Assembly (NCBI GenBank): GCA_016841745.1
Contig: JAENYO010000002.1
Coordinates: 186,001 to 250,000 of the forward strand
Length of the DNA stretch: 64,000 bases
Origin: Acetomicrobium hydrogeniformans
GTDB lineage: Bacteria > Synergistota > Synergistia > Synergistales > JAFGMB01
Direction of reading: 5' to 3'
Shown: piece by piece, positions 1 to 64,000 of the stretch
How the letters are laid out: the number at the start of each line of letters is the position of its first letter
Position numbering within the stretch: position 1 is the stretch's first letter
Notes under the pieces: generated by a model
What the model saw: only the letters and a program-made list of their open reading frames with translations
What the model was told of the DNA's origin: nothing
The model's database searches: none
Made by a program: the position numbers and the translations under genes

Positions 1-2
1 AT

Positions 3-1073
3 AACCTTCTTGCCGTTTTGATCTTTGGGGGGGCCATTGCCCTTGTCGGTAAATTTCTGACTGTTCCGATCCTTCAAGCCTTCGGTGCCACCGAGGCCAT
101 ATTGCCCTATGCTCTCGATTATATGAGCGTGATCTTTCTGGGGGCGCCCCTTATTGTATTCTGTATGTCTATGAACAATGTTATCCGTTCAGAAGGAGCG
201 GCAAAGGTTGCTATGTATTCAATGGTTATTGGTGCGATTGCTAACATAATACTTGATCCGGTATTTATCTTTGTATTGGATATGGGTGTTCGTGGTGCAG
301 CAATTGCAACAGTTATGGCACGACTGGTTGTTATTGGCTGGATTACCTATTACTATTCCACAGGACAAAGCTTTTTAAAATTTTCCATTAAATATATGAA
401 ACCCCAGCTGGATATTCTGGGTGAGATCATCGCCATAGGCTTCCCTGCACTGGTCAGGCATGCTGCGTCAAGTTTCGTATTTGGAATGGTCAATCAACTG
501 GCTGCCTTTTATGGAGGGGATATGGCAGTTGCTCTCTTCGGTGTCAACAACCGGGTCATCATATTCTCCTTTATGCCTGCAATAGGAATAGCACAGGGAA
601 TGCAGCCCATCCTCGGCTACAGCTACGGGGCCGGTTCCTATAACAGGGCCAGAGAGGTCATACTGAAATCGGCTTTCATAGCTACTGTCTTTTCATCGCT
701 TCTGGCCTGCGTTTTTTTTATTTTCCCCAAGACGGTAATATCCATATTTACCCATGATCCTGCCCTTCTTGAAATGGGACCCCATGCTTTGAGGCTAATG
801 ACCTTCGCTTTGTTTGTAATAGGTTTTCAGATGATAGGGGGAACCCTTTTCCAGGCTATAGGGAAGGCACTCCCATCATTCATCCTTAACACCTCCAGAC
901 AGATCCTGATCCTGATACCTGTCCTGTATTTTCTTCCGAAATACATAGGTATTGATGGTGTCTGGCTTTCTTTTCCGATCGCAGATATCCTTTCAACCTT
1001 CATAACTGTTCTTGTAGTCATACCACAGATGAAAAGCTTTAAACGGGCTGAACTTGCCATGGAAGGAGAGTGA
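3..1073 (+). CDS. MATE family efflux transporter, 5' end missing
   Basis: The reading frame is open from the first bases of the window, so the true start lies upstream. The visible 356 or so residues correspond to the C-terminal three quarters of a MATE exporter of about 450 residues. Hydrophobic helices run throughout, and the stretch around GIAQGMQPILGYSYGAG is the typical second-half MATE loop. Such proteins expel cationic drugs or metabolites in exchange for Na+ or H+. The stop codon overlaps the region just upstream of a MarR-type regulator, so the two are probably co-transcribed, a common pairing for drug exporters. The substrate is unknown. Confidence 0.93.
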   Translation, partial: NLLAVLIFGGAIALVGKFLTVPILQAFGATEAILPYALDYMSVIFLGAPLIVFCMSMNNVIRSEGAAKVAMYSMVIGAIANIILDPVFIFVLDMGVRGAAIATVMARLVVIGWITYYYSTGQSFLKFSIKYMKPQLDILGEIIAIGFPALVRHAASSFVFGMVNQLAAFYGGDMAVALFGVNNRVIIFSFMPAIGIAQGMQPILGYSYGAGSYNRAREVILKSAFIATVFSSLLACVFFIFPKTVISIFTHDPALLEMGPHALRLMTFALFVIGFQMIGGTLFQAIGKALPSFILNTSRQILILIPVLYFLPKYIGIDGVWLSFPIADILSTFITVLVVIPQMKSFKRAELAMEGE

Positions 1074-1081
1074 CTTCTCTA

Positions 1082-1537
1082 ATGCCATCTCCGAAATCTA
1101 TAGGGAAAATGGTGTCCGTTATCCACAGGTACGGTCACAGCTATTTTGATCATGAATTTTCTGATCTTGATATAGGGCATGGACCGAGGAATTTTCTTGC
1201 AGCTCTTTTCTGTCGGGAGGGTATGACCCAGGATGAGCTCAGTGAGTCCCTTATGATGGACAAGACAACAACTGCCAGGGCGGTGAAACAACTTGTCCAG
1301 GCAGGATATGTGTTACGTAAGAGGGATGAAGATGACCATAGATACTATCATCTTTATCTTACTGATAAGGCCAGAGACCTGGCTCCCCGTATATGGGATG
1401 CGAGGTCAAAATGGACTGAAGTACTATCGAAGGGATTCACCGAAGAGGAAAAAGAACTCATCTATATTTTTCTTGACAGGGCAGCAGATAATGCAGCTAA
1501 ATTCAGGGAAGAAGGTTTTAAACTTTCCCCTGGCTGA
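1082..1537 (+). CDS. MarR family transcriptional regulator
   Basis: About 151 residues, the normal MarR size, with a winged helix-turn-helix: the recognition part reads MTQDELSESLMMDKTTTARA and is followed by a wing with RKRDEDDHRYYHLYLT. Proteins of this family bind as dimers to palindromes and are released by small ligands. I chose ATG 1082, because the ribosome site GGAAGGAG ends at 1070 and a GTG at 1070 would sit directly on it. The gene follows the MATE exporter within a few bases, so it probably controls that exporter. The ligand is unknown. Confidence 0.9.
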   Translation: MPSPKSIGKMVSVIHRYGHSYFDHEFSDLDIGHGPRNFLAALFCREGMTQDELSESLMMDKTTTARAVKQLVQAGYVLRKRDEDDHRYYHLYLTDKARDLAPRIWDARSKWTEVLSKGFTEEEKELIYIFLDRAADNAAKFREEGFKLSPG

Positions 1538-1567
1538 GGCTATCATATTCCCTGAGGGTATAATTTC

Positions 1568-1605
1568 AAAAAGGCAGGTCAGATCTTAAGATGACCTGCC
1601 TTTTT
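1568..1605 (+). terminator. Rho-independent terminator after the marR gene
   Basis: The arm AAAAAGGCAGGTCA and its complement TGACCTGCCTTTTT enclose a ten-base loop and end in a run of T. It lies 30 bases after the marR stop. The A-rich left arm also gives T residues on the other strand, so it may serve the converging broken gene at 1636-2046 too. Confidence 0.9.
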
Positions 1606-1635
1606 CTTTCCTGATAGGTAGTGGGCGGGGTCTTT

Positions 1636-2046
1636 TCAGTTACATTCAGATGAAGGGTTGTCCGGCGAAGATGAACTGTTTCCTTTCCAGTTTTTCGCGA
1701 TGATATACCTCACACCTCGAAAGTCTACTGTTTCAATGATCATCGTGCCATCTGAGAAAGACAGAAAATCAGGTATATACAGGGTCATTTCATCAATTTT
1801 TACCGAGTAGTAATTGATCTCTTTTTCCCGTTTATCGCTCTCAACGAGAGCGCTCAGGTCTTCTCCTCAGTATCCTCTGTATATCCCTATTCGAATATAC
1901 AGGTCAGGTCCTTTTACTTTCATAGCCTCTTTTGCAGATTCTGACGCTTGTACCGTTATTGTCTTAGCCTGTTCTGAGAACCCCGCTGGTATGAAAATGA
2001 AACAGACTGCAACAATTACGGCAGCTAAAGCTAATATTCTTTTCAT
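1636..2046 (-). pseudogene. Small secreted protein gene with an in-frame TGA
   Basis: Read from ATG 2046 on the minus strand behind the ribosome site GGGAGG, the frame encodes a signal peptide (MKRILALAAVIVAVCFIF and a small-residue cleavage zone), then about 35 residues, then TGA as codon 60 (1867-1869). After this TGA the same frame continues as normal-looking protein for 76 codons to a second TGA at 1636-1638, with the stretch DFRGVRYIIAKNWKGN near the end. The intact product would have been 136 residues. The simplest reading is a TGG (Trp) codon mutated to TGA. Selenocysteine or readthrough is possible but has no support here. I do not recognise the family. Confidence 0.7.
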
Positions 2047-2264
2047 CTGTTATCCTCCCTATTTCCACTATTGTTCTCTTTACTCTCTTTATTTTCACTG
2101 TCAAGTCTTCAATTTCCTGTCCCAAAGGTTGAACAAGTATATCAAAAACTCACGTTTTCATGGAGGATGGGTCTTTGGCTTTCTCCAACTCCATATAATA
2201 TGATATCATTAAAACGATGCGCTCAGATGAAACAATGTAGTGAAAGAGAAGGGAGGGAGGCGGA
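2047..2264. other. Divergent intergenic region before the stress protein gene
   Basis: This spacer separates the broken secreted-protein gene (minus) from the universal stress gene (plus). A good -10-like TATAAT lies at 2194-2199 on the plus strand, but I see no convincing -35 at the usual distance. Nothing else is recognisable. Confidence 0.35.
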
Positions 2265-2699
2265 GTGAGAAAAGCTTTAGTTCCCATTGATACCAGTGCC
2301 ATAAGCAGAACTCTTATCAGTTATGCTTTTGCATATGCCAGAAAGGAAGGTATTGAGAAGATCGACTTTCTCCACGTTATATCCAAACATGAGCAGAGCT
2401 GGGATTACAGGCTTGCTGAACTGGATGAGAGATTTCTGGCTGATTCCAGGGAACAGTTCATGTCCATGATAAAGGAGCAGATCGATAACGGAGCTAAAGG
2501 GGTCGATTATGATCTTCTGATAATTGCGGGAATTCCCTACAGCCAGATAGTTGAAAAGGCAGAGGAAGGATATGACATAATTCTGATAGGACACAGAGGC
2601 CTTAGCGATGTGGAGCGGTTCTTTATAGGAAGTGTTGCCGCAAAGGTGGTTCGTCATTCCCCATGTACAGTTCTTGTATATCATCCAAGGGAGGATTAA
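2265..2699 (+). CDS. Universal stress protein, UspA family
   Basis: 144 residues, a single Usp domain of normal length. It begins with the beta strand KALVPIDTS and ends with the ATP-binding signature G-x2-G-x9-G-S seen in GHRGLSDVERFFIGS, followed by the closing strand CTVLVYHP. The ATP-binding form suggests a nucleotide-dependent stress or signalling role, but no specific function can be assigned. The start is GTG behind GGGAGG. It stands alone, between its own promoter region and a terminator. Confidence 0.93.
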   Translation: MRKALVPIDTSAISRTLISYAFAYARKEGIEKIDFLHVISKHEQSWDYRLAELDERFLADSREQFMSMIKEQIDNGAKGVDYDLLIIAGIPYSQIVEKAEEGYDIILIGHRGLSDVERFFIGSVAAKVVRHSPCTVLVYHPRED

Positions 2700-2744
2700 G
2701 GGGCCTGGAGTCGATTTTAAGAGAAAGATTTCAGATTTAACCTT

Positions 2745-2787
2745 AAGGGACCGGAGCTGGGATACACGTAGAGCCGGTCCTTTCTCA
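2745..2787 (+). terminator. Terminator after the stress protein gene
   Basis: The arm AAGGGACCGG pairs with CCGGTCCTTT (one G-U pair) across a loop of about 16 bases and is followed by TTTCTC. It lies 45 bases after the stop codon. Confidence 0.7.
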
Positions 2788-2848
2788 TTGGACTCCACCC
2801 ATATTTTTTCAGTCAGTATCAAACCCTCTGTTTCATATTTTTTTTAAG

Positions 2849-2904
2849 TTGACCTCATTTTCGGACTGCGATATAATTTCGGATATCGTATCCGATATCC
2901 GAAA
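2849..2904 (+). promoter_or_regulatory. Promoter with a 28-base palindromic operator for the GntR operon
   Basis: The -35 TTGACC (2849-2854) and the -10 TATAAT (2872-2877) are exactly 17 bases apart. Starting on the last base of the -10 is a perfect palindrome with 12-base arms, TTTCGGATATCG (2877-2888) and CGATATCCGAAA (2893-2904), around four bases. It covers the expected transcription start, so a repressor bound there would block initiation. The next gene encodes a GntR regulator, so autoregulation of the whole 3-10 kb operon is the natural inference. Confidence 0.85.
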
Positions 2905-2968
2905 GATGAAAATTTCCTGATCAACACGTTTTGAATAATACATGTGAATTGTAAAGGAGAGGGCTGAT

Positions 2969-3622
2969 ATGAAAAAAATTCCCACTATGGCAGAGGTTGT
3001 AATGAGAGAGATCGAGAACAGGATAATGGAAGGTTCCTATTCACCTGGTCAGAAACTGAATGTGGATGAGCTGTCAAGGGAGCTTAACGTGAGCAAAACT
3101 CCTGTCAGGGAGGCTCTTGGAAGACTTGCCAGACAGGGCCTTGTTGAATCTCAGCCCAGGGTTGGATGGAGGGTTTCTCTTTTATCAGGGGAGGAATTCT
3201 TTCAGTTCCAGGAGATAAAACACCTTATCCGGTACTACCTTGCCAGTCATATCGCCCCCTACGTTTCAAAGATAAACTACCGGAAAATCGAAGCCATGAA
3301 CAGCAACATGCACCATTTTACAAAGACCAGACAGTTTGGCCGGCTTCTTGAAGAGAATGACAAATTTCATATGGAGATCTTCGGAGTATATCCTAACAAG
3401 GTTCTCCTTGAATATCTCGATGAAGTAAGCAGTGCCATAAGATTACAGCGAATTTTTATGCTGGAGCAGAAACATCTGGACGAAGATAGTCCCCTTATCG
3501 TTCATGCAGCAAGAGAGCATGAGGATATTATTGAAGCTTTGAAAAAAGGTGACCAGGAGGAAATCCTGAGATCCTTTGAAAAACATCAGAGAACTATCAG
3601 GGAGTCATCTCACAACGAATAG
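2969..3622 (+). CDS. GntR family regulator with FCD ligand domain
   Basis: 217 residues. Residues 1-70 form the GntR winged helix (ELSRELNVSKTPVREALGRL, then QGLVESQPRVGWRVS). The rest is an all-helical FCD-type domain that binds a small organic acid or metal-coordinated ligand. It is the first gene behind a palindrome-covered promoter and is followed after 33 bases by the formyltransferase/acyl-CoA synthetase fusion gene. It probably represses the operon until the pathway substrate appears. The ligand is unknown. Confidence 0.93.
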   Translation: MKKIPTMAEVVMREIENRIMEGSYSPGQKLNVDELSRELNVSKTPVREALGRLARQGLVESQPRVGWRVSLLSGEEFFQFQEIKHLIRYYLASHIAPYVSKINYRKIEAMNSNMHHFTKTRQFGRLLEENDKFHMEIFGVYPNKVLLEYLDEVSSAIRLQRIFMLEQKHLDEDSPLIVHAAREHEDIIEALKKGDQEEILRSFEKHQRTIRESSHNE

Positions 3623-3655
3623 ATGATCCTGGAAGATAAGTAAAGGAGTGTTTAA

Positions 3656-6505
3656 ATGATCAGACCTGTATATGATCCAATGAAGGGCAGAATGAGGGTT
3701 GCAGCCCTTGCCTCCGGGTCAGGAAATACCCTGTGGAAAGTACATGATCTTCAGCTTGAACTTGAAAAGACCTTTGAAGGCAGTACCTTTGAGGTAGTAG
3801 CCCTTTTTTCGGATAACCCAGGTTCAAAAGCGATTGAAATAGCAGAAGAAAGAGGTATCCCGGTCACTTCAATAGATATAAGGCAGTTCTATGCCGACAG
3901 GGAAAAACCTCTCAAGGACAGAGATGTGAGAGCGGAGTTCGATAACCGCATAATGGATTTCTTCGAGCTGTATGATCCTGATGTGATCCTTCTTGCAGGT
4001 TATGTCTGGGCTACTACTTCGGCAATTACAGGAAGTCTGCCCGTTATAAATGTTCATCCTGCAGACCTTTCTGTTAAAGATAGTAATGGAAACAGGGCAT
4101 ATGCAGGCGCTAACGGTGTTGGTGCTGCCCTTGCTGACAATGCACAAGAAGTACGGTCCAGTGCTCATCTGGCTACAGATGAGCTGGACGGAGGTCCCAT
4201 AATCCTTGTAAGCCCGCCGGTTCCTGTCGATCAGGATTCTGGTATGGAGGAAAAGGAAAGATTCCGGAAATACCTGAAACTGGTAAATGAACAATCAAGG
4301 TATGCAGGGGCCAGAACCATCCTTGAAATATCACTCGGAAATTTTGGACGAGATGAAAAGAGCATCCTTCACTATAAGGGAGATCCTGTTCCTGATGGAC
4401 TTAAATTGGAAAGCTGGAGTTCTTTTAAGCCTCTCCATGAGAGGGATACTGAAAAACTGCTCAATCCTCGGAGTATTGCCGTTATTGGTGCTTCAGCCAA
4501 ACCCGGGCTGGGTAATGCTGTTCTAAGGAACATTGTTGATTATGAATTCAATGGAAGTGTTTTTGCAGTAAACAGAAAAGGCGAAGATGTTCTGGGGGTC
4601 AGGGGATACAGAAGTGTAAAAGAGATCGAAGAGACTGTAGACCTGGCCCTTGTTACTGTACCTGCCAGTTTTGCAGTGGATGTGATAAGAGAATGTGGAG
4701 AAAAGGGAGTCAAGGCAGTAGCGACCCTTACGGCCGGTTTCAGGGAAATGGGAGAAGAAGGGGCCAGAGCTGAATCTGAAATAATGGAGATCATTAACAG
4801 ATACAATATGAGACTCCTTGGTCCCAACTGTATGGGCCTTCTTAATACCGACCCGCAGGTCAGACTTCATTCCAATATGCTTCAGAACATCCCTGCCAGG
4901 GGTCCCATAGGACTCATTACACAGAGTGGGGCCATCGGAGCGGCCATGCTTGACTGGGCCGAAGAACTAGGTCTCGGATTTTCCATGATCACTTCGACAG
5001 GAAACCAGCCCGATCTCAACATCTGTGACCTTTTACCCCTATATGCCATGGATTCCGGAACGAAGGTCATTCTTGCATATCTTGAAATGATCCCTGAACC
5101 TGCAAGATTTGCAAGGGTTCTTTCCATGGTGAATAAAATTAAACCGGTCATTATCCTCAAGTCTGGAAGGACAGAGGCTGGTGCTGCCGCTGCCAGGTCC
5201 CACACAGGAAGTCTGGCCGGGAATGAACAGATCGCTGAAGCACTTATCCAGAAGACAGGAGCTCTTCGGGTAAACACGCTTGAAGAAGCTTTTCTGCTTG
5301 CCTCTGCCCTTGGACGGATGCCAAAGATCAGAGGCAGCAGGGTCGGAATTATAAGCAACGCAGGTGGGCCAGGTACCCTTGTGGCCGACGCCCTTAATGA
5401 TCTGGGTTTTGTCCTCCCGGTTCTTTCCCATGAGCTGAGGGACAGTCTGGCAAAGGATATTCTTCCACAGGCTTCGACTGCCAATCCCCTTGATCTTGTT
5501 GCAACTGCTGCTCCTGAACATTATGGTAAAGCTTCCAGATTGATGGCGGAGAGCGGCATATACGATGCACTTATAGTCATAATGGTACCCCCCGTAACTG
5601 TCGAGACAGGTTCCGTGGCTCAGGCCATGATCGATTCTCTCAAGGATATTGATATTCCTGTACTTACATGTTTCTTCGGCCCCAAAATGGGGAGGGCCGG
5701 GCGAAATGTTATGCTTGAAGGTAAGATACCTTCTTTCCCCTTCCCTGAACAGACTGCTCAGGTCCTCAACCTCATGAGGGAGACAGAAACACCGGATAAA
5801 GATGCAGCAGATTACCCCTCCGCGGTTCCAGCTAGAGAACTACAGAATATCAGGTCCCTTTTTAAGGGGACTGATGGTACTTTTCTCCCCCCGGAAAAGT
5901 GTCAAACCCTGCTCATGTCATATGGATTCAAGGTAGCAAGATCCATTCTGGTGTTATCCCCTCAGGAGGTTGATGGCCTGGACTTGAACTTTCCTGTAGT
6001 TGCGAAGATAGATCACAGCGATATTATTCATAAATCCGATAGCGGGGGGGTTATTCTTGACATTGCCGATAAAGGATCCCTCAAAAAGGTAGTGTCTGAA
6101 ATGTTCTCAAAGTTTCCCGGGGCAAGGGGTGTGCTGGTACAGGAACAGGTTCGCGGGAATGTGGAGGTGATACTTGGGGCGAAAAGTGACCCGGCCCTTG
6201 GTCATGTCGTTCTGGCTGGCTATGGCGGAGTTGGAGTTGAGGTATTTAAGGATGTGTCATGGGGTCACGTTCCCTTCGGCAGGGTAAGTGCCCGGAAGAT
6301 GCTGAAAGACCTGAAGTGTTACCGGATCCTGGAAGGATACAGGGGAAAGCCGGGAGTGGACCTTGAAAACCTCGAAGACCTCATAATGAAAATGCAGGGT
6401 CTTCTTATCACTAATCCCGAAATAGAAGAGATGGACCTGAATCCCCTTATCTTTGACGGTAAGGAATTTATCGTAGCCGATTACAGGATAAAGATAGCAA
6501 GTTAA
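3656..6505 (+). CDS. Fusion of a formyltransferase domain to an ADP-forming acyl-CoA synthetase
   Basis: 949 residues with two enzyme parts. Residues 13-240 resemble PurN-type formyltransferases: GSGNT near 21, the catalytic pair N132/H134 in INVHPAD, and the DELDGG aspartate near 178, so the active site looks intact. From about residue 268 follows a CoA-binding domain (NPRSIAVIGASAKPGLGN), then the succinyl-CoA-ligase-like domains with the phospho-histidine motif SHTGSLAG, and from about 720 an ATP-grasp domain with HKSDSGGV. That half interconverts acyl-CoA + ADP + Pi with acid + CoA + ATP. ATP-making acid release is likely, but the formyl acceptor is unknown. The domains could also act separately. 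Confidence 0.9.
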   Translation: MIRPVYDPMKGRMRVAALASGSGNTLWKVHDLQLELEKTFEGSTFEVVALFSDNPGSKAIEIAEERGIPVTSIDIRQFYADREKPLKDRDVRAEFDNRIMDFFELYDPDVILLAGYVWATTSAITGSLPVINVHPADLSVKDSNGNRAYAGANGVGAALADNAQEVRSSAHLATDELDGGPIILVSPPVPVDQDSGMEEKERFRKYLKLVNEQSRYAGARTILEISLGNFGRDEKSILHYKGDPVPDGLKLESWSSFKPLHERDTEKLLNPRSIAVIGASAKPGLGNAVLRNIVDYEFNGSVFAVNRKGEDVLGVRGYRSVKEIEETVDLALVTVPASFAVDVIRECGEKGVKAVATLTAGFREMGEEGARAESEIMEIINRYNMRLLGPNCMGLLNTDPQVRLHSNMLQNIPARGPIGLITQSGAIGAAMLDWAEELGLGFSMITSTGNQPDLNICDLLPLYAMDSGTKVILAYLEMIPEPARFARVLSMVNKIKPVIILKSGRTEAGAAAARSHTGSLAGNEQIAEALIQKTGALRVNTLEEAFLLASALGRMPKIRGSRVGIISNAGGPGTLVADALNDLGFVLPVLSHELRDSLAKDILPQASTANPLDLVATAAPEHYGKASRLMAESGIYDALIVIMVPPVTVETGSVAQAMIDSLKDIDIPVLTCFFGPKMGRAGRNVMLEGKIPSFPFPEQTAQVLNLMRETETPDKDAADYPSAVPARELQNIRSLFKGTDGTFLPPEKCQTLLMSYGFKVARSILVLSPQEVDGLDLNFPVVAKIDHSDIIHKSDSGGVILDIADKGSLKKVVSEMFSKFPGARGVLVQEQVRGNVEVILGAKSDPALGHVVLAGYGGVGVEVFKDVSWGHVPFGRVSARKMLKDLKCYRILEGYRGKPGVDLENLEDLIMKMQGLLITNPEIEEMDLNPLIFDGKEFIVADYRIKIAS

Positions 6506-6570
6506 TACAACTAACATGAACTCTCAAGACCAGCAGTTCAGAATAAATTATTTTGCCAGGAGGTAATTGG

Positions 6571-7788
6571 ATGGGATACAGAGAAGATGGTAAATGGTGG
6601 GTTTCACCGGCTAATTATACGGAAGAAGTTACAAGTAATTACAATTTTGCTGAAAAGATTGAGATCCTGGATACGACCCTGAGGGATGGAGAGCAGCAGC
6701 CCGGGATCATTTTTACCAGGGACGAAAAGGTCTCTATTGCCAGAAAACTGGCAGAGATCGGAGTGCACAGAATTGAAGCTGGGACTCCTGCCGCTTCCCA
6801 GGAAGATGCAGATGCCATAAAGGCAATTGTTGACGAGGGTCTTGATTCGAAGATATTCTGTTTTTCCCGCAATATGGTAAAGGACATGGAACTGGCGAAA
6901 TCTCTTGGAGTACATGGTGTTCTTGCCGAGATGATCGGAAGCGAACAGATGCTCCGATACGGAAAAAAATGGACCCCGGAACAGGCCATTGAAGCATGTG
7001 TTGAGGCTACCCGGGCTGCACATGAAATGGGTATGTATGTCACCTTTTTCCCTGCAGATGGTTCAAGAGCAGAGTTGAATTATCTTCTTGACTTTGTACA
7101 GGCAGTAGCTGAGGGCGGGCACATCGATTCACTCGCACTGGTGGATACCTTCGGAACTTTCTCTCCGGAAGGAGCAGCCTTCATGGTAAGAAAACTCAAG
7201 GAGAGATTCGATTTCCCGATAGAGGCACATTTTCACAGTGATTACGATCTTGGTGTCGCAACTACTCTTGCGGCCCTTGTGGCTGGAGCAGAAGTAGCTC
7301 ATGTAACCGTCAATGGAATAGGCGAACGGGCAGGAAGTGCACCTCTTGGAGCAGTAGCCCTTTCCCTTGAGGCTCTTTACGGTCAGAAAACCGGGATCAG
7401 ACTTGAAAAACTGAAGGAACTTTCAGAAATGGTGGTTGAATACTCAAAATTCCCGGTATGGCCCATCAAAGCAGTTGACGGAGACCGCCTGTTCGGATGG
7501 GAAACAGGTCTTCCATCCAGTCTGTGGGTAAATGCAAAGGAAACCAATCCCCTTATCATGCTGCCCTATCACTATACTCTGACCGGCCAGCAGGAGCCTG
7601 TCCTTTACCTTGGAAAGAAAAGCGGTAAGGATAATCTGAAATACTGGCTGGATAAGGCTGGTGTGGAAATAGACGATGACCAGAAGAAGGAACTTCTGCA
7701 GATGGTCAAGGCAAGGTCCATCGAGATGAAGAGGGATCTTGACATGAATGATTTCAAATCCCTGCTGAGTGCCCTTGGATCAAGGTAG
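6571..7788 (+). CDS. DRE-TIM metallolyase (isopropylmalate/homocitrate synthase-like)
   Basis: 405 residues. It has the family signature DTTLRDGEQQPG near residue 30 and the metal-binding HFHSDYD motif near 225, both hallmarks of the HMGL-like TIM barrel that condenses an acyl-CoA with a 2-oxo acid or cleaves the reverse. It lacks the long regulatory C-terminal domain of LeuA, having only about 100 extra residues. ATG 6571 is chosen because AGGAGG lies eight bases before it. It sits between the acyl-CoA synthetase fusion and an aminotransferase, so it may join or split a 2-oxo acid derived from an imported amino acid. The direction of reaction is not known. Confidence 0.9.
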   Translation: MGYREDGKWWVSPANYTEEVTSNYNFAEKIEILDTTLRDGEQQPGIIFTRDEKVSIARKLAEIGVHRIEAGTPAASQEDADAIKAIVDEGLDSKIFCFSRNMVKDMELAKSLGVHGVLAEMIGSEQMLRYGKKWTPEQAIEACVEATRAAHEMGMYVTFFPADGSRAELNYLLDFVQAVAEGGHIDSLALVDTFGTFSPEGAAFMVRKLKERFDFPIEAHFHSDYDLGVATTLAALVAGAEVAHVTVNGIGERAGSAPLGAVALSLEALYGQKTGIRLEKLKELSEMVVEYSKFPVWPIKAVDGDRLFGWETGLPSSLWVNAKETNPLIMLPYHYTLTGQQEPVLYLGKKSGKDNLKYWLDKAGVEIDDDQKKELLQMVKARSIEMKRDLDMNDFKSLLSALGSR

Positions 7789-7797
7789 ATTAGACCC

Positions 7798-8958
7798 ATG
7801 TCGGCTGTGAAAATAGCAGAAAGGTTTTCAGATCTGCAGCCTTCTTTGATGGTCAAGGTCTTTCGTGCTGCTGCCCAGGTGGAGGATCTCTCGAATCTTG
7901 GAATTGGAGAGCCGGACTTCAATACGGAGCCGGACATAGTGGATGCTGCTGCAAGGGCTGGTAAAGAGGGCTTTACCCATTATCCACCCCTCCCCGGATT
8001 TCTCGATCTAAGGCAGGAGATATGTTCCTACTGGGATAAAAAGTACGGGCTGAAATCGGTGCCGGATGAGGTTTTCGTAACCACAGGAGGTATCCAGTCA
8101 CCATTTCTTCTTTTCCAGGCCATACTGGATCCAGGAGATGAGGTTATTGTGACTGAACCTTGTTTTGTTGCCTACTTTCAACAGGTTGAATATAACGGAG
8201 GCAGAGTGGTTACGGTTCCATGTCTCGAGGAGAACGGTTTCAATCCCAGGGCAGAGGACATAGAAAAGGCAATTACTCCCAGAACCAGGGCCATCATGCT
8301 GAATTCCCCCTGTAATCCAACAGGAGCTGTAATTGACCGGGTGGAGCTGGAAAAGATCGCTGCAGTGGTGGAGAAACACGATCTCTTTGTAGTATCTGAT
8401 GAAATTTATGAGTCTATCCTTTTCGAGGGAGAACATGTTCCCTTTGCCACCCTTCCGGGAATGAAGGAAAGAACCATGACTGTGGGAGGTTTTTCCAAGT
8501 CCCATGCCATGACGGGATGGCGTATAGGTTATGCCATTGCTCCTCGTGAGATCCTCGGCCTGATGCAGGTCCTGAGCATTGTTCAATCCTTTGGAGTTAA
8601 TTCTCTTGCCCAGAAAGCAGCCCTTTATGCCCTGAAAACCCAGGAGAAAAAGGTCATGGAGAGAAGGGATATCTTCAGGCAGAGGGTTGACTATGCACTG
8701 GAGCGTCTTAATGCAATACCTGGGATCAGTTGTCTGAAACCGGGAGGATCCTTCTATCTCTTCCCCAATATAAGCGGAACAGGAATGAATTCAGAAGAAT
8801 TTACATTCTGGCTTCTAGAGAAGGCCAAGGTTGCAGTTATACCTGGAATCTCATTCGGAAAGAGTGGTGAAGGTTATGTAAGGATATCCTGCGCCATGTC
8901 CCTGAAAGACCTTGAAAAGGCCATGGACAGGATGGAGAATGCTCTGAAAAACAGGTAA
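7798..8958 (+). CDS. Class I/II pyridoxal-phosphate aminotransferase
   Basis: 386 residues, fold type I, aspartate-aminotransferase family. Visible motifs are NSPCNPTGAV (binding of the cofactor ring) near residue 165, SDEIYE near 200, and the cofactor lysine in GGFSKSHAMTGWRIGYA near 230. It would convert an amino acid to its 2-oxo acid or back. It starts nine bases after the aldolase stop codon, so the two are translated from one message. The substrate is probably the amino acid carried by the NSS symporter just downstream, but this is inference. Confidence 0.94.
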   Translation: MSAVKIAERFSDLQPSLMVKVFRAAAQVEDLSNLGIGEPDFNTEPDIVDAAARAGKEGFTHYPPLPGFLDLRQEICSYWDKKYGLKSVPDEVFVTTGGIQSPFLLFQAILDPGDEVIVTEPCFVAYFQQVEYNGGRVVTVPCLEENGFNPRAEDIEKAITPRTRAIMLNSPCNPTGAVIDRVELEKIAAVVEKHDLFVVSDEIYESILFEGEHVPFATLPGMKERTMTVGGFSKSHAMTGWRIGYAIAPREILGLMQVLSIVQSFGVNSLAQKAALYALKTQEKKVMERRDIFRQRVDYALERLNAIPGISCLKPGGSFYLFPNISGTGMNSEEFTFWLLEKAKVAVIPGISFGKSGEGYVRISCAMSLKDLEKAMDRMENALKNR

Positions 8959-9018
8959 CAGAATGGAAGATAGGATCTTATAATATTTATTTTCTTATCA
9001 CGACAAGGAGGGAAACTT

Positions 9019-10371
9019 ATGGATAACAAAGGTAATAGAGATCAGTTCACTTCCGGTTTTGGATTTGTCCTGGCCTCTGCTGGTTCAGCGATAGGTCTGG
9101 GAAATATCTGGCGCTTTCCTTATATGACTGGGACTAACGGAGGAGGGGCCTTCGTTCTCCTCTATCTTGCGATCGTTCTTCTGGTTGGAGCAACCCTGCT
9201 GCTTGTGGAGTTTACCATTGGCCGGCATGGTCAGGCAAATGCCGTCGAAAGTTATGGAAAGATAAGCAAGCCCTTCAAGTGGATAGGCTATCTAGGGGTC
9301 TTTATATCCTTTCCGCTTCTGGCCTATTACGCCGTTGTAGGTGGATGGACCATCTATTACTCTATGCAATCAGCTCTGGGTAAGTTGACCAGCGTTCCTG
9401 CAGATCAGATGGGAGCATTCTTTGGAGGGTTCATAGGTCTTGTGACATCACCAATAATTTACCTGGCCATTTTCCTTATCTTCACCCTTCTCATTGTGGC
9501 AAGGGGTGTCTCTGGAGGTATCGAAAAATGGAGCAAGATCCTTATGCCAGCCATGTTCGTGCTTCTGGTTATTCTTCTGGTAAGGTCTGTCACCCTTCCG
9601 GGAGCCATGGAAGGCGTCAAATGGTACCTTAAGCCTGATTTCTCCAAGATCAACGGGTCAGTAGTTGTAGCAGCCCTTGGTCAGGCCTTTTTCTCTCTGA
9701 GTGTGGGATTATCCGGAATGGTTACCTACGGTTCATACCTGTCAAAGAAAGAGAACCTCACCACCAACACCCTTACCGTTGTTGGTTTCGATACTCTCAT
9801 AGCTATCCTTGCCGGTTTTGTAGTATTCCCTGCCGTATTTGCCTTTTCCATGGAGCCCGGTGGTGGACCCGGTCTTGTGTTTATAACCCTTCCCCAGGTT
9901 TTCAGTAAAATGCCTATGGGGGCCTTTTTCTCCGCATCTTTCTTCCTTCTCCTGCTCTTTGCTGCCCTTACCTCATCCATTTCTATCATGGAGGTTTCCA
10001 TATCCTACTTTACTGAAAGCTTCAATGTATCCCGCAGGCAGATGTCATGGATCTACGGAATAATCGTATTTGTTCTTGCCATACCTGTTTCTCTCAGTTT
10101 TGGTATATGGGGAGATGTCTCTATCTTCGGAAAGGGTATTTTTGATCTTTACGATTACTTCTGCGCCAATCTAGCCCTTCCCTTCTGTGCCTTCATGTGT
10201 GCCATTCTTGTTGGCTGGGTATGGGGCAAGGATAAAGCAATGGCAGAACTTACCAACAATGGAACCATCGATAACTGGTATATAAGGATATGGTTCCCCC
10301 TTGTAAAGTACGTTTCACCCCTTGTTGTAGGACTTATTCTGCTTAACGCTATAGGGGTTCTGAAATTCTAG
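9019..10371 (+). CDS. Sodium-dependent NSS family amino acid symporter
   Basis: 450 residues with about eleven membrane helices. The first helix carries the NSS signature GFVLASAGSAIGLGNIWRFP, where the sodium and substrate sites form. Bacterial members with eleven helices take up amino acids such as tyrosine, tryptophan or branched residues. It is the last gene of the GntR operon, 60 bases after the aminotransferase behind the ribosome site AAGGAGG, and is followed by a strong two-way terminator. The exact substrate cannot be read from the sequence. Confidence 0.95.
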   Translation: MDNKGNRDQFTSGFGFVLASAGSAIGLGNIWRFPYMTGTNGGGAFVLLYLAIVLLVGATLLLVEFTIGRHGQANAVESYGKISKPFKWIGYLGVFISFPLLAYYAVVGGWTIYYSMQSALGKLTSVPADQMGAFFGGFIGLVTSPIIYLAIFLIFTLLIVARGVSGGIEKWSKILMPAMFVLLVILLVRSVTLPGAMEGVKWYLKPDFSKINGSVVVAALGQAFFSLSVGLSGMVTYGSYLSKKENLTTNTLTVVGFDTLIAILAGFVVFPAVFAFSMEPGGGPGLVFITLPQVFSKMPMGAFFSASFFLLLLFAALTSSISIMEVSISYFTESFNVSRRQMSWIYGIIVFVLAIPVSLSFGIWGDVSIFGKGIFDLYDYFCANLALPFCAFMCAILVGWVWGKDKAMAELTNNGTIDNWYIRIWFPLVKYVSPLVVGLILLNAIGVLKF

Positions 10372-10400
10372 CAGGATAATCCTGACTGGAATCCGGTTCA

Positions 10401-10448
10401 AATATAAAAGGCCTCCCCGGTAAAAACCTGCAGGAGGCCTTTTATATT
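10401..10448. terminator. Bidirectional terminator between converging operons
   Basis: Perfect 16-base arms (10401-10416 and 10433-10448) with a GGCCTCC core, flanked by A-rich and T-rich ends on both sides. It lies between the NSS symporter gene (plus) and the ABC ATPase gene (minus) and should stop transcription from both sides. Confidence 0.93.
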
Positions 10449-10453
10449 TCCCT

Positions 10454-11536
10454 TTAGATATCTTCAAGGGGATGAAGGGTATCTGTCGGAAAAGACAGGT
10501 CGACATGTTCTCCAGGGTTGAAGATTCTTCCAGTTACAGGATTTGTCATGTGGATGGTAAGATTGGGAAGACCTTTAGATCTGACCTCGTATTCCACGAT
10601 ATTTCCAAGGAAAGTCGTCCTTTCTATTTCTCCGGGGAAATCTCCGGCTTCCTCTTCTGATCCTTGTGATAAGGCTATGGCTTCCGGTCTTATGGTAATA
10701 CGTACCTTGTCGCCCGGGTGGAACCTGTCCATTCTGCCTTCAAGATCAAAGGTTTTGTTTTTTATCCTGACCGCACTGTTCTCCAGGGCTTCTCCCTGAA
10801 GAAAGTTTACCTTGCCTATGAAGGCTGCCACAAAACTGTTCCTCGGCCGGGCATAAAGTTCTCTCGGAGTTCCTGTCTGTTCTATTTTTCCCCGGTTCAT
10901 TACAACGACCCTGTCTGAGATACTCATAGCCTCCGACTGATCATGGGTCACATATACGCTTGTTATGCCAAGCCTTTTCTGCAGAGCCCGTATTTCGATC
11001 CTCATCTGTTCCCGCAGCTTGGCATCAAGATTGGATAGGGGTTCATCAAAAAGAAGAAGTTCCGGTTCCATTATAATGGCTCTTGCCAGGGCAACTCTCT
11101 GCTGCTGACCGCCGGAAAGCTGGCTTGGCTGACGATTCTCCAGTCCCTTAAGGCCCACAAGTTCAAGGGAGAGTTCCATTTTTTCATGGATGGTTTTCTG
11201 AGGAAGTTTTTTCAATCTTAACCCGAAGGCTATATTTTCATATACATTAAGATGGGGGAATATGGCATAGGACTGGAAGACCAGGGTGGTGTTCCTTTTA
11301 TTGGGTCCCAGGTCGTTTACACGTTTTTTCCCAAAGAAAATATCTCCTGAAGTCGGATCTTCAAAACCGGCGATCATTCTCAGCAGCGTGGTTTTACCGC
11401 AACCGCTTGGACCAAGGAGGGTTACGAGTTCTCCTTCGCAGACATGCAGGTCCACATTGTTAACGGCTATAACTCCAGAATCCTCCTGGTCAAAACTCTG
11501 AAATGTCTTTGTAAGTCCCTTTATCCGAAGTTCCAT
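10454..11536 (-). CDS. ABC importer ATP-binding protein (PotA/FbpC type)
   Basis: 360 residues. It shows Walker A GPSGCGKTT, the signature LSGGQQQRVALARA, Walker B LLLFDEP and the H-loop THDQSEA, then a C-terminal TOBE-like regulatory domain from about 240. ATG 11536 fits AGGAGG seven bases upstream, and that ribosome site overlaps the end of the permease gene. It energises the importer formed with the two upstream minus-strand genes. The subfamily handles iron, polyamines, thiamine, phosphonates or phosphorylated compounds. Confidence 0.94.
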   Translation of the reverse strand: MELRIKGLTKTFQSFDQEDSGVIAVNNVDLHVCEGELVTLLGPSGCGKTTLLRMIAGFEDPTSGDIFFGKKRVNDLGPNKRNTTLVFQSYAIFPHLNVYENIAFGLRLKKLPQKTIHEKMELSLELVGLKGLENRQPSQLSGGQQQRVALARAIIMEPELLLFDEPLSNLDAKLREQMRIEIRALQKRLGITSVYVTHDQSEAMSISDRVVVMNRGKIEQTGTPRELYARPRNSFVAAFIGKVNFLQGEALENSAVRIKNKTFDLEGRMDRFHPGDKVRITIRPEAIALSQGSEEEAGDFPGEIERTTFLGNIVEYEVRSKGLPNLTIHMTNPVTGRIFNPGEHVDLSFPTDTLHPLEDI

Positions 11537-11537
11537 T

Positions 11538-13235
11538 TCATATTTCCTCCTGAATCTGGATTGCACTTATTCCGCCGGCCTTTCCTGGAACCAGCCTGTT
11601 GATAACTACAATGGCAAAAAGAACTATCCCTACAAGAATAACGCTGAAGGCAGCCGCAACTCCAAGTCTTCCTGAGCCCACCTGGCTGAGTATCTGGACT
11701 GTAAGTAGATTCCAATGAGCGGACACCAGGAAAATAGCCGCGCTTATTGCCGTCATTGCCCTTACGAAGGCAAAAACCAGCCCCGAGAAGAAAGCAGGGG
11801 CTATAAGGGGAAGGGTGATCTTTCGGAAAGTCGTAACGCCATCGGCTCCAAGGTTGCGGGCTGCCTCTTCGATGGATGGATCTATCTGTCTGAGTACGGC
11901 GATACCTGACTGTATTCCTACAGGGATGTATCGGAAAACAAAATTCAGTACAAGAATGGATAACGTGCCAATGAGAATAAGGGGCGGTTTGTTGAAGGCC
12001 AGAATGTAGCCTATACCAACTACAGTCCCGGGGACAGCGAAGTTCAGGATAGATGTGAATTCAAGAGAGGCTTTGCCAGGGAAGGAAAGCCTGACCACCA
12101 TGAAAGCTATCAGCATGCCCAACAGCCCTGATACAGGAGTGGAGAGTATGGCTATTATCAGGGTGTCCTTTATGGTATCAAGGCCAACGCTGAAAGCATA
12201 TATGAAATGTTTCAGGGTAAGGGTGAAATCATATCCCCAGACTGAAGTGAAAGCGCCCATAGTTATGGTTCCGTAGAACATAAGTATCAGGATGGCAAAG
12301 AGCGTAACAAAAAAGTAAAGGATCCTTCCAGCGCTCCTGCTTACCAGTTTTGAAGACGAGGCCACTGGTTTGCCTGTAATGGTGGTGTACTGTTTTTTCT
12401 GAAGGTAATATCTCTGGATCACAAATGCCGTTACTGAAGGTAGAAGAAGTACAACTGCCAGGGCGGCACCAAGGGGCAGATTGAAGGATCCGGTTATTTC
12501 GAGATATGCCTGGGTGGCGAGCATGGGGAAACGGCTTCCTGCCAGAACCAGGGGATTACCGAAATCTGCAAGGGATTCTATCATGACTACCAGGAAGGCA
12601 CTGGCTATTCCCGGGAGACTCAGGGGCAGAGTTACTTTCATAAATGTCTGCATTCTTGTTGCTCCTACATTCATGGCAGCGTCTTCCAGAGTAGGGTTGA
12701 GGGAATCCAGGACTCCCCTTAATGTCAGATATGCTACGGGAGCAAAGGTGAAGATCTGGGAAAGAACGACTCCTTTGAATCCATAGATTGAAAAATTCCT
12801 GATCCCAAGAACCCCCCGTGTTATAAGGCCGTGTGATCCAAAGAGCATAAGTATGGAGAGTGCACTTGTAAAGGGAGGAGAAATGATAGGTAAAATAAAA
12901 AGAACATGGAGAAACCTTTTGCAGGGTATGTTGGTTCTTGCAATTGTAAAGGCAGCCAGATAGCCTGTTACAACACCTGTAAAACCAGTGATAACACCTA
13001 CGGAAAGGCTGTTCCAGAGGGCATTGCGCAGATATTTGAAACGGATGAACCTGTTATAGTTGGCCAGGGAAAAAACTCCATCCATGGTCTGGAAGCTTTT
13101 TACCAGAACGGACAGGAGGGGATAGATCACAAATATGATCAGAGACAGGGCTGTAAACATGATCAATAAAGCAATGAAAGGGTCTCGCTTGAGTAATTGA
13201 AGGTCCCTCATCCCTTTTCTTATCTTCTGATGCAT
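11538..13235 (-). CDS. ABC importer permease with two fused membrane domains
   Basis: 565 residues and about twelve membrane helices, made of two homologous halves. Each has an EAA loop that contacts the ATPase: EDAAMNVGATRMQTFMK in the first half and EEAARNLGADGVTTFRK in the second. This fused layout is typical of FbpB/ThiP-type permeases, so one protein replaces the usual dimer. It lies between the binding-protein gene and the ATPase gene of the same operon. Confidence 0.94.
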   Translation of the reverse strand: MHQKIRKGMRDLQLLKRDPFIALLIMFTALSLIIFVIYPLLSVLVKSFQTMDGVFSLANYNRFIRFKYLRNALWNSLSVGVITGFTGVVTGYLAAFTIARTNIPCKRFLHVLFILPIISPPFTSALSILMLFGSHGLITRGVLGIRNFSIYGFKGVVLSQIFTFAPVAYLTLRGVLDSLNPTLEDAAMNVGATRMQTFMKVTLPLSLPGIASAFLVVMIESLADFGNPLVLAGSRFPMLATQAYLEITGSFNLPLGAALAVVLLLPSVTAFVIQRYYLQKKQYTTITGKPVASSSKLVSRSAGRILYFFVTLFAILILMFYGTITMGAFTSVWGYDFTLTLKHFIYAFSVGLDTIKDTLIIAILSTPVSGLLGMLIAFMVVRLSFPGKASLEFTSILNFAVPGTVVGIGYILAFNKPPLILIGTLSILVLNFVFRYIPVGIQSGIAVLRQIDPSIEEAARNLGADGVTTFRKITLPLIAPAFFSGLVFAFVRAMTAISAAIFLVSAHWNLLTVQILSQVGSGRLGVAAAFSVILVGIVLFAIVVINRLVPGKAGGISAIQIQEEI

Positions 13236-13257
13236 TTAATCCTCCGTAATAAATATT

Positions 13258-13291
13258 GCCCGGGCCTGAAAAAATCTTTTCAGGCCCGGGC
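13258..13291 (-). terminator. Strong GC hairpin between binding-protein and permease genes
   Basis: GCCCGGGCCTGAAAA pairs with TTTTCAGGCCCGGGC around a short loop. On the minus strand it follows the binding-protein stop codon by about 20 bases and has only a weak T-rich tail. It is more likely a partial terminator or a 3'-end protector that keeps the binding protein more abundant than the membrane parts. Confidence 0.7.
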
Positions 13292-13309
13292 ATGGCTTAA
13301 ATTAATTAT

Positions 13310-14323
13310 TTACTGTCCAAGTACTTCTGTTACCCAGCGATCAACGATACGACCCTTATCTGCCGCGGCTTTTTCCCTGTCATAGTCTATCAGCTGGATT
13401 TCAGCAAGGGATGGAACCCCTTGTCCTGCTGATACATCTTTTCTTACGGGGAAAAAGTATGTCTTGACCTGACTGAGAGTGGTCTGGCCTTCCTTTGATA
13501 GAATCCAGTCCACAAGGGCCTTGGCTTCATCCATATTCTTTGCACCCTTGAGGATGGATACTGCTGCTGCCTCATACCCCACACCCTCGGCAGGGAACAC
13601 CACCTGGGCCGGGAAGCCCTGCTCCACTAATTTCAGGAATGCAGGGGTAAACTGAATGGCCAGAGATGTTTCTCTGATGGCCAGGTTCTTGCTCGGACCA
13701 GTCCCGCTCTGGGTATAGGTCTGGACATTCGGGTTCATTTTTTTCATGAATGTGAAGGCTTCGTCTTCACCGAAAATGCTGATAAGGGTCTGAATCACAG
13801 CATAAGCTGTTCCGGAAGACTGGGGAGAAGGCATCTGTATCATTCCTTTATAAGAAGGATCGGTTAGATCTGCCCATGCAACAGGCTCCTTGACCCCCGC
13901 ACCCTTGAGTTCTTCAGGAAGGATCCCGAAACCAAGTGGATTCATATAAAAGGCGTGCCAGTAGCCTTCCTTATCCTTGAAATTATCGAGAAGTTCTTTT
14001 GCGGAAGGAGATGCATAGGGTTGGGTAAGACCCCGGTCCCTGGCTACAATGTGGTTTTCGTTTGGAGCTCCGAACCATACATCAGCCTGGGGATTGTTCT
14101 TTTCAGCCTCTATCCGGCTTAAAGCCGGACCTGAAGAAAGAAATACCATGTTTACTTTTATACCGGTAGTTTCAGAAAAAACATTTAGAATGTTAGTTGC
14201 GTTTTCCTCATCGACGCTTGAATAAATAACAAGATTTCTGTCCGCTGCCATTGAACAGGCAGCAAAAGAAACAACCATTACCGCCAGGGTCAGAACTACT
14301 GTGAGCCTGGAAATTTTGAACAT
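13310..14323 (-). CDS. ABC importer periplasmic substrate-binding protein (family 1)
   Basis: 337 residues starting at ATG 14323 behind AAGGGGGG. The first 23 residues are a signal peptide (MFKISRLTVVLTLAVMV, cleavage after SMA). The mature part opens with NLVIYSSVDEENATNIL, typical of the AfuA/FbpA group. The double tyrosine that holds iron in ferric-binding proteins is not seen at the expected place (GVGYEAAAVSILKG), so iron is doubtful. A phosphorylated or organic anion is equally possible. It is the first gene of the importer operon. Confidence 0.9.
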   Translation of the reverse strand: MFKISRLTVVLTLAVMVVSFAACSMAADRNLVIYSSVDEENATNILNVFSETTGIKVNMVFLSSGPALSRIEAEKNNPQADVWFGAPNENHIVARDRGLTQPYASPSAKELLDNFKDKEGYWHAFYMNPLGFGILPEELKGAGVKEPVAWADLTDPSYKGMIQMPSPQSSGTAYAVIQTLISIFGEDEAFTFMKKMNPNVQTYTQSGTGPSKNLAIRETSLAIQFTPAFLKLVEQGFPAQVVFPAEGVGYEAAAVSILKGAKNMDEAKALVDWILSKEGQTTLSQVKTYFFPVRKDVSAGQGVPSLAEIQLIDYDREKAAADKGRIVDRWVTEVLGQ

Positions 14324-14598
14324 GAAATTACCCCCCTTACTTTTTTTAAAAAATGTTGTTGCCTTCAATGGAATATAGCACAAAGGTACCGATGGAACAA
14401 TCTGTTACATTTATGCATATTCTGTAACGGGACATAAATAGTATCCATATCAGGGGAAAAGTGGATAATTCTATTTACCGGAAAGAAATTCGTCCCTACC
14501 TGTGGAACATGTTCAGTTTCCCATACAATCTGGGGTTTACAAATTTGTCATTAAAGGGTAACAATCAATGTCAGTTAATTATCAGAGGGGGGATCTTT
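14324..14598. promoter_or_regulatory. Divergent intergenic region with an inverted repeat
   Basis: It separates the importer operon (minus) from the oxidoreductase gene (plus). GTTACA (14404-14409) and TGTAAC (14422-14427) form an inverted repeat over an AT-rich centre, a possible operator for either side. A GTG at 14461 opens the downstream frame, but the 46 codons after it do not resemble the enzyme family and lack a ribosome site. Confidence 0.35.
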
Positions 14599-15750
14599 AT
14601 GAAGGTGGTCCAGATAGGGGCTGGTCTTGTAGGTCAGATTATAGCATCGGATCTGGTAAGGGATAATGAAGTCACACTTGTTGACATGAACTCTTCGGCT
14701 CTGGAAGAGGTCAGGAAAAAATTGCCAGGTATAAAAACGGCAGTTGCTTCTGCCACCAGCAAAGATGAGCTTGAACCCTTGATTAGAGAGGCAGATGTAG
14801 TTACTGCCGGAATTCCAGGACGCTTCGGCTATGAAATGATGAAAAATGTAATTTCCCTTGGCAGGGATCTTGTGGACATATCCTTCATGAGTGAAGATTT
14901 TGAGGAACTTGACAGTCTGGCAAAGGCAAAGGGTGTCACTGTTATTCCTGACATGGGTGTTGCCCCCGGGATGTCAAATTTTCTCATGGGCAGGGGAGAT
15001 TTCCTTCTCGATGATGTAGAAGATGCCTTCATATATGTAGGGGGGATACCGGTGACCCCACAACCACCCTTTAATTATCAGGTCACATGGTCCCCGAGGG
15101 ATTGCATAGAGGAATTTACCAGACCAGTCACAGTTGTCAGAAATGGAAATAAGGAGATCCTGGAAGCCACATCAGGTCTTCATAACAGGGATTTCCCGAA
15201 GCTCGGGACACTGGAGGTATTCTATACGGATGGTCTGAGGAGCCTGGCAAACAACCTGAGGGCAAAGACCATGGGAGAGATGACCATGCGCTGGCCCGGG
15301 CATGTGGAGCAGATGCGCCTGCTCCGTTCCATGGGCATGTTCGATGAAACTCCACGGATACTTGGAGGGAAGAAAGTAGTTCCCCTGGATGTAACTGCAG
15401 ACCTTCTCTTTCCCATGTGGAAAATGGAACCGGAAAAGGGGGACCGGGATCTAACAGTCATGAAAGTGGAAGTTCACGGTTTCAGGGGTAGTGATGAAGT
15501 TACCTGGACCTGGGATCTCCTCGATTATTTTGATGAAGAGACCTGGAATACTTCCATGAGCAGATGTACCGGTTTTTCCTGTGCCATTTTTGCAAGGGCT
15601 TTAATGCAGGGTCTGGTAAGGGAAAAAGGTGTTCTTCCTGCAGAAAAACTTGCCCACAGTGATGAACTTTACGATTTTGTCATGAAAGAACAGAGGATCA
15701 GGAAGATAGATTATACAGAATCAGTGAGAAGAATAAAGGATGTCCGCTAG
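14599..15750 (+). CDS. Saccharopine dehydrogenase-like NAD(P)-dependent oxidoreductase
   Basis: 383 residues. The N-terminus MKVVQIGAGLVGQIIASDL is a Rossmann nucleotide-binding motif, and MGVAPGMSNFL near residue 120 is the conserved loop of the saccharopine reductase/lysine 6-dehydrogenase group. Family members oxidise or form secondary amines or the amino group of lysine-like compounds. ATG 14599 follows AGAGGGGGGATC. The neighbouring small cupin gene is probably co-transcribed. The substrate is unknown, but an amino-acid-derived imine would fit the many OCD genes nearby. Confidence 0.88.
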   Translation: MKVVQIGAGLVGQIIASDLVRDNEVTLVDMNSSALEEVRKKLPGIKTAVASATSKDELEPLIREADVVTAGIPGRFGYEMMKNVISLGRDLVDISFMSEDFEELDSLAKAKGVTVIPDMGVAPGMSNFLMGRGDFLLDDVEDAFIYVGGIPVTPQPPFNYQVTWSPRDCIEEFTRPVTVVRNGNKEILEATSGLHNRDFPKLGTLEVFYTDGLRSLANNLRAKTMGEMTMRWPGHVEQMRLLRSMGMFDETPRILGGKKVVPLDVTADLLFPMWKMEPEKGDRDLTVMKVEVHGFRGSDEVTWTWDLLDYFDEETWNTSMSRCTGFSCAIFARALMQGLVREKGVLPAEKLAHSDELYDFVMKEQRIRKIDYTESVRRIKDVR

Positions 15751-15835
15751 TTCTCAGGTGTTTGTTTTTTAAGGCGATGCTATCTGAAAATTTCCAGGTT
15801 TCATGTACAATATCCCTCAAAGGCTGGTGATATGG

Positions 15836-16186
15836 ATGTTTATCAAAGATGAAAATGCGACTGTTACTCAAGTATTTGAAGCAAGAGGTGGAGAAGGTTT
15901 TGTCAATGGCAGGAACTATATAAATCCCGAAAATGCTCCTGAAGGAAGTGTTTTCAGAATGGTTGCCACCATGACCCTTGAGCCTGGTGCATCAGTGGGG
16001 TACCATGTTCACGAGAATAACGAGGAAGTTTACAGCATCCTTTCCGGCAGTGGTATATATAGTGATAACGGCAAGGAGATAGAAGTGGGACCTGGCGATA
16101 CCACCCTTGCTCCAAGGGGAACTGGCCACGGGATAAAAAACAGCGGTGATGCTCCTCTTGTTTTCTTTGCAGTTATAGCTGAATAG
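15836..16186 (+). CDS. Small cupin domain protein
   Basis: 116 residues, one cupin barrel. The first metal motif is GYHVHENNEEVYSILSG and the second is PRGTGHGIKNSGDAP, together giving the usual histidine and glutamate ligands. Small cupins bind metal and act as isomerases, dioxygenases or ligand sensors. The start at 15836 is preferred over an ATG 33 bases earlier because AGGCTGG lies upstream and the extra residues are not cupin-like. It follows the saccharopine-dehydrogenase-like gene after 85 bases. Confidence 0.88.
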   Translation: MFIKDENATVTQVFEARGGEGFVNGRNYINPENAPEGSVFRMVATMTLEPGASVGYHVHENNEEVYSILSGSGIYSDNGKEIEVGPGDTTLAPRGTGHGIKNSGDAPLVFFAVIAE

Positions 16187-16203
16187 ATAAAGGCTGAAAA
16201 TAC

Positions 16204-16229
16204 AGACAGGGGCTCTTGAGCCCCTGTCT
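16204..16229. terminator. Hairpin terminator between converging genes
   Basis: AGACAGGGGCTC pairs with GAGCCCCTGTCT over a two-base loop. It lies between the cupin gene (plus) and an EamA carrier gene (minus). The T tract is weak on the plus strand. Confidence 0.7.
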
Positions 16230-16231
16230 CA

Positions 16232-17212
16232 TCAGGACTTTTTCTTGAGTTTGAAAAATCCCTCATGCATTTTTCCCTGAAAGGATATATTTTCAAGAGA
16301 AAGAAGTATTACTGCCATTACTATCAGAAAACCGCCCTTGAAGGCGTTAACAGAGGGAATCTCGTTGAGAAAGATCCATGACCAGAACATGGCGAAGGGT
16401 ATCTCAGTCATTGAAACGATAGCCGCAACGCCTCCTGAAACGACTCTTAGTGAAAGCATAAGTATGCCGAATGCACCTATCCCCGGGAAGATGGTGAGAT
16501 AAAGGACGGATAACCAGGCTTCCCAGTCAGTTACCAGGAGCATGTCCAATTGTCCTGTAGCGAAAAAAATTATCCAGAGGCAAAGAGTTCCCCATATGAA
16601 CATCTGGACGTATGCCTTGAAAGGATCTTTCTTACCCATTCCATGTTTGCCGTTAAGCACATAAACAGCATATCCAAATCCAGCTCCAAGGGCTGCAACC
16701 AATCCCATCACGTTATAGGGCTGGAATTTTATCCCTCCTACCGCCAGCCAGACTCCAGATATTCCGACTAAAAGTGCCAGTACCTGAAACCAGGTTACTT
16801 TTTCTTTCCAGAATACCCTTGCCAGTACCATCACCCAGAAAGGAGCTGTATTTATCAGTAGAAAAGTCAAGCCAATAGGGATCCTTCCCATAGCAAAGGC
16901 TGCAGAAGTAGAGCATATGGCTACGCCAAAAAGACCGCTTATAAAACATGGGAGCATTTCCATCTTCCCCAATACAAATACTTCTTTTCTGCCTTTGTAT
17001 AGCGCGTATATAATCATAATTATTGCTGCAAAGGTTGTCCTGAAAAGAGCCAGAGTTAAAGGAGTCATGCCATGGGAGTAGCTTATTCTTACAGGAGCTC
17101 CCTCAGATCCCCAGAGCGCACCGGAAATGACGAGAGAGAAAACGCCTATGAGATATAGAATTTGAGGGTGTGAAGAGTGTGGATCATCTAAAAGCCTGCT
17201 GTTAGTGGTCAT
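16232..17212 (-). CDS. EamA/DMT family membrane carrier, copy 1
   Basis: 326 residues with about ten membrane helices in two EamA repeats. The ending EIPFAMFWSWIFLNEIPS with a GGFLI helix is shared with two close relatives at 24708 and 25673. DMT proteins usually export amino acids or metabolites. The gene follows the OCD gene at 17312 after about 100 bases and may end an operon of GltS carrier, two OCD enzymes and this carrier. That would suggest import of one compound and release of its product, which is inference. Confidence 0.9.
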   Translation of the reverse strand: MTTNSRLLDDPHSSHPQILYLIGVFSLVISGALWGSEGAPVRISYSHGMTPLTLALFRTTFAAIIMIIYALYKGRKEVFVLGKMEMLPCFISGLFGVAICSTSAAFAMGRIPIGLTFLLINTAPFWVMVLARVFWKEKVTWFQVLALLVGISGVWLAVGGIKFQPYNVMGLVAALGAGFGYAVYVLNGKHGMGKKDPFKAYVQMFIWGTLCLWIIFFATGQLDMLLVTDWEAWLSVLYLTIFPGIGAFGILMLSLRVVSGGVAAIVSMTEIPFAMFWSWIFLNEIPSVNAFKGGFLIVMAVILLSLENISFQGKMHEGFFKLKKKS

Positions 17213-17258
17213 TTCTTAAAACCTCTTGATCTTTCGTTGATGGAATTATGAATGATGA

Positions 17259-17281
17259 GGGATGGCTAAAATGGCCATCCC
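17259..17281 (-). terminator. Hairpin between the OCD gene and the EamA gene
   Basis: GGGATGGC and GCCATCCC form an eight-base stem with a seven-base loop, about 30 bases after the OCD stop on the minus strand. The tail is only moderately T-rich, so it may attenuate rather than stop transcription into the carrier gene. Confidence 0.55.
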
Positions 17282-17311
17282 TCCAATGCTTTATTATCCT
17301 TAACGAAGATG

Positions 17312-18436
17312 TTAGAACCAGTGGGGTTCGTCCCAGAGTTTGAGTTCTTGTCCAATTCCTTTTTTCAGTGCATTCTGGTAAACGGCATATCCCCATGCAA
17401 CGTCTTCAACAGGCATTCCGCCAGTGAGAAATACTATCTTTTCTTTATCATCTTTTCTACCCGGGACTTTGCCGCATGCGATATCTCCAAGGCTTCTTAT
17501 ATCTTCATGTTTCATTTTCTCATCAAGTATCAGTTTGATAACAGGAGCAGAAGGGGCCCAGGTCAGAATACTTTCAATTCCCTTGGGATGTTCATCTCCT
17601 TCAACCATCCATGCCTGGTGCATTTTCCAGTTATCGGCTATTACTGTATTGTCCAGATAACAGTCTTCCGTTAATCCGGCTGTTCCTGTAAGAGTTAAGA
17701 GAGCTCCTTCTTTAAGCCATTCAGTTGGAATATCAGCTTTTTTTGCACCTGCGGTTGCAATGCTTATGACATCGGCTTTTCTTATACATTCCTCAAGAGA
17801 GTCAACGGGAGTTACCTTGAGCCCCGTTATTTTTTCCATTTCTTCTTTAAATGCAACGGATTTTTCCGGAAGAATGTCGTAAATAAGGGCTTCCTCAAGA
17901 GAAGGAGTCCCCTCGGCAATGGCCATGAGGCATGCCCTGCTTATTACTCCAGCTCCAACAACGCCACAGACTTTGGAATCCTTGCGGGCAAGGTATTTTG
18001 CGGCTACTCCAGGTACGGAGCCTGTTCTCATGGCACTGATGAGGTTGCCAGACATTATAGCCAGAGGTTCGGATGTTACGGCGTCATTAAGCATAACGGT
18101 GAGAATAGATCTGGGCAAGCCGGATTTGGGATTTTCAATATTTGAGCCATACCATTTTTCACCGCATACGTTGAATCTTCCTCCAAGATAGGTAACCATT
18201 GCCATGAACCTTCTATCCGGACCATTGACGGGCATGTTAGGAAAACGTTTTTCTTCAGGGAACCATATCATAAGGCCATGTTCATTTTCCCTGGGACCGC
18301 CCATCAAATAGTCACCCTCGCCAAGGAGATGAAAAGCTTCATCTATTACCTTGACGCACTCTTTCATATCCAAGACCCCGGCTTCTATCATTTCAGGTTC
18401 TGAAAGATATAAAAACTTTACTTCTTTTCCCTTCAC
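17312..18436 (-). CDS. Ornithine cyclodeaminase/mu-crystallin family enzyme, tandem copy A
   Basis: 374 residues, longer than the usual 330 or so. Conserved family positions are seen: the lysine in GEKWYGS, the arginine in AMRTGSVPGV and a Rossmann domain beginning at CGVVGAGVISRA. In that motif Ile-Ser replaces the usual Gln after the glycines. It is a tandem relative of the gene at 18499, and both end in GIGQELKLWDEPHWF. Family members reduce cyclic imines, make proline from ornithine or form N-alkyl amino acids with NAD(P)H. The exact reaction is unknown. Confidence 0.88.
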   Translation of the reverse strand: MKGKEVKFLYLSEPEMIEAGVLDMKECVKVIDEAFHLLGEGDYLMGGPRENEHGLMIWFPEEKRFPNMPVNGPDRRFMAMVTYLGGRFNVCGEKWYGSNIENPKSGLPRSILTVMLNDAVTSEPLAIMSGNLISAMRTGSVPGVAAKYLARKDSKVCGVVGAGVISRACLMAIAEGTPSLEEALIYDILPEKSVAFKEEMEKITGLKVTPVDSLEECIRKADVISIATAGAKKADIPTEWLKEGALLTLTGTAGLTEDCYLDNTVIADNWKMHQAWMVEGDEHPKGIESILTWAPSAPVIKLILDEKMKHEDIRSLGDIACGKVPGRKDDKEKIVFLTGGMPVEDVAWGYAVYQNALKKGIGQELKLWDEPHWF

Positions 18437-18498
18437 AATAAAAACCTCCTTTATGAAATAAGTATCCAGAATTAGTTGCTGAAATCGAGTTGTTTATT

Positions 18499-19623
18499 TT
18501 AGAACCAGTGAGGTTCATCCCAGAGTTTAAGCTCTTGTCCAATGCCTTTTTTCAGTGCATTCTTGAAAATAGTGTGACTCCAGGCCAGATCTTCAGTGGG
18601 TAGACCTCCAGTAATACAGACGGTTCTTTCTTTGGTGTTTTCCCTTCCTGGTTTTTTGCCAGAAATAATATCGCCAAGGCTTACTACATCATCATCTGTC
18701 ATCTTTCCATCCTCAATATATTTAAAGAGGTATTTGCTCGCTAGACCAAAATGTGTTTCAATGTCAAGGCCTTCAAGTTCTTCTCTGAAAGCCATGTGCA
18801 TCTTCCAATGGTCTACTACTACTTTTTCTGGTACATCAAAGAGGTAATTGGGTTCAAAAGAAACACCTGCAGGAAGTGCGAGATATGCCCCCTCTTTTAT
18901 CCATTCCGGTTTGATGAAAGGGCAAGCCTTTCCTGAAGCTGCGACATTTATTACATCTGATCCCACCACGCATTCTTCAAGAGATCCAACGGGGTGGACA
19001 TTGAGTCCAAGTTCTTTAGACATTTCTTCAGAGAAAGATGTTGACTTTTCGGTATTCAGGTCAAAGACTTTGACTTCTTCTGCTTCTTTGAGGACATATG
19101 CCAGGGACATAAGTGAAGCTTTACTTATTACGCCTGCTGCAACTATACCAATAACTTTTGAGTCAGGTCTTGCCAGGTATCTTGCCCCTACTCCCGGAAT
19201 AGCTCCGGTCCTCATGGCGCTTACAAGATTGGCCGACATAAAGGCTAGTGGTTCTGAGGTATCGGGATCGTTTAGAATAATGTTAAGGATAGATCGTGGA
19301 AGACCCCTTGAGGGATTGATTACATGGGATCCATACCATTTTTCACCACAGACATTGAACTTCCCTCCCAGGTAGCCCACCATTGCCATGAACCTTCTGT
19401 CCGGGCCAGCTACAGGCATGTTAGGAAATTCTGATGTTTCAGGGAAAACGACTTTGATTCCATGAGAACTCTGAGAGGCTCCTCCAAGAAGATAGTCGCC
19501 CTTTCCCATAAGATCGAACATCTCCACCATTGTTTCTACACATTGGCCCATATCAAGTACTCCTGCCTTTATCATGTCTTCTTCTGAGAGGAAAAGGAAT
19601 TTAACACTTTTGCCTTTTGTCAT
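18499..19623 (-). CDS. Ornithine cyclodeaminase/mu-crystallin family enzyme, tandem copy B
   Basis: 374 residues, same length and architecture as copy A 62 bases downstream. The nucleotide-binding motif has degenerated further to GIVAAGVISKA, where the first glycine is Ala. The substrate-side lysine (GEKWYGS) and arginine (AMRTGAIPGV) are kept. The two copies could form a heteromer or serve related substrates. The gene follows the GltS-like carrier gene, so its substrate may be an acidic amino acid derivative. That link is inferred from order only. Confidence 0.87.
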   Translation of the reverse strand: MTKGKSVKFLFLSEEDMIKAGVLDMGQCVETMVEMFDLMGKGDYLLGGASQSSHGIKVVFPETSEFPNMPVAGPDRRFMAMVGYLGGKFNVCGEKWYGSHVINPSRGLPRSILNIILNDPDTSEPLAFMSANLVSAMRTGAIPGVGARYLARPDSKVIGIVAAGVISKASLMSLAYVLKEAEEVKVFDLNTEKSTSFSEEMSKELGLNVHPVGSLEECVVGSDVINVAASGKACPFIKPEWIKEGAYLALPAGVSFEPNYLFDVPEKVVVDHWKMHMAFREELEGLDIETHFGLASKYLFKYIEDGKMTDDDVVSLGDIISGKKPGRENTKERTVCITGGLPTEDLAWSHTIFKNALKKGIGQELKLWDEPHWF

Positions 19624-19657
19624 GATGGTTTCCTCCTTACTTTACTTTCAAAATTGA

Positions 19658-19677
19658 GGGGGAGCATAAACTCCCCC
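19658..19677 (-). terminator. Hairpin between the carrier and OCD genes
   Basis: GGGGGAG and CTCCCCC form a stem over a six-base loop after the GltS-like gene on the minus strand, followed by TCAATTTTG. It may be a partial terminator or may protect the carrier message. Confidence 0.5.
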
Positions 19678-19724
19678 AAAGTTAGAAATAACTAACGTAA
19701 AACAATCAATAGTATATAATTCGC

Positions 19725-21128
19725 TTATTCTGCCCCGGCTTCTTCTGGAACGATCTTTGTAGGTCTGATAATTGGTAAAGACCGATACCACCACTTCATT
19801 ATCATAGGTAATACCAGGAAAAATACCAGGTATCCTCCAGCCGGACCTAACAAAGTCCAGAATCTTTCAGTTGACAAAAGGATAGGCCCAATCGAGACCA
19901 TGAGAATGTCTGTCATAACGACTATAGGCGTAATAATTGCCGTATCATCAAGAGTTTTGGATCTCATATCCGGATCTACTATCCTGAGAAGGGCGAATCC
20001 AATGGCAAAAACTCCAGTGCAATATCCGTAAACAAAAATTCCTCTCTCAAACCAGTCCTGCTTGTTCATTCTTGGGGCAAGGAATAAAAATCCTCCTACC
20101 ACGATTGCGATTCCCAAAATCATGAGCATGGAAAAGGGAGCCCAATACTTCAGCACAACAGGCAGTTTGATTGAGGCAACCCCAAAGAAGACCAGGTAAT
20201 CTGTAAAGGCACTTCCCATCCTTCCAACGAGTTTTCGATCCACGTATTTGTAGGCTCCGCTGGGCTTGAGCAGATAGTAGAAAACCACTGCTACAATGAA
20301 AGCCATGGAGAACGTAGGAACATGGAGGCCGAACTGTGAATTAACGAGTTGAGCGGCGATACGGCCTATTCCGGCAGGAAGAAATATTAATGCCAGATGC
20401 CAGGCTAGCGGGTCAATAGATATTGGAGATACTGTTTCTGAGCCAATGGAAACCCTCTTTTCAGGAGGTATAAGGCCGGTTCGCAGTTCTTCCGGAAGGC
20501 TGCCAAAATCTCGAACGTAGGATGTGATTCCACGTTTTGTAGCCCACTTGATCAGAATAACTCCGCCAAATATACCTGCCATAATTCCTATAGTTGCAGA
20601 TGTCATGGCGAGGTCAGTTGCATCAGTCCATCCGTAGGCAGCAAATGTTTTTCCTACTGCTGCAGCAGTTCCATGTCCGCCTACAAAACCTGCACCAAGA
20701 AGCATCCCGAATCCTGGGTGAATGTTGGGGAAAATCCTGTTAAGTACGTAAATTCCGAAAACTATTGGAATGAAATACTGAAGCATGTATGAAACTTCTT
20801 TAAAGCACATATAACTGCCTATGCGCTCCACATCTTTCTTGAAACCGCCCTTTGATATTTCAAAACCGCGAAGTCCGATTGAAACGAAGACAAGAACTAT
20901 AAGCATTCCTGAGTATCGTCCCATCTGCCCAGAAAAGGGTATCAATCCGAATCCTCTGGGACCAAGGGCAAGACCAACAAAACCGGCGATAAGACTTGCA
21001 GGGACGAAGAAACTCTGGAAAAATTTGACTTTAGCTCTTAATAACTGTCCAACAAGGATAAATCCACTGGCAAAGGCCAGATCGAGCAAAAAACTATAAA
21101 CATCAAAAGTTTCGGCAAAGATTGACAC
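19725..21128 (-). CDS. Sodium/glutamate symporter family (GltS-like) carrier
   Basis: 467 residues and about twelve membrane helices. The family marker GAGFVGGHGTAAAVG lies near residue 155, in the re-entrant loop region of sodium:glutamate symporters. The start is GTG at 21128 behind AAGGGGGAG. It would bring in glutamate or a related acidic compound with sodium. It heads the minus-strand run GltS, OCD B, OCD A, EamA and is divergent from an RpiR regulator gene, which may control both directions. Confidence 0.88.
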   Translation of the reverse strand: MSIFAETFDVYSFLLDLAFASGFILVGQLLRAKVKFFQSFFVPASLIAGFVGLALGPRGFGLIPFSGQMGRYSGMLIVLVFVSIGLRGFEISKGGFKKDVERIGSYMCFKEVSYMLQYFIPIVFGIYVLNRIFPNIHPGFGMLLGAGFVGGHGTAAAVGKTFAAYGWTDATDLAMTSATIGIMAGIFGGVILIKWATKRGITSYVRDFGSLPEELRTGLIPPEKRVSIGSETVSPISIDPLAWHLALIFLPAGIGRIAAQLVNSQFGLHVPTFSMAFIVAVVFYYLLKPSGAYKYVDRKLVGRMGSAFTDYLVFFGVASIKLPVVLKYWAPFSMLMILGIAIVVGGFLFLAPRMNKQDWFERGIFVYGYCTGVFAIGFALLRIVDPDMRSKTLDDTAIITPIVVMTDILMVSIGPILLSTERFWTLLGPAGGYLVFFLVLPMIMKWWYRSLPIIRPTKIVPEEAGAE

Positions 21129-21282
21129 TATTCACTCCCCCTTATCTGTAAACTAATGGTTCAATTTTACCTTCGGTGATGCAGCGACGAACTCCACTCG
21201 CTATTATCAAACCTCCCTTTTCGTAGTAGATTGGTACTACTCGGCAAATGCTGCATGAAACATTTATTTCTTATAATGCAAC

Positions 21283-21312
21283 AATCAAGAAAGAAATATT
21301 CCTTTCTTGATT
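21283..21312. promoter_or_regulatory. Inverted repeat between divergent gltS-like and rpiR genes
   Basis: AATCAAGAAAG (21283-21293) and CTTTCTTGATT (21302-21312) are perfect 11-base arms eight bases apart. The repeat lies between the two divergent genes, as expected for an operator of the adjacent RpiR regulator. A -10-like TATAAT at 21343-21348 faces the rpiR gene. No T tract follows, so a terminator role is less likely. Confidence 0.6.
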
Positions 21313-21411
21313 AAGATAGTGGAAGAAATAAAACGTGTCAAGTATAATACTGCATATTGATATTCTTAACATTTCCTTATCCATGTTCTAGAAGAGAGGA
21401 ACGAGAAAATA

Positions 21412-22326
21412 ATGTCTAAAGCTTCTTTTTTACATATAGGTGAAAGAATAGAAAAATTTCCTACTCAACAGAAAAATGCTTGTAAGTACATCCAGGATCA
21501 TTACGATAAAGTAGCTTTTTTGACAGTAGAACAGCTTGCTGAGAATGTCGGAGTGAGTCCAGCGACAATTGTGAGAACAGTTGACAGGATGGGGTATCCA
21601 AATTATCAGTCCCTTAAAGATGAAATAGTCAATGTCCTTCTTTCAACCAAGTTCCCAACCCGTCATCAGTTAGAAGATTCCTGGGATGAACCATCTGATG
21701 AAAATAAGCTTATTTCGATAGCCAGAAAGAATGCTGCAGGAATCCAGACCATGCTGACGCCCCATCTTATTGATAACTTTGGCAAATCAGTTTCAATTCT
21801 TGGCGGTTCAAAAAGAATAGTGATCATGGGACAGAGATCCAGCAGGAGTGCAGCTCTGTATTTTTATCTTCTGCTCAGGGAGTTTCTTCCTGCTGTACAA
21901 CTTGTAGGAACCTATGGGACAGATGGCATGTATGAAGAATTATTTGATCTTAATGCCAATGATTCGTTATTTGCAATTTCTTATGGTAGTCCACTGTACG
22001 CAAAAAGAACCATTGATGCAGTTCGATTTGTATCGGAAAGAGAAATTCCCACAGTGCTTCTTACTGATAGCCTAAAAAATCCTGCAGTTCCGCTTGCCTC
22101 ACAGGTTCTGCTTGTGCCATCAATTGCAGATCACTATAGTCTTGTTACGGTTATTACAGTTCTGGATGCGCTCATTGCAGAGATAGGAAGGAATAAACTG
22201 ACTTCGGCAAAACGAAAATTGAGAGATCTTTGGAGGGTTTTATCTGAATCAGATATTACTGTATCTACACCAGAGCTCCAGGAAGAGATGGAGCGCAGGA
22301 TCTCAGGTGGATGGTCTTCTAAATAG
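21412..22326 (+). CDS. MurR/RpiR family regulator, copy 1
   Basis: 304 residues. Residues 1-80 are the RpiR helix-turn-helix (FLTVEQLAENVGVSPATIVRTV). Residues 125-270 form a SIS sugar-isomerase fold (RIVIMGQRSSRSAALYFYL) that usually senses a phosphorylated sugar. It precedes the BtpA and FGGY kinase genes, so a sugar or polyol phosphate ligand is plausible. It resembles the regulator at 30118 along its whole length, pointing to a paralogous pair. Confidence 0.92.
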   Translation: MSKASFLHIGERIEKFPTQQKNACKYIQDHYDKVAFLTVEQLAENVGVSPATIVRTVDRMGYPNYQSLKDEIVNVLLSTKFPTRHQLEDSWDEPSDENKLISIARKNAAGIQTMLTPHLIDNFGKSVSILGGSKRIVIMGQRSSRSAALYFYLLLREFLPAVQLVGTYGTDGMYEELFDLNANDSLFAISYGSPLYAKRTIDAVRFVSEREIPTVLLTDSLKNPAVPLASQVLLVPSIADHYSLVTVITVLDALIAEIGRNKLTSAKRKLRDLWRVLSESDITVSTPELQEEMERRISGGWSSK

Positions 22327-22359
22327 AGAACAAAATTGTACAGGGAGGTAATTGGATCT

Positions 22360-23163
22360 ATGTCTGTAATAACATCATTGCTGGGAAAAAAGAAGACGAT
22401 TATAGGGATGGTACATTTCCCACCTTTGCCTGGAGCCCCTTTATATCGCGATGAATCTGGTATGGACTGTATTCTGGAGAGAGTGTCCTCTGACATCAAG
22501 GCTCTTCAGGATGGAGGTATAGATGCGGTGATGTTCTGTAATGAAAATGATCGGCCTTATTCTTTAAGTGCAGATTTTTCTACTATAGCCGCCATGAGTT
22601 TTATTATTGGGCAGATCTCTAGTGAGATTTCAGTTCCCTTTGGTGTCGATGTCCTTTGGGATCCTAAAGCTGCTCTTGCTATTGCCAAGGCTACTGGTGC
22701 ATCTTTTATAAGAGAGGTCATTACTGGAAGTTATTCTTCAGACATGGGATATTGGAATACGAACGTAGGCGATCTCTATCGCTATCGGAAATTGATAGAT
22801 GCAGATAATGTTGAGGTACTGTTCAATATCTCTGCTGAATTTGCAAGCAGCACTGATAGGAGGCCATTGGAAGAAATAGCCCGAAGCGTGGTGTTTTCCT
22901 CTCTTGCCGATGGGATCCTTGTTTCAGGTCCTATGACGGGACTCCCGACATCTCGGGAGCAGCTTTACAAAGTAAAGAATGCAGTCGGTGATGTCCCTGT
23001 ACTCGCTAACACAGGAGTCAAGCCGGGAAATGTATCAGAATTGCTGGAAGTGGCAGATGGCGCCATTGTTGGAACATCCCTCAAAGAGGAAGGCTTAACA
23101 TGGAACCAGGTAGATTCGGCAAGAGTAAGAAACTTTATGAAGAAAGTTAATAGCCTGAGATAA
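22360..23163 (+). CDS. BtpA/SgcQ family TIM-barrel protein
   Basis: 267 residues. The start IIGMVHFPPLPGAP and the middle GVDVLWDPKAALAIAKATGASFIR are characteristic of the BtpA/SgcQ family. BtpA affects photosystem I build-up in cyanobacteria and SgcQ belongs to an uncharacterised sugar operon, so no reaction is firmly known. ATG 22360 is chosen because AGGGAGG precedes it. A kinase gene starts two bases after its stop. The pair may process a sugar or polyol. Confidence 0.9.
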   Translation: MSVITSLLGKKKTIIGMVHFPPLPGAPLYRDESGMDCILERVSSDIKALQDGGIDAVMFCNENDRPYSLSADFSTIAAMSFIIGQISSEISVPFGVDVLWDPKAALAIAKATGASFIREVITGSYSSDMGYWNTNVGDLYRYRKLIDADNVEVLFNISAEFASSTDRRPLEEIARSVVFSSLADGILVSGPMTGLPTSREQLYKVKNAVGDVPVLANTGVKPGNVSELLEVADGAIVGTSLKEEGLTWNQVDSARVRNFMKKVNSLR

Positions 23164-23165
23164 TC

Positions 23166-24656
23166 ATGGATTATGTCGTTGGTCTTGATATAGGCACTAC
23201 AGGTGTAAAATGTTCAGCTATTGATAAGTTAGGAAACCTTCTTTTTGAAGGAGTAAGAACACATGATGCTATCAATCTTGCCCCTGGACTTGCCGAAGGT
23301 GATCCAGACGTCTGGTGGGATGAAAGTCTCGACCTTCTCAAGGAAGTTGTGTCTACCCTGGGTAAGGGTGGCGTCAGGGGGATCGGTGTTTCGGGAATGG
23401 TTCCAACTCTCATTCTTGTGGACAGCAGTGGGAAAACTATCAGGCCATCCATACAAATGAATGATTGCAGGGCGGTCCGGGAAATAGAGGAATTGAAAGG
23501 TCTTATTGATGAGGATAAATATTTTCATCAATCCGGAAACGTGATCAACCAGCAGGTTATATTCCCTAAGTATTTGTGGCTTAAACGCAATGAACCTGAA
23601 AACCTTGGCAGGGCAGAATATATTATGGGTTCCTACAATTACATTACTTTTAAACTGACAGGAATTCCAAATCTTGAGTTGAATTGGGCCCTGGAGAGTG
23701 GAATGTGGTCTCTCCAGGATAAAAATTGGATCTCTGAAATTGTTGACTGTATCGGTTTTGAAGCCTCTTTACTTCCTCAGGTTTACTCTCCCACGGATAT
23801 GGTAGGGACAGTAACCAGAGATGTTTCAGATCTTACCGGACTTCTAGAGGGTACTCCAGTAATTGCAGGTTCTGCAGACCATGTCGCATCAGCTCTTGCT
23901 GCAGGAATGAATAGAGAAGGAGATCTGCTGCTGAAATTTGGAGGAGGGGCAGATTTCCTTGTTGTTTCAGGGAAACCAGTTACGGATAAACGTCTTTTCA
24001 TTGATTACCATGATGTTCCGGACATGTATATAGTGAATGGCTGTATGGCTTCAAGCGGTTCTGTTGTTAAATGGTTTTCTAAAGATATATCTGGAACAGA
24101 CTATTCTGTTCTGACCAGAATGGCCGAGAAGTCCCCTCCTGGATGTAAGGGGCTGATTACTCTTCCATATTTTTTAGGTGAAAAAACCCCCATTTTTGAT
24201 ATTAAAGCCAGAGGAACTATTTTAGGTTTGACCCTATCGCATAACAAAGGAGATATTTTTAGATCCTTACTTGAATCTGTTGCATTTGGTTTCAGACATC
24301 ACCTGGAAGTTATTGAAGAAATGGGAATAACTCCGGGAAGAGTGTTCATGACAAATGGTGGTTCCAGGAATAAACTCTGGAGGTCGATAACAGCGGATGT
24401 GGTAGGCCATGATGCAGTATATCTTGAGAAGCATACAGGATCATCTCTTGGAGCAGCCTTCCTGGCAGGTATTGCGACAGGTATCTATGATTCGTGGGAC
24501 CAGATTGAATCCTTTATGCAGGATAAGGTTGTTGTAAAAAGTGATCCGATAAATCATAGACTTTATTCGAAGTATTTCCAGATATATAAGGATCTGTATA
24601 GAAATAACAGGGAATTGTTTTCTGATCTGTTCGAACTTGAAAACCAAATGTCGTAA
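23166..24656 (+). CDS. FGGY family carbohydrate kinase
   Basis: 496 residues, the usual length for xylulokinase-like FGGY kinases. It shows the N-terminal phosphate motif DIGTTGVKCSAID, the central ADHVASALAAG and the C-terminal ATP-domain stretch MTNGGSRNKLWRSITADV. It would phosphorylate a sugar or polyol at the expense of ATP. It is translationally close to the BtpA-like gene and probably controlled by the RpiR regulator upstream. The sugar identity cannot be inferred. Confidence 0.93.
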   Translation: MDYVVGLDIGTTGVKCSAIDKLGNLLFEGVRTHDAINLAPGLAEGDPDVWWDESLDLLKEVVSTLGKGGVRGIGVSGMVPTLILVDSSGKTIRPSIQMNDCRAVREIEELKGLIDEDKYFHQSGNVINQQVIFPKYLWLKRNEPENLGRAEYIMGSYNYITFKLTGIPNLELNWALESGMWSLQDKNWISEIVDCIGFEASLLPQVYSPTDMVGTVTRDVSDLTGLLEGTPVIAGSADHVASALAAGMNREGDLLLKFGGGADFLVVSGKPVTDKRLFIDYHDVPDMYIVNGCMASSGSVVKWFSKDISGTDYSVLTRMAEKSPPGCKGLITLPYFLGEKTPIFDIKARGTILGLTLSHNKGDIFRSLLESVAFGFRHHLEVIEEMGITPGRVFMTNGGSRNKLWRSITADVVGHDAVYLEKHTGSSLGAAFLAGIATGIYDSWDQIESFMQDKVVVKSDPINHRLYSKYFQIYKDLYRNNRELFSDLFELENQMS

Positions 24657-24707
24657 ATCTGCAAGTCACAGATTGGAATAAAATCAAGCAGATAGATTGT
24701 GATCCAT

Positions 24708-25673
24708 CTATTTCCGTCTCCAGATAAGATACTTGATCTTTTTGTTGATATTGATGTTTTCAATAGAAAGAAGAATAACTGCGCCAATTATCAGAAAGCC
24801 ACCCTTGAAGGCGTTCGCAGAGGGGATCTCGTTGAGAAAGATCCATGACCAGAACATGGCGAAGGGAATTTCAGTCATTGATACGATTGCGGCAACACCG
24901 CCTGAAACGACCCTTAGTGCCAGCATCAGGATGGCGTATGCCGTCATGGCCGGGAAAAGAGTGAGGTATAGAAGGGATAGCCAGGCTTGCCAATCCCTTA
25001 TGAATATCCCCTTTATCCCTCCTGTTGCTATGAGGCATATCCAGAGACAGGCAGCTCCCCATATAAACATCTGGACGTAAGCCTTGAAGGGGTCTGTCTT
25101 TCCCATTACGTGCCTTCCGTTAAGCACATAAACTGCATAACCCAGACCTGATCCCAGGGCTCCCATGAATCCCAGGATATTATATGATTGAAGCCTGATC
25201 CCTCCAACGGAAACCCACACTCCCCATATGCCGATAATAAGGGCCAGTATCCGTAACCGGGTCACCTGTTCTTTCCAGAAGATCTTTCCAAGGACTATGA
25301 CCCATAAGGGTGCTGTATTGATAAGGATGAATGTTAACCCTACCGGTATGCGGCCCATTGCAAAAGCTGAAGCGCTGGTGCATATAGCTACTCCGAAAAG
25401 CCCGCTTACCAGGCAGGGTATTCTTTCCTTTCTTTTTACCAGGAGAGCATCTTTGCGACCTCTTGAAAGTGATACAAGCACCATGATCAAAGAAGCTAAG
25501 GTAGCCCTTAAAGTTGCCAGGGCAAGAGGTGTCATGCCGTGGGAATAGCTTATCCTTACAGGGACTCCTGTAGATCCCCATAGTGCACCGGAAATGATCA
25601 GGGAAAAAACACCAATAACGTAACTTAACTCTTGATGGGGATGATCCCTGGAATCTGTTACACTTCGTGACAT
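24708..25673 (-). CDS. EamA/DMT family membrane carrier, copy 2
   Basis: 321 residues with about ten helices and two EamA repeats, very like copy 1 at 16232 (shared EIPFAMFWSWIFLNEIPS). Its ATG overlaps the TAA of copy 3 by one base (TAATG on the minus strand), so the two are translationally coupled. Two coupled DMT genes could form a heterodimer or be a simple tandem duplication. The substrate is unknown. Confidence 0.9.
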   Translation of the reverse strand: MSRSVTDSRDHPHQELSYVIGVFSLIISGALWGSTGVPVRISYSHGMTPLALATLRATLASLIMVLVSLSRGRKDALLVKRKERIPCLVSGLFGVAICTSASAFAMGRIPVGLTFILINTAPLWVIVLGKIFWKEQVTRLRILALIIGIWGVWVSVGGIRLQSYNILGFMGALGSGLGYAVYVLNGRHVMGKTDPFKAYVQMFIWGAACLWICLIATGGIKGIFIRDWQAWLSLLYLTLFPAMTAYAILMLALRVVSGGVAAIVSMTEIPFAMFWSWIFLNEIPSANAFKGGFLIIGAVILLSIENININKKIKYLIWRRK

Positions 25674-26653
25674 TATTCGTATTTGCCCCTTGATCTTATA
25701 AGATTTTGTAATGTTTCCTTAAGTGAGATGTTTTCCAGTGAAAGAAGAATAACTGCGCCAATTATAAGCATTCCGCCCATGATAGCACTGGATGATGGGA
25801 TCTCTCCCAAAAAGATCCATGTCCATAGCATGGAAAAGGGTATCTCAGTCATGGATACTATTGCCGCCACGCCGCCCGGAATTACCCTTAATGCGAGCAT
25901 CAGGATGGCGTAGCCTCCAATATCGGATAAAATGGTGATGTAGAAAACTGATACCCAGGCCTCCCAATCCTTTATGACAATGTGCCTTATCGGCCCTGTT
26001 AAAATCGCCGCTATCCAGAGGCAGAGAGCTCCCCAGAAAAACATCTGTATATAGGCTTTTAAAGGATCTCTTTTTCCCATGGCATGTTTGCCGTTAAGAA
26101 CATAAACAGCATATCCGAATCCTGCACTCAAGGCTGCTGTTATTCCCCAGAGATTGTAAGACTGGAAAACAACTCCGCCTACGGCTACCCAGACGCCGAA
26201 GATACTAACCATAAGGGATATTAGCTGACCAATTGTAACCCTTTCTTTCCAGAAGATCCTGGCCAGGACTATAACCCAGAAAGGTGCCGTGTTTATAAGC
26301 ACAAAAGTAAGTCCAACAGGGATTCGCCCCATTGCCAGGGCTGCAGCTGTGTTGCAGATCGCCACTCCGAAAAGTCCGCTTACCAGGCAGGGTAGTATAT
26401 CTGTTTTTTGAAGGATGAATGCATCTTTCCGCCCTTTGCAGAATGTGAATATCCCCATGATAATTGAAGCAATTGTTGCTCTGAACAGGGCGAGTGTTAG
26501 AGGTGTCATCCCATGGGAATAACTGACCCTCACTGGAATTCCTCCTGATCCCCAGAGGGCACCGGATATTACAACTGCGATAATCCCTGCAATATATCGA
26601 ATCCTGGGGTATGAACGGTACACATCCTTTAATGGCAATACTCTGAAATGCAT
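25673..26653 (-). CDS. EamA/DMT family membrane carrier, copy 3
   Basis: 326 residues and about ten helices. The pattern GVAAIVSMTEIPFSMLWTWIF corresponds to the other two copies, although it is the most diverged. I prefer ATG 26653, with AAAGGA nine bases before it, over an ATG 48 bases upstream. The gene is first in a two-gene run with copy 2. Confidence 0.88.
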   Translation of the reverse strand: MHFRVLPLKDVYRSYPRIRYIAGIIAVVISGALWGSGGIPVRVSYSHGMTPLTLALFRATIASIIMGIFTFCKGRKDAFILQKTDILPCLVSGLFGVAICNTAAALAMGRIPVGLTFVLINTAPFWVIVLARIFWKERVTIGQLISLMVSIFGVWVAVGGVVFQSYNLWGITAALSAGFGYAVYVLNGKHAMGKRDPLKAYIQMFFWGALCLWIAAILTGPIRHIVIKDWEAWVSVFYITILSDIGGYAILMLALRVIPGGVAAIVSMTEIPFSMLWTWIFLGEIPSSSAIMGGMLIIGAVILLSLENISLKETLQNLIRSRGKYE

Positions 26654-26812
26654 ATGAAATATCCTTTTTTCGTTATTAAAAGCCTGGAAGCTGGTGTTCA
26701 TGCTTAATATAACATTCTAAAGGATCATTCTTCTAATCTGCGGCGATAGATGTTTCAGAAAACAGGTTTTTAAGGTTATTAGAGATTATGGAAATTTTAT
26801 TCACTCTGACGT

Positions 26813-26818
26813 TATAAT
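26813..26818 (+). promoter_or_regulatory. Likely -10 box of the SDR gene
   Basis: A consensus TATAAT lies 35 bases before the SDR start codon. I see no clear -35 at the usual distance, so expression may need an activator. Confidence 0.4.
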
Positions 26819-26852
26819 AGGATTGTTATTTAAAGTATAAGGAGGGGCGAAA

Positions 26853-27644
26853 ATGGAATCTGGACTAAAAAAAAGAGTAGTTTTGGTCATGGCTTCAAGT
26901 TCCGGGCTGGGTAAGGCCATCTCAAGGCAATTCATCTCAGAAGGGGCCAGGGTCATGATGGCAAGCCGGAGCTGGAAAAAACTGGAGAAAGCGGCGGAGG
27001 AAGTAAGCAGGGACATGAAAAACAAGGCCCTCTACAAGGCCTGTGATATAACAGATCCTAACCAGATAAAGGACCTTGTTGCCACCACGGCCAACGAGCT
27101 AGGCCCCATATCTGTGCTTGTAAATAATGCCGGAGGACCTCCAGCTGGAAGCTTTGATAGTTTTGGAGACGAAGCCTGGCAAAAAGCATTTGAACTCAAT
27201 CTCCTCAGTTATGTCCGTACCATAAGGGAGGTCCTTCCCTTCATGAAAAAACAGAGTTGGGGAAGGATAGTCAATTCTACATCTTCCTCAGTAAGGCAGG
27301 TAATTGAGAATCTTATTCTTTCCAACACATTCAGGCTTGGAGTGATAGGGTTGACAAAGACTCTTTCACAGGAGCTTGCCTCTCATAATATACTCATCAA
27401 TGCCATCGGTCCCGGCAGGTTCGACACAGACAGGATAAGGCAGCTGGATAAAGCTCTGGCTGAAAAAAATAATCTATCTGTGGAGGAAGTTGCAAAAATT
27501 TCCCTGAGCCGTATCCCTCTTGGTCGTTATGGAGACCCGGATGAGTATGGGCGGCTTGCTGTGTTTCTTTGCTCAGAGGCGAATACCTATATTACCGGCC
27601 AGACCATACTGGCCGATGGAGGAATGACCAAAGTAGTTCCATAG
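26853..27644 (+). CDS. SDR family protein lacking the standard catalytic tyrosine
   Basis: 263 residues, a Rossmann-fold short-chain dehydrogenase relative. The usual TGxxxGxG is changed to ASSSGLG, the NNAG motif is present, and the normal YxxxK active site is replaced by SNTFRLGVIGLTKTL, with no tyrosine. This matches the BKR-like SDR subgroup known for an atypical catalytic set. The C-terminal LADGGM stretch is normal. It may use another residue for catalysis or bind a ligand without turnover. It stands alone between carriers and an RpiR regulator. Confidence 0.88.
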   Translation: MESGLKKRVVLVMASSSGLGKAISRQFISEGARVMMASRSWKKLEKAAEEVSRDMKNKALYKACDITDPNQIKDLVATTANELGPISVLVNNAGGPPAGSFDSFGDEAWQKAFELNLLSYVRTIREVLPFMKKQSWGRIVNSTSSSVRQVIENLILSNTFRLGVIGLTKTLSQELASHNILINAIGPGRFDTDRIRQLDKALAEKNNLSVEEVAKISLSRIPLGRYGDPDEYGRLAVFLCSEANTYITGQTILADGGMTKVVP

Positions 27645-27994
27645 AGAGTCCCATTTTTCTGAATGGATATATATTTTTTGCCTGATTTACAACTGTTTTT
27701 TCTTTTTCCTGTCTGGAGCGTTCGATAAATCCAGTGCAGGTGCTCCCTGGGTCGTGCTCTCATAAAAGCTGGGTAGGACCTGTAACTGGAGAAAGATCCC
27801 CCTATCCATGTTTCCTTTTCAGAGATAATTCCAATGTCTTGATCAGATCTGTAAGAATTTTATCGTGAAAAATATTGGCAGAACTCATTTAACATGTGAT
27901 TTAGGTGAACTTCTTTTGTTGAAATAGTCTTAATATTGACAAATATTCTCCTGATATTTAAGATATGGGAGAATTATCTTCAAAGGAGTGTCCT
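27645..27994 (+). promoter_or_regulatory. Intergenic region with a promoter for the rpiR-OCD pair
   Basis: No gene is recognisable in the first 290 bases. At the right end TTGACA (27936-27941) and TAAGAT (27959-27964), 17 bases apart, form a good promoter. AAATAT and ATATTT (27941-27946, 27954-27959) make an inverted repeat inside its spacer, a possible operator of the RpiR protein encoded next. Confidence 0.65.
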
Positions 27995-28885
27995 ATGGAT
28001 ATTACTTCAAGACAGGATTTGAACCGGTTCATCTCTGAACATTCGTCAGCCCTGACATCCAGGCAGAGAGAGCTGGTGGATTTCATCCAGAAAAACCTGA
28101 GTCGTACTGCCTTCATGAACTCCCTTGAAATTGCCAGAGAGGGTAATGTAAGCAACTCCACTGTGATCCGTTTGGCCCATAGGCTTGGATTTTCTGGTTT
28201 TCCCGAGTTCCAGAGTATTCTCCAGGGTGTTGTTCAGGGTCAGCTTCACTCCCTGGAGAGATATGTGGAATCCGGCAAGGCCGGGAAAGATGTAATTCTT
28301 TCCAGCAGGGTCCTGTCTCTTGAACACCATGTACTGGAGGAGATGGAGCAAAGGCTTTCCGAAGAGGCTCTTCAGAAGGCGGTCGATCTTCTGGAACATA
28401 GTAAGCATATCTTTGTGTCAGGATTTCTCGCCAACGCCTGCCTTGCAGAATATATGTCCTATTTCCTAGGTATTATGAGGGAGAACGTCCGTCTGCTGCG
28501 CTCTGTGGACAGCAACACCTTCAGCGAGATCAAGGATGGAGAAAAGAGTGCCGTGGCGGTTATCTACAGCTTCCCTCGCTATCCTTCGAGAACCCAGGCT
28601 TTGACGAAAATCCTTCAAAAAAGAGGTATTACTGTTATCGGGATCACTGATAGCCCCCTTTCCCCCCTCGCACCCCTGGCGGATATCCTTCTGGAAGCTC
28701 CAATGAAGTTCATCTCATTCATCGATCCCTGTGCCGGAGCCTTTGCACTGACACATTATCTACTCACATCTCTCTACCTGCGTGATCCTTTAAAAATGAG
28801 GGAAAGACTCGCTGAGTTCGAAGATTTTTCCTCGGAAGAAGATCTTTTCGTGAGAAAAGACCTGGACATTGTCCGGCTCCTTTAA
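27995..28885 (+). CDS. MurR/RpiR family regulator, copy 2
   Basis: 296 residues: an N-terminal RpiR helix-turn-helix (SLEIAREGNVSNSTVIRLAHR) and a SIS domain from about 120 (HIFVSGFLANACLAEYM). ATG 27995 follows AAAGGAG and is preferred over an ATG at 27965 that falls right after the -10 box. It is more diverged than copies 1 and 3. The OCD gene 46 bases downstream is probably in the same transcript and under its control. Confidence 0.91.
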   Translation: MDITSRQDLNRFISEHSSALTSRQRELVDFIQKNLSRTAFMNSLEIAREGNVSNSTVIRLAHRLGFSGFPEFQSILQGVVQGQLHSLERYVESGKAGKDVILSSRVLSLEHHVLEEMEQRLSEEALQKAVDLLEHSKHIFVSGFLANACLAEYMSYFLGIMRENVRLLRSVDSNTFSEIKDGEKSAVAVIYSFPRYPSRTQALTKILQKRGITVIGITDSPLSPLAPLADILLEAPMKFISFIDPCAGAFALTHYLLTSLYLRDPLKMRERLAEFEDFSSEEDLFVRKDLDIVRLL

Positions 28886-28931
28886 CCATTAAGAAGGGTG
28901 GAAGTAATACAAATAGAAGGAGGTATGTTTA

Positions 28932-29915
28932 ATGGAATTGCTATGCATCTCGGAAGCCCAGATAGAAACTATGGGTATTTCTGTAGCGGAAGTTATGGAG
29001 GTTGTCGAAAAGGGCTTAGTTTTTAAAGGTGAGGAGAAGATGGAACTGCCCGCCAAGATCGGCATCCATCCCCGCCATGATTGCTTTATCCATGCCATGC
29101 CCTGCTGGGTGGGTGGCGATGTGGATGCGGCAGGGATCAAATGGGTCGCCGGTTACCCCATAAACCAGGCTAAAGGGCTTCCCTATATCACAGGAGTCTT
29201 GTGTCTGAACGATTCCGAAACGGGCTTTGCGAAGGCAATTATGGATGCCAACTGGATCACGGCCTGGAGGACTGGGGCAGCTACGGGTGTCTGTGCGAAA
29301 TATATGGCCGACCCCGATTCAGAAGTTATCGCCGTAGTAGGGCTTGGGGTTCAGGGTTGGACGAATACCATGGCCTTGCTGGAGGCTCTTCCCAAGGTCA
29401 GGGAGATCCGTGTATATGACAAATTCCCTGAGCAGGTTGCAAAGTACGAGAGCAGGGTAAAACCAGGCATAGGCAAAGCACGAATAGTTCCCTGCACCGA
29501 CGTGAAGGAGACGGTTAAGGGTGCTGATGTGGTAGTAACATGTACACCTATAGTGGCCGACCCTGAGCGTTTTGTCAGGTCTGAATGGCTTAAGGAGGAT
29601 GTACTTACCGTTGCAGTCGATTACGACTCAGCCTTTGATGCGGATGTAATGACCGGTGCGACTTCTTTCGTCTGTGACGACATGAACCAGTATCTATGGA
29701 CGCAGGAGCAGGGTGTCTATTTCCAGAAAGGTTATCCTGAAAAAGAACAGATCCTGGGAGATATGGGCCATCTTTGTGCAGGCATCAGGAAACCCTCTCT
29801 CAAGGGACGCCGTGCAGCCGTGCTAATGGGTATAGCCAGCCACGACATTATGACAGCCAATCTGATCTACCGAAAGGCCCTGGAGAAGGGTGTTGGAAGT
29901 AAGGTTGAGATTTGA
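28932..29915 (+). CDS. Ornithine cyclodeaminase family enzyme, copy C
   Basis: 327 residues, the normal family length. The lysine in GIKWVAGYP, the arginine in AWRTGAATGV and a standard nucleotide motif AVVGLGVQGWTN are all present, as is the aspartate region VAVDYDSAFDADVM. It could reduce a cyclic imine or act as an amino acid dehydrogenase or deaminase. It is preceded by its own RpiR regulator and AGGAGG, and followed by a strong terminator. Substrate unknown. Confidence 0.9.
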   Translation: MELLCISEAQIETMGISVAEVMEVVEKGLVFKGEEKMELPAKIGIHPRHDCFIHAMPCWVGGDVDAAGIKWVAGYPINQAKGLPYITGVLCLNDSETGFAKAIMDANWITAWRTGAATGVCAKYMADPDSEVIAVVGLGVQGWTNTMALLEALPKVREIRVYDKFPEQVAKYESRVKPGIGKARIVPCTDVKETVKGADVVVTCTPIVADPERFVRSEWLKEDVLTVAVDYDSAFDADVMTGATSFVCDDMNQYLWTQEQGVYFQKGYPEKEQILGDMGHLCAGIRKPSLKGRRAAVLMGIASHDIMTANLIYRKALEKGVGSKVEI

Positions 29916-29945
29916 TCTTGTAACAAAGAGAAAATAGAGGACATA

Positions 29946-29983
29946 CAAAGGGGAGAAACCTTCGATGGGGTTTCTCCCCTTTG
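29946..29983. terminator. Bidirectional terminator after OCD copy C
   Basis: CAAAGGGGAGAAACC and GGTTTCTCCCCTTTG form a perfect 15-base stem over eight bases. It lies between the OCD gene (plus) and an rpiR gene (minus). The T tract is short. Confidence 0.85.
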
Positions 29984-30117
29984 CGTTGAGGTTTAGTGGA
30001 GAGATAGACTTTTTAGGAGGATGATAATCCCTGTGATATCTTTTACCCTGACCATGAAATTATTAATATTACCCGCCTGAAGAACCCTGATGTTTATTTC
30101 AATCCAGAACCTGATCG

Positions 30118-31011
30118 TCAGAGGGAAATATCATACTCAACAAGTAATGGTCCAAGTTCATCCAGCTTCCGGGTTGCTTCTGACGTTTTTCTTCTACCTA
30201 TTTCTACTACGAGGGCATCTATAACGGTCATAAGTGAAATAGTAGAGTAATGGCTGGTATTCTGCGGACAGAGAAGAAGTTCTGTGGCCATGGTAGCTGC
30301 CGGGCTGGAGAGGCTGTTTGTAATAAGCACAGTTGGTATATTGTGATCTCTGGCAAATCTGACTGATGCGATAGTTCTTTTTGTGTAGTGGGGACTTCCT
30401 GACATAAGTGTAACGAGAACATCTTCCTTTGACATATCCATCATGACATCGAGCATATTATCTGTTCCGGCAGAATCAACCAGAAAGATATCCGGAAGGA
30501 ACTGATGGAGAAGGGCGTGAAAATAGACAGCAAGACCCCTGGTAGATCGTAACCCTATTATGTAGATCCTTCTTGCAGAGCAGATGAGTGTAACGGCTTG
30601 GGGAAAAGTCTCGGCAAGATGGCGGCTTCTCAAACTTTTGAGGTTCTGTATATTTTCCTTGATGACCTGGTCCAGGATATCCACCTTTTCGTTATCGGCA
30701 AAGGTGTCTCTGAGCCTGTCCAAAGGCGGGATAGTGGCACTGTAAAGGACTCTCTTAAGCTCTTCTTTTACTGCAGTAAAATTTCTGTACCCAAGGCTGG
30801 AGGCTGTCCTGAGAACGGTGGCGTTGCTGGTTCCGGTTTCTTTGGCTATCTCTTCTGCTGTAAGGAAAGCGGCCTGTTGATAATTATTCAGTATCCATTC
30901 ACATATTATACGCTGCTGTGAAGGCAGATTATTCTTGGCCGTTCTAAACTGCTGGAATATCCCACCGGTGAAATCACCGGGACTTTTTTTATTCTCTCGA
31001 TTTTGTCCCAT
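30118..31011 (-). CDS. MurR/RpiR family regulator, copy 3
   Basis: 297 residues with the RpiR helix-turn-helix (FLTAEEIAKETGTSNATVLR) and a SIS domain (RRIYIIGLRSTRGLAVYFHAL). It is similar to copy 1 at 21412 throughout, for example KRTIASVRFA against KRTIDAVRFV. It is divergent from the TRAP transporter operon and shares its intergenic region, with an inverted repeat over its own promoter, so it probably controls itself and that operon. Confidence 0.92.
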   Translation of the reverse strand: MGQNRENKKSPGDFTGGIFQQFRTAKNNLPSQQRIICEWILNNYQQAAFLTAEEIAKETGTSNATVLRTASSLGYRNFTAVKEELKRVLYSATIPPLDRLRDTFADNEKVDILDQVIKENIQNLKSLRSRHLAETFPQAVTLICSARRIYIIGLRSTRGLAVYFHALLHQFLPDIFLVDSAGTDNMLDVMMDMSKEDVLVTLMSGSPHYTKRTIASVRFARDHNIPTVLITNSLSSPAATMATELLLCPQNTSHYSTISLMTVIDALVVEIGRRKTSEATRKLDELGPLLVEYDISL

Positions 31012-31051
31012 GGCAGTGTCCCTCCTTTTGGAAGTATTTTACACTATTTTA

Positions 31052-31070
31052 ATTGTATAAAAAATACAAT
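31052..31070. promoter_or_regulatory. Inverted repeat operator candidate upstream of rpiR copy 3
   Basis: ATTGTAT and ATACAAT form seven-base arms around AAAAA. On the minus strand the repeat overlaps a -35-like TTGTAT with TAGTGT 17 bases on, that is, the probable rpiR promoter. This position suits autorepression. Confidence 0.6.
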
Positions 31071-31091
31071 CATGTTCCACTTTTCACTTAA

Positions 31092-31120
31092 TTGACAATG
31101 AGTAGGGTTAAAACTATATT
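31092..31120 (+). promoter_or_regulatory. Consensus promoter of the TRAP/opine-like operon
   Basis: TTGACA (31092-31097) and TATATT (31115-31120) are exactly 17 bases apart. About 185 bases of leader separate it from the first start codon, longer than usual, leaving room for regulation of the message. Confidence 0.8.
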
Positions 31121-31307
31121 CACTTTATGACATTATCCATATCATTTTTTTGAAATATGAAGTATCAAAATATCATATATAGACAAGTATACCTTAATGT
31201 CTTTGTCTTTAGGGGTTCAGATCTGAATATTGATAATGTTATTACAAATAAGGCGAAAAGATACATGTAGTAAATCAATATCAAAAAGAAGGGGAGGAAC
31301 AGGTAAA

Positions 31308-32255
31308 ATGAAAAAAGTTTTAGGAATTATGCTCGTTTTAACATTGATCGCTTTTGCAGGAGTAGCAGGTGCAGTTGAAAGACTTTCTCTTGCAACCGGG
31401 GGGACAGCCGGCACGTATTATCCCATCGGTTCAGGGATAGCTTCTATTATTTCAAAACATGCCGAAGGCATTGAGATCACCGCTGAATCAACAGGAGCTT
31501 CCGTTGCCAATCTTAAGATGCTCAGAGCTCATAAGATCGACATGATGCTTGGTGCATCCAATACTTCATGGGGTGGTTTTAATGGTCATGCTCCTTTCGA
31601 AGACAAGGCAGTCAAGAACATTCGGGGAATCACCTGTCTTTACCCTGAAGTCTTCCAGTTTATAACCCTTAAGAAATCCGGCATTAAGTCTCTTTATGAC
31701 CTGAAGGGCAAAAAGGTTGCCCTGGGTGCTGCCGGAAGCGGAACTGAAAGAACTTCCAAAATGGTTTTTGAAGCCCATGGGATGTCCTATGATGATATTG
31801 ATGAGCAGTACCTCAAATTCGGAGAAGCTGTCACTGCCCTTAAAGACAGGCTTATCGACTGTGCTATCGTCGGTTCAGGTGCTCCCACCTCTGCCGTTGT
31901 CGATGCTACTGCTACTCTCGATATTACATTTGTTACCCTTGACCAGAAGAAAATGGACGAGTTCTGTTCTGATAGACCCTACCTTGCAATGATGGTCCTT
32001 CCTAGTGGAACATACAAAGGACAGGATCAGGATGTTCCTGTGGTAGCAAGTCCCGCCATTCTGAGTGCCAATGACGAGATGAGCGAAGATATTGTTTATC
32101 AGATAACTAAAGCTCTCTGGGAGAACATTGATGAACTGGCTTCTGTCCATGCACAGGGCAAGAATGTCAAGCTTGAAACTGCACTTAGTGCCATGTCAGT
32201 ACCTCTTCATCCCGGTGCAGAAAAATATTACAAAGAAGTCGGACTTCTTAAGTAG
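31308..32255 (+). CDS. TRAP transporter solute-binding protein, TAXI family
   Basis: 315 residues. A signal peptide (MKKVLGIMLVLTLIAFAGVAGA) is followed by LSLATGGTAGTYYPIGSGIA, the hallmark of TAXI receptors, which catch dicarboxylates or amino acids such as glutamate outside the membrane. ATG 31308 follows GGGGAGGA. The gene is first in the operon, and a terminator-like hairpin follows it, which would give more receptor than membrane part. The ligand is not known. Confidence 0.95.
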   Translation: MKKVLGIMLVLTLIAFAGVAGAVERLSLATGGTAGTYYPIGSGIASIISKHAEGIEITAESTGASVANLKMLRAHKIDMMLGASNTSWGGFNGHAPFEDKAVKNIRGITCLYPEVFQFITLKKSGIKSLYDLKGKKVALGAAGSGTERTSKMVFEAHGMSYDDIDEQYLKFGEAVTALKDRLIDCAIVGSGAPTSAVVDATATLDITFVTLDQKKMDEFCSDRPYLAMMVLPSGTYKGQDQDVPVVASPAILSANDEMSEDIVYQITKALWENIDELASVHAQGKNVKLETALSAMSVPLHPGAEKYYKEVGLLK

Positions 32256-32267
32256 TTCTTGAAAGTT

Positions 32268-32297
32268 AAGGGATGTCTTTCGAGACATCCCTTTTTA
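32268..32297 (+). terminator. Hairpin with T tract after the TAXI receptor gene
   Basis: AAGGGATGTCT pairs with AGACATCCCTT over four bases and runs into TTTTATT. Since the DUF1850 and permease genes follow without another clear promoter, it probably stops only part of transcription. Confidence 0.85.
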
Positions 32298-32328
32298 TTG
32301 GTTATCTTGACAAAAGGATGGTTTTGCC

Positions 32329-32853
32329 TTGAAACGTATCTTGCTGGGGTTCGGAGTTTTGATCATGGTTCTTCTCTATTTCTTCAGGCCCGTTCTTTTT
32401 ATAGAAGTTAAAACCTTTAATACGGATAAGATGCTCTATCGTAGAACTGTTGAACCTGGTTATACCTTTGCGACACTTATAAAACATTCTGTGCACCTGT
32501 CACCAGTGTATGAATACTATAGGATCGAAAAAGATGGACAAATACTTATTACCGGTACCAGACTTCAAGACCTGGGTTGGGGGGTGCCGAGCACTTTTAA
32601 TTATGATTTCAAATTTGAAAATGATTTTATGGTTATTGAGAACATAAATAAACCAATTGATTTCCTCCCATTTCGCATCAGTTACACCGCTTGTCCGCAC
32701 CTTATTCTCGATAACTGTGAAAGAGATATAGATCTGGCAAAACTATTTGAAAATTGGGAAAGAATAGATATTTACGCCAAAAAAGAGCTTTATATTTTCT
32801 ATATTTTAAGAGGTGAAGAAGATGTTTTTCCGAAAACAGAAACAACAAGATGA
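32329..32853 (+). CDS. DUF1850 domain protein of the TRAP operon
   Basis: 174 residues with one N-terminal membrane helix (ILLGFGVLIMVLLYFF) and an outside domain bearing IKHSVHLSPVYEYYRIE, the pattern of DUF1850 proteins. These occur almost always between TAXI receptor and fused TRAP permease genes, so the protein is probably an accessory part of the transporter, though its role is unproven. The start is TTG behind AAAGGA. Its 3' end overlaps the permease start. Confidence 0.85.
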   Translation: MKRILLGFGVLIMVLLYFFRPVLFIEVKTFNTDKMLYRRTVEPGYTFATLIKHSVHLSPVYEYYRIEKDGQILITGTRLQDLGWGVPSTFNYDFKFENDFMVIENINKPIDFLPFRISYTACPHLILDNCERDIDLAKLFENWERIDIYAKKELYIFYILRGEEDVFPKTETTR

Positions 32854-34786
32854 AAATCTTTCAGTGGAAGAAAAACTTAAACTGCTGAATGATAAATTTG
32901 AGAAAAAGAGAGATCTCACAGGTATTGCTGCAAAGGTATGTACTGTAATTGCCGTTCTCATGTCTCTCTTTCATCTCTATGCATCGGGAATCCACATGCT
33001 TCCCCAGGCACAGCATCGTGCCATCCATCTTGCCTTTGCACTTGCTCTTACTTTTCTTATCTATCCTGCCACAAGCTGTCAGAAAAACAAATTGCCCCTA
33101 TATGATATTGCAGCCATCCTGTTTTCGATTTTTGTAGGAGGGTACCTTGTTGTAGAGTACATGGACCTTGTCCTGAGGGCTGGAGATCCCATGACGATAG
33201 ATCTGGTTCTTGGAGGAATAACAATAATCCTTGTACTGGAAGCTACAAGAAGGACCATGGGATGGCCTCTCGTTATCGTTGCGCTGTCTTTCCTGGCCTA
33301 TGCCCTCTTTGGCCATTTTATACCAGGATCCCTGGGACACAGGCAATATGAAATTTCCCGTATCGTAGAGCATCTCTTCCTGACAAGTGAGGGTATTTAC
33401 GGAGTGTGCATTTATGTAACTGCAACATTTGTGTTCATGTTTATTCTGCTGGGTGCTTTCCTGAATGTTACGGGTGGGGCGAAGTCATTCATAGATCTGG
33501 CGTTTGCGCTCACAGGAAAATATCGTGGAGGTCCAGCCAAGGCTGCGGTTGTTGCCAGTGGTCTCATGGGTACCATTTCAGGAAGTTCCTTCGCCAATGT
33601 GGCAGGTACGGGAACATTTACTATTCCCCTTATGAAGAGTGTAGGATATAAAAATGAATTTGCCGGTGGAGTAGAGGCTGCCTCTTCCGCAGGTGGCCAG
33701 ATAATGCCTCCCATTATGGGTGCTGCGGCTTTCATCATGGCGGAGATGACGGGTGTCCCCTATGGAAAACTGATAATCCATGCAGCTATCCCGGCCGCAC
33801 TATATTATGTTTCAGTATTTATCATGGTAGATATGGAGGCTGCAAAACTGGGTCTCAGCGGCATGACTAAAGACAAGCTTCCCAGGTTGTTGACGGTGCT
33901 GAAAAACGGAGGATTCCTCCTCCTTGCCCCCCTAAGTATCGTATATATGCTCCTGGCGGGCTATTCGCCCATTAAAGCTTCCTATATGGCAGTCTTAATG
34001 GTTATAGTGGCTTCTTTCATGCGCAAGGCCACCAGATTAAATCTTAAAAAATTTATGGAGGCCCTTGAGATGGGTGCAAAGGGTGCTCTGGGTGTCATCG
34101 CTGCCTGTGCTGTTGCCGGCATAATAGTCGGCTGTGTCACCCTTACTGGTTTGGGACTCAAGTTTGCCGACCTGATAGTCACTCTTGCTCATGGCCAGCT
34201 ATACCCAGCACTGTTCCTTACAATGCTTGCTTCAATAATAATGGGTATGGGTATGCCCACCACAGCACTCTATATAATCCTTGGTTCCATGGTGGCCCCA
34301 GCTCTTGTGAAGATGAATGTTCCTATAGTTGCGGCCCATCTTTTCATCTTCTACTTCGGATGTATGGCCTCTGTTACTCCTCCAGTTGCATTGAGTTCTT
34401 ATCTTGCTGCAGCCATAGCAAAGGCAGATTCAGTGAAAACTGCTCTTAATGGGCTTAAGCTTGCTTCATCGGCCTTTATCCTACCCTTCATTTTTGCCCT
34501 TTCTCCGCAGCTTCTTCTTATCAATACAACTCCAGCCAAGGCAATCATAGGTACAGGAAGCGCCATCCTTGGTGTCGTGGCGCTGGCATCCTGTCTCGAG
34601 AATTACCTCTTTGGAGAACTCCGAATCTACCAGAGATTTTTTATTGGCATAGCCGCATTGACCCTGATGTTTCCCGGCTGGTCTACCGATATTGTTGGTC
34701 TGGTGATCATAGCAGCCATATCTATAGTAAAAATTTTATCAAACAGAAAAAAGACTCCAGACTTCCATACGGAGTTTGAAGGATAA
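32822..34786 (+). CDS. TRAP transporter fused membrane subunits (DctQM type)
   Basis: About 655 residues with some 17 or more hydrophobic helices. The first 200 residues correspond to the small DctQ subunit and the rest to the DctM channel, with the typical GMGMPTTALYIILGSMVAPAL near residue 480. It uses a sodium gradient to take up what the TAXI receptor delivers. ATG 32822 follows AGAGGTG. A GTG nine bases before would overlap that site. The start lies inside the DUF1850 gene, so translation is coupled. Confidence 0.94.
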   Translation: MFFRKQKQQDENLSVEEKLKLLNDKFEKKRDLTGIAAKVCTVIAVLMSLFHLYASGIHMLPQAQHRAIHLAFALALTFLIYPATSCQKNKLPLYDIAAILFSIFVGGYLVVEYMDLVLRAGDPMTIDLVLGGITIILVLEATRRTMGWPLVIVALSFLAYALFGHFIPGSLGHRQYEISRIVEHLFLTSEGIYGVCIYVTATFVFMFILLGAFLNVTGGAKSFIDLAFALTGKYRGGPAKAAVVASGLMGTISGSSFANVAGTGTFTIPLMKSVGYKNEFAGGVEAASSAGGQIMPPIMGAAAFIMAEMTGVPYGKLIIHAAIPAALYYVSVFIMVDMEAAKLGLSGMTKDKLPRLLTVLKNGGFLLLAPLSIVYMLLAGYSPIKASYMAVLMVIVASFMRKATRLNLKKFMEALEMGAKGALGVIAACAVAGIIVGCVTLTGLGLKFADLIVTLAHGQLYPALFLTMLASIIMGMGMPTTALYIILGSMVAPALVKMNVPIVAAHLFIFYFGCMASVTPPVALSSYLAAAIAKADSVKTALNGLKLASSAFILPFIFALSPQLLLINTTPAKAIIGTGSAILGVVALASCLENYLFGELRIYQRFFIGIAALTLMFPGWSTDIVGLVIIAAISIVKILSNRKKTPDFHTEFEG

Positions 34787-34807
34787 ATCGAACGGAGCGT
34801 GAACTTT

Positions 34808-35914
34808 TTGAACAGGAATATAGCCATAATAGGCGCTGGTAACGGTGGTGTAAGCATAGGTGCCTTTCTTTCTCTCAATGGGTGTAATGTAAATCTTTAC
34901 GACAAGTTCCCTAAAGTACTGGAGGATATAAAGAAAGCCGAAGGGGTGAAACTCAAGGGAGTTTCCCTCACGGGTTTTGCAAAATTCAACAGGATTACCG
35001 ATAACCTGGCAGAGGCTATTGAAGCTTGCAAAATGATAATGGTAGTTACTCCCGCTTTCGCACATAAGGAACTGGCGGAAGAGTGCGCACCTTATCTGAC
35101 TTCCGGTCAGCATATTATCCTGAATCCAGGCAGGACAGCAGGGGCCATAGAGTTTTATAAAACTGTAAAGAAGGTCAATCCTGAGGCTGATTTCATTGTT
35201 GCGGAAGCCCAGACCCTGATTTATGCTTGTAGAAAAAGCGGTCCTGCTGAAGCGACCATCTTTAACGTGAAGAAGGAAGTAACCCTTGCTGCCCTTCCGG
35301 CCACCAGGACTGAAGAAGTACTGGCAGATCTGAATGAGTTTTATCCCGAGTTTACGAAGGCGGAAAATGTTCTTGAAACCAGTCTTCTTAACATTGGTTC
35401 GATTTTCCATCCTGCTCCTGCAATTCTCAACATTGCCCGGATAGAAGCAAAGGAGGATTTTGAATATTACATGGAGGGGATCTCACCATGTGTAAGCAAT
35501 GTCCTTGAGAAGATCGATTCCGAAAGAGTTGCAATAGCTAAAGCACTTGGGGTCAAGACATTGAGCGTAAAGGAATGGCTTGAAGATGCCTACGAAGTTA
35601 AGTTTCAGGAATCAGACTCAATTTATGATGCTGTCCAGAAACAGCCAGGGTATCGGGGGATAGCTGCGCCAAAGAATCCCCATGCGAGATATATTACAGA
35701 GGATGTTCCCATGAGCCTTGTCCCTCTGGCAGAATTTGGCCATTTTCTGGATATTCCTACTCCTACCATGGATACTGTGATAGATCTCGCTAATGTTCTT
35801 CATAAGACCGATTACAGGAAAAAGGGAAGGACTTTCAAGTCGCTTGGTATTGAGGGGATCAGCCTGGAAACTTTAAAAAAATTTGTGAACGAAGGAGTAG
35901 AACTCCCTAGTTAG
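34808..35914 (+). CDS. Opine (octopine/nopaline) dehydrogenase family protein
   Basis: About 368 residues. The N-terminus IAIIGAGNGGVSIGAFLSLNG is a Rossmann motif, and the second domain holds LNIGSIFHPAPAILNIAR, with the conserved histidine of opine dehydrogenases. Such enzymes reversibly reduce the imine formed from an amino acid and a 2-oxo acid. I prefer TTG 34808, ten bases after CGGAG. GTG 34799 would be only one base from it. It follows the TRAP permease gene, suggesting that an imported opine-like compound is split here. Confidence 0.88.
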   Translation: MNRNIAIIGAGNGGVSIGAFLSLNGCNVNLYDKFPKVLEDIKKAEGVKLKGVSLTGFAKFNRITDNLAEAIEACKMIMVVTPAFAHKELAEECAPYLTSGQHIILNPGRTAGAIEFYKTVKKVNPEADFIVAEAQTLIYACRKSGPAEATIFNVKKEVTLAALPATRTEEVLADLNEFYPEFTKAENVLETSLLNIGSIFHPAPAILNIARIEAKEDFEYYMEGISPCVSNVLEKIDSERVAIAKALGVKTLSVKEWLEDAYEVKFQESDSIYDAVQKQPGYRGIAAPKNPHARYITEDVPMSLVPLAEFGHFLDIPTPTMDTVIDLANVLHKTDYRKKGRTFKSLGIEGISLETLKKFVNEGVELPS

Positions 35915-35934
35915 CTATATCTGTTCACGTAGTT

Positions 35935-35968
35935 AGGGACATCCCATAAAAGGGTGTCCCCTTTTTTT
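35935..35968 (+). terminator. Terminator between opine dehydrogenase and OCD genes
   Basis: AGGGACATCCC and GGGTGTCCCCT form the stem (with one G-U pair), followed by seven T. It lies 20 bases after the stop codon. The next OCD gene begins directly after it, so transcription either reads through or restarts. Confidence 0.85.
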
Positions 35969-35985
35969 CGAAAGGAGTAATGAAA

Positions 35986-37044
35986 ATGGAAACTGAAAGG
36001 ATCGAAATAACTTATTTATCACAGGAAGACTTTCTCAAGGGTGGATGTTTTGATATCGGATATACCATAAATTCCGTTGAGAAAGGTCTCCTTGCATTTC
36101 AGAAGGGAGATATCCTTTTCCCCGATAAAATAGTCCAGATATTTAACGAGGACACCCAGGAAAGGATAAACTGCCTGCCTGCAACTCTTTTGCCTGAAAA
36201 GATATGCGGTGTCAAGTGGGTTTCGGTATTTCCCCCAAATCCTCAGAAATATGGCGTTCAGAACCTTTCTGCTCTCCTTGTTCTGTCTGAGATAGAAAAG
36301 GGTTTCCCCATTGCGGTAATGGATGGAACCCTTGCTTCAAATATGCGGGTGGCTTCAGTGGGTGCTACTGCCGCAAAATATCTTGCAAGAAAAGATTCGG
36401 AGAGCATCGGCTTCATCGGGGCTGGAGAGCAGTCCAAAATGCATCTTGTAGGAATGAAAACGGTCTTCCCCGGACTGAAGGAATGCCGGGTTGCGGCTAA
36501 ATATGAAGAAGAAGAAGATCGTTTTATTCAGGAAATGAGTGCTTTATTCCCGGACATGATGTTTGTTACAGGTGGTACAGATCTGAAAAAAGCCATGAAA
36601 GGGGCCGATATCCTGGTAACTGGTACAAGTGCCCAGGCCCCGCTCTTAAAGGCGGAATGGATGAAACCGGGAGCCTTTTACAGTCATATAGGTGGATGGG
36701 AAGATGAATATGCTGTGGCAGGACAGTGCCAGAAAATTGTCTGTGACAGCTGGGAAACAGTAAAACATCGTACCCAGACCCTCAGCAGGATGTACAAGGA
36801 CGGAAAACTGAAAGACAGCGATATTTATGCAGATCTTGTTGATCTGGTTTCCGGTAGTAAACCTGGAAGGGAATCCGATGATGAAAGGATCTATTTCAAT
36901 GCAGTAGGCCTTTCATATCTTGATGTTACTATCGCTCATGACATGTATCTCAGGGCTCTTGAGGCAGGAGTCGGTATTAAACTTCCCCTCCAGGAAAGAT
37001 CTGTTTTCAGTCATGAAGGTCTTGGCAGTTTTATTCGTTTATAA
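35986..37044 (+). CDS. Ornithine cyclodeaminase family enzyme, copy D
   Basis: About 352 residues with the family elements GVKWVSVFPPNP (lysine), NMRVASVGATAAKYLARK (arginine) and the nucleotide motif GFIGAGEQSKMH. AMRTG is replaced by NMRVA in the otherwise conserved arginine loop, hinting at another substrate. ATG 35986 lies eight bases after AAAGGAG. A second ATG at 35980 is too close to it. Eighteen bases separate it from copy E downstream. Confidence 0.88.
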   Translation: METERIEITYLSQEDFLKGGCFDIGYTINSVEKGLLAFQKGDILFPDKIVQIFNEDTQERINCLPATLLPEKICGVKWVSVFPPNPQKYGVQNLSALLVLSEIEKGFPIAVMDGTLASNMRVASVGATAAKYLARKDSESIGFIGAGEQSKMHLVGMKTVFPGLKECRVAAKYEEEEDRFIQEMSALFPDMMFVTGGTDLKKAMKGADILVTGTSAQAPLLKAEWMKPGAFYSHIGGWEDEYAVAGQCQKIVCDSWETVKHRTQTLSRMYKDGKLKDSDIYADLVDLVSGSKPGRESDDERIYFNAVGLSYLDVTIAHDMYLRALEAGVGIKLPLQERSVFSHEGLGSFIRL

Positions 37045-37062
37045 ACAGGGAGTTGATATTTC

Positions 37063-38097
37063 ATGGATAGTAAAAAAGCTCAGTTTCTTTATCTAAGCCA
37101 GAAGGAAGTTATTGAATGCGGAGGCCTTGATATGGCCATGGTCCTGGACAAGGTTGAAGAAGTGCTCAGTCTCAGGGATAAGGGAGAAACCTCTATGCCC
37201 GACAAAATATCTCTGAAATGGAAAGACTGTGATATTAACACCAGGATCAATGCCATGCCGGGTTATGTTGGTGGGAACTGTAATACAGGTGGTATCAAGT
37301 GGATAGGCAGCAAACCCGAAAATCCATCTAAACATGGTTTGCCAAGGGCTTCTGCTCTTACAATTCTTAATGATCCAGAAACGGCACTTCCCATTTGTAT
37401 ATTGGACGGTACCTTGATCAGTGCCATGAGAACTGGTGCAGTTACGGGGGTAGGTGCCCGTTATCTGGCCCGAAAAGATTCCAGTTCTGTAGCCCTTATA
37501 GGGGCCGGTACCCAGAACCACACACAGTTAAAGGCTATTCTTACGGCTCTTCCGGATATTAAAGATGTCAGGGTCTGTGACCTTTCTTCCGACAGGGTAG
37601 AAGAGTTCATCCGTTATGAAAAATGTGAGAATACGAAACTTTCTTTCAAAGGAACTACCGAAGCCCGGGATGCTGTGGAAGGGGCCGATATTATAGTGAG
37701 TGCTACCACCACAGTCAAACCTATTGTCAAGTCTGAATGGGTCAAAGATGGTGCCTATATTTCCAACGTTGGAAATTACGAGTATGAATATGATGTTGTG
37801 AGAAAGTCCAGTAAGGTCCTTGCTGATAACTGGCAGGCGGTGATCCATCGCGAGCACCAGACAGCAGCACGTATGGTGCTGAATGGAGAGATTCAGAAAC
37901 AAGATCTTTACGGTGAACTTGGAGAAGTTATAAACGGGAAAAAACCGGGTCGTGAGAACAACTCGGAGATCATTTTCTTCAGTCCCATAGGCATGGGGAT
38001 AGAGGATGTTATGGTGGCAAGGGAAATATATGATAGATCAATATCTAAGGGAATAGGTACATGGCTTACCCTCTGGGATGAGCCTTACTGGATCTAG
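37063..38097 (+). CDS. Ornithine cyclodeaminase family enzyme, copy E
   Basis: 344 residues. It shows GIKWIGSKPENP, AMRTGAVTGVGARYLARK and ALIGAGTQNHTQL, the standard family residues and nucleotide motif. Its end GIGTWLTLWDEPYWI resembles the ends of copies A and B. It is co-transcribed with copy D and an enolase-superfamily gene, so the three may act on one compound, for example reducing an imine and inverting a stereocentre. This is inference. Confidence 0.9.
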   Translation: MDSKKAQFLYLSQKEVIECGGLDMAMVLDKVEEVLSLRDKGETSMPDKISLKWKDCDINTRINAMPGYVGGNCNTGGIKWIGSKPENPSKHGLPRASALTILNDPETALPICILDGTLISAMRTGAVTGVGARYLARKDSSSVALIGAGTQNHTQLKAILTALPDIKDVRVCDLSSDRVEEFIRYEKCENTKLSFKGTTEARDAVEGADIIVSATTTVKPIVKSEWVKDGAYISNVGNYEYEYDVVRKSSKVLADNWQAVIHREHQTAARMVLNGEIQKQDLYGELGEVINGKKPGRENNSEIIFFSPIGMGIEDVMVAREIYDRSISKGIGTWLTLWDEPYWI

Positions 38098-38126
38098 GTT
38101 TTTTATAGCGGAAGGTCGTGGAATTT

Positions 38127-39248
38127 TTGAAGATTACAGGAATAGAAGTTCTGCAGATCAGTGTTCCCCTGATACATAAATATACCCTTTCCAGGGTTAT
38201 AGGTTCCAAGGAAAAGACAGAATGTATTCTCCTTAAGATGAGTACCGATGAAGGCATAGTGGGTCTTGGAGAGGCTGATCCTCATGTCCCTTTTACTGAA
38301 GAATCCGTCGAGAGCATTACCTCCTGCATCCTTAAATATCTGGCACCGGTTCTTATAGGGCAAGATCCGGAGGATATTGCCGGGATCAACTCGTTGGTGG
38401 ATAAAGCTGTTAAGCTCAACCTTATGGCCAAGGGAGCTATAGATATGGCCTGTTATGATATTGTCGGAAAATCAAAAGGTCAGGCTGTTCATGACTTTTT
38501 GGGAGGTCTTCAGAGGCAGAGTATTCCACTTGTCTGGTCAGTGGGAAATGAACTTCCGCCAAAGACTCTCGAAGATGTAAAAACCGTTTATGACCAGGGG
38601 TACAGGACGGTTATGATCAAGACAGGCCATTTTGATCCTGATACAGATATTGAAAGGATAAGGCTTGTAAGGGAATCATGGCCTGATCTGAAAATTATTG
38701 TAGACGTTAACCAGGGTTGGGATGTCAAAACAGCGATAGCAGCTGGCCGCATGATGGAGAGCCTTAATATCGAATTTTTTGAACAACCCGTCCCTTATTG
38801 GGATATAGAGGGTCTGGCAAGGATAAGAAAAGCAATATCCATTCCTCTTTCTGTAGATGAGTCCCTCCTTAACATACATGATGCACACAGGATCATCAGG
38901 GAAGGGGCGGCGGATATTTTCAGCGTCAAGGTTTCGAAGAACGGCGGCATTACCAGGACTAAAGAGCTGATCAGACTTGCAGAAGAGAATGGCATGAGAT
39001 GTTGGATGAATTCCATGCTGGAAGAGGGCATTACCCAGGCTGCAAGCCTGCAGCTCGGACTTAGCTCATCGAGCCTTCTTGATATGGGACATGCATATTT
39101 TTCTCCCCTCAGGCTGGCGGAGGATATATCCACATATTCGGATAATATAAGGAACGTTGAGATATACCCCTTTGAAAAGCCTGGACTGGGTGTTGATCTG
39201 AAAGAGGATGTTGTAGAAAAGTTCCTTGTGGGCAAATATCATTATTGA
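38127..39248 (+). CDS. Enolase superfamily enzyme, muconate-lactonizing/dipeptide-epimerase group
   Basis: About 373 residues. Metal ligands are in VDVNQGWD, FFEQPVPYWD and LSVDESLLN, and the second catalytic lysine is in FSVKVSKNGG. At the KxK base motif the sequence reads VMIKTG, so the first lysine is Met while the second is kept. The group includes amino acid and dipeptide epimerases and proline-derivative enzymes. TTG 38127 fits the ribosome site GGAAGG better than GTG 38118. It follows OCD copies D and E. Confidence 0.88.
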   Translation: MKITGIEVLQISVPLIHKYTLSRVIGSKEKTECILLKMSTDEGIVGLGEADPHVPFTEESVESITSCILKYLAPVLIGQDPEDIAGINSLVDKAVKLNLMAKGAIDMACYDIVGKSKGQAVHDFLGGLQRQSIPLVWSVGNELPPKTLEDVKTVYDQGYRTVMIKTGHFDPDTDIERIRLVRESWPDLKIIVDVNQGWDVKTAIAAGRMMESLNIEFFEQPVPYWDIEGLARIRKAISIPLSVDESLLNIHDAHRIIREGAADIFSVKVSKNGGITRTKELIRLAEENGMRCWMNSMLEEGITQAASLQLGLSSSSLLDMGHAYFSPLRLAEDISTYSDNIRNVEIYPFEKPGLGVDLKEDVVEKFLVGKYHY

Positions 39249-39309
39249 TGTGAGAAATACCATAAGCTGATAGTGCATTTCTTCTAATCCTATATGGTTG
39301 ATCTTTTTT

Positions 39310-39343
39310 GGGGTGGAGGACAAAAGGTCTCCACCCTTTTTTT
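39310..39343 (+). terminator. Terminator closing the TRAP/OCD/enolase operon
   Basis: GGGTGGAGGAC and GTCTCCACCC form a stem with one bulged or mismatched base, followed by seven T. It ends the long plus-strand run. Confidence 0.85.
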
Positions 39344-39648
39344 AAAGGTTATCATCCAGGGTTTAATGTCCATTCGAATTCGTAACAACACATCCATGTC
39401 TTTATGCAGCCTTGGTTTGGTGACAACTATTTGATCTGGGACAAAAACTTTCAGTAATGTTCAATTATCCATCATTGACATAAGAACTGTGCGCTATATT
39501 CTAATACCCTATTAATTTCCCCTTCAGATAGTACTGATAAAGGTTCTTGGTCTACCTAATTTACATCACCCATCTTTGCATATAGAATGAAATTAATTTC
39601 CCCACAACTTAGCATGAAAAAAATAACCTTTAACGAGGAGGTATCGTA
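39344..39648 (+). promoter_or_regulatory. Intergenic region with promoter for the Synerg-CTERM protein
   Basis: About 300 bases, AT-rich. TTGACA (39475-39480) with TATTCT (39497-39502) 16 bases further is the best promoter candidate, leaving a leader of about 145 bases. The gene starts behind CGAGGAGG. I see no other gene or repeat here. Confidence 0.55.
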
Positions 39649-41379
39649 ATGAGAAAGAAAAAGCAGTTATTGTCTCTTTTGTTTTCTGCTGTTTTAGTTG
39701 TTTTCTTTGCATGTTCCGCTTTTGCGGGTGATCCACCCAATTGGGGAGATGTAAATGGAACCACCGATATTGTGCCTTTGGAGATATTGGCTGGTGATAG
39801 CTGCTATTCCCCCGAGGGTGCTGAAACAGAACTGGAATTTACAATGCACGGTGATAGCGTGAATGACTGCGAGTGGGGGTATCCCTCTAATCTCGAATAT
39901 GCCTTTGATGGATTGATAATAAGGACCACAGAGGTAAGCGGGGATCTTGAGGGTACTGCCTGGTACAGCGGTTATCAGTATATCAGTCTTGTATTTGAAG
40001 AGGATGAGGATCAATCTGGAAATTTCAGTGCTGTTTTTAACTTTGATACATCTTCTGGTATTGGCGGAACTCCGCCCGAATCCTGCGACGTATCTTTCAG
40101 TTGGGACTTCAGCCTGGAACCGGAAAGGTTCATGGCAGGTATACTCCATGCGCCATATAACGACAATGGTACTTTGTATGGAGATACTGCCAGTTGTGAC
40201 ATTGGTGTAGTCCTGCTCGAAGAAACACCTACCTTCGATATTTTTGTGGGTAAATCCGGGGAGGAAATGCAATATGCCCGTTCTCTGGGACCTTTAACTT
40301 CCACTAACTGCAGTGTCGATGCCGGACTGCTTTTCCTTCTTCCTGGCGATAGCGTAGGAATTATCTATGCCAATTTATGGGATGAGCAGATCGAACTTTC
40401 CTTTACCGAAGCAGGCTTCTCCATTATGCGTTATCTCTTCGCACCGGATCTCTATGACGGTGATGGCCCACCAGCCATGATAGAGGTGCAAGATAACTAT
40501 ATCATTGATCCTGCATTAGCTGTAGAAGGCTACCTTTCCTCAATAGGAAAACAAGAAAATTCATTTAGGGATATTACTTTTAGAGATGGAACTGTTACCC
40601 ATCTTTCCTGGCTCTGGTGTGAACTTATCTATCAGGATGAAAATAGTGCTAATGCTGTGGGTTTTGCCGGTAACCCCACATCTGCCGATTTCAACGATGA
40701 GCTTGACGATAAGATCTATAAAGTCATTGTGTCTGATGATTTCTGGCCAATGAGTGTAACGCCCGAAGAATTTAATCTTGTCACTGCAGCTTCCTCGGGA
40801 GACTTTATCGGCCAGGTATCCATGGACATCAGCATACCTTTCCAGGCTGATACTTTTCGAAAATGGGCAATACCCATTGGTTTAAGGATCGGTATCCCTG
40901 GAGAAAACATTGAGCAGTATGATGAGGAGCTCATGCAAACCGTTGATGCGGAACTGGGTGAGAACCCCACGGAAGAAGAACTGGAAGCCGTTGTACGTAA
41001 ATATCTTTCCTTTACCAAGGAGTGGAGCACGGGAGAGACTGCCCAGATAAGGCTTGATGACCCCGAATTTGCAGATGCAGTGGACATTTTCTTTGAAATG
41101 GATGATGACGGAGGAGTCAATAACATAATATTTACGGTCAGTCTGCTCATCGTTAATGGCGGAGAGCCGGGAATGATAGATTCTGCAACAGCAAATGACC
41201 GCAAGTACATTGTAATTTATGATGGGAATCTGGATCTTAGGTTTTCTGATCCCATAAAGCTTGCTGCTGCTTATGAAGAAGATACTTCTGGTTCGGGCGG
41301 AAGTGGATGTTCGGCCTTTGGTTTTGTGCCTGCAGCAGGCCTGCTTTTACTACCTCTTTTAATGCTTTTGAAAAAATAA
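39649..41379 (+). CDS. Secreted surface protein with Synerg-CTERM sorting signal
   Basis: 576 residues. It begins with a signal peptide (basic MRKKK, a hydrophobic run, then ACSAFAG). A long acidic middle, rich in Asp, Glu and Tyr, follows. The last 27 residues read Gly/Ser-rich GSGGSGCSAFGF, a hydrophobic stretch and KK. This is the Synerg-CTERM type of sorting signal, thought to anchor proteins at the cell surface after processing. No catalytic domain is recognised. The gene is flanked by its own promoter and terminator, so it is probably expressed alone. Confidence 0.88.
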   Translation: MRKKKQLLSLLFSAVLVVFFACSAFAGDPPNWGDVNGTTDIVPLEILAGDSCYSPEGAETELEFTMHGDSVNDCEWGYPSNLEYAFDGLIIRTTEVSGDLEGTAWYSGYQYISLVFEEDEDQSGNFSAVFNFDTSSGIGGTPPESCDVSFSWDFSLEPERFMAGILHAPYNDNGTLYGDTASCDIGVVLLEETPTFDIFVGKSGEEMQYARSLGPLTSTNCSVDAGLLFLLPGDSVGIIYANLWDEQIELSFTEAGFSIMRYLFAPDLYDGDGPPAMIEVQDNYIIDPALAVEGYLSSIGKQENSFRDITFRDGTVTHLSWLWCELIYQDENSANAVGFAGNPTSADFNDELDDKIYKVIVSDDFWPMSVTPEEFNLVTAASSGDFIGQVSMDISIPFQADTFRKWAIPIGLRIGIPGENIEQYDEELMQTVDAELGENPTEEELEAVVRKYLSFTKEWSTGETAQIRLDDPEFADAVDIFFEMDDDGGVNNIIFTVSLLIVNGGEPGMIDSATANDRKYIVIYDGNLDLRFSDPIKLAAAYEEDTSGSGGSGCSAFGFVPAAGLLLLPLLMLLKK

Positions 41380-41403
41380 GACAGATTAATTCCAGTTTGC
41401 CTG

Positions 41404-41432
41404 AAAGAGCGGGGAATTCCCCGCTCTTTTTT
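41404..41432 (+). terminator. Terminator after the Synerg-CTERM protein gene
   Basis: AAAGAGCGGGG and CCCCGCTCTTT form a perfect 11-base stem over AATT, ending in a T run. Confidence 0.95.
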
Positions 41433-41554
41433 AGTAGCTTCAAATGCATTTGCTGTTGCCCGTACACCTTAAAACATGCTAAAGTATTGCATGAATGAAA
41501 TGTAAAATTATCTGATATGAATTATTTCATCATCTGTCCGGAAAGGTGAAAAAA

Positions 41555-42700
41555 ATGCAGACCATACCTTTTACCAGGCCTTATATCTCTGGTAATGAAC
41601 AGGAATACATAGGCCGGTTATTTGAAAGTGGAACTTTTGCTGGAAACGGTACTTTTTCCAGGCAGGCAGAAGATCTTCTTCTAAAACTGACAGGAGCCAG
41701 GGGGGTATTCCTGACATCTTCCGGTACCGCTGCCCTTGAATTGATGTGCCTGGTTGCCGGTCTGAATAGGGGCGATGAAGTGATTCTGCCTTCTTTTACC
41801 TATCCTTCCACTGCCAATGCAATACTCAGGGTAGGTGCAGTTCCTGTATTTGTGGACATCCGAAGAGATACTTTCAATCTGGACCAGGATCTTATAGAAA
41901 AAGCCATTTCAAAAAACACTAAAGCAGTAATGCCCGTCCACTATGCCGGAGTCTCATGCGATATGGAGTTCATTCGAGATCTTGCAGATAAATACCATCT
42001 TCTTGTCCTGGAAGATGCGGCTCAGGCTATAGATGCTTACCATTATTCTTCCCACTTGGGCACTCTTGGACAGATGGGCGCTTTGAGTTTTCATGAGACC
42101 AAGAATATCCATTCCGGTCAGGGAGGGGCACTGCTCATAAATGAAGAAGAGATGATCCACCGGGCAGAGATCATTTTTGATCATGGCACTAACCGCAGAC
42201 AATTCCTGAGAGGGGAGTCGGATTCTTATTCCTGGAAGGATTTTGGTTCTTCCTTTTCCATGTCAGAGATAACTGCGGCCTTTCTTTCTGCCCAGCTTGA
42301 ATCGGTTTCATCGGTTACTGAAGAGAGAAGAAATGTCTGGCATCTTTATCATGAGGCTTTTTCAAAATATGAAGAAGAGGGTTTCCTGAAAAGGCCTGAT
42401 ATCCCTGCATACTGTAACCACAATGGACATTGTTATCCTCTGCTTTTCCCATCTCTGGAAATTCGGGAGAATATGCGCCATGGTCTGTCCGAAAAAGGAA
42501 TTATGGCTCATTTTCATTATGTTCCCCTCCACTCATCATCCATGGGCAGAAGGATCTCCAGGTGGGGGGCCGATCTTCCAAATACAGACCATGTTTTCCG
42601 TTGCCTTCTGAGGATGCCTCTTTACAGCGGCCTTGATATTGATGAGTGTCTCAAATGTATCGAAGAGGTATTTTCAGGAAGATGTTTTGGGAGAAAATGA
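41555..42700 (+). CDS. wecE: dTDP-4-amino-4,6-dideoxygalactose transaminase (WecE/RffA type)
   Basis: 381 residues, DegT/DnrJ/EryC1 fold. It resembles E. coli WecE over its whole length: the cofactor lysine in SFHETKN near 185, VVPVHYAG-like VMPVHYAGVSCDME near 130, and FHYVPLHSSSMG near 325. It would aminate dTDP-4-keto-6-deoxyglucose to dTDP-Fuc4N using glutamate. ATG 41555 follows AAAGGTG. The substrate would come from RfbA and RfbB encoded at the other end of this locus. It begins the plus-strand glycan run. Confidence 0.9.
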   Translation: MQTIPFTRPYISGNEQEYIGRLFESGTFAGNGTFSRQAEDLLLKLTGARGVFLTSSGTAALELMCLVAGLNRGDEVILPSFTYPSTANAILRVGAVPVFVDIRRDTFNLDQDLIEKAISKNTKAVMPVHYAGVSCDMEFIRDLADKYHLLVLEDAAQAIDAYHYSSHLGTLGQMGALSFHETKNIHSGQGGALLINEEEMIHRAEIIFDHGTNRRQFLRGESDSYSWKDFGSSFSMSEITAAFLSAQLESVSSVTEERRNVWHLYHEAFSKYEEEGFLKRPDIPAYCNHNGHCYPLLFPSLEIRENMRHGLSEKGIMAHFHYVPLHSSSMGRRISRWGADLPNTDHVFRCLLRMPLYSGLDIDECLKCIEEVFSGRCFGRK

Positions 42701-43405
42701 ATGGGTAGGAAGTCTGTAGCTATCCTTCAGTCGAATTATATTCCCTGGAAGGGCAACTTCGACATGATCAACATGGTGGATGAATACGTTATTTTCGATG
42801 ATGTCCAATATACTAAAAGGGACTGGCGGAATCGCAACCGCATTGTTACTAAAGATGGAATTAAATGGCTAACCATACCGGTAAAGAATATTTCTTTTCA
42901 TCAGAAGATCATGGATACGCAAATCGTATCAGATGAATGGGCAGAAAAGCACTGGAAAGTTGTTGAACAGAACTATAAGGGGGCTCCATTTTTTTCTGAA
43001 TTGGGAGCCTGTATAAAAGAAATGTATGAAAAAGCTTCCGGGGAAAATTATCTCAGCAGGATAAACTATATTTTCCTTCAAGGGATTTGCGGCCTTCTTG
43101 ACATTGCTACGGATATCCAATGGTCCACAAGTTATCATCCGGAAGGTATAAAAAGCGACAGGATCCTTGATATATGCCTAAAAACCAAAGCTGACGAATA
43201 TGTTTCCGGCCCGGCTGCTCAGAACTATCTTGACCTGAATGCTTTTGAAAAGAGGGGTATATCTGTTAAATGGATGTCCTACAATGGATATCCTGAGTAT
43301 GGACAGCTCCATGGTTATCCCTTTTCTCACAATGTGAGTATTATTGACCTTCTTTTCTGTACTGGTGTGGGAGGAGCAAGGCGGAATATGTTATCGTTCT
43401 TTTAG
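42701..43405 (+). CDS. WbqC family protein
   Basis: 234 residues. The start SVAILQSNYIPWKGNFDMIN and YVIFDDVQYTKRDWRNRN are typical of the WbqC family, found in O-antigen and other surface glycan loci. The biochemical role is not established, and acyl or amino-sugar modification has been suggested. Its ATG follows directly on the WecE TGA, so the two are co-translated. The acyltransferase gene starts 43 bases after its stop. Confidence 0.9.
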   Translation: MGRKSVAILQSNYIPWKGNFDMINMVDEYVIFDDVQYTKRDWRNRNRIVTKDGIKWLTIPVKNISFHQKIMDTQIVSDEWAEKHWKVVEQNYKGAPFFSELGACIKEMYEKASGENYLSRINYIFLQGICGLLDIATDIQWSTSYHPEGIKSDRILDICLKTKADEYVSGPAAQNYLDLNAFEKRGISVKWMSYNGYPEYGQLHGYPFSHNVSIIDLLFCTGVGGARRNMLSFF

Positions 43406-43448
43406 CTGCTGTTATTATGGTGAGATGCTGATTACTGGGGGAGCGGTT

Positions 43449-44120
43449 ATGGAAAAAGCGAAAAAGGACATTATCCTTTATGGTATTGGAATAATGGCTC
43501 ACTATGTAACAAAGGTCATAGAAAAACATAACCTTTTCAATATCGTGTCATACACAGCTGACGAAGAGTATATTGACGGAAGGAAATTTCTGGGTAAACC
43601 TCTTGTTCCCTTCGAGAAAGTCGGGGATCTTTTTCCACCCGATAAATTTCTCATGCTCCTTCTCATAGGATATAAACGAATGCGGGATAGGAAAAAAATG
43701 TTTCTCAAGGCTAAAGAGAAGGGTTATTTCCTTCCTAACTGTATAGCGGGAAATGTCAATTATTTTGATGACCTTATTCTCGGAGAGAACAACATAATAT
43801 TCAGCGGGACTTATATTGGGGTCGGTTCTACCATAGGCAATAACAATATTATCCGCCCTAATGTATATCTGGGCCATAATGTTTCCATGGGTGATCATTG
43901 CTATATCTCACCTGGATGCAATATTGGCGGAGGCTGTATTGTTGAGGACATGTCCTTCATCGGACTCGGAAGCAACATTACCAACGGACTGAGGATATCG
44001 AGAGAAAATCTTATAGGAGCTGGAAGCCTTGTCCTGAAAGATACAGACCCTTTCGGCAGATACATTGGAAGTCCAGCTGTCAGAAAGAGCAGTCATGAGG
44101 AAGAGGGAATAAACTTCTGA
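43449..44120 (+). CDS. Sugar O/N-acyltransferase, NeuD/PglD type
   Basis: About 223 residues. The N-terminal part DIILYGIGIMAHYVTKVI is a Rossmann-like sugar-binding domain. From about residue 95 follows a left-handed beta helix of hexapeptide repeats (TIGNNNIIRPNVYLGHNVS, then VEDMSFIGLGSNITNG). Members transfer acetyl or other acyl groups to amino sugars. It is a candidate to acylate the amino group made by the WecE-type enzyme, replacing WecD. ATG 43449 follows GGGGGAG. Confidence 0.9.
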   Translation: MEKAKKDIILYGIGIMAHYVTKVIEKHNLFNIVSYTADEEYIDGRKFLGKPLVPFEKVGDLFPPDKFLMLLLIGYKRMRDRKKMFLKAKEKGYFLPNCIAGNVNYFDDLILGENNIIFSGTYIGVGSTIGNNNIIRPNVYLGHNVSMGDHCYISPGCNIGGGCIVEDMSFIGLGSNITNGLRISRENLIGAGSLVLKDTDPFGRYIGSPAVRKSSHEEEGINF

Positions 44121-44146
44121 ATTCTTAAATAAGGGAGGGCAGAAAG

Positions 44147-45007
44147 ATGACAGAGTTGATAGTGAATTTTACTCCAACCGGCATGATCCCGACAAAGGAA
44201 ATGACATCGCATGTTCCCATTTCAACGGATGAGATCGTGGAAGATGTACATGAAGCCTATGAGCTTGGTATCACCATGGTCCATCTTCATGCCCGTGACC
44301 CGAAAGACGGAACCCCTACATGGTTCCCGGATATATATGCAGATATCATAGAGAGGATAAGAAACTTCGCTCCGGATCTTGTAATCTGTGCTTCCCTCAG
44401 CGGCCGTACCTTTCATGACCTTGAAAAAAGAGCAGCCGTACTTGATCTTGACGGTGACCTGAAGCCAGATATGGGAAGCCTTACGCTGAGTTCCCTCAAT
44501 TTCAACAGGCAGGCCAGTGTGAATTCACCGGAAGTGATCATGGGCCTGGCTTCACGCATGAAAGAGAGAAAGATCAAACCTGAACTGGAAGCCTTTGATG
44601 CGGGTATGATAAATTATTCAAAATATCTCATAAAGAAAGAACTTCTTTATCCTCCATATTACTTTAACCTGATCCTGGGCAATATTGCCTGTGCCCAGGC
44701 AGACCTGCTCCATGCCGGCCTTCTTATCAGAGATCTCCCGCCCCAGAGTTACTGGTCACTGGGAGGAATAGGAGATCAGCAGATAGTAATGAATTCTGTT
44801 GCCATCTCAATAGGGGGTGGAGTAAGGGTGGGTCTTGAGGATAATTACTGGTTCGATTCGGGGAGAACAAAACTGGCGAGGAATATAGATCTTCTGCAGA
44901 GGATAAATGTTATAGCCCAGGCCAACGAAAGAAATATTATGAAGCCCGCCACTCTGAGGGAAAAGCTCGGATTAAAAGCTGGCCATGGAGAATATGGGAC
45001 TTTATGA
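44147..45007 (+). CDS. Beta-keto acid cleavage enzyme (BKACE, DUF849)
   Basis: 286 residues, whole-length BKACE/Kce family. The zinc ligands are in VHLHARDP near residue 47 and the conserved GLEDN lies near 225. Known members transfer acetyl between acetyl-CoA and a beta-keto acid, giving acetoacetate and a new acyl-CoA, for example in lysine fermentation. Here it lies between an acyltransferase and a glycosyltransferase gene, an odd place for a catabolic enzyme. It may make an unusual acyl-CoA for sugar acylation, which is inference. Confidence 0.9.
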   Translation: MTELIVNFTPTGMIPTKEMTSHVPISTDEIVEDVHEAYELGITMVHLHARDPKDGTPTWFPDIYADIIERIRNFAPDLVICASLSGRTFHDLEKRAAVLDLDGDLKPDMGSLTLSSLNFNRQASVNSPEVIMGLASRMKERKIKPELEAFDAGMINYSKYLIKKELLYPPYYFNLILGNIACAQADLLHAGLLIRDLPPQSYWSLGGIGDQQIVMNSVAISIGGGVRVGLEDNYWFDSGRTKLARNIDLLQRINVIAQANERNIMKPATLREKLGLKAGHGEYGTL

Positions 45008-45022
45008 TCGAGGGATCAGGAG

Positions 45023-46054
45023 ATGAATACTGAAAAGTGCTTTCCGCAAATCTCAATAGTTATACCCGTCTTTAATAGTACTGAATCCCTGGAAGTACTG
45101 GTAGAGAAGATTTCCTCTGTAATGGAAGGGAAACTGAATTCAACATACGAGATACTTTTTGTGGATGACTGCTCTCCTAATGAGCATACCTGGAAGATAA
45201 TCCAAAGCCTTGCCGATATGAAAGCGGAAGTTAAAGGAATAAGACTTCGCAAAAATGTCGGTCAGCATCAGGCTACGTTCTGCGGATTTTCCCTTGCATC
45301 CGGAAGTACTATCATAACTCTGGATGACGACCTGCAGCATGATCCTGAAGATATCCCGGACCTTCTTGAATGCTCCGGGGCAGATGCGGTTATTGCAGTC
45401 TTTAAGAGCAAAAAACAGGGTTTATTCAGAAATATTACAAGCAGGATCAAGGAACTTTTCGATACTGTCATTCTTAAAAAGCCCTCCAACATCAAACTGA
45501 CGTCGTCTTTCAGGGTCATTAAAAAAGAGATCGTCAGGGAGATCCTGAAAGTCCATACATCCTTCCCCCTTGTGGGATCTCTTATCTGGTCTGTTACGGA
45601 CAACATTGTCAACGTTCCCCTTGACCACCATCCCCGTCATAGCGGGAAAAGCGGATATTCCTTTTTCAGAAGGCTGATATTATTCTCTAATCTTGTTTTC
45701 AATCATTCTTCCCTGATCCTCAGATTCATGTCAAAGTTCGGTATTCTTACAGCATTTGCAGGGATCATTTTTGGCCTTATTCTTGCAGGGAGAAAGATCT
45801 TGTTTGGCAATGTGGCCCAGGGTTGGACTTCTCTGGAGGTGACCATACTTATATTAGGCGGACTTATCCTTCTTTCCCTCGGTGTAATAGGGGAGTATCT
45901 CTACAGGATACTTACGGCGGTGGAAGTTCGGCCCCGTTATGTCATAGACTCTATGATCAATATAGATAAATTGCAGGAAGATAAGGAGCTTTGGAAGGAT
46001 AACGTCTCTATTCCTGTATTTGAAGCCTCGAATAGCAGAAAAAAAGGCCAATAG
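45023..46054 (+). CDS. Family 2 glycosyltransferase, ArnC/GtrB-like
   Basis: 343 residues. A GT2 catalytic domain starts with ISIVIPVFNSTESLEVLVEK and carries the acidic motif LDDDLQHDPEDI near residue 95. Two C-terminal membrane helices (about 230-250 and 270-295) end in GVIGEYLYRILTAVEVRPRY, as in enzymes that put a sugar on undecaprenyl phosphate. It probably loads the 4-amino sugar of this locus onto that lipid on the inner face. It follows BKACE after 15 bases. Confidence 0.92.
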   Translation: MNTEKCFPQISIVIPVFNSTESLEVLVEKISSVMEGKLNSTYEILFVDDCSPNEHTWKIIQSLADMKAEVKGIRLRKNVGQHQATFCGFSLASGSTIITLDDDLQHDPEDIPDLLECSGADAVIAVFKSKKQGLFRNITSRIKELFDTVILKKPSNIKLTSSFRVIKKEIVREILKVHTSFPLVGSLIWSVTDNIVNVPLDHHPRHSGKSGYSFFRRLILFSNLVFNHSSLILRFMSKFGILTAFAGIIFGLILAGRKILFGNVAQGWTSLEVTILILGGLILLSLGVIGEYLYRILTAVEVRPRYVIDSMINIDKLQEDKELWKDNVSIPVFEASNSRKKGQ

Positions 46055-46055
46055 G

Positions 46056-46403
46056 ATGATGAAAGGAAAGAGCCCTTACGATCATTTAACTTTACAGCTG
46101 GCTTATTTTATTTTCTCCCTGGCTGTATTGAGCATGAAATATGCTTCTACTTTTGCTTTTGGGTCAGCATCTTTCCTGAAATATTATCTTTTCTCGCTCC
46201 TCTTTATGGCCAGCTATGCTTTTTTCTGGCAGAAAGTCCTGGCAATCTATCCTCTTACCAGGGCTTATTCATGGAAATCTCTTGTATTTCTCTGGGTTTT
46301 TATTTTCTCAATTTTCCTTTTCAAAGAATCCGTAACCTGGAAGAATATTGCTGGAGCACTTCTTATTGTTTCGGGAGCCATAATGGTGAACTCCAGTGAA
46401 TAA
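46056..46403 (+). CDS. Small four-helix membrane protein, ArnE/SMR-like
   Basis: 115 residues with about four hydrophobic helices. The ending WKNIAGALLIVSGAIMVN is typical of the EamA/SMR small-drug-resistance and ArnE flippase group. ATG 46056 lies one base after the stop of the glycosyltransferase. The next gene encodes a second protein of the same type and overlaps this one, as arnE and arnF do. Together they probably flip the lipid-linked sugar. Confidence 0.82.
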   Translation: MMKGKSPYDHLTLQLAYFIFSLAVLSMKYASTFAFGSASFLKYYLFSLLFMASYAFFWQKVLAIYPLTRAYSWKSLVFLWVFIFSIFLFKESVTWKNIAGALLIVSGAIMVNSSE

Positions 46404-46731
46404 ATACTACATTTTATTTCTTTCAGGAGTTGTTATTTCATCTCTCGCCCAGATCATATTGAAAAAAAGTGCAGACAGGAAATACGCTACTGCTTCAGGA
46501 AGATACCTGAATCCGGGTGTGCTTTCAGGTTATTTCATCTTATTCTGTGTAACCCTGCTTACTGCTTTTGCTTACAGGGGGATACCACTGAAGGCGGGTC
46601 CGGTTCTTCAGTCCTCAGGGTATATATTCATAGCTCTTCTGAGCAGGTTCCTCCTTGGAGAAAAGCTCTCGTTAACTCAGTGGAAGGGTATCTTTCTCAT
46701 AATCATCGGTATTTTTGTTTTTCATTTATAG
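46396..46731 (+). CDS. Small four-helix membrane protein, ArnF/SMR-like
   Basis: 111 residues with four helices. VVISSLAQIILKKSADRKY resembles the first helix of EmrE-like proteins. The start is GTG 46396, overlapping the previous stop by eight bases. It is a likely partner of the ArnE-like protein, forming a heterodimeric flippase. No substrate is shown by the sequence. Confidence 0.82.
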   Translation: MNKYYILFLSGVVISSLAQIILKKSADRKYATASGRYLNPGVLSGYFILFCVTLLTAFAYRGIPLKAGPVLQSSGYIFIALLSRFLLGEKLSLTQWKGIFLIIIGIFVFHL

Positions 46732-46740
46732 GAGGTATTC

Positions 46741-48510
46741 ATGAAATCTTTACATCCTGAGCCAGGTCACAGTAAAGCAAACCTTTTCCTGAAGTTCCTT
46801 ATATTAGTCTGGCCTTTTCTTTTTATATGGCAGGGCGTGGATCTTACGGACACAGGATATCTCCTCACAGGAGGACAGCAGGTTTTTCTTGAACCTCAGA
46901 ATGTTCAGTTCAGCTACCTCTTTTCATTTGTTATTACGGGTATCTGGAGCCGTCTTACAGCGCCCCTTGGATTGATGGGCGCTTATCTCGGGGGGGCCTT
47001 TCTTTACATCCTTACAGCTTTTTGTGTTTACAGGATTTTACGAAAACAGATACCGGAAAGGGTCTTGCTGCTGGGACTGCTTCTGACCGTTATGATCCCC
47101 AATCTCATGAGATATATCAATTACAATAACCTCACATCATTTTTCTTTGTCCTGGGTTCGGCTGTGTTCATTAAGGCTTTCACCAGCCATAGACAGGTCT
47201 ATTACTTCCTTGCAGGGATCATTTTCGGATCAAGCTTTTATCTTCGTCTGCCCAACCTGGTTTCCATTTCTTTGTCTTTAGTCATAGTGACAGGACATTA
47301 TCTTAATGGAGCAGCCTGGAAAGACATCCTGAAAGGTTTTTTGTCTTTTATTTCAGGTTTTATTTCTGCATTGATAGTTCCCTTTATGATCCTGCACATT
47401 TGGGGTCTGTCGGATCATTATTTTGAGACATTTCAGCGCCTGTTGAGTTTTATGACAGATTCTTCCTCCCATCATTCAGGAGAAGGGCTGATACGGAAAG
47501 TGATCCTCGATTTTGACATAACCTTTGCTGCGTTTTTTAAAAGTATCATTATCTTTGCCATACTGGCAAAAATAAATGATATCTTCTGTAGCCGAACCCT
47601 GCGTACATTTACCATAGCCCTTTCTCTTGCCGTTATTTTTCTGATCGGATCAGGTGTTATGGGTAAGACGGCAGCCTATCATTATTATCTTCTTGGCTTT
47701 ATCGAATTTATGCTGCTCCTGCAGGTCCTTGGGTTCACATCATCAGAGGGAGAAATTCGTTTTGCCAGCCTTGTGGCTTTTATGGTCATGCTGTTCGGAA
47801 TGGCCGGTTCCAACACTGGCCTGAGTGCCGCCCGTTATAATCTGTGGTTTGCACTTCCCTTGAGCCTTCATGGTCTATTTAATTTAAAAGGATTGTATCT
47901 TTGCGAATTCCTCAACGTAGAGAAAGGGGGAAAAGTTCAAAATAAGGGCATATCCCTGTTCAGTGAAAAGGGGATGAAGATGATACGGAACATTATCTGT
48001 ATCTCAATGACCCTGTTTTTTGTTATCCTTTGTTATCGGTTCAGTTACAGGGATTCGCAACAGAGATACCTGCTGCGTTACAATATTGACCACCCAAAGA
48101 TGCAGTATGTCTTTACCACCCGTGAAAGATCTGAGGTAATGACAGAAGCGCTGAATGAGCTCTCTAAATACGTCCTGCCTGGAGACTATCTCCTGGCATA
48201 TAATTATGTACCTCTTTTCTATTACCTCACAGATACAAGACCTTATGTATATCATTCCTGGCCGGAGATGTATTCTCCGGAACAGCTGATAGATAAACTG
48301 AAACAGGCTATTGCAGAGAGAAAGGGGCTTCCCCCTGTGATCAGGGCAAAATATCCACCCCTTAACGATACCTGGCCGAAGAAACATTTATCAGGCAGGG
48401 GGTCTGTCAAACATCACCAGGTCTTTGATGAGTTCCTGAAACAGGGGAAATATTTACAGGTGTGGGAAAATGAGTTTTTCCAGATCCTTCTGCCGCCGTC
48501 GTCATGGTAG
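46741..48510 (+). CDS. Polytopic membrane protein, probable GT-C type glycosyltransferase
   Basis: 589 residues with about eleven membrane helices and a C-terminal soluble part of about 110 residues. The first outer loop reads QGVDLTDTGYLL, acidic residues in the place where GT-C enzymes such as ArnT bind the metal or the sugar donor. I do not recognise a named family. In this position it would transfer the lipid-linked 4-amino sugar to lipid A, a polysaccharide or a protein outside. It is the last gene of the plus-strand run. Confidence 0.7.
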   Translation: MKSLHPEPGHSKANLFLKFLILVWPFLFIWQGVDLTDTGYLLTGGQQVFLEPQNVQFSYLFSFVITGIWSRLTAPLGLMGAYLGGAFLYILTAFCVYRILRKQIPERVLLLGLLLTVMIPNLMRYINYNNLTSFFFVLGSAVFIKAFTSHRQVYYFLAGIIFGSSFYLRLPNLVSISLSLVIVTGHYLNGAAWKDILKGFLSFISGFISALIVPFMILHIWGLSDHYFETFQRLLSFMTDSSSHHSGEGLIRKVILDFDITFAAFFKSIIIFAILAKINDIFCSRTLRTFTIALSLAVIFLIGSGVMGKTAAYHYYLLGFIEFMLLLQVLGFTSSEGEIRFASLVAFMVMLFGMAGSNTGLSAARYNLWFALPLSLHGLFNLKGLYLCEFLNVEKGGKVQNKGISLFSEKGMKMIRNIICISMTLFFVILCYRFSYRDSQQRYLLRYNIDHPKMQYVFTTRERSEVMTEALNELSKYVLPGDYLLAYNYVPLFYYLTDTRPYVYHSWPEMYSPEQLIDKLKQAIAERKGLPPVIRAKYPPLNDTWPKKHLSGRGSVKHHQVFDEFLKQGKYLQVWENEFFQILLPPSSW

Positions 48511-48582
48511 TTTGACTATGGAAAGACTTGCTCATTCTTATCAACACTAGATTGAAGAGAGGAAGAAAATATTAGGGGCAAT

Positions 48583-49452
48583 CTATTGCAAAAGTTCAAC
48601 CAGGTATTTCCCATAACTGTTTCTGCAGAGAGGTTCTGCAAGTTTCTGCAGTTGCTCCCTGTTGATGAAACCCTTGCGAAAGGCTATTTCTTCCGGGCAG
48701 GAAACCATGAGTCCCTGCCTCTTCTGGATAACCTGTATGAAGTTCGACGCCTCAAGAAGGCTTTCATGGGTTCCTGTATCCAGCCAGGCAAAACCTCTCC
48801 CGAGGAGTTCGGTTTGTAATTTATCTTTTTCCATGTAGAGCCTGTTAAGATCTGTGATCTCGAGTTCTCCCCGTTTTGAAGGTTTAAGGGTCTCAGAAAG
48901 TTCCACCACTTGTTCATCATAGAAATATAAACCTACCAGGGCATAGTTTGATCTCGGATGAAGCGGTTTTTCCTCCATGCTGATGACCTTTCCGGAGTTG
49001 TCGAACTCAACAACGCCATATCTTTCCGGATCTTTCACAGGATATCCGAATACGGTTGCTCCCTTATTCTGCCTGACCGCTCTTTCGAGGACTCCGCTGA
49101 AACCACTTCCGTAAAAGATATTGTCACCTAGTATAAGGGCGCATCCTTGCCCTGAGATGAAGTCTTTCCCGATTATGAAGGCCTGGGGAAGTCCGTCAGG
49201 TTCTTTCTGTATGGCATAGGATATGGAAAGACCCCACTGGGATCCGCCTCCCAGAAGTTGAACAAAGTCAGCATTATCCCGGGGCGTTGTTATGATAAGG
49301 ATATTTCTGATACCGGCAAGCATCAATGTGCTCAAAGAGTAATAGATCATAGGTTTGTCATAAACCGGCATGAGCTGTTTGCTTACTGGAATAGTCAGAG
49401 GGTAGAGTCTTGTGCCATATCCTCCAGCCAGGATGATCCCCTTTTCTATCAT
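48583..49452 (-). CDS. rfbA: Glucose-1-phosphate thymidylyltransferase
   Basis: 289 residues, the normal RfbA length. The nucleotide motif [17 protein letters not shown] at the start is diagnostic, with [17 protein letters not shown] and [10 protein letters not shown] further on. It makes dTDP-glucose from dTTP and glucose-1-phosphate. ATG 49452 overlaps the RfbB stop (ATGA). No rfbC or rfbD follows, so the product is not meant for rhamnose here and fits the 4-amino sugar route. Confidence 0.97.
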
Positions 49453-50534
49453 GGTATCAGTCCTTTCATTGGGTATTTCTGTTCCCCGAGTCCGAGCCTG
49501 TCCATTCCATATTTCCCCTTTGTAACTCGATTTACCCAGGACCTGTTCTCCAGATACCACCTTACAGTTTTCTCAAGACCCGACTGAAAAGTCTCCCCGG
49601 GTTCCCAGCCTGTTTGTTTTCTTATTTTCCCCGCATCCATAGCATATCTTCTATCATGGCCCGGCCTGTCCTCAACAAAATCTATAAGTCCTCTGAAATC
49701 TTTGATTCCCTGGTTGGGTTTCAATTTATTCAACAGATCGCAGATATTCTCCACGACTTCCAGGTTGGATCTTTCGCAGTTACCCCCGATGTTATAGTTT
49801 TCGCCGGGTGTTCCCCTGGAAAGTACCGAGACCATTGCCCTGCAGTGATCTTCAACGAAAAGCCAGTCTCTGATATTGGCCCCGTCACCATATACAGGTA
49901 ATTTCTCTGACCTGAGGATTTTCTCGATCATAAGGGGAATGAGTTTTTCCGGAAACTGAAAGGGGCCATAGTTGTTTGAGGAATTGGTTATTATTCCAGG
50001 CAATCCATAGGTTGCATGGTATGCCCTTACCAGATGATCAGAAGAGGCTTTTGATGCAGAATAAGGGGATCCTGGGGCATAGGGAGTGGTTTCTGTGAAA
50101 TACCCTTCCTTACCCAGGGAACCGTAAACTTCGTCTGTTGAAACATGTAAAAATCTGAACCTGTATTTATCTTCTCCAGAGAGGAAATTCCAGTAGGCTC
50201 GTGTAGCTTCAAGGAGTTGAAAGGTGCCAGAGATATTAGTGTTTATGAAGTCTGCCGGATTATCAATGGATCGGTCCACATGGGTTTCTGCTGCAAGATT
50301 TATCACGGCTCTGGGGGTATATTTTTTTAACAGGCTGGAAACGAGTGTACTATCCCCGATATCACCCCTGACGAAGATGTGTCTCTCATGGCCAATTACA
50401 TCGGAAAGTGAATCCATATTCCCTGCATAGGTAAGTTTATCGAGGTTGATCACAGTCCATGATTCCTGGAAAAGAATGTGTCTTACCAGGTTGCTTCCTA
50501 TAAAACCTGCTCCGCCTGTAACAAGGATGTTCAT
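49449..50534 (-). CDS. rfbB: dTDP-glucose 4,6-dehydratase
   Basis: 361 residues, full length. [19 protein letters not shown] is the NAD-binding start, [12 protein letters not shown] and [15 protein letters not shown] hold the catalytic Thr-Asp-Glu and Tyr-x3-Lys. It converts dTDP-glucose to dTDP-4-keto-6-deoxyglucose, the substrate of the WecE-type transaminase. It is first in a two-gene minus-strand operon with rfbA, convergent with the rest of the glycan locus. Confidence 0.97.
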
Positions 50535-50712
50535 GGTAGTCTCCCCATATTGAAATTTTCCTTTTCTCTACTATGGAGTGTACTTGAATTTGAATATTTA
50601 TCCAAGCAATAGAACTTCCTTTAACTTCAGCAAAAAATGGAAATTCTCCATTTCACGTTTCTCATTCAGTCTCAAGGGTAATTCTTACTGCTGTTTCCTT
50701 GATTATATCTTT

Positions 50713-50766
50713 CTTAACACTTCTTAACATTCTTGAACCGCATCTTAACAGACCAGGATATATACT
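50713..50766 (+). promoter_or_regulatory. Repeat box of PhoB/OmpR type before the TolC operon
   Basis: Three copies of CTTAACA (50713, 50723, 50744) and one imperfect copy CTTGAAC (50732) lie in line, followed ten bases later by a -10-like TATACT (50761-50766). There is no good -35. Direct repeats replacing the -35, about ten bases before the -10, are typical of activation by PhoB-like response regulators. Confidence 0.6.
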
Positions 50767-50788
50767 GTTCTCAAATGGAAATGAGACC

Positions 50789-50802
50789 GTGCAATATTGC
50801 AC
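50789..50802 (+). promoter_or_regulatory. Perfect 14-base palindrome in the TolC leader
   Basis: GTGCAATATTGCAC stands just before the ribosome site AGGGAGG of the TolC gene. It could be a second operator site or a small RNA hairpin close to the ribosome site. The role is unknown. Confidence 0.5.
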
Positions 50803-50815
50803 AGGGAGGTCCTGA

Positions 50816-52078
50816 ATGAAAAGGTTTTTACTATTATTTACAGCATTTTTTCTGTTTCTTCCGTCTATTGCGGGGGCAGTGGAAATTGAGAAAGGACAGA
50901 ACCTGACCCTGGAACAATGTATGGAGATCGCCCTGGAAAGACACCCGGATCTTCGGGGGGCAAAAGCCCGGATCGATGCCAGAGAAAGCATCGTATCGCA
51001 GGTCAGGACAGCATGGAAACCGGAGGCGGATCTTTCCAGCAGTTATAACAGGCGTTCTGTAACTGATGAGGGATACGACAGGTATTCCAGCAGCGTAACT
51101 GTTTCTCAGCTTATAAGCGATGGTGGAAAGACCAGGAGCCAGGTGAATGTTGCTGAAATAGATCTCCAGTCATCCGAATATGACTATGATGACATGGTCC
51201 AGACTCTTGTTTTTGATGTGAAGGATACTTATTTTGCTCTTCTCAGGGCAAATAAAGAAGAGGAAGTGGTTCAGGAAGCAGTGAAAATGTATGAACACCA
51301 TCTGGAACAGGCCCGGGGATATTATGAGGTGGGAAGGGTTTCCAGATATGATGTGACCACTGCAGAAGTGGATCTCAGCAATGCAAGGCTGAACCTTATC
51401 AGGGCAAAGACCTCTGTCAAAACGGCCAGGTCAGGTCTTAACAATGCCCTTGGCTATCCGGATGCACCCCTGTTCTCAATAGAAGACATGCTGACCTATG
51501 AGAAGATTGAACTTACCAGGGAAAAAGCTCTTGCAATGGCCTCCGATACAAGGCCCGACCTGAAGTCTCTGGAAGCAAAGAAAAGGGCCTCGGAAGAATC
51601 TGTTGTCCTTGCTGCAAGATCCAATTCTCCAACCTTGTCTGCAACTGCAGGCTATTCCTGGGGTGATGATGATTTTACTGGAGATGAAGAACTCTATGCC
51701 GGGGTCTCCCTGAATGTATCTCTTTATGACGGAGGTCTTGCAAAGGAAAAAATAAGAGAAGCCCGGGCAGATCTTGTTGGAACGGATGCGGATCTTCAAG
51801 GCCTTGAACAGGATGTGATCCTTGAAGTGGAAAAGGCTTACCTGGAAGTCCAGGATTCAGAACAGGCCATTCTGACGGCGGACAAAATTGTTCAGCAGGC
51901 CAGGGAAAATCTTGATCTTGCCAATGGAAGATATGAGGTCGGAGTCGGTTCGCCTGTTGAAGTAACAGATGCTACAGAAAATTATATCAATGCAAGGAAT
52001 ACCTATTACACTGCTCTTTACGATTATCGGTCAGCTCTTGCTGCTCTGGAAAAAGCAATTGGAGGTAAGGTGAAATGA
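50816..52078 (+). CDS. TolC family outer membrane channel
   Basis: 420 residues. A signal peptide (MKRFLLLFTAFFLFLPSIAGA) precedes two related halves of coiled-coil helices: LTLEQCMEIALERHPDLRGA in the first and LTREKALAMASDTRPDLKS in the second. It forms the trimeric tunnel across the outer membrane for an efflux pump. It overlaps the adaptor gene by four bases (ATGA), showing a tripartite system with the ABC genes downstream. Confidence 0.94.
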   Translation: MKRFLLLFTAFFLFLPSIAGAVEIEKGQNLTLEQCMEIALERHPDLRGAKARIDARESIVSQVRTAWKPEADLSSSYNRRSVTDEGYDRYSSSVTVSQLISDGGKTRSQVNVAEIDLQSSEYDYDDMVQTLVFDVKDTYFALLRANKEEEVVQEAVKMYEHHLEQARGYYEVGRVSRYDVTTAEVDLSNARLNLIRAKTSVKTARSGLNNALGYPDAPLFSIEDMLTYEKIELTREKALAMASDTRPDLKSLEAKKRASEESVVLAARSNSPTLSATAGYSWGDDDFTGDEELYAGVSLNVSLYDGGLAKEKIREARADLVGTDADLQGLEQDVILEVEKAYLEVQDSEQAILTADKIVQQARENLDLANGRYEVGVGSPVEVTDATENYINARNTYYTALYDYRSALAALEKAIGGKVK

Positions 52079-53319
52079 AGAAGATATTCTTGTTCCTTCT
52101 GTTAATAGTTTTCGGAGTAGGAGGGTTCCTGTTTTTTAACCGTAATAAGGGTAACTCCATTACTGTGGATAACACAACGGTTACAAAGGGAGATCTAATA
52201 AAAGCAGTATCTGCCACTGGAACCCTTGAAGCAGTCAACACAGTCAATATTGGAGCCCAGGTTTCAGGCACAATAAAAAATATTTATGTTGACTATAATT
52301 CCACGGTTAAAAAGGGAGACCTTCTTGCTGAGATAGATCCATCCCTTCTGTCTGCCAGGGTCAGACAAGCCAGGGCTGATGTTATGGCTGCAAAGGCAAA
52401 TATACAGGAAGCACAGTCCAGTGCTAAGAATGCAAAAAAGACCAGGGATCGTAATAAAGAGCTTTTTGCGAGGGATCTCATAGCAGAGAGCGAACTTGAT
52501 TCAGCCCAGACAGGCTATGAAACAGCCCTGGCAAAGCTGAATTCAGCCAAAGCCAATCTTGCCCAGGCTGAGGCAGACCTTGAATATGATGAAACTACCC
52601 TCGGTTATACAAAGATAGCTTCTCCCATAAATGGCGTTGTTACAGACAGGGCTATAGATGAAGGGCAGACGGTCAATTCAAGTCAGTCCGCACCCACTCT
52701 TTTCACTATAGCTGAAGATCTTACCAGGATGCAGGTAGAGGCTGATATAGATGAGGCTGATATCGGCCAGATCAGAAAGGCTCAGGCTGTAGAGTTCACT
52801 GTAGATGCCTATCCGGACTTGTCCTTTGATGGAGAAGTTGATGAGATCAGGCTTGCACCTAATACTGAAGATAATGTGGTAACTTACACCGTTATAGTGA
52901 AGGTTCATAACCCTGATCTGAAGCTGATGCCTGGAATGACAGCCAATGTTTCCATAATTTCCCAAAAACGGGAGGGAGTTTTCAAGGTTGCCAGTTCAGC
53001 ATTGAAATTTAAACCAGTGACAAGTCTTATGGAGATGCCAGACGGGTCTGGTGCGGCAGAGGGAGCCCAGTCCAGTAAGCAGGGACGCAGGCGGGAAGAT
53101 GCAGGGGTTGTCAGAAATGCTTCCGGTACCCCCAGGACCCTCTGGATCTACGAAAACGGAAAACTGAAGTCCCTTCCTGTAAAGGCAGGTATCTCAGACG
53201 GTATGTACACTGAAATATCAGGCGATCTTATCGAAGGTCTTGAAGTGGTTGTCAGCATATCTGGTGCTGATGATTCAAAAAAAGGAGGTTCTCCCTTTGG
53301 CTTTGGTCCTCGTAAATAA
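52075..53319 (+). CDS. Periplasmic adaptor protein, MacA/HlyD family
   Basis: 414 residues. One N-terminal membrane anchor (IFLFLLLIVFGVGGFLFF), then a lipoyl-like half motif VNIGAQVSGTIKNIYVD, a long coiled-coil hairpin (about residues 95-165, rich in Ala and Gln) and beta-barrel domains. It links the inner-membrane ABC transporter to TolC. The end, around residue 335, has a Gly/Arg-rich linker. The ABC ATPase gene overlaps its 3' end. Confidence 0.94.
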   Translation: MKKIFLFLLLIVFGVGGFLFFNRNKGNSITVDNTTVTKGDLIKAVSATGTLEAVNTVNIGAQVSGTIKNIYVDYNSTVKKGDLLAEIDPSLLSARVRQARADVMAAKANIQEAQSSAKNAKKTRDRNKELFARDLIAESELDSAQTGYETALAKLNSAKANLAQAEADLEYDETTLGYTKIASPINGVVTDRAIDEGQTVNSSQSAPTLFTIAEDLTRMQVEADIDEADIGQIRKAQAVEFTVDAYPDLSFDGEVDEIRLAPNTEDNVVTYTVIVKVHNPDLKLMPGMTANVSIISQKREGVFKVASSALKFKPVTSLMEMPDGSGAAEGAQSSKQGRRREDAGVVRNASGTPRTLWIYENGKLKSLPVKAGISDGMYTEISGDLIEGLEVVVSISGADDSKKGGSPFGFGPRK

Positions 53320-53986
53320 TATTCACAAGAGCTATTCCCTTGGTGATGTGGAGGTCCATGCCCTTCAGGGAGTCAGTTTTTCCATAGGGGAAGGGGAGTT
53401 TGTTTCCATAATGGGCGCTTCGGGCTCTGGTAAGTCTACCCTTATGAATATTATCGGTTGCCTGGATATTCCCAGCAAGGGCAAGTATATCCTGAACGGA
53501 GAGGACGTAAGCAGTCTGGGATCAGATCAGCTTGCGAATATCAGGAAGGATACCATAGGATTTGTATTCCAGGGATTTAACCTCCTTCCAAAGATGTCAG
53601 CCCTTGAAAATGTTGAGCTTCCCATGCTCTACAAAGGAGTTGGAGCTAAAAAACGTAGAGAAGGCGCCATGGAGGCCCTTAAAAAAGTTGATCTTGAGGA
53701 TAGGGCAGATCACCAACCTCATCAGCTTTCAGGAGGACAGCAGCAGAGGGTGGCTATTGCCAGAGCTCTGGCAAACGATGCTCCCCTTATCCTTGCAGAT
53801 GAGCCAACGGGAAACCTGGACAGCCATACAAGTGAAGAGGTTATGAAACTCTTTGTTCGCCTCAACGAAGAGACAGGAAAAACGATAATCCAGGTTACCC
53901 ATGAACCCGATATGGCACACTTCAGCAGGCGGATCTTAACTTTTCGGGATGGAAGAATGTTAAGGGACGAAAAGGTGAGAACATAA
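53297..53986 (+). CDS. ABC transporter ATP-binding protein, MacB/LolD type
   Basis: 229 residues. It shows Walker A GASGSGKST, the signature LSGGQQQRVAIARA, Walker B LILADEPTGNLD and HEPDM. TTG 53297 lies eight bases after AAAGGAGG, and an ATG 57 bases earlier lacks a ribosome site. It overlaps the adaptor gene by 23 bases. It drives the MacB-like permease encoded next. Here the ATPase is separate, unlike E. coli MacB. Confidence 0.94.
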   Translation: MALVLVNNIHKSYSLGDVEVHALQGVSFSIGEGEFVSIMGASGSGKSTLMNIIGCLDIPSKGKYILNGEDVSSLGSDQLANIRKDTIGFVFQGFNLLPKMSALENVELPMLYKGVGAKKRREGAMEALKKVDLEDRADHQPHQLSGGQQQRVAIARALANDAPLILADEPTGNLDSHTSEEVMKLFVRLNEETGKTIIQVTHEPDMAHFSRRILTFRDGRMLRDEKVRT

Positions 53987-55212
53987 TGATGAGCTTTGTC
54001 GAGACATCCAGAATATCCTTTCGTGCGCTGAAGGCTAATAAAACCCGTTCTGCTCTAACCATGCTTGGAATAGTGATAGGAGTTATGGCTGTTATCATTA
54101 TGTTCGCCGTGGGTACTGGTGCTAACAGACAGATAAGCCAGCAGTTCGCGAGCCTTGGTACCAATATCCTGATGGTAAGACCAGGAGCTGACAGGGGACC
54201 TGGCGGAGGTTCAAGAAACACCGTTAATACCCTTGTTGTTGAAGATGCCTATTCCATTACGGAGCATTGCGGTGCCGTAGCCTATGCAGCACCCGTTTAT
54301 GGCGGAAATGCCCAGACCGTTTATGGAAATGCCAATTACCCGGCCAAAGTCACTGGAACAATCCTGGATTATTTTGCCATCCAGGACTGGGAACTGGTCT
54401 CCGGAAGGGCTTTTACAGATCAGGATGTCCGGAGTGCCACTAAGGTCTGTGTGATAGGTCAGACTATTGTGGAAGAACTTTTTGGAGGAGAAGATCCTCT
54501 GGGAAAGATCATTCGTGTTAAAAAAATCCCCATGGTGGTGATCGGAATTCTTGAAGAACTGGGTGACAGTCCAAGGGGAAATGATCAGGATAATGTTGTG
54601 ATTGTTCCCATATCAACGGCTCAGAGGAGGATGTTCAGTCCATCCAGACCCGATACTGTCTCTATGATATCCGTCAAGGCGATAGACGAGACTCATCTCG
54701 ATATTGCCCAGAAACAGATAGAGGATCTTCTTGCTCTTCGCCATAAGATCAGACCAGGACAGGATAACGATTTTTCTGTCAGAAACCTTACCCAGTTCGT
54801 CGAATCCGCTAAAAGTGCAACGGCCGTCATGACCATGCTTCTTACTGCAGTTGCGGGAGTTTCCCTGCTTGTAGGCGGGATAGGGATAATGAACATAATG
54901 CTTGTTTCCGTAACAGAGAGAACGAGAGAAATAGGTATAAGAATGGCTGTTGGTGCAAAGAGTTCGGATATAAGACTTCAGTTTCTTGTCGAGGCCCTGA
55001 CTCTGTCCCTCCTTGGGGGAATGATCGGGATCGTTCTCGGGGTTGGCGGGGCGCAGTTTATCTCGACAGGATTTGGCTGGGCTACCGAAGTATCTCTAAT
55101 GTCTGTTCTTCTATCTTTTGGGTTTTCCGGTTTCGTAGGTATATTTTTCGGTTATTACCCCGCCTACAAGGCTTCCCTTCTGAATCCCATCGAGGCCTTG
55201 AGGTACGAATAG
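53986..55212 (+). CDS. MacB-like ABC permease subunit
   Basis: 408 residues with four membrane helices: one at the N-terminus (ALTMLGIVIGVMAVIIMF), a large periplasmic domain, and three near the end. The C-terminal FGYYPAYKASLLNPIEALRYE is the family signature. It works as a mechanotransmission exporter of peptides, macrolides, lipoproteins or siderophores rather than as a classical channel. Its ATG overlaps the ATPase TAA (TAATG). Confidence 0.95.
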   Translation: MMSFVETSRISFRALKANKTRSALTMLGIVIGVMAVIIMFAVGTGANRQISQQFASLGTNILMVRPGADRGPGGGSRNTVNTLVVEDAYSITEHCGAVAYAAPVYGGNAQTVYGNANYPAKVTGTILDYFAIQDWELVSGRAFTDQDVRSATKVCVIGQTIVEELFGGEDPLGKIIRVKKIPMVVIGILEELGDSPRGNDQDNVVIVPISTAQRRMFSPSRPDTVSMISVKAIDETHLDIAQKQIEDLLALRHKIRPGQDNDFSVRNLTQFVESAKSATAVMTMLLTAVAGVSLLVGGIGIMNIMLVSVTERTREIGIRMAVGAKSSDIRLQFLVEALTLSLLGGMIGIVLGVGGAQFISTGFGWATEVSLMSVLLSFGFSGFVGIFFGYYPAYKASLLNPIEALRYE

Positions 55213-55241
55213 ACCCTTCCTTTGAATTTATCCTTTAACAG

Positions 55242-55282
55242 AAGCAGGGTAAGATCACCGGCAGGTACTCTTACCCTGCTTT
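55242..55282 (+). terminator. Terminator after the TolC-Mac operon
   Basis: AAGCAGGGTAAGA and TCTTACCCTGCTT form a perfect 13-base stem over a 14-base loop, followed by a few T. Confidence 0.85.
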
Positions 55283-55384
55283 ACATTTCTTTACAAGTCT
55301 TGACAGCATCTTTAGATAAAAAAGATATCCTTGTATTCGAGAGAAAAAATGAATTTTGAACCCCCAAAAAAGAGGTGAACCGTT

Positions 55385-56053
55385 ATGAAAATGAAGATGC
55401 TCTTCGTAATACTATTGGGTATAACCTTTGTATTTCCTGTTCTATCTCCCGGTTATGCTGGTCCCAAACAGGGGAAGCCCAAATATGAAACCTGGGAAGA
55501 AAGACGGGAAGACCGCCATGAGGATCGCCTTGAAGAAATTGTCGTCAGAGAAGTGGTAAGGGGATTGGTGAGGGTACTTACAGCACCTGACAGGCCTTAT
55601 GGAGAAAGGGTAATAATCGTAGATAATTCTCAGAAAAAAGTTATTGAAAATAAAGATCGCGTGGTTGTTCTGGTAGCCGATGATGATTTCCAGATCGAAG
55701 TTGACGAAGGGACAGAAGTGGTAAATATAAACAAGGGAACAAAGGTCGAGGTCGAAGAAGGAACCCATATCATCGTAGCAAGAGATGATAGGGAAATAGA
55801 GATAGAAGAGGGAGCAACACTTCTTGTCGTAAGGGACTATCCTGCGATAATACCCAGATCTTCTCCAGTGATGGTTAGAGTTGTAACTGTAAGATCCAGG
55901 CCCGTGGTTTTAAGGCGCCCTGTCAGGTTTATACATGTTTATCGTAATTATGAATGTCGCGACTACCATCGTTACGACAGGGTAGTGATAAGGCCAAAGG
56001 TCAAAATAAAGCATAATAAGGTAAAAGTTAAACATCATAAAATTCATTATTGA
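55385..56053 (+). CDS. Secreted protein with a basic, histidine-rich tail
   Basis: 222 residues of unknown family. A signal peptide (MKMKMLFVILLGITFVFPVLSPGYA) is followed by an Arg/Glu-rich segment (residues 35-55, many alternate charges), a repetitive acidic middle with the recurring pattern EVEEGTHIIVARDD, and a strongly basic end of Lys, His and Arg (last 35 residues). The acidic repeats look like short beta strands. It may bind metal, nucleic acid or the cell envelope. It has its own ribosome site (AGAGGTG) and follows the Mac operon terminator. Confidence 0.85.
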   Translation: MKMKMLFVILLGITFVFPVLSPGYAGPKQGKPKYETWEERREDRHEDRLEEIVVREVVRGLVRVLTAPDRPYGERVIIVDNSQKKVIENKDRVVVLVADDDFQIEVDEGTEVVNINKGTKVEVEEGTHIIVARDDREIEIEEGATLLVVRDYPAIIPRSSPVMVRVVTVRSRPVVLRRPVRFIHVYRNYECRDYHRYDRVVIRPKVKIKHNKVKVKHHKIHY

Positions 56054-56227
56054 TCCGAAGTATGATCATAATTATGGCGCTGAAGATATTATGTCAACTT
56101 TTTAATGTTCCTTGATTCAATCTTCAGATTAAAACCGGGAATATTAATTCATCCCTGAAAGATGCTGGTCATGTAATTTCAAAATCAGGAAAAATCTTTC
56201 TTCTCTCATTTCACCATTTTCTCATGA

Positions 56228-56258
56228 AGAAGGGGACCTTTTGAAAGGTCCCCTTCTT
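56228..56258. terminator. Bidirectional terminator
   Basis: AGAAGGGGACCTT and AAGGTCCCCTTCT form a 13-base stem over a few bases with T-rich ends. It lies between the secreted protein gene (plus) and the HMG-CoA-lyase-like gene (minus). Confidence 0.9.
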
Positions 56259-56292
56259 CTGCTTCCTGTTTTTTATTCATTGTATTAAGTAT

Positions 56293-57222
56293 CTAGCCCT
56301 GGCAGCAGGAACTATCTTTCCTGCCAATGCTGCTCGCGGCGAGATGGCTCATCACATGAAGACCGTAGGACTCCATATTCCTTGCAGCAGATATTGTTTT
56401 AAGAAGGTCTACCCCGGTATTAACTCCCATCCTCTCCAGACAGTTCACCAGATCTTCGGTAGCAGCATTTCCTGCTGCACCGGGAGCAAATGGGCATCCT
56501 CCAAGTCCGCCGGCAGCGGAATCGAAACAGTTAAATCCAAGATGTAAGGCTGCCATTGTGTTTACCATGGCCATTCCATGGGTATCATGAAGATGGAGGT
56601 AGAAAGGATAATCACCATACTTTCCCCTGACCATCGAAAGAGTTCTTGTAACCTCAAATGGATCAGCGGTCCCTATAGTGTCAGCGAGGGTAACTCCCTG
56701 GACCCCTATCTCGAATATGGCATCAAGTACCTTGATGACGACTTCCGGATCAACGGCTCCGTCAAAGGGACATTCAAAGGCTGTAGCCACGGAAACGCAG
56801 AGTTTTGTATCTCCCTTTATTGCTGCAACCCTTCTGAGCTCCTCCAGTGATTTTTCCACGGTCCTACGGGTATTTGCCTTGTTGTGGGCCTCACTTGCTG
56901 AAAGTACGAAGTTGATCCAGTCAGGGTCAGTCTTAAGGGCATTTTCGGCTCCCCTGAGGTTCGGTATAAGTACAACTGATTCTACCTTGCCCTTCCATTT
57001 TTTATTGAACTCTTGCATTACTTCAGCTGCATCGGCCATCTGTGGAATGGCTTTGGGGCTCACAAAGGAAGTGACTTCCATTATGGATACTCCTGTTTCC
57101 GCAAGGGTATCTATGAATTTCACCTTATCTTCTGTAGGAATAAATTCTTTTACACTCTGGAATCCGTCCCTGGGGCACACCTCACGGATAGTTACTGAGC
57201 GAGGGATCTTCATGTCCATCAT
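56293..57222 (-). CDS. Hydroxymethylglutaryl-CoA lyase family protein
   Basis: 309 residues. REVCPRDGFQS at the start, the metal motif HLHDTHGMA near 215 and the cysteine signature GGCPFAPGAAGNAATED near 245 are those of HMG-CoA lyase. It splits a 3-hydroxy-3-methylglutaryl-CoA-like thioester into acetyl-CoA and an acid. Its start overlaps the CoA-transferase stop (TGATG), so the transferase probably makes its substrate. Citramalyl-CoA or related compounds are alternatives. Confidence 0.92.
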   Translation of the reverse strand: MMDMKIPRSVTIREVCPRDGFQSVKEFIPTEDKVKFIDTLAETGVSIMEVTSFVSPKAIPQMADAAEVMQEFNKKWKGKVESVVLIPNLRGAENALKTDPDWINFVLSASEAHNKANTRRTVEKSLEELRRVAAIKGDTKLCVSVATAFECPFDGAVDPEVVIKVLDAIFEIGVQGVTLADTIGTADPFEVTRTLSMVRGKYGDYPFYLHLHDTHGMAMVNTMAALHLGFNCFDSAAGGLGGCPFAPGAAGNAATEDLVNCLERMGVNTGVDLLKTISAARNMESYGLHVMSHLAASSIGRKDSSCCQG

Positions 57223-58418
57223 CAGAGAACTCCTTCCCCTTCAAGTTCTTTGACCTTTTCCTCATCCAGGCCAAGAAGTTCTCCAAGTATATTGGCATTA
57301 TGCTGTCCAAGGAGAGGGGCTGGAGTCCTGAGTGAAGCAGGGGTACCGGAAAGCTTGATGTGGCTTCCGGTTACGGTGAGGTCTCCGGCGACAGGATGGT
57401 GAGTCTTGACGAACATTTCCCTGGCTTCGGCTATATGAGGATCTTTTACGATCTTATCGATGGTCATTATTGGAGCACAGGGCACCCCCGCTTCATTTAC
57501 AAGGTCAAGGACTTCCTGCACGGTACGTTTCATGGTCCATTCTTCAATAATGGTTTTGAGTTCTTCGTGTCTTTCTATTCGGTCCTGAACTTTGATGTAT
57601 TCCGGGGCTTCTGCAAGCTCTGGTTTCCCCATTGCTATGCAAAAATTCTGCCACAATTTGTCGTTTCCTGCCCCAATTACAAGACTGCCATCCGAAGCCT
57701 TGAAGGAATCGTAGGGATAGGTGGACTCGTAACGGTTGCCTATTCTCTGGGGAACCCTTCCTTCAACAAGGTAGATCATGTTGATGATCTCAAGGCTGGC
57801 GACAGCGGAGTCTACAAGGGCCACATCCACCTTCTGTCCCATACCGCTAAGATTTCTTGAATTTACAGCTGCAAGTATGCCTATGGCGCAGGAAAGTCCA
57901 GCCAGAATGTCTCCCATTGCCGTTCCGGTACGGGTCGGTTCTCCGCCCGGCCACCCGGTAGTGCTCATAAGTCCGCTCATAGCCTGGGCGATAATGTCAT
58001 AGCCGGGCCTCATCTTATATGGGCCAGTATGCCCGAATCCTGAAATTGCGGCATAAATGATGCCGGGATTTACTTTTTTCAGATCCTCATAACCGATACC
58101 CAGTTTTTCCATTGTTCCAGGACGGAAATTTTCTGTCACGATATCTGCTTTCTTTACCATTTCCAGGAAGAGTTCTTTGCCCCTTGGATCTTTAAGATTC
58201 AGGGTCATTCCTCTTTTATTTCTATTGAGGTTCATGTAGTAGGCACTTTCACCATTTTGGAAGGGGCCCATAGCCCGGGTATCATCACCTTTGCCAGCCT
58301 GTTCGATCTTGATAACATCGGCACCCATATCAGCAAGCATCATAGTGCAGAAGGGACCTGCCAATACTCTTGTGAGATCCAGTACCTTAAGATTTGTTAG
58401 TGCACCTTTTACCGCCAT
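57222..58418 (-). CDS. CaiB/BaiF family CoA transferase
   Basis: 398 residues, family III CoA transferase. It starts NLKVLDLTRVLAGPFCTMMLADMGADV and shows KIEQAGKGDDTR and the catalytic-type region NLNRNKRGMTLNLKD. It moves CoA from a donor such as succinyl-CoA to an organic acid. ATG 58418 is chosen because GGAG precedes it and an in-frame GTG upstream has no proper ribosome site. It works with the lyase downstream. The acid is unknown. Confidence 0.92.
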   Translation of the reverse strand: MAVKGALTNLKVLDLTRVLAGPFCTMMLADMGADVIKIEQAGKGDDTRAMGPFQNGESAYYMNLNRNKRGMTLNLKDPRGKELFLEMVKKADIVTENFRPGTMEKLGIGYEDLKKVNPGIIYAAISGFGHTGPYKMRPGYDIIAQAMSGLMSTTGWPGGEPTRTGTAMGDILAGLSCAIGILAAVNSRNLSGMGQKVDVALVDSAVASLEIINMIYLVEGRVPQRIGNRYESTYPYDSFKASDGSLVIGAGNDKLWQNFCIAMGKPELAEAPEYIKVQDRIERHEELKTIIEEWTMKRTVQEVLDLVNEAGVPCAPIMTIDKIVKDPHIAEAREMFVKTHHPVAGDLTVTGSHIKLSGTPASLRTPAPLLGQHNANILGELLGLDEEKVKELEGEGVL

Positions 58419-58532
58419 AAATCTCCACACCCTTTCATGTAATTGTTACGATGTTGAAGCTTCATCTAAAAGATAACCGGAAAGTTTTTTAAGCCTCCGG
58501 AATAGTATTGATCAACCCTGTCTGCACTCTGT

Positions 58533-59219
58533 TTATGAAGATGTTGATTCTTTGCCCTTCCCACCCCTTATGACAAAATAACTGTAATGTCGTTCTGAGT
58601 GAAGCTTCTCCAGGTTTCCATCTTCCAGGCAGTCCAGGATGTTGTAATGAAGCCTTACTGTTTCGGTCAGTTCTTCCAGTTTCTCCAAGTGCCGGATAAG
58701 AACGAACTGCATCTGGCAGTAAACACTGGAAAGTATTTTTGTTGTCCATTCTCTCCCTGAAAGTTCAGCGAGTGATTTGTGAAATTCCAGGTCTTTTTCA
58801 CTGAAGTCTACTATTTTCGAATCCCTGTCTCTGTCGCTTTGGCATATTGCCATAAGTTCGTCCAGCATGGGTTCGAAACGTTCTCTCGCTGCGGATGAGA
58901 AGAGTTTTTTTTCGACGATGCGAGAGAAAACGGAGTTTTCGAGAGTTATTCGGAGTTCATATAATTCCTCTATTTCAAGGGGAGTGAATTCCCTTATCTG
59001 GACACCCTTTCGAGGTATGGTTTTTAAAAGCCCGAATGATTCGAGATGTTTAAGGGCTTCTCTCACGGGAGCCCTGCTTATGTTAAGATTTTTGGCAAGC
59101 TCTCCTTCCCGAAGGAAGTCGCCTTCCTTGAATTTAGTAGAAAGCATAAGCTGATGTTTCAGGTAATCGGTAACCTTGCTGGTGATGGTCTGATATTCGG
59201 GAAAGGTATTTTCTGTCAT
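58533..59219 (-). CDS. GntR family regulator with FCD domain
   Basis: 228 residues. The winged helix (ELAKNLNISRAPVREALKHL, with RKGVQIREFT as the wing) is followed by a helical FCD domain. It lies upstream of the CoA transferase and lyase genes on the same strand, 114 bases away, and is preceded by a GTCGAC palindrome. It probably represses itself and those genes. The inducer may be the acid that is made into a CoA ester. Confidence 0.93.
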   Translation of the reverse strand: MTENTFPEYQTITSKVTDYLKHQLMLSTKFKEGDFLREGELAKNLNISRAPVREALKHLESFGLLKTIPRKGVQIREFTPLEIEELYELRITLENSVFSRIVEKKLFSSAARERFEPMLDELMAICQSDRDRDSKIVDFSEKDLEFHKSLAELSGREWTTKILSSVYCQMQFVLIRHLEKLEELTETVRLHYNILDCLEDGNLEKLHSERHYSYFVIRGGKGKESTSS

Positions 59220-59255
59220 TATAAGATCCCCCAGGGAGTTTTAGTCGCCAGTATG

Positions 59256-59272
59256 TAGTCGACCGTCGACTA
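59256..59272. promoter_or_regulatory. GntR operator upstream of the FCD regulator
   Basis: TAGTCGAC and GTCGACTA are perfect eight-base arms around one base, about 37 bases before the gntR start on the minus strand. A half copy TTAGTCG lies at 59241-59247. GTCGAC-type palindromes are common among FCD regulators. Confidence 0.7.
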
Positions 59273-59781
59273 AAATTATATATCTATATTCCTTAATGTC
59301 AATGAAGGAGGACTGGAATATTTCTGGATAATTTCTTCCGAAAATGATGATACTTAAAAGGGAATCTTTGAAAATATCTTCAGATCATTTTTCAGGATAT
59401 GCTGTAGTACCTGGACATAAGAATAAAGATCAAAAGGGTGAAGAGGCCAGGAACAGGAAGAATGGGAAGGTTGGCTGTTAAACCTGTATAACAGAATCCT
59501 TCCGGATACTTCATAAAACCGGATAATGAGCAAGGCAGTTACCAGAGAAATTCAGAAATAGTTCAGACAAGTCAGAAACAAATTTTTTCTTTAATTTCCC
59601 AATGAAAAAAGATAATGTCGAGTGTATACTGGATTGTTTCCCCATACTGGTTCAGTCAGTTTCATTTTTCAGTAAAAGGATACACCATGATTTATTGATC
59701 TTCGCGTCTAAAGTTTCTCGATTCTTCGAAGAGCTCGTAATTTTTATATACATTTCTATTTCCATTACAGGAGGAATAATC
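59273..59781. other. Long intergenic region with a nested hairpin
   Basis: About 500 bases without a gene I can recognise. At 59465-59503 two inverted repeats are nested (GGAAGG/CCTTCC outside, CTGTTA/TAACAG inside), so the transcript could fold there. The right end carries the ribosome site GGAGG of the broken phosphatase gene, which begins with TTG 59782. Confidence 0.4.
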
Positions 59782-60603
59782 TTGAAAAAGATTTTATCGG
59801 AAAGAATGGTTATCCTGCTTTTTGCTTTTATGCTGTTTACAGTGATCTCCGGTCCCGCGCTTGCAGGGGAATATTCAGTAAAGGATCTGAATGAACAGCT
59901 CGTAATGAGTACTCTCTGGTGCCAGCGCTCGGCCGAAATGAGAGCTATTTCATACCAGACCTTCAATATGGCGAAGATGGTTTTCGATCTTGATATGCAG
60001 AAAGGGCCCTCTTCAAAGCCTCGTGCCGTAGTGATGGATGTCGACGAAACACTTCTTGACAACAGTCCCTATGAGGCTGGAGTTATAGGCAAGGATTACG
60101 GTTATCCCAGGGGATGGGATGAATGGGTCTATTCAGCCCGGGCAGAAGCCCGTCCAGGAGCAGTTGAATTTCTTCGCTATGTCCGGGAGAAGGGAGGAGA
60201 TGTCTATTATCTCTCTAACAGGAAGGCTGAATTCCGCCATGCCACCGTCAGTAATCTCAGGAGGCTTGGCTTCCCACAGGTTGATGACGATCACCTGTTT
60301 CTCAGAAGTATTACTTATGACAAGATCCCCAGAAAGAAAAGGATATCTTCAGATCATAATATAGTAGTCATGATAGGGGATAACATTAACGATTTTGACG
60401 ATATTTTCAGGGATAAGGAAATGAATGCCAGAATGGCCGCTGTTGATCTGATGAAGGATCATTTTGGCACAAAGTTCATCGTCCTGCCCAATCCCATTTA
60501 AAGTGACTGGGAAGGGTCTGCCTATAATTACAACTGGGATCTGGATGTTAAGGAAAAGAGCGAGGTCAGGAAGAAAGCTCTTATAACCTGGGATCTTCCA
60601 TAA
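59782..60603 (+). pseudogene. Class-C acid phosphatase (lipoprotein e(P4) type), truncated by a nonsense codon
   Basis: Signal peptide, then the HAD motif VMDVDETLLDNSPYEAG and the later GDNINDFDD, as in the intact relative at 62151. The start is TTG behind AGGAGG. At 60499-60501 the frame has TAA right after LPNPI, where the relative has TAT (Tyr) in PNPMYGDWEG. The same frame continues as SDWEGSAYNYNW and ends at TAA 60601-60603, which matches the relative to its own end. So 34 C-terminal residues are lost. All HAD motifs lie before the stop. Residual activity is possible. Confidence 0.85.
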
Positions 60604-60642
60604 GTGGTTTTTATGCCGATCAGATGTACCAGAAAGTAGTCT

Positions 60643-60759
60643 CATATTCCTCCTCCCTCTGACAGGCATGTGCCAGAGGCTATACTGGATGAAGTGGATC
60701 TTCTCAGGAAGGATATCATTTCCGCTAAGTTGAAGGTTCCCTCGAATAAGCTGGAATAG
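60643..60759 (+). pseudogene. Remnant of the 3' end of a BMP-family binding-protein gene
   Basis: About 30 codons ending in TAG read VPEAILDEVDLLRKDIISAK and then LKVPSN, the form of the C-terminal helix and tail of BMP/Med (PnrA-like) proteins. No start or N-terminal part is present. The fragment follows the broken phosphatase, exactly where the intact copy downstream is followed by a BMP gene. I see it as the leftover of a deleted duplicate. The complete protein tail of the intact copy is outside the window, so the match is unproven. Confidence 0.55.
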
Positions 60760-60818
60760 GAAGATTTTTTTTGAAACATGAAATAGCAGGGCAACTTAAT
60801 GGTCGGGACAGTTCAGGA

Positions 60819-61964
60819 TTATTCGGGCTGTCCCCCTTTCAGAATTCTTCCGATCCACCAGGCACCGATAAGAGCAGTCAGGGGAACCGTCAGAAGCAAT
60901 CCGGCGGTACCAGCAAGTCCTCTTACGAGTTCAGCAGATATGAGGGGATCGTTCAGAACGCTCCATACAATCGGTACATGGTAAGAAATTAAAAGGGAAA
61001 TGACCAGGGAACTTCCAAAATAGGCCAGTATCAGGGTGTTTATCATGCTTCCAAGGATATCCTGGCCAACGCTGAGTCCAGCCTGTAAAAGCCTTAGAGC
61101 GGATATTTCAGGATCGTAGTCGTACATTTCAGCCATGGTTGAAGTTATCGATATGGATACGTCGAGAACAGCACCTATGGCTCCTATTATCACCGAGGCA
61201 AGAAGGATGCCTTTCATTGAAAGGTCAGGAAGAATACTTGCCAGCAATGTTCCTCCTTCAACTTCTATTCCCGTAAGCTGCCATAAGTATATGGACATCC
61301 ATCCAAGAAGGGAAGCCGCTGCCGCTCCGCCTACGGCTCCCAAAAAGGCTATAGGCCAGTATTGCCTCTTCTTGAGAACCAGGGCGACGGTTAGAGCAGA
61401 TATTACCGAAACGGAACAAATAGATATCACAAGGGGCGAATACCCTCCAAGCATCATTGGAATGGCCCATTTAACCAGGAGTACCAATGAAAGCACAAGG
61501 CCAAGGATAGCCCTCGTGCCGTCTACTCCGCTGAGAGTGCATATAGCCAGGGCCAGGGTTATGATGAAAGCGCATACCAGGGGAAAACGGAACCTGTCGC
61601 TGACAGAGAAGAAACTACTTCCGTCATCGAAGTGGTCAACGGCCAGGATATATTTTCCCCCCTTGACGAATTTCAATTGGCTGTTTGCCAGATGCTCCAC
61701 AGTAACAGGAAAAGTCTCCCCTTTTTTCTCACCGGTTAGAAAGGAGACTACCAGTTTATACTGGACTGTTTCCCAGCCGAGTTCATCTGGTTCCTCCTCC
61801 GCTGGTTTTTCTATTTTTTCATAGCCCTGAAGGGTTACCAGCCAGCTGTCTTCATAATCCCAGGTAGAGATGACCCATTTCTCTGCCAGCTTTGCCGAAA
61901 TAAAACCTGCCGACAGTAACAGGAAGAGAAGTATTAGTGCTCTTGATTTTCTATTTGTCTTCAT
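60819..61964 (-). CDS. YibE/F-like membrane protein
   Basis: About 381 residues. One N-terminal helix (ALILLFLLLSAGFISAKLAEKW), an outer domain of about 100 residues, then some seven or eight membrane helices with GAVLDVSISITSTMAEMYDYD and SVGQDILGSMINTLILAYFGSS, the conserved YibE/F stretches. The function of this family is not known. ATG 61964 has a poor ribosome site, and an in-frame TTG at 62042 is no better. It stands between the two copies of the phosphatase module and points against them. Confidence 0.88.
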   Translation of the reverse strand: MKTNRKSRALILLFLLLSAGFISAKLAEKWVISTWDYEDSWLVTLQGYEKIEKPAEEEPDELGWETVQYKLVVSFLTGEKKGETFPVTVEHLANSQLKFVKGGKYILAVDHFDDGSSFFSVSDRFRFPLVCAFIITLALAICTLSGVDGTRAILGLVLSLVLLVKWAIPMMLGGYSPLVISICSVSVISALTVALVLKKRQYWPIAFLGAVGGAAAASLLGWMSIYLWQLTGIEVEGGTLLASILPDLSMKGILLASVIIGAIGAVLDVSISITSTMAEMYDYDPEISALRLLQAGLSVGQDILGSMINTLILAYFGSSLVISLLISYHVPIVWSVLNDPLISAELVRGLAGTAGLLLTVPLTALIGAWWIGRILKGGQPE

Positions 61965-62150
61965 AGATGAAGCACCCGCCTTTTCAGATACTTTCAATAA
62001 TCCAGAATAAAATTTTAGCAGACGTTTCCATTTCTGTGACAAATGGTTACAATATAGTATATCGAGTTAACTGTTTAAAGTCATTCGATAGTCTGGCGAA
62101 GTTTCACATTCGAGAGGTAAAGAACTATCCATATTATAGGGGGGATAATC

Positions 62151-62975
62151 TTGAAGAAAAGAATTTTATTGAAAAGACCGGGTGTTCTGGTTTGCGCGGT
62201 TATGCTGCTTACACTGATATCTACACCTGTCCTGGCGCAGGAATATACCGCAAAGGACCTGAACGAACAGTTGGTGATGGGTACTCTATGGTACCAGCGC
62301 TCAGCGGAGATGAGGGCTCTGTCATACCAGGCCTTTAACATGGCCAGGTTGGTTTTCGATCTTGATCTGCAGAAGGGGCCGTCTTCAAAAACCAGGGCTG
62401 TGGCGGTTGACATTGACGAAACCGTTCTTGACAATAGTCCCTACGAGGCAGGTCTGGTGGGGATGGATTACGGATATCCCAAAGGCTGGGATCAATGGAT
62501 CTATGCGGCCCGGGCAGAAGCACTTCCAGGAGCAGTTGAATTTCTTCGCTATGTCCGGGAAAAGGGAGGAGATGTATATTACATCTCCAACAGGAAGGAC
62601 AAATTTCACGATGCCACCGTCAGAAACCTCAAGAAGCTTGGTTTCCCCCAGGTTGATGAGGATCACCTTCTCCTTAGAACATCTACATCTGACAAGGCTC
62701 CCAGGAGGAACAGGGTTACCTCGAATCACAACATAATCATACTTATGGGTGATAACCTTAACGATTTTGACAACATTTTCAGGGGAAAGGCCATGAATGT
62801 CAGAATGGCAGCGGTAGAGCTGATGAAAGAACACTTCGGATCGAAATTCATAGTCCTTCCCAATCCCATGTATGGTGACTGGGAAGGTGCAGCCTATAGT
62901 TACAACTGGGGACTTAACGATAAGGAAAAGAGCGATACCAGGAAAAAAGCTCTTATAACCTGGAACCTGCCATAA
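62151..62975 (+). CDS. Class-C acid phosphatase, lipoprotein e(P4) family, intact copy
   Basis: 274 residues. A signal peptide (MKKRILLKRPGVLVCAVMLLTLISTPVLA, no lipobox cysteine seen) is followed by the HAD nucleophile motif AVDIDETVLDNSPYEAG, SNRKDKF and GDNLNDFDN. It would dephosphorylate nucleotides or other phosphates outside the membrane. The start is TTG behind GGGGGG. The BMP-type binding protein encoded next could take up the resulting nucleoside, which makes a sensible salvage pair. Confidence 0.94.
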   Translation: MKKRILLKRPGVLVCAVMLLTLISTPVLAQEYTAKDLNEQLVMGTLWYQRSAEMRALSYQAFNMARLVFDLDLQKGPSSKTRAVAVDIDETVLDNSPYEAGLVGMDYGYPKGWDQWIYAARAEALPGAVEFLRYVREKGGDVYYISNRKDKFHDATVRNLKKLGFPQVDEDHLLLRTSTSDKAPRRNRVTSNHNIIILMGDNLNDFDNIFRGKAMNVRMAAVELMKEHFGSKFIVLPNPMYGDWEGAAYSYNWGLNDKEKSDTRKKALITWNLP

Positions 62976-62985
62976 TGTTTTTCAT

Positions 62986-63014
62986 CAGGGCCGAAGGAAC
63001 TTCCTTCGGCCCTG
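62986..63014 (+). terminator. Hairpin between phosphatase and BMP genes
   Basis: CAGGGCCGAAGGA and TCCTTCGGCCCTG form a perfect 13-base stem over three bases, just after the phosphatase stop. A T tract is missing, so the hairpin may instead stabilise the message or partly stop transcription. Confidence 0.6.
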
Positions 63015-63147
63015 CCTATCTCTCGCTTCAATTGATCCCTATGGATTAAACAATAAGAGTGAACTTTATTTGAGTAAATGTTATGATTAATTCAAGTAGA
63101 TAATTACAGAACTGATTTATACCTTTAGAAAGAAGGAGGTTTTTCAG

Positions 63148-64000
63148 TTGATCAGAAAGACAGGAGTTCTGCTGTTAGCGGTAATGCTGTTAGCCCCATT
63201 TGCAGGTCCAGCATTTGCCAAGGATATGAAGGCGGCCATGGTAACGGATGTCGGGGGCATAAATGACCAGTCATTCAACCAGTCAGCCTGGGCCGGGATG
63301 GAGAGAGTCCGGGATGAACTCGGAATTGAAGTGGTCTACATGGAGTCAAACCAGGAAGCGGATTATGCTCCCAACCTGGAGACCCTTTATGATCAGGAAA
63401 ATGACCTGATCTGGGGAATCGGTTTCATGATGGGAGATAAGGTCCGGGAAGCAGCAGAGATCAATCCGGAACAGAAATATGCCTGTATAGACATGTTCTA
63501 TCAGGATCCTCCGAAGAACCTTGTCGGGGTTAACTTCAAGGAACAGGAATGTGCCTTCCTTGTAGGATACATTGCAGGGAAGATGTCTAAGGTTAACAAG
63601 GTGGGGTTTGTGGGTGGAATGGATTTCGATGTTATCCATCGCTTCCACTACGGATTCATGGCTGGAGTTAAAACAGCCAATCCGGAGTGTGAGGTCCTTG
63701 TCCAGTATGCAGGAGCCTTTGATGATGTCACCAAGGGAAAGTCCATTGCTAACCAGATGTATCAGAAAGGTGCCGATATCGTTTTCCATGCAGCCGGATT
63801 TACCGGTACCGGCGTCATTGAAGCGGCAAAGGAAAATAACAGATATGCCATTGGTGTGGATATGGATCAGAATTTCCTGGCGCCGGATAATGTCATAACC
63901 TCTGCTGTCAAGAGAGTCGATAATGGTATTTTTAACGTGACCAGAGACCTCAAGGAAGGCAAATTTGCTGGCGGGGGAAATGTTGTTTACGGGCTTGCCG
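63148..64000 (+). CDS. BMP family (PnrA/Med-like) substrate-binding protein, 3' end missing
   Basis: The gene runs off the window, and about 284 residues are visible of a usual 330 to 360. The start is TTG behind AAGGAGG. A signal peptide (IRKTGVLLLAVMLLAPFAGPAFA) leads into KAAMVTDVGGINDQSFNQSAW, the N-terminal signature of nucleoside-binding BMP proteins. It probably feeds an ABC nucleoside importer encoded further on. The phosphatase upstream could supply nucleosides from nucleotides. Confidence 0.94.
   Translation, partial: MIRKTGVLLLAVMLLAPFAGPAFAKDMKAAMVTDVGGINDQSFNQSAWAGMERVRDELGIEVVYMESNQEADYAPNLETLYDQENDLIWGIGFMMGDKVREAAEINPEQKYACIDMFYQDPPKNLVGVNFKEQECAFLVGYIAGKMSKVNKVGFVGGMDFDVIHRFHYGFMAGVKTANPECEVLVQYAGAFDDVTKGKSIANQMYQKGADIVFHAAGFTGTGVIEAAKENNRYAIGVDMDQNFLAPDNVITSAVKRVDNGIFNVTRDLKEGKFAGGGNVVYGLA

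Follow-up and report, generated by a model that had tools for sequence, protein, structure and literature searches.

A single gene of Acetomicrobium hydrogeniformans joins a formyltransferase (FT) to an ADP-forming acyl-CoA synthetase (ACS), as the preliminary description had claimed. It lies within the window, the whole 64,000-nucleotide stretch of DNA analyzed here. The reading tentatively adopted is that its product is a real two-domain enzyme belonging to a horizontally spread module for the fermentation of 2-oxo acids, in which FT would transfer formyl groups between tetrahydrofolate (THF) and CoA and ACS would convert formyl-CoA with a gain of ATP. The gene, its functional parts and its neighbors are arranged as follows.

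2969..3622, plus strand: GntR/FCD transcriptional regulator opening the presumed operon (Pfam GntR, 2.9e-20; FCD, 1.1e-8)
3656..6505, plus strand: FT-ACS fusion, 949 amino acids (Pfam, NCBIfam, Foldseek and conservation)
3692..4240, plus strand: Formyl_trans_N domain, residues 13-195 (PF00551; Pfam, 1.8e-13)
4049-4051, 4055-4057 and 4187-4189, plus strand: FT catalytic codons N132, H134 and D178 (conservation and profile alignment to E. coli PurN)
4064-4066, plus strand: invariant D137 of FT, adjoining the lost Ser of PurN (conservation and profile alignment to E. coli PurN)
4469..4846, plus strand: CoA-binding domain of ACS, residues 272-397 (CoA_binding_2, PF13380; 7.2e-23)
4898..5311, plus strand: succinyl-CoA-ligase-like flavodoxin domain, residues 415-552 (Succ_CoA_lig, PF13607; 6.7e-45)
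5201-5203, plus strand: invariant phospho-acceptor His516 of ACS, inside the Succ_CoA_lig domain
5879..6496, plus strand: ATP-grasp_5 domain, residues 742-947 (PF13549; 3.5e-54)
6029-6031, plus strand: second His792 of ACS, inside ATP-grasp_5 (H792-K793 invariant)
6571..7788, plus strand: IPMS/HMGL-like (DRE-TIM) enzyme (PF00682; 4.7e-60)
7798..8958, plus strand: class I/II aminotransferase (PF00155; 7.8e-70)
9019..10371, plus strand: SNF-family Na+ symporter (PF00209; 1.1e-73; closest solved structure 4us3, MhsT, 3.5e-112)

The fusion is read in one uninterrupted frame from the ATG at 3656 to the stop codon ending at 6505, behind a ribosome-binding site judged good (aaaggagtgtttaaATG). An N-terminal FT part of approximately 260 residues precedes the synthetase domains, which also include Ligase-CoA_2 at residues 563-697, and every Pfam match exceeds its gathering cut-off. 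AlphaFold gives a confident model (pLDDT 88, pTM 0.87). In Foldseek comparisons, its N-terminal part matches GAR transformylases (E. coli 1cde, TM 0.88 on target), and its C-terminal part matches 8wzu (TM 0.90 on target), PatZ, DddX and ckcACD1. The fusion is conserved at 43-69% identity across many independent genomes, which excludes a frame or assembly artefact. Both halves stand apart from the nearest named families. Against the NCBIfam PurN equivalog the fusion scores 69.6 bits, under the cut-off of 150.1, and its relationship to 4-hydroxybutyrate-CoA ligase and acetate-CoA ligase reaches 472 bits against an equivalog cut-off of 1300; formyltetrahydrofolate deformylase models match FT weakly.

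Both active sites are complete, in agreement with the preliminary description. In FT, which has the Formyl_trans_N fold and the Asn/His/Asp catalytic residues of the PurN class, the motif INVHP holds N132 and H134 and DELDGG holds D178. In ACS, SHTGS holds H516 and HKSDSGG holds H792-K793. H134, D178, H516, H792 and K793 are invariant in all 27 full-length orthologs, N132 is kept in 25 (Gly in the other two), and conservation over FT is roughly equal to that over ACS. The CoA-binding, succinyl-CoA-ligase-like and ATP-grasp domains, together with the phospho-acceptor and second relay His, place the C-terminal part in the ACD superfamily. It shares domain set, domain order and both relay His with 8wzu (4-hydroxybutyrate-CoA ligase), 4xyl (ckcACD1) and 2csu (PH0766) at approximately 30% identity, but only the fusion has an N-terminal formyltransferase. 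FT likewise has the fold, the Asn/His pair, the DELDGG Asp and the glycine-rich SGSG loop of PurN, but differs from it in being fused and around the folate site, where PurN has Arg and FT an invariant W118. In addition, the triad Ser of PurN, located two positions past the catalytic His, gives way to Ala or Gly, with the invariant Asp137 following.

Folate-dependent formyl transfer and CoA-ester chemistry had been regarded as not normally coupled, a view that overlooks two precedents in which formyl transfer to CoA or phosphopantetheine is proposed or known. HypX/HoxX is a formyltransferase fused to a crotonase, proposed to synthesize CO via formyl-CoA; for its FT, which has no triad Ser and in which an Asp holds the His, transfer of formyl from 10-formyl-THF onto CoA has been proposed (PMC6802093). 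In ALDH1L1/FDH, a chain of formyltransferase, carrier protein and aldehyde dehydrogenase, FT hands the formyl group to a phosphopantetheine thiol (PMC6802093). Like HypX, the fusion combines FT with a CoA-ester enzyme, lacks the triad Ser and conserves an Asp near the catalytic His. However, its partner is an ADP-forming synthetase rather than a crotonase, its FT belongs to a different subfamily, nearest PurN and not HypX, and its module contains no hydrogenase genes. Because the Asp lies at H+6 in HypX and at H+3 (D137) in the fusion, the parallel between them is suggestive only. In contrast to ALDH1L1/FDH, the fusion has no carrier-protein domain, and the onward step would conserve ATP rather than oxidize the formyl group to CO2.

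Downstream of the GntR regulator, which also precedes the fusion at loci L032, L049, L050, L057 and L065, the window carries the fusion, the HMGL/IPMS-like enzyme, the aminotransferase and the SNF symporter, in that order. The closest solved structures to the aminotransferase are aspartate/aromatic aminotransferases (1gd9, 1dju). MhsT, the nearest match of the symporter, is a hydrophobic-amino-acid transporter, so the imported amino acid is probably hydrophobic. The alternative of homoserine or 4-hydroxy-2-oxobutanoate with release of formaldehyde, prompted by several DctP relatives that bind erythronate or pantoate and by the aldolases within the fold class of the HMGL-like enzyme, was down-weighted in view of this transporter. 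Elsewhere, the genes around the FT and HMGL core vary: an SNF symporter together with an aminotransferase of either of two families; an aminotransferase with a branched-chain-type (Liv) ABC transporter (L064); a TRAP transporter accompanied by a D-2-hydroxyacid dehydrogenase and in some cases by esterases; or a TRAP transporter alone. Each of these variants could deliver a 2-oxo acid. Solved-structure matches to the TRAP binding proteins and the esterase single out no substrate. Five Bacillota clusters (L051, L052, L056, L058 and L059) have an unfused second ADP-forming ACS of its own clade between the HMGL and aminotransferase genes, for example at L051:4341-6416 on the minus strand.

Several further genes were observed in and around these loci. 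In a Treponema MAG, a 1476-amino-acid protein of the acyl-CoA dehydratase activase type is encoded directly 3' of the fusion gene (L068:10926-15356). The window contains a saccharopine-dehydrogenase-like gene (14461-15750), near the module in L049 too, and two tandem ornithine cyclodeaminase/mu-crystallin genes (17312-19623) adjoining a Glt_symporter-family gene (19725-21128). Two of its open reading frames, at 39649-41379 (576 amino acids) and 46741-48510 (589 amino acids), have no Pfam match at 1e-10.

The steady partner of FT is the HMGL-like gene, present at 25 of the 32 loci compared, with several of the remainder cut by contig ends. Among 188 Synergistota genomes, 14 have both FT and the FT-type HMGL and one each has either alone (Fisher p ~5e-19, phylogeny ignored). 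In the window, its start is favored at ATG 6571, which has a ribosome-binding site upstream, over TTG 6553. The enzyme aligns with homocitrate and isopropylmalate synthases (6ktq, 3rmj) and, like them, has the DRE-TIM fold and the RDGEQ and HxH metal motifs. In contrast to these synthases, its relatives have lost the catalytic residues, with Pro standing in for the His of GxH (WETG(L/M)P) and the FSxED Glu missing (FFPAD). Lacking the Claisen His and Glu, the partner is probably not an acetyl-CoA Claisen synthase, and the usual synthesis of alkylmalates from acetyl-CoA is unlikely for the clade. A sister HMGL clade without FT (L117-L126, L130-L136) also lacks the catalytic His (GIG/GIV). Its operons are of the carboxylate-transport type, with TRAP, TAXI or TTT transporters alongside genes for 2-hydroxyacid dehydrogenase, LarA-type racemase or malic-enzyme-like proteins, and the window genome has a second HMGL copy of this kind (G000:C8:40929-42104). 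This clade looks like a putative 2-oxo-acid lyase family; the lactate-racemase literature that was searched gives no assignment for the HMGL neighbor. At L136:6694-12372, an HMGL-like gene precedes those for an aminotransferase, for a glycyl radical enzyme whose closest solved relative is glycerol dehydratase 1r8w, and for the activase of that enzyme, which together make up another catabolic module.

A survey of fusion architectures and their neighbors, which brought the gene module to light, found the fusion to be stable and of a single origin. The FT-domain scan returned 30 loci, from Synergistaceae, Oscillospiraceae, Lachnospiraceae, Mogibacterium, Acidaminobacter, Soehngenia, Tissierellia, Treponema and other Spirochaetaceae (mostly MAGs), Candidatus Adiutrix and one Sumerlaeota bacterium. 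The fusion itself is carried by scattered gut and sediment anaerobes of Synergistota, Bacillota, Spirochaetota, Sumerlaeota and Candidatus Adiutrix, and FT is present in 15 of the 188 Synergistota genomes. Among the carriers in culture is Cuneatibacter sp. NSJ-177. The ACS halves of the fused proteins form one clade against other synthetases with 100% local support, and the fusion, which is old, therefore most likely arose once. Stand-alone FTs of approximately 257 residues, nested inside the fused FTs and set in the same operon, occur in two separate lineages (L065/L047 and L074). ACS has thus disappeared on at least two occasions with FT remaining in place; in genome G192, which holds L074, no ADP-forming synthetase is detectable at all. 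No loss of FT was seen among the loci compared, and no near ACS relative without FT was seen, the best unfused ACS having 34% identity. The preliminary description had allowed that orthologs might often lack the first domain, leaving it a regulatory remnant, but the pattern is the reverse: FT is the part retained, and its persistence beside HMGL without ACS marks these two as the core pair.

Several observations tie the module to folate one-carbon chemistry. At three related Bacillota loci (L051, L052 and L056), a formate-THF ligase (Fhs) lies inside the cluster, with Fhs, SNF, HMGL and unfused ACS on one strand and the aminotransferase, the fusion and an XRE-cupin regulator on the other. Since these loci are close relatives, the presence of Fhs may reflect one event. 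The L051 cluster is flanked by unrelated housekeeping genes, and its Fhs is the only copy found in that genome. All FT-bearing genomes that were checked carry one or more additional Formyl_trans_N genes, most of these being PurN- or Fmt-sized (in the window genome, a separate PurN-length gene of 200 amino acids), so FT is not simply a housekeeping enzyme. The window genome has FolD, as do 11 other FT-positive genomes, which makes 10-formyl-THF supply independent of the fusion. No formate-THF ligase was found in the window genome, which is 99.6% complete; 164 of 188 Synergistota genomes have one. Fhs is present in 11 of 15 FT-positive versus 153 of 173 FT-negative Synergistota genomes (p=0.11, uncorrected), and among high-quality genomes it is absent from 3 of 8, one of them the window genome, versus 7 of 108 (p=0.02, uncorrected), a weak negative association. 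As the whole story, plain replacement of formate-THF ligase by the fusion was rejected, given those 11 FT-positive genomes with Fhs and the three loci that carry both. The lyase-like partner, the pairing of aminotransferase with transporter or dehydrogenase with TRAP, and the Fhs genes of the three loci together indicate that the module probably serves to ferment a 2-oxo acid, conserving energy through one-carbon units and CoA esters.

The tentatively adopted reading can be set out as a series of steps. An amino acid, probably hydrophobic, would be imported and converted to a 2-oxo acid by the aminotransferase; in other lineages, an imported 2-hydroxy acid would yield the 2-oxo acid through the D-2-hydroxyacid dehydrogenase. 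The HMGL-like enzyme would act on this 2-oxo acid, and FT would shuttle formyl between tetrahydrofolate and CoA in the manner proposed for HypX. Via His516 and His792, ACS would then convert formyl-CoA, ADP and phosphate to formate, CoA and ATP, although its substrate may be formyl-CoA or another CoA ester. The net result would be a CoA-routed counterpart of formate-THF ligase, or the dispatch of formyl-CoA either to the folate pool or to ATP. We infer that FT has folate and CoA as its partners, that formyl-CoA is the intermediate common to both domains, and that the reaction runs in this direction. Of the earlier suggestion that the fusion makes or uses a formylated acid with ATP gained, an ATP-yielding CoA-ester step is likely because the operon is catabolic, and the Fhs loci provide the folate connection, whereas the formylated ester itself stands as a conjecture.

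The formyl-CoA reading accounts for the fusion, for the FT-only lineages, which could use Fhs instead, and for fusion genomes without Fhs. Against it, it offers no route from a 2-oxo acid to formyl at that oxidation level; the stand-alone FTs in two lineages and the synthetase-free genome G192 imply that formyl-CoA need not go to ACS; and Fhs beside the fusion at three loci would be redundant if the fusion merely duplicated it. The affinity of FT to PurN, D137 at H+3 and W118 in place of Arg also count against it. A broader and unlikely proposal is a non-radical, non-ferredoxin anaerobic route in which the DRE-TIM lyase and FT cleave 2-oxo acids of hydrophobic amino or hydroxy acids, the one-carbon unit leaves as formyl-CoA or formyl-THF, and the fused synthetase yields ATP.

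The main rival, possible if doubtful, is that the two halves perform separate steps of one pathway. FT would exchange formyl between THF and some product of the HMGL-like enzyme, other than CoA; ACS would use a different CoA ester, the acyl-CoA derived from that 2-oxo acid, to yield the free acid and ATP; and the fusion would serve stoichiometry or channeling. ADP-forming synthetases usually act on acyl-CoAs from the oxidative degradation of hydrophobic amino acids, which suits the MhsT-like transporter of the window. The survival of the FT and HMGL pair without ACS fits this arrangement as well, and the Fhs of the cluster would collect the 10-formyl-THF. However, one fusion kept across several phyla suggests tighter coupling, no formyl acceptor or donor besides CoA can be named, and the unfused second ACS of the five clusters would already handle the acyl-CoA.

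Decidedly less probable is that FT is a PurU-like deformylase or one-carbon recycler that frees THF from 10-formyl-THF, with ACS energetically unrelated. The weak matches to deformylase models, the kept residues, which are those of the formyltransferase/deformylase fold, and the existence of stand-alone FT are consistent with it. However, such an activity would waste ATP in a catabolic operon whose relatives carry formate-THF ligase, the ACT domain of PurU was not found in the Pfam scan of the fusion, and the fusion would be left unexplained. The prospect that FT is a leftover domain with a ligand-binding or regulatory role, attached to an otherwise ordinary acyl-CoA synthetase, is poor. The low Formyl_trans_N score, with some orthologs near or under the cut-off, and the replaced triad Ser speak for decay, but all 27 proteins compared, drawn from several phyla, retain His134 and Asp178, FT matches ACS in conservation and outlives its loss, and ACS has no near relative without FT. 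Finally, an arrangement with ACS as an acyl-CoA sensor and FT as the modifier of a protein or small molecule, prompted by the resemblance of ACS to E. coli PatZ (9it0/9isq), there joined to an acetyltransferase, is scarcely credible given that both phospho-relay His are invariant in the fusion and that catabolic transporters and enzymes, not regulatory targets, flank the gene.

In the literature searched, no description was found of the fusion, of an ADP-forming formyl-CoA synthetase, or of formyl-CoA with 10-formyl-THF and acetyl-CoA synthetase. As far as that literature shows, the enzyme architecture and the fermentation module are undescribed, although they build on known formyltransferases and ADP-forming synthetases. 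The analysis also brings to light a large IPMS-like clade without the residues for the textbook reaction. If formyl-CoA is indeed shared between the two halves, CoA rather than formate-THF ligase would be the link from folate one-carbon units to ATP, and we know of no earlier enzyme that couples them in this way. More broadly, the module points to an undescribed 2-oxo-acid fermentation common to anaerobes of the rumen, gut, termite and digester.
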